This document shows, one piece after another, positions 1-41,071 of a stretch of DNA of 41,071 nt. Below the pieces are notes generated by a model that was given only the letters and a program-made list of their open reading frames with translations, was not told the DNA's origin and made no database searches. The stretch spans positions 1 through 41,071 of the forward strand of contig CAJWII010000003.1 of the NCBI GenBank assembly GCA_913041065.1. Direction: 5' to 3'. Position 1 is the first letter of the stretch, and the number at the start of each line of letters is the position of its first letter. A program made the translations under genes and the position numbers. This DNA is from an uncultured Flavobacteriales bacterium. GTDB taxonomy: Bacteria; Bacteroidota; Bacteroidia; Flavobacteriales_D; Sanyastnellaceae.

Positions 1-438
1 CTGGACCCAGTGTCCACTGAAGTACCGTCGCTGGCCATGCCGCCACAACAGCCAAGTGGCCAGGGGGACGTACAAGGCCACCGGAAGCCAGCCGCCTGGC
101 GAAAAAATTTGAGTGAGGAAATTGACCACAAATCCAATGACGACTGCAGCTGCGGCCTTGGCCATCATGGCCAAGTGGCGGTGATGGGGGCTGCGGTAAA
201 GGCGGTGTGTTGCCCAACCAAACACCAGAGCACCCAACACACTTGCCAAGACGGAATGGCTGATGCCCCGGTGAAACGCCAAGTTGTCGAGTTCGTTCAG
301 GAAATACTGCCCCAGCACATCCATGTCAGGGAGGGTTCCTGCCACAGCTCCCCAGACCATGGCCCGGTTCCCTAGGCGCTTGCCCAGCACCGCTTCTCCC
401 ACCGCCGCACCAAGCACGATTTGTGACAATGAATCCAT
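1..438 (-). CDS. YdjM/DUF457-like membrane-bound metal-dependent hydrolase, C-terminus beyond window
   Basis: Minus-strand open frame of 146 codons from ATG at 438 to the window edge, absent from the ORF track because it has no stop: MDSLSQIVLGAAVGEAVLGKRLGNRAMVWGAVAGTLPDMDVLGQYFLNELDNLAFHRGISHSVLASVLGAL. The PDxD...HRGxSHS pattern is typical of the family. Confidence 0.8.
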   Translation of the reverse strand, partial: MDSLSQIVLGAAVGEAVLGKRLGNRAMVWGAVAGTLPDMDVLGQYFLNELDNLAFHRGISHSVLASVLGALVFGWATHRLYRSPHHRHLAMMAKAAAAVVIGFVVNFLTQIFSPGGWLPVALYVPLATWLLWRHGQRRYFSGHWVQ

Positions 439-481
439 GTCCAAATTTCGTCGATGTACATTGTTCCAGAACGTGGTTGCC

Positions 482-1477
482 ATGAAGAAGATCATCCAAA
501 GGACATTTTTTCACATCCTGAAGGGATTCGCACACAAGGCCATCCTCCTTGTCGTGAGTTTGACGGTGGGCATGGCCCCTGTGGTCTGCCAAACCCCGGC
601 CGACGCGGATTCACTGAATGCGGTGGGCTTGTCGTGGAAGGTGGACATGGACGAGTCGCCACGCATTCCAGAAGGTGCATCCACTCGCTACTTCATCGCG
701 CCCTCTGCCTTCCAGATCCAACAAGGTCAAGGTCGCATTCAATCCAATGTTGCCCACAATGTGGTGCACGTGGGGGTGACGGACAGGTTGGCTGTGACGG
801 GCATGGAGGGACGCTGGGCCTCTGGGTTTGGGTTGAAAACGAGTTGGCACATGGGAAAGGGCACCCGGGTCAGCCTTGTGGCCATGGGGCTCGGCAAATT
901 CCCAGCTCCGAGGATGAAACGCCTGTTGTTGTGCGGGCTGGTCGTCACCCGTGGGGACGACGTGAACCACGTGTCCTTCGGCCTCGGCCTCACGAATCAA
1001 GCACTCATGGCGGTGTCAGACCGGACGTATTACAGCGACGAAGCCACAGACGAAGCCCGCAGGATGCTTGACGAGGGGGATTACGGCACCATGGTCAGAC
1101 CACAGTTCAGGTTTAGGAGTCACCAAGCCAGAATGCTGGTGTTCAACTTGTCTCGCATCTGGGAAGTGCGTCCTGGCTTTTGGCTGCTGTCCGAGAATTA
1201 CCTCCTGACCAACAGGTGGTTTGGACATGCCATTGCTGAAGAAAACGACAGAAACTTATCTCCCGAGAATTACCTCATGCGGACTTTCGACGGAGATGCC
1301 TCTTTTCCGGGAGGCAAGGAAGAAGCCTTGGTGTCTTTTGGATGCAGAAGCTATCGCGAGCGCAGTGGGCTGACCTTCGACTATGGGCTTGCAGTGTGTT
1401 ACTCGCAATCGTTGGAATGGTTGTTCCCAATTCCATGGTTCTCCATGGCCTTGGATTTCTCAAGGACCAACCCATGA
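482..1477 (+). CDS. Outer-membrane beta-barrel-like secreted protein, tandem paralog 1
   Basis: ATG at 482 inside ORF 284..1477; N-terminal signal peptide; TRYFIAPSAFQIQQGQGRIQSNVAHNVV...VTRGDD shared with the next two ORFs. Confidence 0.7.
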   Translation: MKKIIQRTFFHILKGFAHKAILLVVSLTVGMAPVVCQTPADADSLNAVGLSWKVDMDESPRIPEGASTRYFIAPSAFQIQQGQGRIQSNVAHNVVHVGVTDRLAVTGMEGRWASGFGLKTSWHMGKGTRVSLVAMGLGKFPAPRMKRLLLCGLVVTRGDDVNHVSFGLGLTNQALMAVSDRTYYSDEATDEARRMLDEGDYGTMVRPQFRFRSHQARMLVFNLSRIWEVRPGFWLLSENYLLTNRWFGHAIAEENDRNLSPENYLMRTFDGDASFPGGKEEALVSFGCRSYRERSGLTFDYGLAVCYSQSLEWLFPIPWFSMALDFSRTNP

Positions 1478-1481
1478 CACC

Positions 1482-1646
1482 ATGAAAGCCACAGAACAAG
1501 CAAATTCGCGCGGGCTGTTTCGAGTCGTCCTGCTTGTGGGACATGTTGTGGCGGGCATGGCCCCTGTGGCCTGCCAAACGGTTGCGAACTCGGATTCTCT
1601 CGGGGCGACTGGAGGCGCCTCGACTTCAACATTTGGGGTGTTTTAG
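1482..1646 (+). pseudogene. Truncated relic of a fourth paralog (signal peptide and first mature residues only)
   Basis: MKATEQANSRGLFRVVLLVGHVVAGMAPVACQTVANSDSLGATGGASTSTFGVF* closely matches the N-terminus of the 2824 gene (VAGMAPVACQTVAISDSLGALG) and then stops. Confidence 0.6.
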
Positions 1647-1671
1647 TACATTGTCGCTTCAACCTAACCAC

Positions 1672-2772
1672 ATGCTTCACTCATTTCAACGTTCGGCCAT
1701 CCTTTCGGCTATGTTTATTGGCGCCCTCTGTGTTGTGGGGTCGCCGCTGACGCTGCGTGCCCAATCCACCACTTCTGCCGCGGAGAGCGCGTCGTCGTCC
1801 TTATCTAAGAAGTTTCAGGGCCAGTTTGTCAAAATCACCTTGAACGACGGCACCCTCAAGTTTGGGCAACTCTTGGACGCGGACGAATCAAACATCCTCG
1901 TGGACTTGGTGGGGTTGGGCCCCACGTCGATCCCGAAGTACCTGGTGCTTGACATGGCGATTGAAGTCATGGAAGTGGACGAATCGGGCGAGGTCAAAAA
2001 TTTGATAAGCAGCCAAGCCACCCGGTACTTTTTTGCCCCCTCGGCCAATCAGCTTCAAGCAGGCGAGGGGTACTTCCAATCCAACGTGGCACTGAACTCC
2101 GTGAGTTTTGGATTCTCGGACGAATTCACGGCAGGTGCGATGGTTGGGTTTTTGGGAGTCGGAGTGACCGCCAAAGCCGGGTGGAAAGTTGGAGAGAAGA
2201 CCAGTGTCAGCTTGGGCATGCTCGGCGCGGCAGATTTTTTTGGCGAACTGCAGAAACCCTTGGCCTTGGCCTTCATCAATGTGACCCGGGGCGACGACAA
2301 CAAAAACATCACCTTCAATGTGGGGTGCACCAACACGGCATTCAGGCCTGATTACAGGTCTTACTACAGCCCGGGAGCCACCAGCGAAGACAATGGATGG
2401 GCCACCTATTATTATCCCGAGAGCGAGTACGAGCGTTATCCTCGGGCATTGATGCTGAACATCAGTGGCATGGTGCCGTTGACCGAGAGGCGCTGGCTGA
2501 TTACGGAGAATTACTTCGTCACGCAAAATGCGTTCGCCAAGGTTGTGGAGTCACCGTACTATGGATCGGTGCGCGATAACGATTACTTGAACTACATCTA
2601 CACAGGCGATGTTTTTTGGCCCTCTTCCAACGACGACCTTGGCATCCTTTCTCTGGGCGTTCGAAGCTACAGCAGGCGCAGCGGTTGGCTCTGGGATTAT
2701 GGTTTGGCTGCAGTCATTGTAGATGGCTATGGCGTTCCTGTGCCTTGGTTCTCCTTCACCTTGGAGTTTTAA
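1672..2772 (+). CDS. Outer-membrane beta-barrel-like protein with N-terminal SH3/LSm-like segment, tandem paralog 2
   Basis: MLHSFQRSAILSAMFIGALCVVG signal peptide, FVKITLNDGTLKFGQLLDADESNILVDLVG segment, then the RYFFAPSANQLQAGEGYFQSNVALNSV barrel family. Confidence 0.7.
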   Translation: MLHSFQRSAILSAMFIGALCVVGSPLTLRAQSTTSAAESASSSLSKKFQGQFVKITLNDGTLKFGQLLDADESNILVDLVGLGPTSIPKYLVLDMAIEVMEVDESGEVKNLISSQATRYFFAPSANQLQAGEGYFQSNVALNSVSFGFSDEFTAGAMVGFLGVGVTAKAGWKVGEKTSVSLGMLGAADFFGELQKPLALAFINVTRGDDNKNITFNVGCTNTAFRPDYRSYYSPGATSEDNGWATYYYPESEYERYPRALMLNISGMVPLTERRWLITENYFVTQNAFAKVVESPYYGSVRDNDYLNYIYTGDVFWPSSNDDLGILSLGVRSYSRRSGWLWDYGLAAVIVDGYGVPVPWFSFTLEF

Positions 2773-2867
2773 CACGGCCTCTCTGGGTCCAACTCCACGA
2801 AGGTTGGTGCACTTTTGCACAGCATGAAGCAAGCACATCTTCTGGGGTTGGCGTGCTGGATGCTCCT
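2735..2867 (+). repeat. Direct repeat copy 1 (3' end of paralog 2, intergenic region, 5' end of paralog 3)
   Basis: About 95% identical by eye to 3710..3842 (offset 975 bp), with a 58-bp perfect core at 2798..2855. Confidence 0.85.
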
Positions 2868-3747
2868 TGTGGGACAGGATGTGGCGGGCATGGCCCCTGT
2901 GGCCTGCCAGACTGTTGCGATCTCGGATTCTCTTGGGGCGCTTGGAAGCGCTTGGAATGTGGAGTACACGGGCACTTCCAACCAATCCAATCGATACTTT
3001 CTGGCATCTTCAGCGATCCAGTCGAAACAAGGTCAGGGGCACTATCAAACCAACGTTGCAATGAACTCGTTGAGTTACAGCGTGTCGGACAGGGTCACTG
3101 CTGGGGTCATGGTTGGGTTTTTTGGTGTTTGGTTGACCGCCAAGGCCCGATGGCAAGTCGGAAAAAAGACATGCGTCGGCTTGGGGGGGCTTGGTGCGGC
3201 CGATTTTTTTGCCGCACTGCGGCCACCCTTGGCCTTGGGCTTCATCAACGTGACCCAGGGCGACGAAAACAAGAACATCACCTTCAGTGTGGGGTGCACG
3301 AATGCCGCATTTGGGTCTGGTTGGAAGACATACTACAGCCCGGGAGCCCGCCGCGGTGAGAGTGGGTGGTCTGGCTTCTATTTTCCCGAGAGCCGATACC
3401 GTCGTTATCCTCGGGCATTGATTTTGAACGTCAGTGGAATGGTCCCGCTGACCAAGAGACGTTGGCTGATCACGGAGAATTACTTCGTCACGCAGAGTGC
3501 GTTCGGCAAGGTGGTGCAGTCACCGTACAATTCTCCTGTAGAATCCTCGACCTACCTCAACTCCATCTACACAGGCGATGATGTTGTTTGGCCCTCGTTG
3601 TCTGACGACTTGGGCATTCTTTCTTTGGGTGTTCGGAGTTACTTCAGGCGTAGCGATTGGTTTTTTTGGGATTGTGGCTTGGCTGCGGTCGTCCAGGACG
3701 GCGAGGGCTTTCCTGTGCCTTGGTTTTCCTTCACCTTGGAGTTTTAA
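2824..3747 (+). CDS. Outer-membrane beta-barrel-like protein, tandem paralog 3
   Basis: MKQAHLLGLACWMLLVGQDVAGMAPVACQTVAISDSLG...NRYFLASSAIQSKQGQGHYQTNVAMNSLSY; high similarity to the 1672 gene across the barrel. Confidence 0.7.
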   Translation: MKQAHLLGLACWMLLVGQDVAGMAPVACQTVAISDSLGALGSAWNVEYTGTSNQSNRYFLASSAIQSKQGQGHYQTNVAMNSLSYSVSDRVTAGVMVGFFGVWLTAKARWQVGKKTCVGLGGLGAADFFAALRPPLALGFINVTQGDENKNITFSVGCTNAAFGSGWKTYYSPGARRGESGWSGFYFPESRYRRYPRALILNVSGMVPLTKRRWLITENYFVTQSAFGKVVQSPYNSPVESSTYLNSIYTGDDVVWPSLSDDLGILSLGVRSYFRRSDWFFWDCGLAAVVQDGEGFPVPWFSFTLEF

Positions 3748-3842
3748 CACGGCCTCTTTGGGGCCAACTCCGCGAAGGTTGGTGCACTTTTGCACAGCAT
3801 GAAGCAAGCACATCTTCTGGGGTTGGCGTGGTGGATGCTCTT
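3710..3842 (+). repeat. Direct repeat copy 2 (3' end of paralog 3, intergenic region, 5' end of TonB receptor)
   Basis: Partner of 2735..2867; perfect core at 3773..3830. Confidence 0.85.
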
Positions 3843-6183
3843 TTTGGGGAGCACCTGGGCCCAAACCAACCACACCCTGAGCGGGTACATCACGGACGCC
3901 GCCACGGGTGAAACACTCATAGGGGCCACGGTGTGGTCTGAGTCTGTGGGCCAGGGCGTGGCGTCCAACGTTTATGGCTTCTACACCTTGACCCTACCAG
4001 CCGCCACGTACGACGTACGCGTCAACTACATCGGCTACGCCCCGCAGCGGTTTGAGGTCGACCTGACCTCCGAGGACGTCAAGTTCAACGTGGAGTTGGC
4101 GGCAGGGTTGGAGTTGGGCGAGGCGGTCGTGACGGGCGAGCAACAGAACCGCATTGAAGAGCAGGTGCAGATGTCGCGGATGGAAATTCCGATCGACCAA
4201 ATCAAGGCCTTGCCTGCCATCGGCGGCGAGGTGGATTTGCTCAAGACGCTTCAATTGCTTCCCGGGGTGCAATCGGGGGGAGAAGGCACCAGCGGACTCT
4301 ACGTCCGTGGCGGGTCTCCGGACCAAAACCTCATGCTGTTGGATGGGGTGCCGTTGTACAACGTGAGCCACCTGTTTGGGTTTTTCAGCGTGTTCAACGC
4401 GGATGCGGTCAAGAGCATGAGCATCACCAAAGGCGGGTTCCCCGCGCGTTACGGCGGGCGTTTGTCGTCCATTTTGGAGATCAACATGAAGGACGGCAAC
4501 ATGCGGGAGTTTCACGCGGACGGCAACATCAGTGTCATCGCCTCGAAGCTGACCTTGGAAGGGCCGATTGTGAAGGACAAGGCCAGCTTCATGCTCAGTG
4601 CCCGCCGGACTTACCTCGACTTGTTGTTGCGTCCCATCATCGCCGCAGCAACGAGCAAAGATCCGAGTGTGAGCGCCAACCCGGCATACTACTTCTACGA
4701 CCTCAACGCCAAATTGAATTGGCGCGTCGGACCCCGCGACCGGGTGTACTTCAGCGCGTTCTCGGGCAAGGACGACTTCGGGGTGGAGAGCACAGAAACG
4801 TACGATTTTGACGGAGGCAGAGAACGGTCCACCATCGATCTGGGCCTGGACTGGCGCAACCAAATCCAAGCGCTGCGCTGGAACCGTGAAATCGGCCCAC
4901 GGATGTTCCTGAACGCCAGCGCTACGCACAGCGTCTACAACTTCAACACCGGGGTGGATTTCCGCGACGAATTGACTGAAAACGGCGAAACCACCACGTC
5001 TCGGTTCGCGTCGCTCTACCAATCCGGCATCGAAGACTACGGGGCGAAATTCGACATCGACTTTGCGCCCAACGCACGACACTTTGTGCGCGGCGGCTAC
5101 AACGTGACGAGGCACCTGTTCTCGCCCGGCGCGTTGGCGTTGGAATTGGACTTTGGGCAGGAGAACCCGTTGGACACCCTCATCGGCCAAGGCAACGTCA
5201 AAAGCACAGAACAGTACATCTACCTCGAAGACGAGTTTGAACTGTCCCCCAGGTTGAAGGTGAACGCGGGATTGCACCTCTCTGGCCTGTCGGTGCAGGA
5301 CACGTCCTACGCCAGCTTGCAGCGCCGTTTCGCGCTCAATTGGAAATTGGCGCCGGGTTGGGCCTTCAAAGCGAGCTACGCCGAGATGGCGCAGTTCGTG
5401 AACTTGCTTACCAACGAAGGACTGAGCTTGCCCACCGATTTGTGGTTGCCCTCCACCGCGCGCATCCAGCCCCAAGAGAGCTGGCAAGTGGCCGCCGGAC
5501 TGGCCACCTCCGTCATGGACGGCCAAATTGAACTCAGTATGGAGGGATACTACAAGGAGATGGACGGGTTGCTCAGCTACAAGGAAGGGGCGAGTTTCTT
5601 GTCCGATTTGAGCGGAAACTGGGAGGACCAAGTCACCCAAGGCATCGGCAACAGCTACGGTTTGGAGGCGTTGGTCCAAAAGAAGGTCGGCAAGACCTCA
5701 GGTTGGATCGGGTACACGCTCAGTTGGAGCAATCGGCAGTTTGACGACTTGAACAGCGGCGAGTGGTTCCCCTTCACCTACGACCGTCGCCACGACGTGA
5801 GCGTGGTTCTCACTCAGGAATTCAACCCCGAGTGGTCCGCCTCGGCGACGTGGGTGTACGGCACGGGCCGGGCCGTGACCTTGAGCGAATCGGTGTTCAC
5901 GGGCCTCGCCTACGGCAATTATCCCTACACACCTTCCTTTGAAGTGCCGAGCGAACGCAACGCGTTCCGAATGAGCCCATACCACCGGCTCGACGTGAGC
6001 GTGACGCGGGTGAAGCCCGGAAGCGACGGCAACCGCGCTTTGATTTGGAGCGTATACAACGCTTACAACAACCTGAATCCCTTCTTCGCACTGGCGGACA
6101 CCCAGCCTGACGGCACGCGCGTGATCCGCGAGTACGGTTTGTTCCCCATCATCCCTTCTGTCGCATGGCGTTTCCATTTCTAA
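3799..6183 (+). CDS. TonB-dependent receptor with carboxypeptidase-regulatory-like domain
   Basis: TLSGYITDAATGETLIGATVW..., plug motif GLYVRGGSPDQNLMLLDGVPLYNVSHLFGFFSVFN, C-terminal aromatic beta-strand ending WRFHF. Confidence 0.93.
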   Translation: MKQAHLLGLAWWMLFLGSTWAQTNHTLSGYITDAATGETLIGATVWSESVGQGVASNVYGFYTLTLPAATYDVRVNYIGYAPQRFEVDLTSEDVKFNVELAAGLELGEAVVTGEQQNRIEEQVQMSRMEIPIDQIKALPAIGGEVDLLKTLQLLPGVQSGGEGTSGLYVRGGSPDQNLMLLDGVPLYNVSHLFGFFSVFNADAVKSMSITKGGFPARYGGRLSSILEINMKDGNMREFHADGNISVIASKLTLEGPIVKDKASFMLSARRTYLDLLLRPIIAAATSKDPSVSANPAYYFYDLNAKLNWRVGPRDRVYFSAFSGKDDFGVESTETYDFDGGRERSTIDLGLDWRNQIQALRWNREIGPRMFLNASATHSVYNFNTGVDFRDELTENGETTTSRFASLYQSGIEDYGAKFDIDFAPNARHFVRGGYNVTRHLFSPGALALELDFGQENPLDTLIGQGNVKSTEQYIYLEDEFELSPRLKVNAGLHLSGLSVQDTSYASLQRRFALNWKLAPGWAFKASYAEMAQFVNLLTNEGLSLPTDLWLPSTARIQPQESWQVAAGLATSVMDGQIELSMEGYYKEMDGLLSYKEGASFLSDLSGNWEDQVTQGIGNSYGLEALVQKKVGKTSGWIGYTLSWSNRQFDDLNSGEWFPFTYDRRHDVSVVLTQEFNPEWSASATWVYGTGRAVTLSESVFTGLAYGNYPYTPSFEVPSERNAFRMSPYHRLDVSVTRVKPGSDGNRALIWSVYNAYNNLNPFFALADTQPDGTRVIREYGLFPIIPSVAWRFHF

Positions 6184-7133
6184 CCCGAACAGCATGGGCC
6201 GTGGCGGCCTGCGCGCTGACGCTGACTTCTTGTGACAAGCTGGTCAACGGCGTCGTGAACGAAGTCGAGTTTCCAGAACACGAGCCGCGCTTGGCGTTCA
6301 CCATGTTCCTCGCCCCAGGCGACACCGTCGTGGAGGCCACCATCTACCGCTCTGCTGGGATTTTAGACTCGGCGGGGTCGCAGGCCCTGCAGTGGGCCAC
6401 ACTCAAGGTCTCGCAGGATGGTCAAACGCTGTTCGCAGGCGACTCCTCCCATTGGACAGAGGACGACGTGGAACCCTGGATGCAGGACGCGAACACCTTC
6501 ATGTCAATCGGATTGGACGCGCCCTTGACGTTGGGTGAGGGGCCTGTGGTGGTGGAGGTGGACGCGTCGCCGGAATTCGAGGCCTTGGTGCTGACAGAAG
6601 AGGTGCCAGAGCGCCCCGCCTTCGGGTTTGAGTACGTTCCCCTGGCCGACAGCGTCGATTACGGGTGGGGGGACATGGAATACTTCGACCAAGTCACGTT
6701 GGACTTGTCCAACCGGCCGGGCGTCAGGGACGACTACATGGTCTTCTTGGAGGCCTACTTCGAAGGATCCGAGGACGACGGGAAGTGGTACGCCGAGGGC
6801 GATTTGGCCTTCCCCGATCCCCGGGCCGAGTACAGCTGGAATTGCGGTTGTGTGTTGGTGACCGACAACGGCCAAAACAACATCGACCTGAACAACCTCG
6901 TCTTGGAGATGTACGCAGGTGATGTGGAGGACCCGGACGAGGGAGGTACACAACCCAAACGCATTCGCGTCGTCCGTCCCTCGGCCGATTTGGCCAATTA
7001 TTTGAAAAGCGTGGAGGCTTACTTCAACGCCCAGGGCAACCCCTTTGCGGAGCCCGCAAGCATCCAAGGGAACATCCCAGACGGCTTCGGGATTTTTGGG
7101 CTGAGCAACGCGGCCATCGAGCCGTTGAATTGA
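6165..7133 (+). CDS. DUF4249-type lipoprotein partner of the TonB receptor
   Basis: Lipobox LTLTSC; overlaps the 3' end of the receptor by 19 bp; ...FEYVPLADSVDYGWGDMEYFDQVTLDLSNRPGVRDDYMVFLEAYF; TonB/DUF4249 pairing is common in Bacteroidota. Confidence 0.75.
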   Translation: MAFPFLTRTAWAVAACALTLTSCDKLVNGVVNEVEFPEHEPRLAFTMFLAPGDTVVEATIYRSAGILDSAGSQALQWATLKVSQDGQTLFAGDSSHWTEDDVEPWMQDANTFMSIGLDAPLTLGEGPVVVEVDASPEFEALVLTEEVPERPAFGFEYVPLADSVDYGWGDMEYFDQVTLDLSNRPGVRDDYMVFLEAYFEGSEDDGKWYAEGDLAFPDPRAEYSWNCGCVLVTDNGQNNIDLNNLVLEMYAGDVEDPDEGGTQPKRIRVVRPSADLANYLKSVEAYFNAQGNPFAEPASIQGNIPDGFGIFGLSNAAIEPLN

Positions 7134-7147
7134 GTGCGGTTTTTCAG

Positions 7148-7162
7148 TTAGAAAGATTCTAA
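7148..7162. promoter_or_regulatory. Palindromic operator-like site TTAGAA-AGA-TTCTAA
   Basis: Perfect 6-3-6 inverted repeat upstream of the TonB receptor at 7249. Confidence 0.5.
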
Positions 7163-7203
7163 ATTACCCCAAAAGGGGGAGCGGTGGGCAGAAAAGGTGA
7201 GTC

Positions 7204-7211
7204 TACCTTTG
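7204..7211 (+). promoter_or_regulatory. Candidate -7 element TACCTTTG
   Basis: Match to the Bacteroidota -7 consensus TAnnTTTG, 37 bp before the ATG at 7249. Confidence 0.4.
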
Positions 7212-7220
7212 GGGCGTTAT

Positions 7221-7235
7221 TTAGAACGATTCCAC
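7221..7235. promoter_or_regulatory. Second operator-like site TTAGAA-CGA-TTCCAC
   Basis: Imperfect copy of the 7148 palindrome, 73 bp away. Confidence 0.4.
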
Positions 7236-7248
7236 ACACCGAAGCTCC

Positions 7249-9510
7249 ATGATTTCTCGCATTTCCCTCGCTGCGACCATGTTTTTGACGTGGTACGTTT
7301 CTCTCGGTCAGGACGCATCTCAATTGGGTGTTGAAGACAGCCTTGATGTGATGACCCAGCTGTGGCACGCGCTCCCTGAAGCCGAGGTGGGCAGCGTGGG
7401 GCTGGCGGCAGGGTCCAGGGACGCCAGTGAAGTTCCCGGGTCGATGCAGCGCCTTTCGGCCAAGATGCTGCGCCACATGTCCTACGCCAATCCGATGCAG
7501 TCGCTGCATGCCTTGGCGGGATTGAATTTGGTCGAGGAGGACGGGTTTGGCTTGCGTCCCAACATCGGCATGCGCGGCTCGGGCACAGACCGTTCCGCGC
7601 GTGTCACTTTGATGGAGGACGGCGTGTTGATGGCGCCCGCGCCCTACTCGGCCCCCTCGGCGTACTACTTTCCCACGATGGCACGCATGGAAAGTGTGGA
7701 GGTCCGCAAGGGAGGAAGCCAAATCGCCTTTGGCCCCCAAACTGCAGGCGGCGCCCTGAACATGGTCTCCACGTCCATTCCCGATGAAGAGTTCGCGGGG
7801 CGTGTGCGGATGGAAACGGGGAGTTTTGGCAACCAACAGACCCACACGGCGGTCGGAGGCCAATCGGGCGCTTGGGGCTACAGCCTCGAGTGGATGCAGC
7901 TCGCCAGCAACGGGTTCAAGGTGCTCGACGGCGGTGGAAACACGGGCTTCGACAAAGCCGACCGCGTCGCCAAGTTGCAATGGACGTCGGCCAACGGGCG
8001 TCATATCTTGCGTGGGAAGGCCATGTCGAGCGACGAAGAATCGCGAGAAACCTACATGGGCTTGGCCCAAACAGACTTTGACGTTTCACCCATGCGTCGT
8101 TACGCGGCCTCGGCCCAAGATCTCATGACGACCGGCCACAACCACACGGTGGTGGGCCACGAATTCAAGCCCACCGAGGATCTGGCGTTGACCACGGAGG
8201 TTTACCAAACCCGTTTCGCCCGAAACTGGTATAAGTTGGACCGGGCTGTGGACTCCTTGGGCCAAAAGGTGTCGTTGGGCAGCGTGCTCGAGGGCGGCCA
8301 CGACGACGTCCTGGGTTGGCTGCGTGGGGAAGACACCCCTGATGGTGCCGGCTTGGATGTGAAGGCCAACAACCGGGTGTACGGGTCGCGTGGCGTCCAG
8401 CATCGGGGCCGTCTCAATTGGGGCGGGACGAAGCAGCACCGCTTGACCTTTGGACTGCGGGCGCACGAGGATTTCATGGACCGACACGAGTGGCGTGACC
8501 GCTACGCGATGGAGGACGGCCACATGGTGTTGACGGCGGCGGGTGATTCAGGTTCAGCCTCCAACCGCATCGAATCCGCACAAGCCCTGGCGGGCCACCT
8601 CCAGGCCGCGCTGCATTGGGGCCGTCTCACCTTGACCCCTGGGATGCGCCACGAGCGCATTGCGCTGTCGCGTGTGGACTTTGGGGACGACTTGGAAAGG
8701 GAGGGCGAAGGCGTCCAGCGCACCAACGAACTTCAAGTGTGGTTGCCAGGCCTCGGGGCCCACTGGGACCTGCTCCAAGACACGTGGACCGTGTTTGCCG
8801 GTACGCACCGCGGCTTTGTGCCCCCGGGATCTTCCCCCGACACCCAAGCTGAATTCAGCACGAACGTGGAAATGGGGACCCGGGTCAGCGCCCCAGCCTT
8901 CAGCGGTCAGGCCACCTTGTTCTACAGCGACCACCAAAATCTCTTGGGGGCTGACCTCACCGCCAGCGGAGGCACAGGCACGGGCGACTTGTTCAACGGA
9001 GGCGCGTCCATGGCCAGAGGTTTGGAATTGGAAGCTGTCACCGACCTCTTGGAATTGACAGGGGCCGACGCCTTTTTCGAAGACCAAAAACACCACATGC
9101 CTGTGCGCGTGAGCTACACCTTCACCCAGGCGGAGTTCACCCAGGCGTTTGAGAGTGAATTTGACCCTTGGGGTGCCGTGGAGGTGGGCGACGCCTTGCC
9201 GTACCTCGCGCCCCACCAATTCAATGCCTCCCTGAGCTGGCAAAGCGACGGATGGAGCGTGGACGTCAACTTCAGGGCCATGTCGGCGATGCGAACCTTG
9301 GCAGGTCAGGGTGACCTGTTGTCGGATGAGAGCACCGACGCATGTCAAGTGGCGGACGTGATGTTCCGGTGGTTCCCAGGAGAGCACGTAACTTGGTTTG
9401 CCGGGGCGACCAACCTGACCAACCAAACCTACGTGGTGGCACGCCGGCCCTACGGGTTGCGTCCTGCGATGCCCCGGGCCTTCCGAATGGGAGCGACGGT
9501 CGAATTCTGA
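7249..9510 (+). CDS. TonB-dependent receptor (FecA/siderophore-like)
   Basis: NIGMRGSGTDRSARVTLMEDGVLMAPAPYSAPSAYYFPTMARMESVEVRKGGSQIAFGPQTAGGALNMVS plug domain; C-terminus NLTNQTYVVARRPYGLRPAMPRAFRMGATVEF. Confidence 0.92.
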   Translation: MISRISLAATMFLTWYVSLGQDASQLGVEDSLDVMTQLWHALPEAEVGSVGLAAGSRDASEVPGSMQRLSAKMLRHMSYANPMQSLHALAGLNLVEEDGFGLRPNIGMRGSGTDRSARVTLMEDGVLMAPAPYSAPSAYYFPTMARMESVEVRKGGSQIAFGPQTAGGALNMVSTSIPDEEFAGRVRMETGSFGNQQTHTAVGGQSGAWGYSLEWMQLASNGFKVLDGGGNTGFDKADRVAKLQWTSANGRHILRGKAMSSDEESRETYMGLAQTDFDVSPMRRYAASAQDLMTTGHNHTVVGHEFKPTEDLALTTEVYQTRFARNWYKLDRAVDSLGQKVSLGSVLEGGHDDVLGWLRGEDTPDGAGLDVKANNRVYGSRGVQHRGRLNWGGTKQHRLTFGLRAHEDFMDRHEWRDRYAMEDGHMVLTAAGDSGSASNRIESAQALAGHLQAALHWGRLTLTPGMRHERIALSRVDFGDDLEREGEGVQRTNELQVWLPGLGAHWDLLQDTWTVFAGTHRGFVPPGSSPDTQAEFSTNVEMGTRVSAPAFSGQATLFYSDHQNLLGADLTASGGTGTGDLFNGGASMARGLELEAVTDLLELTGADAFFEDQKHHMPVRVSYTFTQAEFTQAFESEFDPWGAVEVGDALPYLAPHQFNASLSWQSDGWSVDVNFRAMSAMRTLAGQGDLLSDESTDACQVADVMFRWFPGEHVTWFAGATNLTNQTYVVARRPYGLRPAMPRAFRMGATVEF

Positions 9511-9511
9511 T

Positions 9512-10702
9512 TCAGGCTTTCCGGCGCAACTGTTCTTGCTTGAGCAACTCGAGTTCGCGGAGCGTTTGGCCCGCAACGGAAGTGTTTTCCTGAGCCCGTC
9601 GGATCAGGTAAGGAATGGCCTCTCGGATGGGGCCGTAGGGCACGTACTTGGCCACGTTGTAGCCATGCGCAGCCAAATTGAAGGTGATCGGGTCACTCAT
9701 GCCCAACAGTTGCGCAAACGACACCCGTGCATCTCGAGCTTCGATGCCCCTGGCCTGCATGCCTTCACACAACCGCAAGTTGCTGGCTTCGTTGTGGCTC
9801 CCCGCCACCAAGTGCACCTGGCCCAAATGGTCCAACACCCAATCCACCGCCGCGTCGAAGTCCCGGTCGCTGCTGGCTTTGTCGGGTTGGATGGGCGAGG
9901 GGTATCCCATCTCCTCTGCCCGGGAACGTTCTTTCTCCATGTAGGCGCCACGCACGAGCTTCACGCCTGTCAGGTACCCCCCTTCATCCGCGCGGGCTGC
10001 CATGTCCTTGAGGTAGGACAATCGGTCGTGCCGGTACATTTGTAAGGTGTTGAAGACGAAAACCTTGTCGCGGTTGTAGTCCGACATCATGTCCTCGGCG
10101 ATCGCGTCAATGGCGTCCTGGATCCAACTTTCTTCGGCATCGACCATGATGCGTCCCCCAGCTCGGTGGGTGGCTTCACACAGGGTGCGCACCCGAGCTT
10201 GGACGCGTTCCCAAGCCGCGTGTTCCTCCGAGGTGAGTTCAGCCTCCCCACGCAGGCTTCGGCCGACTTTCTCCAACAGGGCGTTTGAGGACAGCCCGCT
10301 CACCTTGAACACCGCGAACGCGTGGCGTGCGTCGCCGTCGGCGGCTTGGATAGTCGCAAGCACTTCGCTGCAGGTGTGGTCGAGGTCGGACTCGTCGGTT
10401 TGGCCTTCGGCGCTGTAGTCCAAAATCGTCCGCACCCCATGCTCCGCCAACTTGGCGATGGTGCCTTTCGAATCGTCGATGGATTCACCGCCACAGAATT
10501 GCGCGTACACGGTGGGTCGAACGGCCCAACCCACGGGGATGCGTAGCGCCAAGGCGAGCTTGGTCAAGGCGCTGCCCAGGGACACCACCCACGGCTTGCC
10601 AAGCAACGAAAACAGCGCCACCGCGCGTGACAATTCGCCGTTGGTCAGGTGTTGAAACGCCTGGTTTGTGTTGCTGAATTGGGGAAGGTTGGACTGAGTC
10701 AT
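9512..10702 (-). CDS. Proline dehydrogenase
   Basis: IMVDAEESWIQDAIDAI...VFNTLQMYRHDRLSYL...GYLTGVKLVRGAYMEKERSRA...VAGSHNEASNLRLCEGM...AQLLGMSDPITFNLA...KYVPYGPIREAIPYLIRRAQENTSV. Confidence 0.95.
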   Translation of the reverse strand: MTQSNLPQFSNTNQAFQHLTNGELSRAVALFSLLGKPWVVSLGSALTKLALALRIPVGWAVRPTVYAQFCGGESIDDSKGTIAKLAEHGVRTILDYSAEGQTDESDLDHTCSEVLATIQAADGDARHAFAVFKVSGLSSNALLEKVGRSLRGEAELTSEEHAAWERVQARVRTLCEATHRAGGRIMVDAEESWIQDAIDAIAEDMMSDYNRDKVFVFNTLQMYRHDRLSYLKDMAARADEGGYLTGVKLVRGAYMEKERSRAEEMGYPSPIQPDKASSDRDFDAAVDWVLDHLGQVHLVAGSHNEASNLRLCEGMQARGIEARDARVSFAQLLGMSDPITFNLAAHGYNVAKYVPYGPIREAIPYLIRRAQENTSVAGQTLRELELLKQEQLRRKA

Positions 10703-10725
10703 GGAGGCACGTCGCTCAACGACCA

Positions 10726-10733
10726 CGAAGATA
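10726..10733 (-). promoter_or_regulatory. -7 element TATCTTCG for proline dehydrogenase
   Basis: TAnnTTTG-like, 23 nt before the ATG at 10702; identical 8-mer to the nadC element. Confidence 0.5.
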
Positions 10734-10754
10734 GGTGGGCGCTGACCGAGGTTG

Positions 10755-10762
10755 TACCTTCA
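10755..10762 (+). promoter_or_regulatory. -7 element TACCTTCA for the dipeptidase
   Basis: Exactly 4 nt before the ATG at 10767. Confidence 0.5.
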
Positions 10763-10766
10763 CAGC

Positions 10767-12152
10767 ATGGACGCGAAGGTTTACATGAACACGCAGCGCG
10801 AACGCATGCTGGAGGAGTTGTTGGAGTTGTTGCGCATTCCGAGCATTTCAGCCGATCCGGCCTATGCGGAGCATACCTTGAAGTGCGCGGATGTCGTGGC
10901 CGAACACTTGAGGAAAGCGGGTGCAGACAACGTGGAAGTGGTGCCCACCAAGGGCTACCCTGTGGTGTACGGCGAGAAGTTGGTGGACCCCAACAAACCG
11001 ACCGTGTTGGTGTACGGACATTACGACGTGCAGCCTGCCGACCCCATCGACTTGTGGGACAGCCCGGCCTTCGAACCTGTGATCAAGAAGACGGAGTTGC
11101 ATCCTGAAGGCGCCATTTTCGCACGTGGAGCATGCGACGACAAGGGACAGTTCTTCATGCACGTCAAGGCATTTGAAGCCATGGTGGCCACCGACCAGGT
11201 GCCTTGCAACATCAAGTTCATGATCGAGGGAGAGGAGGAAGTGGGCTCCGTGCATTTGGAAGATTTCCTTCGCGAACACAAGAACCGCTTGGCCGCAGAC
11301 GTGGTGCTGGTGAGTGACACAGGCATCATCGCCAACGACGTGCCGTCCATCACGACAGGCCTCCGCGGTTTGAGCTACGTCGAAGTCGAAGTCACCGGCC
11401 CCAACCGCGACTTGCACAGCGGCCTGTACGGCGGCGCGGCGCCCAACCCCATCAACATCTTGTGCGAGATGATTGCGTCTCTCAAGGACGAGCACCAGCA
11501 CATCACAGTCGAAGGGTTCTACGACGACGTGGAGGAGCTGAGCGCCGAGGAGCGCAAGGCCATGGCCGAGGCGCCGTTCAGCGAGGACGCATACAAGAAA
11601 AGCATCGACATCGGCGCCGTGGAAGGGGAAACGGGCTTCAGCGCCCCGGAGCGCATGAGCATCCGTCCGACCTTGGATGTGAACGGCATTTGGGGAGGCT
11701 ACATGGGTGAAGGCGCCAAGACGGTCATTGCCTCCAAGGCCTACGCCAAAATTTCCATGCGCCTCGTGCCTCACCAAGATCCGGACGACATCACCGCCAA
11801 GTTCGAGGCCCACTTCAGCAAGATCGCCCCTGAAAGCGTGAAGCTCAAGGTGACTGCCATGCACGGAGGTCAGCCTGCCGTGACGCCAACCGACAGCCCT
11901 GCCTACCAAGCGGCGTCGGCGGCCATGGCGCACACGTACGGCAAAGTGCCCGTGCCGGTGCGCAGCGGCGGGTCCATTCCCATCGTGGCCAGCTTCGAGC
12001 AAATCTTGGGATTGAAGACTGTGTTGATGGGCTTTGGGTTGGACTCCGACGCCATCCACAGCCCCAACGAGCACTACGGTCTTTTTAACTACTTCAAGGG
12101 CATCGAAACGATCCCTCATTTCCACGCTGAATTTGCCGAGCGTTATGCGTAA
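10767..12152 (+). CDS. M20 family dipeptidase
   Basis: VLVYGHYDVQPADPIDLWDSPAFEP...GACDDKGQFFMHVKAFEAM...MIEGEEEVGS...RDLHSGLYGGAAPNPINILCEMIASL. Confidence 0.95.
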   Translation: MDAKVYMNTQRERMLEELLELLRIPSISADPAYAEHTLKCADVVAEHLRKAGADNVEVVPTKGYPVVYGEKLVDPNKPTVLVYGHYDVQPADPIDLWDSPAFEPVIKKTELHPEGAIFARGACDDKGQFFMHVKAFEAMVATDQVPCNIKFMIEGEEEVGSVHLEDFLREHKNRLAADVVLVSDTGIIANDVPSITTGLRGLSYVEVEVTGPNRDLHSGLYGGAAPNPINILCEMIASLKDEHQHITVEGFYDDVEELSAEERKAMAEAPFSEDAYKKSIDIGAVEGETGFSAPERMSIRPTLDVNGIWGGYMGEGAKTVIASKAYAKISMRLVPHQDPDDITAKFEAHFSKIAPESVKLKVTAMHGGQPAVTPTDSPAYQAASAAMAHTYGKVPVPVRSGGSIPIVASFEQILGLKTVLMGFGLDSDAIHSPNEHYGLFNYFKGIETIPHFHAEFAERYA

Positions 12153-12609
12153 TTCGTGGACGACGTGGGTCATGGTGGCCACCGTGTCCATGACGTGGAC
12201 CGGGTGCCTCTACCAAGATTTGGAGGTGCTGGAAGTGGAGGATTTTTCCAAGGTGAAACTGTCGTTCGACGGATTGGAATGCCGCATGGACGTGGACGTT
12301 TACAACCCCAACCCATACGCCGTGACTGTCACGGATGCGGACGTCAAACTCCTCGTCAAGGACGACTTGGTGGGGGAGGTGGCTGTGTTGGAAGCCACCC
12401 TAATTCGTCCAGACGCCCAGGCCACGGTGCCTTTGCACGTGGAGACGCACGACGGGGCCTTGGGCAAGGTGTTGAAGAACGATTTGATGAATCTGATCCA
12501 GGGCAACCACGTGCCTTTTGCAGTGCGGGGCAGCATCAAGGGCGAGGCGTTTGGCCTGACCCTGAGCGTGCCGGTGCGCCGTGAACAATCGCTGAAACTG
12601 AGAAAATGA
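12145..12609 (+). CDS. LEA type 2-like lipoprotein
   Basis: Signal with lipobox-like MTWTGC; MDVDVYNPNPYAVTVTDADVKLLVKDDLVG; overlaps the upstream stop by 8 bp. Confidence 0.7.
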   Translation: MRNSWTTWVMVATVSMTWTGCLYQDLEVLEVEDFSKVKLSFDGLECRMDVDVYNPNPYAVTVTDADVKLLVKDDLVGEVAVLEATLIRPDAQATVPLHVETHDGALGKVLKNDLMNLIQGNHVPFAVRGSIKGEAFGLTLSVPVRREQSLKLRK

Positions 12610-15600
12610 ACGTGCATTTCCTTTCCCGTGTTGGCCTCGCTTTGTGGGCGCTGAGCTCCTTGAACGTGTCGTGGTCGCAATCCAAAACGACTGCGGCCAC
12701 AGACCCCGTCGAAGCCTTGGTGGAAGCCATCAACGTGCGGCATTTGGGCCCGGGCACGATGAGCGGACGTATCACATCTATCGCCGTCCCAAAGGATTCC
12801 CCTGAAGTGGTGTACGTGGGGACGGCCTCGGGCGGATTGTGGAAGAGCACCAGCGCCGGGGTGACCTGGGAGCCGTTGTTCGACGACCAGCCCACCCAAA
12901 GCATCGGCGCAGTGGCATTGAGTGCGGTCAATCCGGATTTGGTCTGGGCAGGCACAGGGGAAGGCAACCCGCGGAACAGCCACACCAGCGGCCGAGGCAT
13001 TTACAGGAGCCTGGACGCCGGTGAAACCTGGTCCTTCATGGGGCTGGAAGACACCAAGAACATTCACCGCATTCTCGTTCACCCACGTGACCCCAACACG
13101 GTCTTCGTGGCGGCCACCGGTTCAGCGTGGGGCGACAGCGAGGCGCGCGGGGTGCACAAGACCACCGACGGCGGATTGACGTGGGACCACATTTTACGTG
13201 TGGATGAGCGAACGGGCTGCGCCGAATTGATCATGGACCCTTCCAACCCGGACAAGCTTTTCGCTGCCATGTGGTCGTTCCGTCGCTTGCCCTGGACGTT
13301 CCAAAGTGGGGGCGAAGGCAGCGGCTTATACGTGACCCACGACGGCGGCGACACCTGGGTGGAACGCACCTCGGAAGACGGGCTCCCTGAGGGCGACCTT
13401 GGACGCATGGGCTTGGCGATGAGCGCGGCCAACCCGGACGTGGTCTACGCCCTGGTGGAGTCCACAGACTACGCGCTGTACCGATCCGACGATGGAGGCC
13501 AAACCTTCAGCCTCCGCTCCAAGGACAGCGACGTTGGCAACCGGCCCTTTTACTACGCCGAGATCCACGCCGACCCCACAAACGAGGACCACGTGTTCAG
13601 CTTGTGGAGCATGGTCTCCAAATCCACAGATGGCGGACGGACGTTTGAGGTGATTTTGCCTTACAGCGGCGTGCACCCTGACCACCACGCGTTGTACATC
13701 CACCCGACCGACCCCAACTACCTCATCAACGGCAACGACGGCGGGTTGAACTTCAGCCGCGACGGCGGGGACAACTGGACGTTCGTCAACAACTTGCCTG
13801 TGGGCCAGTTTTACCACATTGCCGTCGACAACGCCGAGCCTTACAACGTGTACGGCGGGATGCAGGACAACGGGTCCTGGGTCGGCCCGTCCTCCGTTTG
13901 GCACACCGGAGGCATTCGCAATGAAGATTGGCAAGAGGTTTTGTTTGGGGACGGTTTCGACGTGCAGCCCACGGGGGACGGCGACGTGTACGCCATGTAC
14001 CAGGGCGGTGCTGTGAACCGCGTCAACTTGACGACGCTTGGGTCCACGGACATCCAGCCTGTTTCTCCCGACAGCGTGCCCCTGCGCTTCGCTTGGAACG
14101 GCGCCTTGGCGTTGGATCCGTACAGCCAAGACGGCCTCTACTTCGGGTCTCAACGGCTGCACCACAGCCCTGACCGTGGTCGGACGTGGGCCACGTTAAG
14201 TGGGGATTTGACCACCAACGACCCGGAGAAGCTTCAACAAGCCACCAGCGGAGGGTTGACCATCGACGCCACCAAGGCGGAGAACCACTGCACCATCTTG
14301 TGCATCGCACCCTCCGCGGTTCGACCAGACGAAATTTGGGTGGGCACCGACGACGGGCGCTTGCAGCACACCAACGACGGTGGGGCCACATGGACCGACC
14401 ACGGGGCCAAGTTGAAGGGGCTGCCCGAAGGTTCCTGGATCCCTCAAATTCACTTGAGTGTGCACAACCCGGACGAGGTGTACGTCGTGGCCAACAACTA
14501 CCGCAGAAACGACTGGTCGCCTTACCTCTACCGCACCACCGACGGTGGGAAGTCTTGGAAGCGGCTGGTCTACGGAGAAGACATCCCTGCCCACGTGCTC
14601 AGTGTGGTGCAAGACCCGGAAGTGGCCGACTTGTTGTTCTTGGGCACGGAGGAGGGTTTGCATTTCAGCGTGGACCGGGGTGTGAATTGGCGCCGCTGGA
14701 GCCACGACATTCCTGCCGTTCCTGTGCGCGACATGGTCATCCAGGCACGGGAGGGCGACCTTGTGCTGGGCACATTTGGACGTGCCGCATACGTGGTGGA
14801 GGATTTGTCTCCGCTGCGTGCGTTGGCCCGCGAGGGTGCCGCGGTGCTCAACGCCACCTTCCTGGCGTTCGATGCGGCCACTGGATACCATGTGCCCAGC
14901 CCAAGGCCTGCAGGCTCTCGTTTTATGGCAGATCACCTCTGGGAGGGGGAGAACCGTCGTCGCGATGCCCATGGTCATGTGTTCGTGCATCCAGACACAG
15001 CCGAGGTGCATTCAGAAATGTCAATGACGATCACAGGTGCCCAAGGCGACACCTTGCGACGCATGACCCGTGACGTGGAGGCAGGCTGGCAGCGATACGG
15101 ATGGCGCGGGGACACCGACGGCGTGAAGTGGCCAAGCCGGGACCTCGACAACGAGGACAATCCAGTGGGTGGAGGGCCGCGCGTCGCTCCAGGTACTTAC
15201 ACTGCGGTGCTGACGCTTGGCGACCACCGAGACACCGTGTCGTTGACCCTTGCGGCGGACCCACGTGTGCCTTTCGACGGGGAGCGTCACGTCGAGGGCG
15301 TCGCATTGATGGCGGAAGTGCAGGAGGAGGTTGGACGATTGTCTTCGCTGATGCAGGATGTGGCCTTGGCGCGCGAAACTGTCCAAGCCATGGAGCCGAT
15401 TTGGGCGACCCAGCCCGACAGCCTGCGCGCGGGGGTCGATTCGTTGTCCACCCAGTTCACCGAGGGCGTGAGCGACATTCACGACATGCTATGGACCCCC
15501 GAAGATTTCGTGGGTTACGATCACGTCACAGTTCGGGTCATGGGCAAGGTCTACGACGCGATGCCAGACATCCAGGAAGGCGCCACACCCAACGCCAAGC

Positions 15601-15752
15601 GGAAATTGGAGGTCGCCCGACAAGCCATCGACAAGGTGGAAGAAGCCGTGGAGGCTTTGATTTCGGACGTGTGGCTGTTGTTGCTGGAGGAAGCCGACAA
15701 GCTGAGCTTGTCGATGCAGGGCGTCCACGACGGCTTGCGTCAGCGTGAGTGA
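12606..15752 (+). CDS. VPS10/sortilin-type BNR-repeat (WD40/YVTN-like) secreted protein
   Basis: Repeated Asp-box-like motifs (SLDAGETWSF, TTDGGLTWDH, THDGGDTWVE, RDGGDNWTF, NDGGATWTD, TTDGGKSWKR); ATGA overlap with the upstream gene. Confidence 0.88.
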   Translation: MNVHFLSRVGLALWALSSLNVSWSQSKTTAATDPVEALVEAINVRHLGPGTMSGRITSIAVPKDSPEVVYVGTASGGLWKSTSAGVTWEPLFDDQPTQSIGAVALSAVNPDLVWAGTGEGNPRNSHTSGRGIYRSLDAGETWSFMGLEDTKNIHRILVHPRDPNTVFVAATGSAWGDSEARGVHKTTDGGLTWDHILRVDERTGCAELIMDPSNPDKLFAAMWSFRRLPWTFQSGGEGSGLYVTHDGGDTWVERTSEDGLPEGDLGRMGLAMSAANPDVVYALVESTDYALYRSDDGGQTFSLRSKDSDVGNRPFYYAEIHADPTNEDHVFSLWSMVSKSTDGGRTFEVILPYSGVHPDHHALYIHPTDPNYLINGNDGGLNFSRDGGDNWTFVNNLPVGQFYHIAVDNAEPYNVYGGMQDNGSWVGPSSVWHTGGIRNEDWQEVLFGDGFDVQPTGDGDVYAMYQGGAVNRVNLTTLGSTDIQPVSPDSVPLRFAWNGALALDPYSQDGLYFGSQRLHHSPDRGRTWATLSGDLTTNDPEKLQQATSGGLTIDATKAENHCTILCIAPSAVRPDEIWVGTDDGRLQHTNDGGATWTDHGAKLKGLPEGSWIPQIHLSVHNPDEVYVVANNYRRNDWSPYLYRTTDGGKSWKRLVYGEDIPAHVLSVVQDPEVADLLFLGTEEGLHFSVDRGVNWRRWSHDIPAVPVRDMVIQAREGDLVLGTFGRAAYVVEDLSPLRALAREGAAVLNATFLAFDAATGYHVPSPRPAGSRFMADHLWEGENRRRDAHGHVFVHPDTAEVHSEMSMTITGAQGDTLRRMTRDVEAGWQRYGWRGDTDGVKWPSRDLDNEDNPVGGGPRVAPGTYTAVLTLGDHRDTVSLTLAADPRVPFDGERHVEGVALMAEVQEEVGRLSSLMQDVALARETVQAMEPIWATQPDSLRAGVDSLSTQFTEGVSDIHDMLWTPEDFVGYDHVTVRVMGKVYDAMPDIQEGATPNAKRKLEVARQAIDKVEEAVEALISDVWLLLLEEADKLSLSMQGVHDGLRQRE

Positions 15753-15755
15753 CGT

Positions 15756-16412
15756 TCAGCGCTCAGGGTCGAGCAGGAGGCGTGTGTAGCCGACCTGCAA
15801 CGTGATGTTTTGCATCCGGTCGTCCCAACGTGCGTTGGGTCCAGGGTTGCTCGGTTTGGGGACAATGCCAAGCAAACTTTGGCTGTGCCGCAAAAAGAGC
15901 TCGCCTCCTTTTGCCGTGGGCATCCCGATCCACACCACCCAACTCAGTTCCCAGGATCGGATGGGCAGATTCGTGTTCATCCAATCTCCCGTGACGCTTC
16001 CCCCGTCCAACCCATCTTCCAACGCGCTGAGGAGCACGCCTGGTTGCAGGCCTGTGCCGATGGTGTAGCCTTCCGACAGTTCGACCACAGCGACAAGGGG
16101 AATGTCGATGTATGAGAACTTGTAAGCCCAGGTGCTGTGGTCGCCAGTTCGGGGGTTGGCGACTTTTTTGCTTCCTTTTTCATGGTAGAGGATGCCCAGT
16201 TGGAACCCCAAATTTTCAAAGCGCCTGATGTCCACCACCGCACCGCCGTAAAGCCCCAGTTTGTTGAAGCCTTCAATGCCGTCCCCCCGCACTTGGGCGG
16301 CGGAAAACCCGAGGGTGTAGCCTCCGTTGAAGGCCAGTGGGGTTTGGTCTTGGGACCAGCCCACGACACCCACCGTCAGGGCCATCCAAGCGGTGGCGAG
16401 GGCACGCATCAT
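15756..16412 (-). CDS. PorT-like outer-membrane beta-barrel protein
   Basis: Signal peptide MMRALATAWMALTVGVVGWSQ; FNKLGLYGGAVVDIRRFENLGFQLGILYHEKGSKK...KFSYIDIPLVAVVEL; overlaps the upstream stop. Confidence 0.7.
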   Translation of the reverse strand: MMRALATAWMALTVGVVGWSQDQTPLAFNGGYTLGFSAAQVRGDGIEGFNKLGLYGGAVVDIRRFENLGFQLGILYHEKGSKKVANPRTGDHSTWAYKFSYIDIPLVAVVELSEGYTIGTGLQPGVLLSALEDGLDGGSVTGDWMNTNLPIRSWELSWVVWIGMPTAKGGELFLRHSQSLLGIVPKPSNPGPNARWDDRMQNITLQVGYTRLLLDPER

Positions 16413-17266
16413 TCGGCCACAGGTGCGGACAAGACTTGAATCACACTTCCGTTGTCGGCCGTCAGCACCGCCACAATGTCGGTGTGTGCCTCGTCCCAAG
16501 TGGGATTCCAGGTGGAGGCATAACACAATTGCTCTGCATCTCCTGCGCTCGTGTTTTCAGCCACGACAAGCCCTTTTGCGCCTGTCAAGCTTCCTCGAAG
16601 CAAGTGCTCAAACTCGTAATCTGGCACGTACTCAGGATCGTTGCCGTAGTACAACTGCGGCCCAAAGAGGTGGTTCTCCGACACGAGCAACGCGAGACGG
16701 GCTTGCCCTTCCAAGTCCTCGAACCAGGTGGTGTGGACATGCACGGCCAGCTTGCCGGCCGCCTCGTCGAATTCCACGGTCATCTGCAATCCGGCCGCTG
16801 GCGATTTGGCCAATTCGAGGTCGACCGCTTCCACCCACTCGTCTTGAAACTTCACGGCGGTTTCGTCGGCTTGCCGGTTCACGCGGCCCACGGGGTTGAC
16901 TTGGAAAGAGAGGTCGTTCCAGAAGACCACACTCTCGTCGCAGGTCCAGTCTGTGGGGTAGTTGTCGTTGGTGTTGGCCAAATCGCCTGCGTGAATTCCC
17001 AAAGGAATCACCACACCGGGATGTTCCACGGCGAGGTCGTGGGCGAGTTCAGCCGCTGGAGGGCAATTGCCGCATTGGTGCGCGGTGAAATCTTCAAGCA
17101 ACACCCGTTGGATGTCCGATGCGAGCGGTTCAAAGACCGGTGCATTGTCCGACTCGCAGGGTTGAATGACGTCGAGCACAGGATCCTCCACGACGTCACA
17201 GGACGCCGCCAAGGCCATGCAAGCTGCACAGGCCCAAAGCTTCATCGATTTCACAGCCATGCTCAT
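16409..17266 (-). CDS. Omp28-related lipoprotein with CxxC thioredoxin-like motif
   Basis: Lipobox ALAASC; RVLLEDFTAHQCGNCPPAAELAHDLAVEHPGVVIPLGIHAG; ATGA overlap with the upstream gene. Confidence 0.8.
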   Translation of the reverse strand: MSMAVKSMKLWACAACMALAASCDVVEDPVLDVIQPCESDNAPVFEPLASDIQRVLLEDFTAHQCGNCPPAAELAHDLAVEHPGVVIPLGIHAGDLANTNDNYPTDWTCDESVVFWNDLSFQVNPVGRVNRQADETAVKFQDEWVEAVDLELAKSPAAGLQMTVEFDEAAGKLAVHVHTTWFEDLEGQARLALLVSENHLFGPQLYYGNDPEYVPDYEFEHLLRGSLTGAKGLVVAENTSAGDAEQLCYASTWNPTWDEAHTDIVAVLTADNGSVIQVLSAPVAE

Positions 17267-18747
17267 CGTTTCACCAAGCGTTGCGTCCATGATTTGTCAC
17301 CGGTGGTCCAAGTGACGAGGTACATTCCTGGGTCGAGGTGAGCTGTGGACCAGGTCTGCGTCGATGCACCTGCGGGCATCCATCCCCAATCTTCACGTTC
17401 CACAACACGGCCTTGCGCGTCGTGCAGTTGCAACGCCACTTTGGAAGGTTGGGACAACACCATGTGGAGTGCGGCGAGGTCTTCCACCGGGTTGGGCGCC
17501 AGGCTGAAGGCCATTTCTGAGGTGGGTTCAACCAATGAAGACACGGCAGTCACCTCAAATTGAAATTCCACGCTGGAGAAGTCGTCTGTGCTCTGGAATT
17601 GGATGACCTGCCCCACAGGGGTTTCGCCGTCCATGCCGGTCACAATCAAAGACCCCACATCGGCCAGGCTGGCCGCCCCGGCGATGTGGCCATCGCCCTC
17701 TGTGTCGATCAGAGTGAACGTGTGGCACCCTATGTCGTCCAGCGTGACATCCCAGACGTGCACCGCTTGGCTGCCCAAGGCTTCGGCACCAGGATCGACG
17801 GACGCCACGATTTCTCCAGCTTCGTTGGCGATGGACCATCCAGTTTGTTCAGGTGCTGCGTCAGTGAGGATGCGCACCTGAAGGTTGTTGACGGTCTGCT
17901 CACTCAATTGAATTTGCCCGAGCACTTGGTTGTTTTCCGTGTTGTCGTCCTCCGAAACGATGTCGAACTGCAGCAATTCCAAATCGTCGACGTCCAAGGT
18001 GGTCAACGCGGCGTCGGCCAATTCGTAGGTGTCCAAATTGCCTTCCCAGTCGTACGTGCCGACGACCTCGGTTTGGTTGAAGGGCAACACACGAGACACT
18101 TGAATGGCACATGACGTCAGCGGCTCGAGGCCCTGGTTGAGCAGGCGTACCGAGATTTGGGCAGGAATGCCTCCACAAGCGAACGCGTCTCCGCTGTAGC
18201 CCACCAGCATCGGGTCGTTGGGCAAGGAGGCTGGTGCGCAAGACGCAGACTGCATCAACGACGTGTGGCCTGCGACCGTGGCCTGTCCAGATTCGGTCAG
18301 AAGTCCACTCGGACACACCGTGTAAATCGTCGGGTAGTACGTGCACTCGAACGCGTCGAAGATGTTTTCTGCGTTGTCGATGATCGGGTAATGCGTTCCT
18401 GTGATCCAGTCGCCCGCGGTGGACGGCCCTGTGCCCTCCAAATCCGCTTGGGTGGTGCCGTCGTCCCCTTCGATGAAGAACACGCGCAACTCGTTGGTGC
18501 CGTCGGGGCCGTAGGTGTCGTATAGCTCTTCCAGCACACCGCTTTCGTGGTACGACCAACACGGACCGCACCACGTGGCCGAAAAGTCCAAAATGACTTG
18601 GTACCCGCTGTCCAAGTAGCTGTAGAGGTTGTGCTCGACGCCATTGAGGTCGGTGGCGGTGAAATCGGGGGCCACACTTCCGTCTGGAAGTTGGGCGCTG
18701 GCCAATCCTGTGAACAACAGGAAGAGCAGGGTTGCAAACTGTTTCAT
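17263..18747 (-). CDS. T9SS-targeted thioredoxin-domain protein (paralog B)
   Basis: VILDFSATWCGPCWSYHESGVLEELYDTYGPDG; C-terminal AFSLAPNPVEDLAALHMVLSQPSKVALQLHDAQGRVV...MYLVTWTTGDKSWTQRLVKR (type A sorting domain). Confidence 0.88.
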   Translation of the reverse strand: MKQFATLLFLLFTGLASAQLPDGSVAPDFTATDLNGVEHNLYSYLDSGYQVILDFSATWCGPCWSYHESGVLEELYDTYGPDGTNELRVFFIEGDDGTTQADLEGTGPSTAGDWITGTHYPIIDNAENIFDAFECTYYPTIYTVCPSGLLTESGQATVAGHTSLMQSASCAPASLPNDPMLVGYSGDAFACGGIPAQISVRLLNQGLEPLTSCAIQVSRVLPFNQTEVVGTYDWEGNLDTYELADAALTTLDVDDLELLQFDIVSEDDNTENNQVLGQIQLSEQTVNNLQVRILTDAAPEQTGWSIANEAGEIVASVDPGAEALGSQAVHVWDVTLDDIGCHTFTLIDTEGDGHIAGAASLADVGSLIVTGMDGETPVGQVIQFQSTDDFSSVEFQFEVTAVSSLVEPTSEMAFSLAPNPVEDLAALHMVLSQPSKVALQLHDAQGRVVEREDWGWMPAGASTQTWSTAHLDPGMYLVTWTTGDKSWTQRLVKR

Positions 18748-18799
18748 CGTTGAAGTTGTTGAGTGTCCAAGATACTCCGCGCGCCACGATTGGGGGCAC

Positions 18800-18837
18800 A
18801 AAAAAACCGGATGACGCCCTCGAAGGACATCACCCGG
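18800..18837 (-). terminator. Rho-independent terminator after the 18860 gene
   Basis: Minus strand CCGGGTGATGTCCT-TCG-AGGGCGTCATCCGG, 14-bp stem (with G-T wobbles) followed by TTTTTTT. Confidence 0.9.
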
Positions 18838-18859
18838 CTCCTCGATTCTAAAAGAAGAA

Positions 18860-20332
18860 TCAGTGCTTGGTCACACGCATGGTGGTGGTTTCACCTCCAG
18901 CGTTGAAGTTGACGAGGTACACGCCCGCCTTCACAGCTTCGAGGTTCAACTCCAAACGATGTGCGCCTGCAGGCAATGTGCCGAACTCTTGCACAGCGAC
19001 TCGCTCACCCACGAGGTTGATCACTTCCATGGTGGCGTTGGCGGCCACGGCGCTGGTAAATTGGATGTTGCTCACGCCCTGAGTGGGGTTGGGGTACACA
19101 GCCAACGTCTCGATCAAAGAAGCTTCTTCGACGTCGCTCACAGAGGTCACCTCGAAGGGAAACTCAATCACAGCGTACTCGTCGGGAGAGGCGTAAGAGA
19201 GCAAGGTTGAAGACACCGCATTGCCGTCCATGGCGTCCAGCGAGAAGCTGCCGTCAGGGCCGGTGCCATTGTACCAGCTGGCGTGCAAGCCGTCGCCAAA
19301 CGCGTCCTCGATCACGAAGGTGTAGCAGCCGAGGTCGAGCGTCCAGTCGTAGAGGTACTCAGCACCAACGTCGCCTGCGGCGTAGGGTCCGCCAGCGTCG
19401 ACCACGTTGCCCATGTCGTCCAACACGGCCCAGGCCACCTCACCTGGGTACGCATCGAGGTTCAACGTGAAGCGCACGTTGTTGGTGCTTTCCACAGAGG
19501 TGTTCACCAAGCCAGAAGCCACGGCGTTGTTCTCTGCGTTGTCGTCCATCGAGGTGATTTCGAAGGTGAATTCGGTGGAGGCGTCGATGGTGGTGGTGGT
19601 CACCAACACTTCTTCAGTGGCGTAGGTGTCCAAGTTGCCCGTCCAGTCGGTGCTGCCCACGGCAGTGGCGCCGTCGTATGCAGTGATGGTACAAGACGTC
19701 AAGGCGTCCACACCCATGTTCATCAACGTCACCGCCAAAGAGATGGGGGCGTCGCCGCAGGCCACAGATTCACCGGCGTAACCCACGAGGGCGCCGTCGT
19801 TGGGCAAAGAAGCTGCAGCGCAGCTGTTGGCCTGGAAGATGGCCGCGTGGTCCGCCACAGAAGCCTGTCCAGACTCGGTGATGATGCGGCTAGGGCACAC
19901 AGTGTAAATGGTGGGGTAGTAAGCTCCGGCGAAGTCGTCGAAGATGCTGCCCGCGTTGTCGATGATGGTGTACGGCGTACCGGTCACCCAGTCACCTTGC
20001 GTGTTGGCGCCTGTGCCGTTCAAGTCGGCGTCGGTCGTGGTGTCGTCCGCCTCCAAGTAAAACACACGAATTTCGTCGGTGCCGTCAGGACCGTATGTGT
20101 TGTACAACTCAGAGAGGGTGCCTGCTTCGTGGTAAGACCAGCAAGGTCCGCACCAAGTGGCCGAGAAGTCGAGGATGACTTTGTAGCCCTGGTCGAGGAG
20201 GCTGTAGAGGTTGTGCTCGACACCGTCGATGTCGGTGGCGGTGAAGTCAGGAGCCACGCTTCCGTTGGGGAGCTGTGCGAAGGCGCCTGCTGAGATCACG
20301 GCAGAAGCCATGAGGGCGAAGAAATTCTTCAT
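18860..20332 (-). CDS. T9SS-targeted thioredoxin-domain protein (paralog A)
   Basis: MKNFFALMASAVISAGAFAQLPNGSVAPDFTATDIDGVEHNLYS...VILDFSATWCGPCWSYHEAG...; C-terminal LAVYPNPTQGVSNIQF...GVYLVNFNAGGETTTMRVTKH. Confidence 0.9.
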   Translation of the reverse strand: MKNFFALMASAVISAGAFAQLPNGSVAPDFTATDIDGVEHNLYSLLDQGYKVILDFSATWCGPCWSYHEAGTLSELYNTYGPDGTDEIRVFYLEADDTTTDADLNGTGANTQGDWVTGTPYTIIDNAGSIFDDFAGAYYPTIYTVCPSRIITESGQASVADHAAIFQANSCAAASLPNDGALVGYAGESVACGDAPISLAVTLMNMGVDALTSCTITAYDGATAVGSTDWTGNLDTYATEEVLVTTTTIDASTEFTFEITSMDDNAENNAVASGLVNTSVESTNNVRFTLNLDAYPGEVAWAVLDDMGNVVDAGGPYAAGDVGAEYLYDWTLDLGCYTFVIEDAFGDGLHASWYNGTGPDGSFSLDAMDGNAVSSTLLSYASPDEYAVIEFPFEVTSVSDVEEASLIETLAVYPNPTQGVSNIQFTSAVAANATMEVINLVGERVAVQEFGTLPAGAHRLELNLEAVKAGVYLVNFNAGGETTTMRVTKH

Positions 20333-20365
20333 AAGAACAGGATTAGATTTCATACAAATAGGTGA

Positions 20366-20400
20366 CAAAAATAAGGGATGTGGGGTTGCTTCCATCAAAA
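20366..20400 (-). promoter_or_regulatory. Promoter TTTTG-N22-TATTTTTG for thioredoxin paralog A
   Basis: -33 TTTTG at 20400..20396 and -7 TATTTTTG at 20373..20366 on the minus strand; the -33 box overlaps the DUF6029 stop codon. Confidence 0.7.
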
Positions 20401-22113
20401 GCTGCTGGTGAACGTCACCTCGAAGCCGTTGGAGGCCGGCACGGCGCGACAGACGCCTCCCACGCAGAAGATCCCTTCGCGGCGCTTGCCGTAGCCCATA
20501 CTCAATCGATGTGGGCCTTGGATGTAGCCTGCGGCGCCGTAGACGTAGTGGACACGCTTGGCCTCGTCGTTGTTGCCAAAGTTGTACTGGTCCAGCACGC
20601 TCACAAACCAATGAGGGCTCCATGTGTATTCGGCCAACACCGTGGCCCAGTGTCCCTTGTCTTGAAGCAATGTGGGGTCGTCCTTGTCTTCACCCACCCA
20701 AAGGCCTTGCAATTCGGTGCGGAGGCTCTGCTTGGGTTTGACTTTGAATTGTGTCTCCAACACGTGGATGTTCGCGTTCACGATGCCCTTGTAATCCGTG
20801 GTGACGGGCGTGGTGGACGTGTTGAAATCGAAGTGGTAGTAGGCGTATTTGGCCTTGAACCGCTTGTTGAACTTGCGACTTGCGGTGACGTTGAAATCCC
20901 GCACAAACAGCTCTTCACCCGGGCCCCAGCTGTTGCGCTCGTAGCCGTACAGCGCCTGATCGCGCGTCCCTGCGGCGTAGCGCGTCGTGTCCAAACTGTT
21001 GGCGGCGGAGAAGCTGGCGTTCAGTTTGGTGCCGTACTTGCCCCCGAGCTTGCTTCCTTTGGGAACGGTGTAAAATACCTCCGCACTGGCGCTGGTTTCC
21101 CCCGTGATGACTGTGGCGTAGGGGTAGAGGGTCGCCGCCAAATTGTACGTGTGCTGCTGGGTGACGGCAGGGATGTAATTGATGGGCAGGTCAAACAACC
21201 GCAAATCCCGATCGGACCGAAAGCTCATGTTGTCTACCATTTTGGCGGTGAGCAACATCCCCAAGCCTTTTTTGCTGTAGCCCAAGGTGGCCAAGAAGGC
21301 CTCGCCGTTCCGATACGTGTAGCCGTTGTCAGCGCTTGGGTCGTTGATCTTGCCTGCGTATTCCGCGCTGGCGATCCACCCCTTGCGCACGGCGTTCAAC
21401 CGGTACGACCAAGACCCGACGTTTTGGGGCATCGCCAGCACGAGGCTGTCCACGTTGAATGAGGTGCCTGGCTGGAACTTGCTCACGAAGCTCGCACCCA
21501 GCGTCACCTTCGTCGGTTTGTCCGCCCAAGCCGAGACCAAGGTGTTCACATCGGCTTCGGCGTCCACGGCCCGGACCACGCCTGGTCCGTTGATCAACCC
21601 GTTGCGGAAGTCAAAACGCTGCTTGCCGTAGATGAATTTGAGCCGAAGCCCATCCTTGGGTGTCAGCACGAGGCGGAACCCGTCCAAGGCGTTGTCGATG
21701 CCCAGGTTGCGCTCCTCGTAGGCACGCAACACGAGCCCGCTTCCGAATTGGTCGTAGAAGTTGCCAATCGTAACGTCGATGCCTCGATCTCGGTCCGCAT
21801 ATCGTGCGAAGCGGTACCCCACGCCGCTCCCATCGAAACGTCCCGGAAAGCCCAGGACGGAATTCAAATAACTCTCATACCGAAGGCCAGCGCTGAAGTC
21901 TCCTTGGTTGTAGAGCACGTTTGCAAACGCATTGTATCCTGTTTTGGACGGAGGAACCACGGCACCAATGAGGGTGTCCTCGGCGTAGGATTGCCAAAGA
22001 ATGCCGACGTTGCCGGACACTTGGGCCGGCGCTTGGTCTTGGGCCATGACGGTCCCGCCAGCCAACATGGCCAGCCACAACCCAGCCCCTCGGGCGACGA
22101 TGCTCAAGTTCAT
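20395..22113 (-). CDS. DUF6029-like beta-barrel protein
   Basis: Signal peptide; VSGNVGILWQSYAEDTLIGAVVPPSKTGYNAFANVLYNQGDFSAGLRYESYLNSVLGFPGRFDGSGVGYRFARYADRDRGIDVTIGNFYDQFGSGLVLRAYEERNLGIDNALDG; ATGA overlap with tlpA. Confidence 0.8.
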   Translation of the reverse strand: MNLSIVARGAGLWLAMLAGGTVMAQDQAPAQVSGNVGILWQSYAEDTLIGAVVPPSKTGYNAFANVLYNQGDFSAGLRYESYLNSVLGFPGRFDGSGVGYRFARYADRDRGIDVTIGNFYDQFGSGLVLRAYEERNLGIDNALDGFRLVLTPKDGLRLKFIYGKQRFDFRNGLINGPGVVRAVDAEADVNTLVSAWADKPTKVTLGASFVSKFQPGTSFNVDSLVLAMPQNVGSWSYRLNAVRKGWIASAEYAGKINDPSADNGYTYRNGEAFLATLGYSKKGLGMLLTAKMVDNMSFRSDRDLRLFDLPINYIPAVTQQHTYNLAATLYPYATVITGETSASAEVFYTVPKGSKLGGKYGTKLNASFSAANSLDTTRYAAGTRDQALYGYERNSWGPGEELFVRDFNVTASRKFNKRFKAKYAYYHFDFNTSTTPVTTDYKGIVNANIHVLETQFKVKPKQSLRTELQGLWVGEDKDDPTLLQDKGHWATVLAEYTWSPHWFVSVLDQYNFGNNDEAKRVHYVYGAAGYIQGPHRLSMGYGKRREGIFCVGGVCRAVPASNGFEVTFTSSF

Positions 22114-22607
22114 TCGGCGAGCTTCAGCAATTCCTCGTAAAGCTCGTATTCGTCTCCGTCGGCGTAGTTGTTGTGTGACCAAACCACGTTGCCTTCGCTG
22201 TCCACCACAAACGTGTGCGGCACGTTTTGCACGTTCAGCGCGCGGGCAAAATCGCGATTGGGGTCCAGCAGGATGTCGTAATCCCAACCTACGCTGTTCA
22301 CGTAAGGGGCCACCCGATTCACAGAACGCTGGTCGTCGATGCTCACGGCCACAATGCGCACACCGGTTTCGTCCACCCAGTCCTCGTAGAGTTCAGCGTA
22401 GTTGTTCAACTCCCGCTTGCATGGGCTGCACCAGGTGGCCCAAAAACAGAACACTGCAGGCCCTTCGTCGCCCACCAAGCTCGCGGTGTTCACGGTGTTG
22501 CCCTCGATGTCCTTGAGCGCCACGTTGGGCAAGGTTTGGGCTGAGGCTTGGAAAGTGAACGCCATGAAAAGGGCGGCGGTCAACATGGCGAGTGGGGTCT
22601 TCATCAT
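22110..22607 (-). CDS. TlpA-family thiol-disulfide oxidoreductase
   Basis: LPNVALKDIEGNTVNTASLVGDEGPAVFCFWATWCSPCKRELNNYAELYEDW...NVQNVPHTFVVDSEGNVVWSHNNYADGDE. Confidence 0.93.
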   Translation of the reverse strand: MMKTPLAMLTAALFMAFTFQASAQTLPNVALKDIEGNTVNTASLVGDEGPAVFCFWATWCSPCKRELNNYAELYEDWVDETGVRIVAVSIDDQRSVNRVAPYVNSVGWDYDILLDPNRDFARALNVQNVPHTFVVDSEGNVVWSHNNYADGDEYELYEELLKLAE

Positions 22608-22627
22608 GGGCGTGTTGGTGTGCTGTT

Positions 22628-22640
22628 GCACGATTCGTGC
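22628..22640. promoter_or_regulatory. Operator-like palindrome GCACGA-T-TCGTGC abutting the tlpA -7 element
   Basis: Perfect 6-1-6 inverted repeat directly adjacent to minus-strand TATTTTTG (22648..22641). Confidence 0.45.
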
Positions 22641-22648
22641 CAAAAATA
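22641..22648 (-). promoter_or_regulatory. -7 element TATTTTTG for tlpA-DUF6029
   Basis: Same 8-mer as the atpD and thioredoxin A -7 elements, upstream of the ATG at 22607. Confidence 0.6.
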
Positions 22649-22675
22649 GCACGGGAGTCTTGACTGCAGATGGGT

Positions 22676-22683
22676 TAACTTTG
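22676..22683 (+). promoter_or_regulatory. -7 element TAACTTTG for the T9SS protein
   Basis: Exact TAnnTTTG consensus, 4 nt before the ATG at 22688. Confidence 0.6.
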
Positions 22684-22687
22684 ATGC

Positions 22688-23446
22688 ATGAAACAGCTTT
22701 TCATGTTTTGCATGTCTGTGTGCCTTGTGGGCGCACTGAATGTGGCCCAGGCCCAAATCAGCCTGGAGATTTTGGACGCGCCTGACACCGTGCATGTGTC
22801 CCTCGACACGTTGAGCACCATCGACGTACAGGCGTACTGGGACGTCACCAACGTGGGCGAGGAGTCACTGGACGTGTTGGTCACCCGCTCCTTCATGGAG
22901 ATGGCGGACCCCTTCAACTTCCCCTACGTCGAAGATGGACCAGGGTCGTACGAGCGCTTTTGCTGGGGCCCCTTGTGCTATCCATTTGGCACCGTGGCGT
23001 CGGCGGATCAAGGTTCTGCCCTGGTCACCTTGGCACCCGCGGACACCAACGACACCTTCAAGGCGGATTTTTACCCCAATGGTGTGGCTGGCGTGACCAC
23101 CATCAAGTACTGCTACCAAACGCCAGGCAACGCGTCGAACGCCGTGTGCCACGAGGTGACGTTCGTGGTGGACGCCACGTCCGACGTGACGGATTTGTCG
23201 TCCAGCGTGGCGTGCAGCCTCATGCCCAACCCGGCGACCGACTTGGTGACCTTGAGCATGGACCGTGCCCTGGATGGCGTGGTCGAGTTCCGAAACTTGG
23301 TGGGTCAAGTGGCGATGCGTGAACGCATCCAACCTGGGGTGACCCAGCAAGTCGTGAGCTTGGACGGCCTGACGGAGGGAATTTGGCTGGTCAGCGTGGC
23401 TTCCGAAGGTCGCGTGCTGGCCACGCAGCGACTCGTGATTCGCTGA
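22688..23446 (+). CDS. Small T9SS type A-sorted, cysteine-containing secreted protein
   Basis: Signal peptide MKQLFMFCMSVCLVGALNVAQAQ; ...RFCWGPLCYPFGTV...YCYQTPGNASNAVCHEV; CTD SLMPNPATDLVTLSMDRALDGVVEFRNLVGQV...GRVLATQRLVIR. Confidence 0.85.
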   Translation: MKQLFMFCMSVCLVGALNVAQAQISLEILDAPDTVHVSLDTLSTIDVQAYWDVTNVGEESLDVLVTRSFMEMADPFNFPYVEDGPGSYERFCWGPLCYPFGTVASADQGSALVTLAPADTNDTFKADFYPNGVAGVTTIKYCYQTPGNASNAVCHEVTFVVDATSDVTDLSSSVACSLMPNPATDLVTLSMDRALDGVVEFRNLVGQVAMRERIQPGVTQQVVSLDGLTEGIWLVSVASEGRVLATQRLVIR

Positions 23447-23468
23447 GAGAGAGTTCCCCACAATTTGC

Positions 23469-23507
23469 ACGGGCGGTTGTGCATCCTTTGGATGAGCAAC
23501 CGCCCGT
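23469..23507. other. Long stem-loop between the T9SS gene and maeB
   Basis: ACGGGCGGTTGTGCATCC-TTT-GGATGAGCAACCGCCCGT, 18-bp stem with one mismatch and one wobble, no T-tract. Confidence 0.75.
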
Positions 23508-23540
23508 ACTGTGTTCATTCGTGATGAACTTCGTCTCTTC

Positions 23541-25820
23541 ATGCAACAGAACAACCTGAAACGGGAGGCGCTCGAATACCATGCCCGCGAACGCCGAGGC
23601 AAGGTGGAGGTGGTCCCCACCAAGCCCTACAGCACGCAGCGTGACCTCAGCCTGGCCTACAGCCCTGGCGTGGCCGAACCTTGCATGGCCATTGCCGAGG
23701 AGCCCCAAGATGTCTACAAGTACACCGCCAAGGGCAACTTGGTCGCAGTGATCAGCAACGGCACCGCGGTGTTGGGGCTTGGCGACATCGGTCCTGAGGC
23801 AAGCAAGCCCGTGATGGAAGGGAAGGGGGTGTTGTTCAAGGTGTTTGCTGACATCGATGTGTTTGACATTGAAGTGGACGCGACCGACGTCGATCAATTT
23901 GTCGCCACGGTGAAAGCCATTGCGCCCACCTTCGGCGGCATCAATTTGGAGGACATCAAAGCGCCGGAAGCGTTCGAGATCGAGCGCCGTCTGAAGGAGG
24001 AGTTGGACATCCCGTTGATGCACGACGACCAGCACGGCACGGCCATCATCAGTGCGGCGGCGTTGATCAACGCGCTGAAGCTCGCCGGCAAGAACATTGA
24101 AGACATCCGTGTGGTGGTCAGCGGTGCCGGGGCTGCCGCCATGTCCTGTTTGGACATCTACGAGCAACTAGGCATGAAGCGTGAGCATGCCGCCGTGTTC
24201 GACAGCCGCGGCCACATCCACGCGGGCCGAGAAGGATTGGGCGAGAGCAAGCAGCGATACGCCACGAAGAAAGCGTACGACAGTTTGGCCGACGCCATGA
24301 AAGGGGCCGACGTGTTTTTGGGCTTGAGCAAAGGTGGACTTGTGGACGCTTCGATGGTCCAAGGCATGGCCGACAACCCCATCGTGTTTGCCTTGGCCAA
24401 CCCCGATCCAGAAATTGGGTACGAGGAAGCCATGGCGTCCCGTGAAGACGTCATCATGGCCACCGGACGCTCTGACCACCCCAACCAGGTCAACAATGTC
24501 CTCGGGTTCCCTTACATCTTCCGCGGTGCCTTGGACGTGCGGGCAACGGGCATCAACGACGCGATGAAGCTCGCCGCAGTGCGCGCCATCGCCACGCTGG
24601 CGGAAGAAAATGTGCCCGACGAGGTCAGCGAGGCTTACGGGGAAGGGGCGTTGACCTTTGGGCGGGATTTGATCATCCCCAAGCCGTTGGATCCGCGACT
24701 GATTGCCACGGTGGCTCCGGCGGTGGCACAAGCGGCCATGGAGTCCGGCATTGCCGGCTCGCCCATCGACGATTGGGAGGCGTACAAGCGTGAACTGGAA
24801 ATGCGGTTGGGGAACGATTCCACCTTCTCCCGCAACATCGCCACCCGGGCGGCGCGCGACCCGAAGCGAGTGGTGTTTGCGGAAGCAGAGCACTACAAGG
24901 TTCTCAAGGCTGCAGAAATGGCCATGGACGAAGGCATCGCCCATCCCATCTTGTTGGGACGGAGCGCGCGCATCCAGGCGTTGATTGAGGAAAACAACCT
25001 CGAGTTGGAGGGCGCGACCATCCTCGACCCACGTGGCGACGAGGAGGCCGAGCGCCGCAAGGCCCTCGGGGCGGTGCTCTTTGATCGGCGCATGCGACAT
25101 GGCCTGACGGCCTTGGAGGCCGAGCGCCAAATGCGCCAGCGCAATTACTTCGGGTCCATGCTCGTGGACCAAGGAGAAGCCGACGCGTTGGTGTCGGGCT
25201 TGACGCGGAACTACCCCAACGTGATTCGGCCTGCTTTGCAAGTGATTGGCAAGGGCAAGGGCGTGGACAAGGTGGCGGGGATGTACATCCTCCAGACCAA
25301 AAACGGCCCCATGTTCTTCGCCGACACCACGGTCAACACCGACCCGACGGTCGAGGACATCGTCAACATCACCTTGCTTGCGGCCGAGGCGGTGCGCAAC
25401 CTCCGAATTGTCCCGCGCATCGCGCTGCTCAGCTATTCCAACTTCGGCAGTTCAAAAGGGCGTGACGCTGAAAAGATGGCCGAGGCGGCGCGGTACCTCC
25501 ATGTGCACCACCCGGAGCTCATCGTGGACGGCGAAATCCAGGCCAACTTCGCGATGAACCAAGAGATGCTGGGTGAGAGCTTCCCGTTCAGCTCCTTGCA
25601 CAAACGCCGCGTCAACACCCTCATCTTCCCCAACCTGTCGGCGGGCAACATCAGCTACAAGTTGTTGCACGAGATGGCGGGGATGGACGCCCAAGGCCCG
25701 GTGCTTTTGGGCATGCGCAAGAGTGTGCACATCCTTCAAATGGGCTCGAGCGCCAAGGAGATTTTGGACATGGTTCGTTTGGCGGTGGTCGACGCCCAGA
25801 TCAAGAGCATCCAGCCATGA
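23541..25820 (+). CDS. maeB: NADP-dependent malic enzyme with phosphotransacetylase-like C-terminal domain (alternative GTG start at 23511)
   Basis: [22 protein letters not shown]...[11 protein letters not shown]...[23 protein letters not shown]-terminal phosphate acetyltransferase-like [31 protein letters not shown]. Confidence 0.96.
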
Positions 25821-26413
25821 TTCATCACCTGCACGGCCGCCTCGTCGAGAAGCACCCCACACACGTGGTGGTGGAGTGCGCAGGGGTGGGGTATTTCGTG
25901 GCCATCAGTTTGACCACCTTCGACCAATTGGGCGACCATGAATTGGTCAAGATCCACACCCACATGGTGGTCCGCGAGGACGCCCAGCTGCTCTACGGGT
26001 TTGCCACTGCCGAGGAGCGGAGCTTGTTCTTGCTGCTTTTGGGCGTGAATGGGGTGGGCGCCAACACGGCCCGGCTCATCTTGAGCGCCATGGACCCCGC
26101 CACCGCGTCGCTCGCGATTTCGTCAGGCGACGTGGATGCCATGAAGCGGGTGAAAGGCATCGGGGCCAAAACCGCCCAGCGAATCATCGTCGACTTGCAA
26201 GACAAGGTGGGCGCAGCAGAGGCTTCCACCCCTTTGGCGCCAGGAACTTCTGCAGTCGCGCACAATACAACCAAGGTGGATGCGTTGGGGGCTTTGACAT
26301 CGCTCGGTTTTGACAAGGCCAAATGCAACAAAGTGCTCGACAAACTCTTGGCATCCCAAGGAAATTCGGCCACGCTGGAAGGTCTAATCAAAGCCGCTTT
26401 GCGCGAACTTTGA
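25817..26413 (+). CDS. ruvA: Holliday junction branch migration protein RuvA
   Basis: [35 protein letters not shown]...LLLLGVNGVGANTARLILSAM...VKGIGAKTAQRIIVDLQDK; ATGA overlap with maeB. Confidence 0.97.
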   Translation: MIHHLHGRLVEKHPTHVVVECAGVGYFVAISLTTFDQLGDHELVKIHTHMVVREDAQLLYGFATAEERSLFLLLLGVNGVGANTARLILSAMDPATASLAISSGDVDAMKRVKGIGAKTAQRIIVDLQDKVGAAEASTPLAPGTSAVAHNTTKVDALGALTSLGFDKAKCNKVLDKLLASQGNSATLEGLIKAALREL

Positions 26414-26443
26414 CGCCCACCGACGATTGAACAGGCGAGACGA

Positions 26444-29400
26444 ATGACCACCCAACCTCACATGGGTTTTGCACGCATGGTTGCGACTGTGCTTTGCTGT
26501 CTTGCGCCCTGGGCTTCAGACGTCTGGGCCCAAACCTCAGGCGCCTCGTCCGACTCGGTCACCTACAACCTTCCCTTCCCCCACGACAACTCGGACCCCT
26601 ACAACCCCACCGAATTTCCAGGCGGGGTGTCGTTGCAGTGGCCCAGCAACTTCAATTACGGCGTGGTGTACAACCCCGTCACCGGGATGTACGAAGTGCA
26701 ACAAACCATCGGCGACACGCTCTTGTTCCGGCCGTCCAGCATGTTCTCGTTGGACGAGTATTTGAACTACAACATCGAGGGCAACCTGAGCGAATTCTGG
26801 AACGAGCTCCAGGATGAGGAAGACGCCGCGGACAAGGCCTTCGCCCCCAAGCTCGAGATCGACAGCGAGCTGTTCGAGATGATTTTCGGCAGCAACGAAA
26901 TTGAAATCAAGCCGCAAGGGACCGCCGAAATCACCTTGGGCTACACCTGGAACAACACCGAGAACCCACGGATCCCAGAGCGTCAGCGCAGGGCGGGTGC
27001 CGTAAACTTCGACCAGCGCATCCAGCTGAACATCGGGGGAAGCATCGGCGACAAGATTGAGTTGGGCACCCAGTTCAACACGGAGTCGCTGTTCGATTTT
27101 GAGAACCAGATGAACATCGGCTTCCAAGGAGAGGAGGACGACATCTTGAAGAACATCGAGGCGGGAAACATCAACATGCCGCTCAACAGCAGTTTGATTG
27201 TCGGCTCCCAGAGCTTGTTCGGTGTGAAGTTGGAAACGCAGTGGGGACGCCTCTACAACACCACAGTGTTCAGCCAGCAGAAAGGCGAGCGGAGCGAAAT
27301 CGAAGTCGAGGGTGGGTCCCAAACTCAGGAGTTCGACATCCGCGCCGACGACTATGAGGCCAACCGCCACTACTTCCTGTCGCAGTACTTCGTCGACCAA
27401 TACGACGTGGCCATGCGGTCCTTGCCGGTGCCCAATTCCGGGGCGATGATCAACCGGATTGAGGTGTACGTTGTGAACACCCAGGCCAACACCCAAGACG
27501 TGCGAAACATCGTCGCGTTTACCGACTTGGGCGAGCACCCCGATTACGTGTCGACCAACTTGCCGTTGGGCAACCTCACCGACAACACCAGCGTGTTCGA
27601 CGGGGCCTTGCTCGAGCCGGCGACTGAGGCGACGCCCAACCGGGCGCCGACCAACTTCAACAACGACCTGTTCCGCAGTTTGACCTTGGACGAAGGCGTC
27701 ATGGACTTCACGGGTGCCAACCAGGCCATCTCGGGAGCTTTGGGTGGACAGCTCAAGCAGGGTGTGCACTACGAGCGCGTCGGGAACGCGCGGAAGTTGA
27801 GCCCCTCGGAATTCACCTTCAACAGCCGGTTGGGATTCATCTCGTTGCGCCAGTCTCTCAACAACGCCGAGGTCTTGGCGGTCGCTTACGAATACACCTT
27901 GGACGGGGAGACCTACCAGGTCGGAACGTTGAGCCAGGACGGGTACGCCGCACCTGGCTCGTTGATTTTGAAGATGCTGAAGTCGTCGGTCACCCAGGTG
28001 AAGCTGGACAACGGCGACCAGGCCCCGCTCTGGCGGGTGATGATGAAAAACGTCTACTCCATGGGGGCGTTTGGTGTGAGCAACGAGGACTTCCGTCTGG
28101 ACGTGTGGTACAACGACCCCAACTCCGGGGTGGACCTCAATTACATCCCACGTGAACCGCTCGAAGGCCAATTGCTCGTGCAAGTCTTGGGCATGGACCG
28201 AATCGACATCAACGGACTGCCCAACCAAGACGGGGTGTTCGATTACGTGGACAATGCCGCGGTCAACGGCGGCACCATCAACAGCCAAAACGGCCGCATT
28301 TTCTTGCCATCTGTGGAGCCGTTTGGCGACAACCTGCGCAACCGCATCGCCGAGTACGTCCAGGGGGCGGAGAGCATCGCCCCAAGCGACAAGGAAGCCG
28401 TGGTCAACGCCTTGGCCCAAACCTTGGTCTTTCAGCCGCTCTACGACAGCACCAAAACCGCGGCCCAGCAGATTCCATCGCTGAACCGTTACCGCATCAA
28501 GGGACGTTTCCAGTCGCAGAGTTCCTCCGAGATCCAACTCAACGCCCTCAACGTTCCTGAAGGATCTGTGACCGTCACGGCCGGTGGGGTGCGCTTGGTC
28601 GAAAACCGGGACTACACGGTCGACTACAATTTGGGTCGGGTGCGGATCATCAACGATGGCCTGCTTGAATCAGGCCAGACCATCAAGGTTTCCCTGGAGT
28701 CGAACTCGCTCTTCAACATCCAAACGAAGACCCTCATGGGCACGCGTTTCGATTATGTGGCCAGCGACAACTTCAACATCGGAACCACCTTGTTGAACAT
28801 GCGCGAGCGGCCGTTGACACGGAAGGTGAACATGGGGGACGAGCCCGTGAACAACACGGTGGTGGGGGCCGACTTCTCGTGGCAAACGGAAAGCCGCTTG
28901 CTGACCGAACTCATCGACCGGCTGCCCTTCTACAGCACCTCTGCGAAGTCCACCTTCGACATCTCGGCGGAGGGCGCATACTTGATTCCAGGACACAGCC
29001 GTGCGGTGGGAGACGAGGGCACGGCCTACATCGACGATTTCGAGGGGTCGCAGAGCACCATCGACTTGCGTGCCATCAACCGTTGGTTCTTGGCGTCGAC
29101 GCCCCGTTGGCAGGACACGCGCTTCCCCGAGGCCCGTTTGGAAAACGACCTCACGTCCAACTACAACCGCGCAGGGCTGAGCTGGTACACCATCGACCCC
29201 TCGCTGATCAACGGCAGTTCGTTGCAAGACGGTCAGGTGGACGCGGAGGTGCGCCAAGACCACCGCATGCGTCAAATCCTGTTGCGTGAACTTTACGAGA
29301 AGGGGGACTACAGCAACAGCGCCACCGCGGGCATGCCGTCCAACCTGCCGACGTTGGACTTGACCTACCGTCCAACGGAGCGAGGGCCCTACAACTACGA

Positions 29401-32400
29401 GCCTTTTGACGGCTCCGATTATTCTTCAGGGTTGGAAGAGGACGGCACCTTGCGCGATCCTGAGTCCCGTTGGTCCGGGGTGCAGAGGGCCCTGATGACC
29501 ACAGACTTCGAGGCGGCCAACATCGAGTACTTCCAGTTTTGGGTCATGGACCCGTTCAACGAGGACTCGGAGAACGAGACGGGTGGCAAGTTGTACGTCA
29601 ACCTCGGCAACGTCAGCGAGGACGTCTTGAACGACAGCCAGCTTGAATTTGAGAACGGCCTGCCCTCGGCCAGCAATGAGCTGGAGACCGACACCAGCAC
29701 GTGGGGGGTGTATCCCGACCCGACCACGTTCAACGTGGTGAATGCGTTTGACAACAGCACCAACGACTACAGCGTCCAGGATGTCGGCCTCGACGGGCTG
29801 AACTCAGATGCCGAGCGGACCTTCTTTGCGTCGTGGCTCGACGGGTTGGAGACGGACTTGGCGCCGGACGCGTTTGCACAATACCAAAGCGACCCTTCGG
29901 CCGACGATTTCCGCTATTTCCGGGACCCCATCGCCCAGGAAAACGAGGAGGACCTCCTGGAGCGGTACCAGTTCTTCAGCCGGTACGAGGGCAACTCCAA
30001 CACCCAGCAACCCAACGGGTACCCCATCACCCAAACGACGATTCCAAACACGGAAGACATCAACGAGGATTTGACCTTGGGCACCATCGAGTCGTACTAC
30101 CAATACGAGATTCCGATGGCCCCAGCGGACTTGACGTCCGACAACATCGGCAAGGGGTACCTCGCAGACATCTTGGAGACGGTGTCCAAGACCAACGGGT
30201 CGGCCGAGCAGCGTCCCATCAAGTGGTACCAGTTCAAGATTCCGGTCAAGGAATACCAACAAGCCTTCAACGGCATCAGCGATTTCCGCTCGATCCGATT
30301 CATGCGGATGTTCATGCAGGGCTGGAAGGAGCCGGTCACGTTGCGCTTTGCACGCATCGAGTTGGTGCGTGGCGAGTGGCGCCGATATGAGCAAAGCTTG
30401 GCCGGCTTGCAGGAAGTTGAGGTGGACGATCCGACGGGAACGCAGTTTGCCTTGACGGCGGTGAACTTGGAGGAAAACGGGGTGCGTCAACCTGTGCCTT
30501 ACGTGATTCCACCGGGCATCAACCAAGAAATCGACCCCTCCAACTTGAACCAACGCCGTTTGAACGAGCAGTCGCTGGCGCTCGAGGTGTGCGGCTTGGA
30601 AGACGGCGACGCACGGGCGGCGTACCGGAACATCAACTTCGACATGCGGATGTACGAGCGCTTAAAGATGTTCGTGCACGTTGAGGCGGGTCGGGCCGAC
30701 GAGATTTTGAGCGAGGGCGACCTCAACGTTTTCGTGCGTTTGGGAAGCGATTACGACCAGAACTACTACGAGTATGAGATTCCGCTGAAGCCCACGCCCA
30801 TCAACGTCACGGCGTTGACGGACTACGACATTTGGCCGCTCGAGAACAACATCGACATCAACCTCGATTCCCTGCGTCTCTTGAGCCTCGACAAGCTGAG
30901 GAACCGTTACGTAAACGGCGACATTTCACCCACGGGCGTGTATTCCTTGGTGAACGACGGCAAGCGACTGTCGGTGAAAGGAAACCCTACGTTGTCCAAC
31001 GTGGTGACCGTCATGGTCGGCATCCGGAATCCGGACAAGGATTTGGAGCAGCCGCTGTGGACCAGCGACGACGGCCAGCCGAAGTGCGCGGAGATGTGGG
31101 TGAACGAATTGCGCCTGTCTGGCTTCAATGAGGAAGGCGGCTGGGCGGCCGTGGCTCAGGCGAACGCGACGCTGGCCGATTTGGCGAACGTGAGCGTGGC
31201 GGCCAACATGTCCGTGCCGGGCTGGGGTGGACTTGAGGAGCGTGTGCAGGAACGCCAGCGGGAGACCATGCAAGGGCTCGACGCCAACGGCACCATCCAG
31301 CTGGGCAAGTTGTTGCCGGAGAAGCTGGGCGTGACCTTGCCCATGTATTTGGGCTACAGCAACCAAACGAGCACACCACAGTTCGACCCGCTGTCTCCAG
31401 ATGTGGAGGCCACCGATTTGGCCGCAATTGCCGATTTGATTGACAACCCCGACGACTTGGACGCCATAGGTTCTCGCCAGCGCGACGCCCGCACGATCAA
31501 CCAAGTTCGAAGCATCAACTTCTCCAACGTGAAGATTGCCCCACAGGTGGGCAAGGGTGGGGGATCTAAAGACCGGAATTCCCGTGGCAAGGACAACGCG
31601 GGCAAAGGCAAGGACAGCCGAGATGCCGGTGGGCGTGACTCGGGCGGTAAGAACTCAGGCAGCCGTGGTGGTGCCCAGGGAGGACGAGGCGGAAACAGCA
31701 GCAGCGGCGGGGGATTGCTATCCGTAATCAGCCCTGCCAACTTCTCGGCGAACTACAGCTACAACGAGCAGTACCGCCAGGACATCTACACGGACAACTT
31801 CCGAAACGTGGAGCACCGTGGCGCCCTCAATTACAACTGGCAGCCTCGTCCCAAAAAGCGTGAGCCGTTCTCGAAGGTGGGTTTCTTGCGGGACGCCAAG
31901 TATCTGAAGCTCATCAAGGACTTCAACTTCTACCTCTTGCCCAAGCAAGTCTCGGCGTCCAACCAAATGCAGCGCATGTACGAGGTTAGCCAAGTGCGTG
32001 ACAACATGGAGGTGCTGAACCCTGGATTGGGGCTGGAACCCATCATCGTTCCTCAGGTTGTCAAAACTTGGAACTGGAACCGGAATTACACGGTCAAGTA
32101 TGATTTGACCCAAGCGCTGAAGTTCGATTACCAAGGAAGTGCCCAGGCGCTCGTCTTGGAAGATGCCGGTGAAATCCCCAGCGAAGTGGACGACCCCGAC
32201 GCGTACAACGACTACCGTGATGCGGTGGAATCCAGCCTCATGCAAGGCGGTGAACTCACGACTTACAACCACCAAGTCAACGGGACGTATAAACTTCCGC
32301 TCGACAAATTCCCGCTGACCGACTGGGTCAGCCTCGACACGCGTTACCAGAGCTCGTTCCGTTGGGACCGCGCGCCGTTTGCGCAGGACACCCTCGGCAA

Positions 32401-34072
32401 CACCATTCAAAACAGCCGCAACATCAGCCTGAACGCGCAGGCCAATTTGAAGAACTTCTACAACAAGGTGCCCTACCTGAAGGAGATCAACAACAAGCGT
32501 CGCCCACGACCCAAGGATCGCGAAGTGAGCAACGAGCGTCGCGACGGGTTTGGCAACATCGAGGAAGAGGAGGAAAAGGAAAAGCGCGACATCAACCCGC
32601 TTGAGCACGTTCTGCGGTTTGCCATGGGGTTGCACAACGTGAGCGCGACATACTCGAGGAACGAAGGCACATTGTTGCCGGGCTACGCTCCAACAGCGAC
32701 CTTCGCAGGCTTTGATGAACCTCTTTGGAGAGAGGGAGGTTTTTGGCCAGCAGGAGGCAGAGGTTTGAGTGCACCGGGCTTGCCCTTCCTGCTGGGTCAT
32801 CAGCAGACCGACGTGTTTGGCAACGGGTTTGGTGAAGGCACCTACGCCTACGAAGCCGCGTCCAACGGGTGGCTCGTGGAGCAGCCCAACTTGAACAATC
32901 AGTACACGGAGTCGTACAGCGAGACGTTCAACGCCCGCGCGACGCTGGAGCCGATCCGCGACTTCAAGATGGAATTGACGGCCAACCGCACCATCAGCCG
33001 CAACCACCAGAGCTTCTTCAGGTACGACGATGACCTGCAGGATTACGTGAATGAATCGGCCCAGGAAACCGGGAACTTCACGGCCACTGTGCTGACTTGG
33101 CCAACGGCGTTTGTGGACGACGACAGCACGTACACGAACTCGGTGTGGGAGGCATTCCTGGCAGGTCGGAGCGCCGTCAGCGCCCGCCAGAACGAGCTCA
33201 ACTACAACGACGACTTGGTCGACATCAATGGCCAGGAATACGCGCCCGGTTTTGGCCCCATCAGCCAGAATGTGGTCATCCCGTCGTTCATGGCCGCCTA
33301 CCTGGGCATGGGGGCCGAGGACGTCCCGCTGGATGTGTTCCAAGCCCCGGTTCGCCCCAACTGGCGCGTCAGCTACGACGGCCTCTCGAAGAATCCAACG
33401 CTCAAAAAGAAGTTCAAGCGCTTCAGCCTGAACCACACCTACCGGAGCACCATGTCGTCGTCCTACACGACAAACTTGAGCTACGAAGGCGACGAGGCCG
33501 GGCGCCCTGTGGCGACGAATCAAGGGGAGTTCCAGGACTACATCGCGCAGCGCCAGTTCAACACGGTGACCATTTCGGAGCAGTTGTCTCCGCTTGTGGG
33601 GGTGGACGTGAGCATCAAGACGGCGAACAAGAATGAACCGCAGTTGAAGTTCGAGATCACTCGGGACCGGAACGTGAATTTGGGCTTGAGCAACTACCAG
33701 ATCACCGAGACCAAAACCAAGGGCGTCGTCATCGGCGTCGGCTACAAGTTCGACGATGTGCCCAACCCGTTCCTCAAAACGTACGGCAAGCTGCCCATCA
33801 AGATGTTGAAGAAGACCGATTTTTTGGTTCGGGCGGACATCAACATCCGGGAGAACAGCACCGTGATTCGCAAGATGGTGGAGCAGCAGAACCAGGTTAC
33901 AGCCGGCCAGCGACTCGTCTCCATCAAACTGAGTGGCGACCTCGAGGTGAGCGACAAGATGACCCTGCGGATGTTCTACGACCAGCAAATCAACAAGCCC
34001 AAGGTGTCGACGTCGTTTGCGACCACCAACATCAGTTCCGGCTTGGCCTTGCGTTTCAACTTGACGCAGTGA
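26444..34072 (+). CDS. sprA: Cell-surface/T9SS translocon protein SprA
   Basis: 2542 aa; characteristic stretches ITLGYTWNNTENPRIPERQRR, GNINMPLNSSLIVGSQSLFGVKLETQWGRL, AYIDDFEGSQSTIDLRAINRWFLASTP; conserved ruvA-sprA-gcvH neighbourhood. Confidence 0.96.
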   Translation: MTTQPHMGFARMVATVLCCLAPWASDVWAQTSGASSDSVTYNLPFPHDNSDPYNPTEFPGGVSLQWPSNFNYGVVYNPVTGMYEVQQTIGDTLLFRPSSMFSLDEYLNYNIEGNLSEFWNELQDEEDAADKAFAPKLEIDSELFEMIFGSNEIEIKPQGTAEITLGYTWNNTENPRIPERQRRAGAVNFDQRIQLNIGGSIGDKIELGTQFNTESLFDFENQMNIGFQGEEDDILKNIEAGNINMPLNSSLIVGSQSLFGVKLETQWGRLYNTTVFSQQKGERSEIEVEGGSQTQEFDIRADDYEANRHYFLSQYFVDQYDVAMRSLPVPNSGAMINRIEVYVVNTQANTQDVRNIVAFTDLGEHPDYVSTNLPLGNLTDNTSVFDGALLEPATEATPNRAPTNFNNDLFRSLTLDEGVMDFTGANQAISGALGGQLKQGVHYERVGNARKLSPSEFTFNSRLGFISLRQSLNNAEVLAVAYEYTLDGETYQVGTLSQDGYAAPGSLILKMLKSSVTQVKLDNGDQAPLWRVMMKNVYSMGAFGVSNEDFRLDVWYNDPNSGVDLNYIPREPLEGQLLVQVLGMDRIDINGLPNQDGVFDYVDNAAVNGGTINSQNGRIFLPSVEPFGDNLRNRIAEYVQGAESIAPSDKEAVVNALAQTLVFQPLYDSTKTAAQQIPSLNRYRIKGRFQSQSSSEIQLNALNVPEGSVTVTAGGVRLVENRDYTVDYNLGRVRIINDGLLESGQTIKVSLESNSLFNIQTKTLMGTRFDYVASDNFNIGTTLLNMRERPLTRKVNMGDEPVNNTVVGADFSWQTESRLLTELIDRLPFYSTSAKSTFDISAEGAYLIPGHSRAVGDEGTAYIDDFEGSQSTIDLRAINRWFLASTPRWQDTRFPEARLENDLTSNYNRAGLSWYTIDPSLINGSSLQDGQVDAEVRQDHRMRQILLRELYEKGDYSNSATAGMPSNLPTLDLTYRPTERGPYNYEPFDGSDYSSGLEEDGTLRDPESRWSGVQRALMTTDFEAANIEYFQFWVMDPFNEDSENETGGKLYVNLGNVSEDVLNDSQLEFENGLPSASNELETDTSTWGVYPDPTTFNVVNAFDNSTNDYSVQDVGLDGLNSDAERTFFASWLDGLETDLAPDAFAQYQSDPSADDFRYFRDPIAQENEEDLLERYQFFSRYEGNSNTQQPNGYPITQTTIPNTEDINEDLTLGTIESYYQYEIPMAPADLTSDNIGKGYLADILETVSKTNGSAEQRPIKWYQFKIPVKEYQQAFNGISDFRSIRFMRMFMQGWKEPVTLRFARIELVRGEWRRYEQSLAGLQEVEVDDPTGTQFALTAVNLEENGVRQPVPYVIPPGINQEIDPSNLNQRRLNEQSLALEVCGLEDGDARAAYRNINFDMRMYERLKMFVHVEAGRADEILSEGDLNVFVRLGSDYDQNYYEYEIPLKPTPINVTALTDYDIWPLENNIDINLDSLRLLSLDKLRNRYVNGDISPTGVYSLVNDGKRLSVKGNPTLSNVVTVMVGIRNPDKDLEQPLWTSDDGQPKCAEMWVNELRLSGFNEEGGWAAVAQANATLADLANVSVAANMSVPGWGGLEERVQERQRETMQGLDANGTIQLGKLLPEKLGVTLPMYLGYSNQTSTPQFDPLSPDVEATDLAAIADLIDNPDDLDAIGSRQRDARTINQVRSINFSNVKIAPQVGKGGGSKDRNSRGKDNAGKGKDSRDAGGRDSGGKNSGSRGGAQGGRGGNSSSGGGLLSVISPANFSANYSYNEQYRQDIYTDNFRNVEHRGALNYNWQPRPKKREPFSKVGFLRDAKYLKLIKDFNFYLLPKQVSASNQMQRMYEVSQVRDNMEVLNPGLGLEPIIVPQVVKTWNWNRNYTVKYDLTQALKFDYQGSAQALVLEDAGEIPSEVDDPDAYNDYRDAVESSLMQGGELTTYNHQVNGTYKLPLDKFPLTDWVSLDTRYQSSFRWDRAPFAQDTLGNTIQNSRNISLNAQANLKNFYNKVPYLKEINNKRRPRPKDREVSNERRDGFGNIEEEEEKEKRDINPLEHVLRFAMGLHNVSATYSRNEGTLLPGYAPTATFAGFDEPLWREGGFWPAGGRGLSAPGLPFLLGHQQTDVFGNGFGEGTYAYEAASNGWLVEQPNLNNQYTESYSETFNARATLEPIRDFKMELTANRTISRNHQSFFRYDDDLQDYVNESAQETGNFTATVLTWPTAFVDDDSTYTNSVWEAFLAGRSAVSARQNELNYNDDLVDINGQEYAPGFGPISQNVVIPSFMAAYLGMGAEDVPLDVFQAPVRPNWRVSYDGLSKNPTLKKKFKRFSLNHTYRSTMSSSYTTNLSYEGDEAGRPVATNQGEFQDYIAQRQFNTVTISEQLSPLVGVDVSIKTANKNEPQLKFEITRDRNVNLGLSNYQITETKTKGVVIGVGYKFDDVPNPFLKTYGKLPIKMLKKTDFLVRADINIRENSTVIRKMVEQQNQVTAGQRLVSIKLSGDLEVSDKMTLRMFYDQQINKPKVSTSFATTNISSGLALRFNLTQ

Positions 34073-34089
34073 TTTGGCGGCCCTTCGGG

Positions 34090-34122
34090 TTGAACAAAAT
34101 CATGGTGGCGGCTGTACCTTCG
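34090..34122 (+). promoter_or_regulatory. Promoter TTG-N22-TACCTTCG for gcvH
   Basis: -33 TTG at 34090..34092, -7 TACCTTCG at 34115..34122, 4 nt before the ATG at 34127. Confidence 0.6.
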
Positions 34123-34126
34123 CCGC

Positions 34127-34504
34127 ATGAACATTCCTGACAACCTTAAGTACACCAAGGAGCACGAGTGGGTGCGCCTTGAAGGTGATGTCGCCGTTGT
34201 GGGCATCACGGATTTTGCCCAAGGTGAGTTGGGCGACATCGTCTTTGTGGAAGTGGAGACGGTGGATGAAACCCTGGATGCGGATGAGGTGTTTGGAACC
34301 GTCGAAGCGGTGAAAACCGTGAGCGACCTGTTCCTCCCCGTGGCTGGAGAAATCGTGGAATTCAACGAGGCGGTTGAAGACGATCCTGCCTTGGTCAACA
34401 ACGACCCTTACGGCGAGGGCTGGCTCATCAAAGTGAAGGTGAGCAACCCCGCAGACGTCGACGGATTGCTCGACGGCGAGGCTTACAAGAACGTCATCGG
34501 ATGA
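34127..34504 (+). CDS. gcvH: Glycine cleavage system H protein
   Basis: [42 protein letters not shown]...[21 protein letters not shown] (lipoyl-Lys motif). Confidence 0.98.
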
Positions 34505-34517
34505 TCCTGTTCGGCGG

Positions 34518-34937
34518 ATGGCATCTGGGGTGACCCAAAACGTCGGCGCACGTGTGTGGTGGGGCCCCGCCCTTGTCACCGCAGGTGCGTTGTGCATTCA
34601 TACCCTTCCAGGGGTAGATCTTCGCGCCGAAGACTGGTGGGCCTTGTGGCACATGGACAAGGTGCTCCACTTCGTGGCGTTTGCGACCTGGGGCCTGGCC
34701 ATGTCTGTGGCGTTGGCCAAGCAGCGCTTGTTCCAGACGGGGGTGCGTTTTGAAGTCGTCATGATGGTGGCTGCGGCCATTTTCGGCACGATCCTTGAAT
34801 GTGTGCAAGATGTGTGCGTTCCCAGCCGTTCTGCAGACTTGATGGATGTGGTGGCCGACGTGGCAGGGGTGGCCCTGGCGTTGTTGACCTTCCGAGTCAT
34901 CTTTGGTTGCAGACCGGGAAGAATCGCAACCGATTGA
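34518..34937 (+). CDS. VanZ-like membrane protein
   Basis: MDKVLHFVAFATWGLAMSVAL...GTILECVQDVCVPSRSADLMDVVADVAGVALALL. Confidence 0.82.
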   Translation: MASGVTQNVGARVWWGPALVTAGALCIHTLPGVDLRAEDWWALWHMDKVLHFVAFATWGLAMSVALAKQRLFQTGVRFEVVMMVAAAIFGTILECVQDVCVPSRSADLMDVVADVAGVALALLTFRVIFGCRPGRIATD

Positions 34938-34965
34938 TTAATTTCACCTCCTCAAACCCCGTCTC

Positions 34966-35667
34966 ATGCTTCGCAGAAAGACCCCCCAGGCCGACCTCGA
35001 GAACAAGCGCTCCACATGGAGGGCCCTCGGCTTCGTCGCCACCCTGTCCTTGATTTTGTCGGCCTTGGCCTGGACGTCCTACGATGTGGCCATCACCCGG
35101 GCACTCGATTTTGAAGCGGACCTTCTCGAAGACGAGGAAATCCCAGTGAACGTGGTGACCCCGCCGCCACCACCACCTCCCCCTCAGCAGACCACAGTGA
35201 TTGAGATCGTCGACGACGAGGAGGAAATCGAGGAAGAGTTGGAGATCGAGGACATCGAACTTGACGAAGACACCGAGATTGAGATCATCGAGGACGACGA
35301 AGACTTCGAAGACGACACCCCGTTCATGATCGTGGAGAACATGCCTGCGTTTGGGCCTTGCACCAGCATGCGCGGCGACGAGCGCCACCAGTGCACTCAA
35401 ATGGAAATCATCAAGTACGTGAGTGGAAACACCAAGTACCCGCCGATCGCGAAGGATGCAGGCATCCAGGGCACGGTCTTTGTCTACTTCGTCGTGGGCA
35501 AGAACGGCAAGGTGAAGGACGTGAAGGTGCTCCGTGAAGTGGATCCCCGTTTGGACAAAGAAGCGGTGCGTGTGGTGGAAAGCCTGCCTCAATTCGAGCC
35601 CGGCCAACAGCGCGGCAAGGCGGTGTCGGTGCAGTACACCATCCCGGTGAAGTTCATCATCCGCTGA
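34966..35667 (+). CDS. TonB-family energy transducer with acidic linker
   Basis: N-terminal TM, PPPPPPPP then Glu/Asp-rich linker, C-terminal YPPIAKDAGIQGTVFVYFVVGKNGKVKDVKVLREVDPRLDKEAVRVVESLPQFEPGQQRGKAVSVQYTIPVKF. Confidence 0.93.
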   Translation: MLRRKTPQADLENKRSTWRALGFVATLSLILSALAWTSYDVAITRALDFEADLLEDEEIPVNVVTPPPPPPPPQQTTVIEIVDDEEEIEEELEIEDIELDEDTEIEIIEDDEDFEDDTPFMIVENMPAFGPCTSMRGDERHQCTQMEIIKYVSGNTKYPPIAKDAGIQGTVFVYFVVGKNGKVKDVKVLREVDPRLDKEAVRVVESLPQFEPGQQRGKAVSVQYTIPVKFIIR

Positions 35668-36208
35668 ACCAGCTGATTCCTTCGAACCAGCCGTCGACGG
35701 CCATCAGGCCGTAAATCGAAAAGAGGAGTGCCCCCCAAGGCATTCCTCTTTTAGCGTAGAGGTAGATGCTCACAGCGTCGATGACCATCCAGTAGATCCA
35801 ATTGATGGGGTCGCCATGGATCATCCACCATGTGCCGATTACGCTGAACACGGTGGTGAAGGCGTCCAGGGCCGGCATGCTTGACCCACGCTTCTTGAGC
35901 CATGGGATCAAGGCCGCCCAGGCCACGGCCCCAGCACCTACAGCGGCGACGTGGGACAACCATCCGTGCAGGGTCATCTGCCATTCGCTGTCGGCCGACA
36001 ACCATGCGCCGTATCCAGCCATCACAAGGTAGAAGCCATGCAGGCCGGTTTCAGCTTGGAGCTTGCGGTGCCAACAGGCCCAGCCCAGCCCGACAGCCCC
36101 CAAGGCGGCAAACACATACGCCAGGGGAAGTTGACCTTGGAGGTAGAGGCAGGTGTAGGCCAAGTTGAGCACCACGCCGGCCACTTCTGCTGCCCTCACC
36201 ATGGCCAT
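35657..36208 (-). CDS. pnuC: PnuC-like nicotinamide mononucleotide/riboside transporter
   Basis: VLNLAYTCLYLQGQLPLAYVFAALGAVGLGWACW...WWMIHGDPINWIYWMVIDAVSIYLYAKRGMPWGALLFSIYGLMAVDGW. Confidence 0.92.
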   Translation of the reverse strand: MAMVRAAEVAGVVLNLAYTCLYLQGQLPLAYVFAALGAVGLGWACWHRKLQAETGLHGFYLVMAGYGAWLSADSEWQMTLHGWLSHVAAVGAGAVAWAALIPWLKKRGSSMPALDAFTTVFSVIGTWWMIHGDPINWIYWMVIDAVSIYLYAKRGMPWGALLFSIYGLMAVDGWFEGISWFSG

Positions 36209-36714
36209 TGGGCCAAGATGTGTTTCACCCGCGCGTCAGGGGTGTCTCCCTCGGCGACGAGGTGCTGACGGTGCGCCAAGTGGGCTCGGTATTGGGCTTC
36301 GAGGGCGAGCCGATCCCCGAGTCTGGGCATGCTTCGCAAGGAATCCTCCTCCCAGACATCCAGTGTCGGACACAAAATGTGCAGGTCCACCGAGGGCCAG
36401 GGTGGCGTCAACGGATGCCAACTGAACCCCAACACGTGTTCTGACCACATGCGCAAGACGAGGTCCCCGGTGTCGCAGACAACCCCAAGATATCCGGCGC
36501 GGGCGATGTCGGCAGCCGCTTCAGTTTGGGAGTCGTGCAACTCGTCGAACGTCTCTTCCGTCACCTGTCCGTTCAGCACAGCGGGGTGCCTCCGGGCGTG
36601 CTCTTCAACCATGGGCCATCCAAGTCGGCCGGCGAGGAGCTCGGCGAACGTGGTTTTCCCAGAGTTCTCGACCCCGGTCACCACCACTCGTTTGAAAGGG
36701 ACGCGCTCAGTCAT
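36196..36714 (-). CDS. NadR-like ribosylnicotinamide kinase/P-loop ATPase
   Basis: VVVTGVENSGKTTFAELLAGRLGWPMVEEHARRH...CDTGDLVLRMWSEHVLG; located directly upstream of pnuC. Confidence 0.85.
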   Translation of the reverse strand: MTERVPFKRVVVTGVENSGKTTFAELLAGRLGWPMVEEHARRHPAVLNGQVTEETFDELHDSQTEAAADIARAGYLGVVCDTGDLVLRMWSEHVLGFSWHPLTPPWPSVDLHILCPTLDVWEEDSLRSMPRLGDRLALEAQYRAHLAHRQHLVAEGDTPDARVKHILAQWPW

Positions 36715-36717
36715 GCT

Positions 36718-37353
36718 TCAAGGACGGGGTTGGTCTTGGAATTCGCAAAGGCAAGGCTCGGACATGAGCACCTTCACCTGGGGCAACATGCTGGAAACGA
36801 GCTCTTGCTCTTCTGCGGTCATGTCGTTGTGGAGCAAGTCCAGGGTGCGCAAGTTGGGCAGGTCTCCCAACGAGGCGGGATACCGTCCGATGAGGTTGCC
36901 CCACAAGGCCAAATGGCGCAACGACACCATGTGGTCCACGTCCAAAGGAATTTCTTCGATGAAGTTGTCCCCAAAACTCAGCGTTTCCAGCTGGTCCATG
37001 CGAAGCAGGACATCTGGGAAGGCGTCGAATCGGTTTTGGTCCAGAAGGAGGACCTGAAGCGCCTCCATGTCGGCCAGCCATAGGGGCAGGTCGCTCAGGC
37101 GGTTCTTGTGCAGCATCAGCACGCGCAGTGCTGTAAGCTCAACCAGCCCTTGGGGCAAGGCTTGCAATTTGTGCCGGGTCAAATCCAGGGCCACGACAGG
37201 CGTGCCAGCCCGGTGCGCTGTCAGGGCGTCGTCGAGGTCGTCGAACCAAACGGTGCCCGCACCCACTCCGGGAATGCCATCGCGCCGCGCCTGGCCCCAT
37301 GCCAGCGTGCACGTTGCCATCGCGGCCAGCAGCATCCAGCCTCGCCACGTCAT
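36718..37353 (-). CDS. Secreted leucine-rich-repeat protein
   Basis: Signal peptide; LRR units LTALRVLMLHKNRLSDLPLWL, MEALQVLLLDQNRFDAFPDVL, MVSLRHLALWGNLIGRYPASL, LPNLRTLDLLHNDM. Confidence 0.88.
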   Translation of the reverse strand: MTWRGWMLLAAMATCTLAWGQARRDGIPGVGAGTVWFDDLDDALTAHRAGTPVVALDLTRHKLQALPQGLVELTALRVLMLHKNRLSDLPLWLADMEALQVLLLDQNRFDAFPDVLLRMDQLETLSFGDNFIEEIPLDVDHMVSLRHLALWGNLIGRYPASLGDLPNLRTLDLLHNDMTAEEQELVSSMLPQVKVLMSEPCLCEFQDQPRP

Positions 37354-38318
37354 GCCGCGCCCGGTTTGGGTGCGGATGCCAACAGGCCCAACGCCCTGGT
37401 TCGGTCGGCCTCCAGGGCCGCGACCAACGCCTCCTTCGAATCGAACTTGACTTCACCGCGCATCCAATTCATCCAACGCAACGTCATGGGCTTTTCGTAC
37501 CAATCGCCTTCGGCGCCGAAGACATGCACTTCCAGGGAGGCGGGGGCGTCTTCGTGGATGGTCGGGCGGGTGCCCACGTTGGCCATGGCGGGATGCCACT
37601 CGCCATCAGGGGTTTGACACCACACGGCGTACACCCCATGGGCCGGGAGCAATTTCAGCGGGTTGTCGACATGCAGGTTGGCCGTGGGGAATCCCAACTC
37701 ACGGCCGAGCGCCTCGCCATGGACCACGATGCCTGTGGTGGGGTAGGGCTTGCCCAGCCAAGTGTTGGCCTCGTCGACTCGCCCGGCTTCCAGGGCCTGC
37801 CTCACTTTTGTTGAGCTGACGCGGACGTCCTCCACGCGGTGTGCGTCTAGAGCTTCGACCTCGAAACCGAAGGCCTGGCCGAGGGTGACGAGGGTGTCGA
37901 AGTTGCCGGCACGGTGGCGCCCAAACCTGTGGTCGTCTCCAATCACGACCGCCACGGGCTTGATGCAGTCGGCCAACAGGGTCTTGGCGTATTCCCATGG
38001 CGTGCGGTTGGCCAGGTCTTTCGTGAAGGGATGCAGCACCAAGTTGTCGAGCCCGGCGTCGGCCAACAATTCACGCCGCTCCTCCAGGGTGTTCAAAAGT
38101 TTCAGTCCGTGGTGGTTGGGGTCCAACACCACCCGGGGATGAGGTGTGAAGCTGAGCAGGGTGGTGGAGGCGTTGTGGCGGTCCGCAACCTCCCGCAGTT
38201 GCTGCAACACGGCCCGGTGGCCGGTGTGGACGCCGTCGAAGGTGCCCACCGTCAACACGGTCCGTGGTTGTCCACTGGCGTGGCCGGGAAACTTAGAAGC
38301 GTGATGATGCACTCGCAC
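37350..38318 (-). CDS. ribF: Bifunctional riboflavin kinase/FAD synthetase (GTG start proposed at 38318 instead of ATG 38321)
   Basis: RTVLTVGTFDGVHTGHRAVLQQL...VVIGDDHRFGRHRAGNFDTL...STKVRQAL...GRELGFPTANLHVDNPLKLLPAHGVYAVW. Confidence 0.95.
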   Translation of the reverse strand: MRVHHHASKFPGHASGQPRTVLTVGTFDGVHTGHRAVLQQLREVADRHNASTTLLSFTPHPRVVLDPNHHGLKLLNTLEERRELLADAGLDNLVLHPFTKDLANRTPWEYAKTLLADCIKPVAVVIGDDHRFGRHRAGNFDTLVTLGQAFGFEVEALDAHRVEDVRVSSTKVRQALEAGRVDEANTWLGKPYPTTGIVVHGEALGRELGFPTANLHVDNPLKLLPAHGVYAVWCQTPDGEWHPAMANVGTRPTIHEDAPASLEVHVFGAEGDWYEKPMTLRWMNWMRGEVKFDSKEALVAALEADRTRALGLLASAPKPGAA

Positions 38319-38322
38319 CATG

Positions 38323-38364
38323 CAAATTTAGTTGCGGATTTTCGCGTGAGAGCAACTATTTTTG
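38323..38364. promoter_or_regulatory. Mirror-symmetric bidirectional promoter ribF/atpD
   Basis: CAAATTTA-GTTG-N18-CAAC-TATTTTTG: each strand carries TTG-N22-TAnnTTTG and the two promoters overlap completely. Confidence 0.75.
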
Positions 38365-38376
38365 GCCCCGATTTAA

Positions 38377-39891
<1,515 letters not shown>

Positions 39892-39895
39892 TTCG

Positions 39896-40129
39896 ATGAC
39901 CGTCGACATCCTCACCCCCGACGCCAAACTCTTCTCTGGAGAGGCTTCCTATGTGGGCTTGCCTGGGGCGGACGGCAGCATGGGCATTTTGGACAACCAC
40001 GCGGCGTTGGTCACCACCCTGCAAGCAGGTCAAGTGATCGTACGCACCACAAGCGGCGAAGAAGCGTTCGACGTCCAAGGCGGCAGCGTGGAGGTTTTGA
40101 ACAACGTGGTGACCGTCCTCGCGGAGTAA
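39896..40129 (+). CDS. atpC: F1F0 ATP synthase subunit epsilon
   Basis: MTVDILTPDAKLFSGEASYVGLPGADGSMGILDNHAALVTTLQAGQVIVRTTSGEEAFDVQGGSVEVLNNVVTVLAE. Confidence 0.97.
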   Translation: MTVDILTPDAKLFSGEASYVGLPGADGSMGILDNHAALVTTLQAGQVIVRTTSGEEAFDVQGGSVEVLNNVVTVLAE

Positions 40130-40154
40130 GCGCACGGGCACTCAAAAACAGCAG

Positions 40155-40180
40155 ACAACGCGGCCCTCGGGTTGCGTTGT
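40155..40180. terminator. Possible bidirectional terminator hairpin between convergent atpC and rlmH
   Basis: ACAACGCGGCC-CTCG-GGTTGCGTTGT stem (two G-T wobbles), weak T-tracts on both strands. Confidence 0.5.
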
Positions 40181-40186
40181 TGCGTT

Positions 40187-40663
40187 TCAGGGGTGGTGGT
40201 ACGGTTCGCCTTTGAGGATGGTGTGGGCCCGGTAGAGTTGTTCGGCGGCGCAGACCCGGATCAGTTCGTGAGGGAAGGTCAGCTTGCTGAGGGACCATAT
40301 GGCGTGGGCGCGCTGGCGCAAGCTGGGGTCGAAGCCGTACGCCCCACCGATCAAAAAGGCGGTGTGCTTCAGTCCGCGGTTCATCAATCCTTGGAGGTGA
40401 TTGGACAGCTGGATCGACCCCATCTGTGGGCCGTGCTCGTCCAACAGAATCAGGTGATCGACCCCTTTGAGGCACTTCTCGGCCGCGGCGGCTTCTTCCT
40501 TCATCACGCGTGCAGGGTCGGCTTTGGCAAACTTGCCTTTCAGGTTGGGCGTTTCGACGTAAGTGTATTTCGTGTACCTGCCCAACCGGGTGTTGTACAT
40601 GTTCAACCCGTCTCGGATCCACGGTTGACCTGTGGTGCCAATGGCGATCAAGCTCAGCTGCAT
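40187..40663 (-). CDS. rlmH: 23S rRNA (pseudouridine(1915)-N(3))-methyltransferase RlmH
   Basis: LILLDEHGPQMGSIQLSNHLQGLMNRGLKHTAFLIGGAYGFDPSLRQRAHAIWSLSKLTFPHELIRVCAAEQLYRAHTILKGEPYHHP. Confidence 0.98.
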   Translation of the reverse strand: MQLSLIAIGTTGQPWIRDGLNMYNTRLGRYTKYTYVETPNLKGKFAKADPARVMKEEAAAAEKCLKGVDHLILLDEHGPQMGSIQLSNHLQGLMNRGLKHTAFLIGGAYGFDPSLRQRAHAIWSLSKLTFPHELIRVCAAEQLYRAHTILKGEPYHHP

Positions 40664-40667
40664 GCGG

Positions 40668-40675
40668 CAAATCTA
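40668..40675 (-). promoter_or_regulatory. -7 element TAGATTTG for rlmH
   Basis: TAnnTTTG exactly 4 nt before the rlmH ATG (40663). Confidence 0.55.
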
Positions 40676-40698
40676 CATGGCCGCCCGAATCGCAGGTG

Positions 40699-40706
40699 TA
40701 TCTTCG
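40699..40706 (+). promoter_or_regulatory. -7 element TATCTTCG for nadC
   Basis: TAnnTTTG-like, exactly 4 nt before the nadC ATG (40711). Confidence 0.5.
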
Positions 40707-40710
40707 TGCC

Positions 40711-41071
40711 ATGTGGACACAAGCCATGAGACGCGCGGTGGAATGGGCGCTTGAAGAGGACTTGGGGTCGGGCGATTGCACGTCCCTGTCGAGCGTGCCG
40801 GAGGAGATGGTGCACGAAGGCTTCATTTTGTCCAAAGAGGAAGGCGTGCTCGCAGGTGTGGAGGTGGCCCGCCATGTGTTTGACCTTGTGGATGCGACGG
40901 TGTCGTTTGAGGCCTTGCGCTCCGACGGAGCGCACGTGACCTACGGCGAAGCCGTGATCAAAGTCAAGGGGCCCGCGCGGAGCATTTTGTCGGCCGAGCG
41001 CCTCGCGCTCAATTTCATGCAACGGATGAGCGGGGGAGGCACCACGGCGCATCGTGCCCAGGCCTTGTTGG
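40711..41071 (+). CDS. nadC: Nicotinate-nucleotide pyrophosphorylase (carboxylating), C-terminus beyond window
   Basis: ALEEDLGSGDCTSLSSVPEEM...FILSKEEGVLAGVEVARHVFDLVDATVSFEALRSDGAHVTYGEAVIKVKGPARSILSAERLALNFMQRMSGGGTTAHRAQALL; open to the window edge. Confidence 0.93.
   Translation, partial: MWTQAMRRAVEWALEEDLGSGDCTSLSSVPEEMVHEGFILSKEEGVLAGVEVARHVFDLVDATVSFEALRSDGAHVTYGEAVIKVKGPARSILSAERLALNFMQRMSGGGTTAHRAQALL

Follow-up and report, generated by a model that had tools for sequence, protein, structure and literature searches.

Paralog 3 (P3), a member of a tandem gene array that precedes a TonB-dependent receptor (TBDT), is a recombination mosaic, and the 133-bp direct repeat that flanks it is probably (at a rough probability of 0.7) the scar of its assembly by ordinary homologous and microhomology recombination within the array. 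P3 (2824-3747, forward strand) combines a TBDT-type leader start, a leader segment of the type preserved in a nearby stub, and a barrel and 3′ end of the type found in its upstream neighbor, paralog 2 (P2). Both this anatomy and the relative ages of the parts are apparent from comparisons within the locus and among congeneric species.

Organization of the locus and the paralog family

The window, which is the whole 41,071-nucleotide stretch of DNA analyzed here, is an entire contig (G000:C3) of a 1.89-Mb MAG (G000) of a marine bacterium; the MAG is 80.8% complete and divided among 191 contigs. The array copy number given for this genome is based on that single assembly, in which a contig end lies 480 bp from the array. 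Genes occur in the order YdjM-type hydrolase (reverse strand), paralog 1 (P1), stub, P2, P3, TBDT, DUF4249 gene and second TBDT. At the left edge resides the 5′ part of the gene for the YdjM-type membrane metal-dependent hydrolase (1-438, reverse strand), the rest of which is located on contig G000:C126 and matches PF04307 there (E = 2e-17); the start of the window overlaps C126 by 66 bp, at 95% identity with three mismatches. In every congener examined, the hydrolase flanks the array on its left side, with DNA identities of 88% in G004, 78% in G008, and 69-75% in G001, G003, G006 and G010.

P1 (482-1477, forward strand) is an open reading frame of 331 amino acids that comprises a leader and a barrel, shares 38% amino acid identity with P3, and has an ortholog in G004 (dS 0.31). 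A truncated P1-type paralog also exists elsewhere in the same genome (L066, G000:C141, 2350-3200), and an intact one is found on G004:C120. Immediately 3′ to P1 is the stub (1482-1646, forward strand), a 54-codon open frame that corresponds to the leader of a lost paralog, referred to as Px; G004 carries a shorter stub in the same place. P2 (1672-2772, forward strand, 366 amino acids) follows, and its single-copy ortholog adjoins the TBDT in G001, G003 and G006. The window contains another diverged tandem paralog pair (18262-18716 and 19844-20298), whose members are 72-77% identical and 1582 bp apart.

P2 is the canonical member of the family, consisting of a signal peptide, a small, weakly assigned LSm-like domain (E = 0.15, from weak hits to models of LSm and Hfq-related type) and an outer-membrane barrel that is approximately 12-stranded in the AlphaFold (AF2) model (pLDDT 83). 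The LSm-like domain is absent from P1 and P3. The C-terminal barrel of P3 carries RYF and ENY motifs and retains the invariant residues R57, K107, G146 and R271, and the protein is 60% identical to P2. The P2 model resembles FapF (E = 1e-5, TM 0.40/0.55, about 10% identity), and the barrel can be likened to those of FapF and the NanC-type 12-strand proteins in fold only. A FapF-like function was considered and rejected, because only the barrel fold is shared at this level of identity, which does not constitute evidence of amyloid export; the nearest solved folds thus support a predicted outer-membrane barrel and nothing more specific. Relatives are present in 34 of the 100 genomes searched across the genus, family and order, and the named relatives found using P3 belong to Crocinitomicaceae and other Flavobacteriales MAGs. 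Searches of Pfam and NCBIfam with the paralogs returned no convincing family.

Downstream of the array is the TBDT (3799-6183, forward strand), in which CarbopepD_reg_2 and Plug domains are recognized by Pfam (Plug, E = 6e-12) and which is 96% identical at the amino acid level to the receptor of G008. The gene directly after it encodes a DUF4249 protein (6165-7133, forward strand; PF14054, E = 6e-11). The two genes overlap by 19 bp (6165-6183), suggesting coupled translation. The succession of TBDT and DUF4249 is kept in G001, G006, G008, G009 and G010, and is found in two pieces in G003. Such pairs are of a known kind, represented by the TonB-dependent transporter and DUF4249 protein BT2172/BT2173 (PMC11003636). 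The resemblance is one of arrangement and lies in the DUF4249 gene that directly follows and overlaps the receptor gene, whereas the array of LSm-barrel paralogs that precedes the receptor sets the present locus apart.

The direct repeat and the mosaic structure of P3

The left copy of the repeat (2735-2867, forward strand) spans the 3′ end of P2, the intergenic spacer and the start and signal peptide of P3, and the right copy (3710-3842, forward strand) spans the equivalent segments of P3 and the TBDT. The initial annotation had placed the repeat at these positions and across these gene boundaries, with about 95% identity and a 58-bp perfect core, and its description is borne out: 127 of the 133 positions are identical, and the core at 2798-2855 (forward strand) recurs exactly at 3773-3830 (forward strand). 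Identity is 34/35 in the 3′ coding ends of P2 and P3, 48/51 in the intergenic segment, and 42/44 in the start and signal peptide. When two change-points are left free in a likelihood fit, the edges of the repeat fall at 3710 and 3849, across which identity shifts from 0.74 before to 0.95 inside and 0.18 after, and chance is excluded as the source of the repeat. Apart from the related leader stub (1530-1618), no further copies of the 133-bp repeat were found in the G000 genome, and a search of IMG/VR with the 58-bp core revealed no other copies. A short palindrome, GTGCACTTTTGCAC, lies immediately 5′ of the start codons of P3 (2807-2820) and the TBDT (3782-3795); it is retained in G008.

Within P3, similarity to its neighbors changes abruptly from segment to segment. 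Approximately the first 14 codons (to about position 2863), together with the preceding spacer, match the start and leader of the TBDT. The adjoining segment (2865-2956, forward strand) is instead stub-like, agreeing with 1532-1623 of the stub at 80 of 92 positions (87%), and the switch between the two leader types falls, in frame, within an 11-bp stretch common to both (CTCCTTGTGGG / CTGCTTGTGGG). The barrel that follows is P2-like, at about 74%. Its 5′ half is strongly diverged from P2, while the final 35 coding bases match P2 at 34 positions and are a young copy of it.

The direction of transfer in the leader can be polarized with G008 as the outgroup. In the first 62 bases from a GTGCAC element, P3 and the receptor differ twice, and both differences are derived on the receptor side, which makes the receptor leader the source and P3 the recipient. 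The barrel also bears signs of a mixed history. In its 5′ half, P2 and the P2 of G004 agree with each other against P3 at 70 sites versus 11, whereas in the 3′ half P2 and P3 agree more often (29:24); the maximum chi-square is 25.9 (permutation p < 0.0005), with a break near P2 position 2349. This pattern points to further exchange between P2 and P3, although faster change in G004 could contribute to it. A protein tree built to date P3 did not resolve P2, P3 and the P2 of G004.

The segments differ in age as well as in affinity. Overall dS between P2 and P3 is 0.79, compared with 0.31 (P1) and 0.39 (P2) across the split between G000 and G004, and the body of P3 accordingly looks older than that split, as judged from sequence divergence. 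The repeat spacer, by comparison, differs at 3 of 51 positions (6%), set against 141 of 537 silent sites (26%) between the receptors of G000 and G008 (Fisher p = 5e-4), so the repeat block looks younger than the divergence of those two species. The initial annotation had stated that the non-coding and signal-peptide sequence is better conserved than much of the flanking coding sequence, and this proves correct when the same 3/51 is set beside the P2/P3 body, where approximately 95 of 189 silent sites differ (Fisher p = 7e-10). It had attributed this to recent conversion or to selection on the 5′ region. The first part stands insofar as the block is young compared with the paralog bodies and its copies are alike because they were copied recently; selection is not needed, since the block is sharp-edged and is explained by the assembly of P3. 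The dN/dS ratios that it had proposed to examine are about 0.35 for P2/P3 and, between species, 0.34 (P1), 0.21 (P2) and 0.06 (receptor); the paralogs are kept, yet change faster than the receptor.

Proposed assembly of P3 and competing explanations

The comparison with congeners includes one genome per species, and the variation that it reveals is variation between species. The array contains no paralogs in G008, one in G001, G003, G006 and G010, at least two plus the stub in G004, and three plus the stub in G000. G004 has P1, the shorter stub and P2 in the same order, with its contig ending inside P2, and this P1-stub-P2 segment is colinear with the window at 87-88% identity. In G010, the one P2-type gene is accompanied by a three-gene insertion, which is also present in G005, where P2 is reduced to a leader and remnants of the receptor and DUF4249 genes remain. 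The genes of the insertion, named by eye, are epimerase-like, CPBP-like and SDR-like (L100, G005:C54, 5500-9500; L061, G010:C100, 8900-11550).

G008 is colinear with the window over 37 kb at about 90% DNA identity, but it lacks the array, and the start codons of its hydrolase and receptor genes are about 34 bp apart. The junction breaks at the GTGCAC element just 5′ of the TBDT start, and genes further to the left differ. Divergence from G000 jumps sharply there, over about 50 bp (L058, G008:C17, about 4150-4240), and the palindrome lies at the start of this flank break. Between G000 and G008, dS is 1.55 for the hydrolase and 0.32 for the receptor, while the hydrolase dS between G000 and G004 is 0.22. 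The left flank has thus been exchanged at the receptor start in the lineage of either G000 or G008. The empty locus of G008 was considered as an excision product of the repeats and rejected, because its junction is different and its flank has been exchanged.

We infer the following order of events for the assembly of P3. The array upstream of the receptor would initially have contained P1, the further paralog Px (now the stub) and P2. An unequal exchange at the shared CTCCTTGTGGG would then have joined the signal-peptide start of the receptor to the Px leader, placing a copy of Px behind P2 and the spacer between P2 and the receptor. A subsequent exchange in the homologous 3′ ends would have replaced the last codons of this Px copy with those of P2, so that the P2 3′ end, spacer and receptor start came to flank the new gene at either end, forming the 133-bp repeat. 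Finally, the original Px would have been deleted down to its leader. The product would be an in-frame mosaic that is translated from a copy of the start region of the receptor. Two exchanges, one between leaders at microhomology and one between homologous 3′ ends, followed by the loss of Px, would thus account for the stub, the chimeric leader, both copies of the repeat and the mixed ages of the segments. No intermediate arrays were seen among the genomes compared, and the sequence of steps is a reconstruction based on a single MAG. One point against this account is that the stub is only 87% similar to the P3 leader, and it might instead be later gene conversion that has kept the repeat copies 95% alike.

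If P2 had simply been duplicated in tandem and gene conversion had then kept the 3′ ends, spacers and leaders alike, this would explain why P2 and P3 have the barrel and 3′ end in common, and it would fit the P2/P3-shared states that the maximum chi-square test shows in the 3′ half of the barrel. However, P3 lacks the P2 leader and LSm-like domain; its own leader is a fusion of receptor and stub types, and such a chimera cannot arise by duplication of P2 alone, which makes this explanation unlikely. It is very improbable that a regulatory or translation-start element under selection instead holds the spacer and signal peptide alike. In favor of such selection, the core shows a single change in about 48 bases relative to the G008 receptor, but the receptor leaders of the other congeners are unrelated and have no such spacer, the folding z-scores of the spacer (-1.2 and -0.7) are near chance, and promoter and terminator scans of it reveal no clear excess over chance. 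Moreover, the conservation includes the coding 3′ ends of P2 and P3 and then ends sharply. An assembly artifact, in which strains with different arrays were merged into one contig, is made conceivable by a MAG of 80.8% completeness in 191 contigs and by the three mismatches in the 66-bp overlap with C126, which hint at a strain mixture. All three paralogs are nevertheless intact frames, the junctions of the mosaic are in frame, P1-stub-P2 is colinear with G004, and the right flank is colinear with G008, rendering such a merger quite improbable. Assembly of P3 by recombination among its neighbors is the best-supported reading, and the locus as a whole is most readily understood as a tandem family evolving by birth and death, through an ordinary mechanism.

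Potential for loss or gain of P3 and relation to known systems

The initial annotation had proposed that recombination between the repeats would remove exactly one paralog and that the reverse event would expand the array, and the geometry permits the loss or gain of exactly one. The P2 stop codon (2772) and the TBDT ATG (3799) occupy matching repeat positions, and the 975-bp register and common frame leave the flanking genes intact in the deletion product. RecA-dependent or slippage-type events between the two copies could thus delete or duplicate P3: loss of 975 bp would restore the P2-TBDT order that exists in G001, G003 and G006, and the reciprocal event would yield two copies of P3. The 58-bp core is longer than the 23-27 bp given in PMC12074656 as the minimum for RecBC recombination in E. 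coli. A site-specific excision element (integrase/att, integron or transposon) was rejected, since the window contains no inverted repeats at the lengths tested and no recombinase genes were detected by a Pfam scan among the genes between 0.5 and 9.5 kb.

The closest parallel is the wzy locus of Salmonella Typhimurium, which is flanked by 113-bp perfect direct repeats and whose repeat-dependent excision, a 2558-bp deletion, is seen in culture (PMC12074656). As at wzy, one locus lies between direct repeats of similar length that are long enough for RecA-dependent recombination, and deletion would leave a single repeat; unlike those of wzy, the present repeats share 95% identity around a 58-bp perfect core, and excision through them would be a potential event. 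The term "excisable cassette" is a fair, if unproven, description of potential. Ongoing excision and expansion, such that populations hold zero, one or more copies of P3 and the receptor operon is subject to a reversible switch in copy number, would be in keeping with the length and spacing of the repeats, the in-frame deletion product, the wzy precedent and the differences in copy number between species. It is nonetheless unlikely, given that the repeats differ at six positions, that G008, the sole species without the array, has a different junction and a flank affected by exchange, and that P3 is still an open frame whose P2/P3 dN/dS of about 0.35 indicates that it is kept. It would be less probable still that P3 comes and goes reversibly as a copy-number switch for surface barrels encoded alongside the receptor, with the cell surface varying within one population as a result.

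Tandem paralog arrays that undergo birth-and-death evolution and gene conversion are known in many bacteria, and the present locus resembles them in its copy-number differences between species, its pseudogene stub and its mosaic members. It departs from the usual arrays in that one member took both its spacer and the start of its signal peptide from the receptor gene downstream. As an example of how tandem arrays evolve, the locus is clear but ordinary, and it offers a view, at the level of sequence, of how an array of surface proteins grows: a new member acquired the spacer and signal-peptide start of a receptor, and its assembly left behind repeats through which later loss or expansion would be easy. 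The locus also highlights a family of Bacteroidota proteins, for which no curated name was found, that combines an LSm-like domain with a barrel and adjoins a TBDT-DUF4249 pair.
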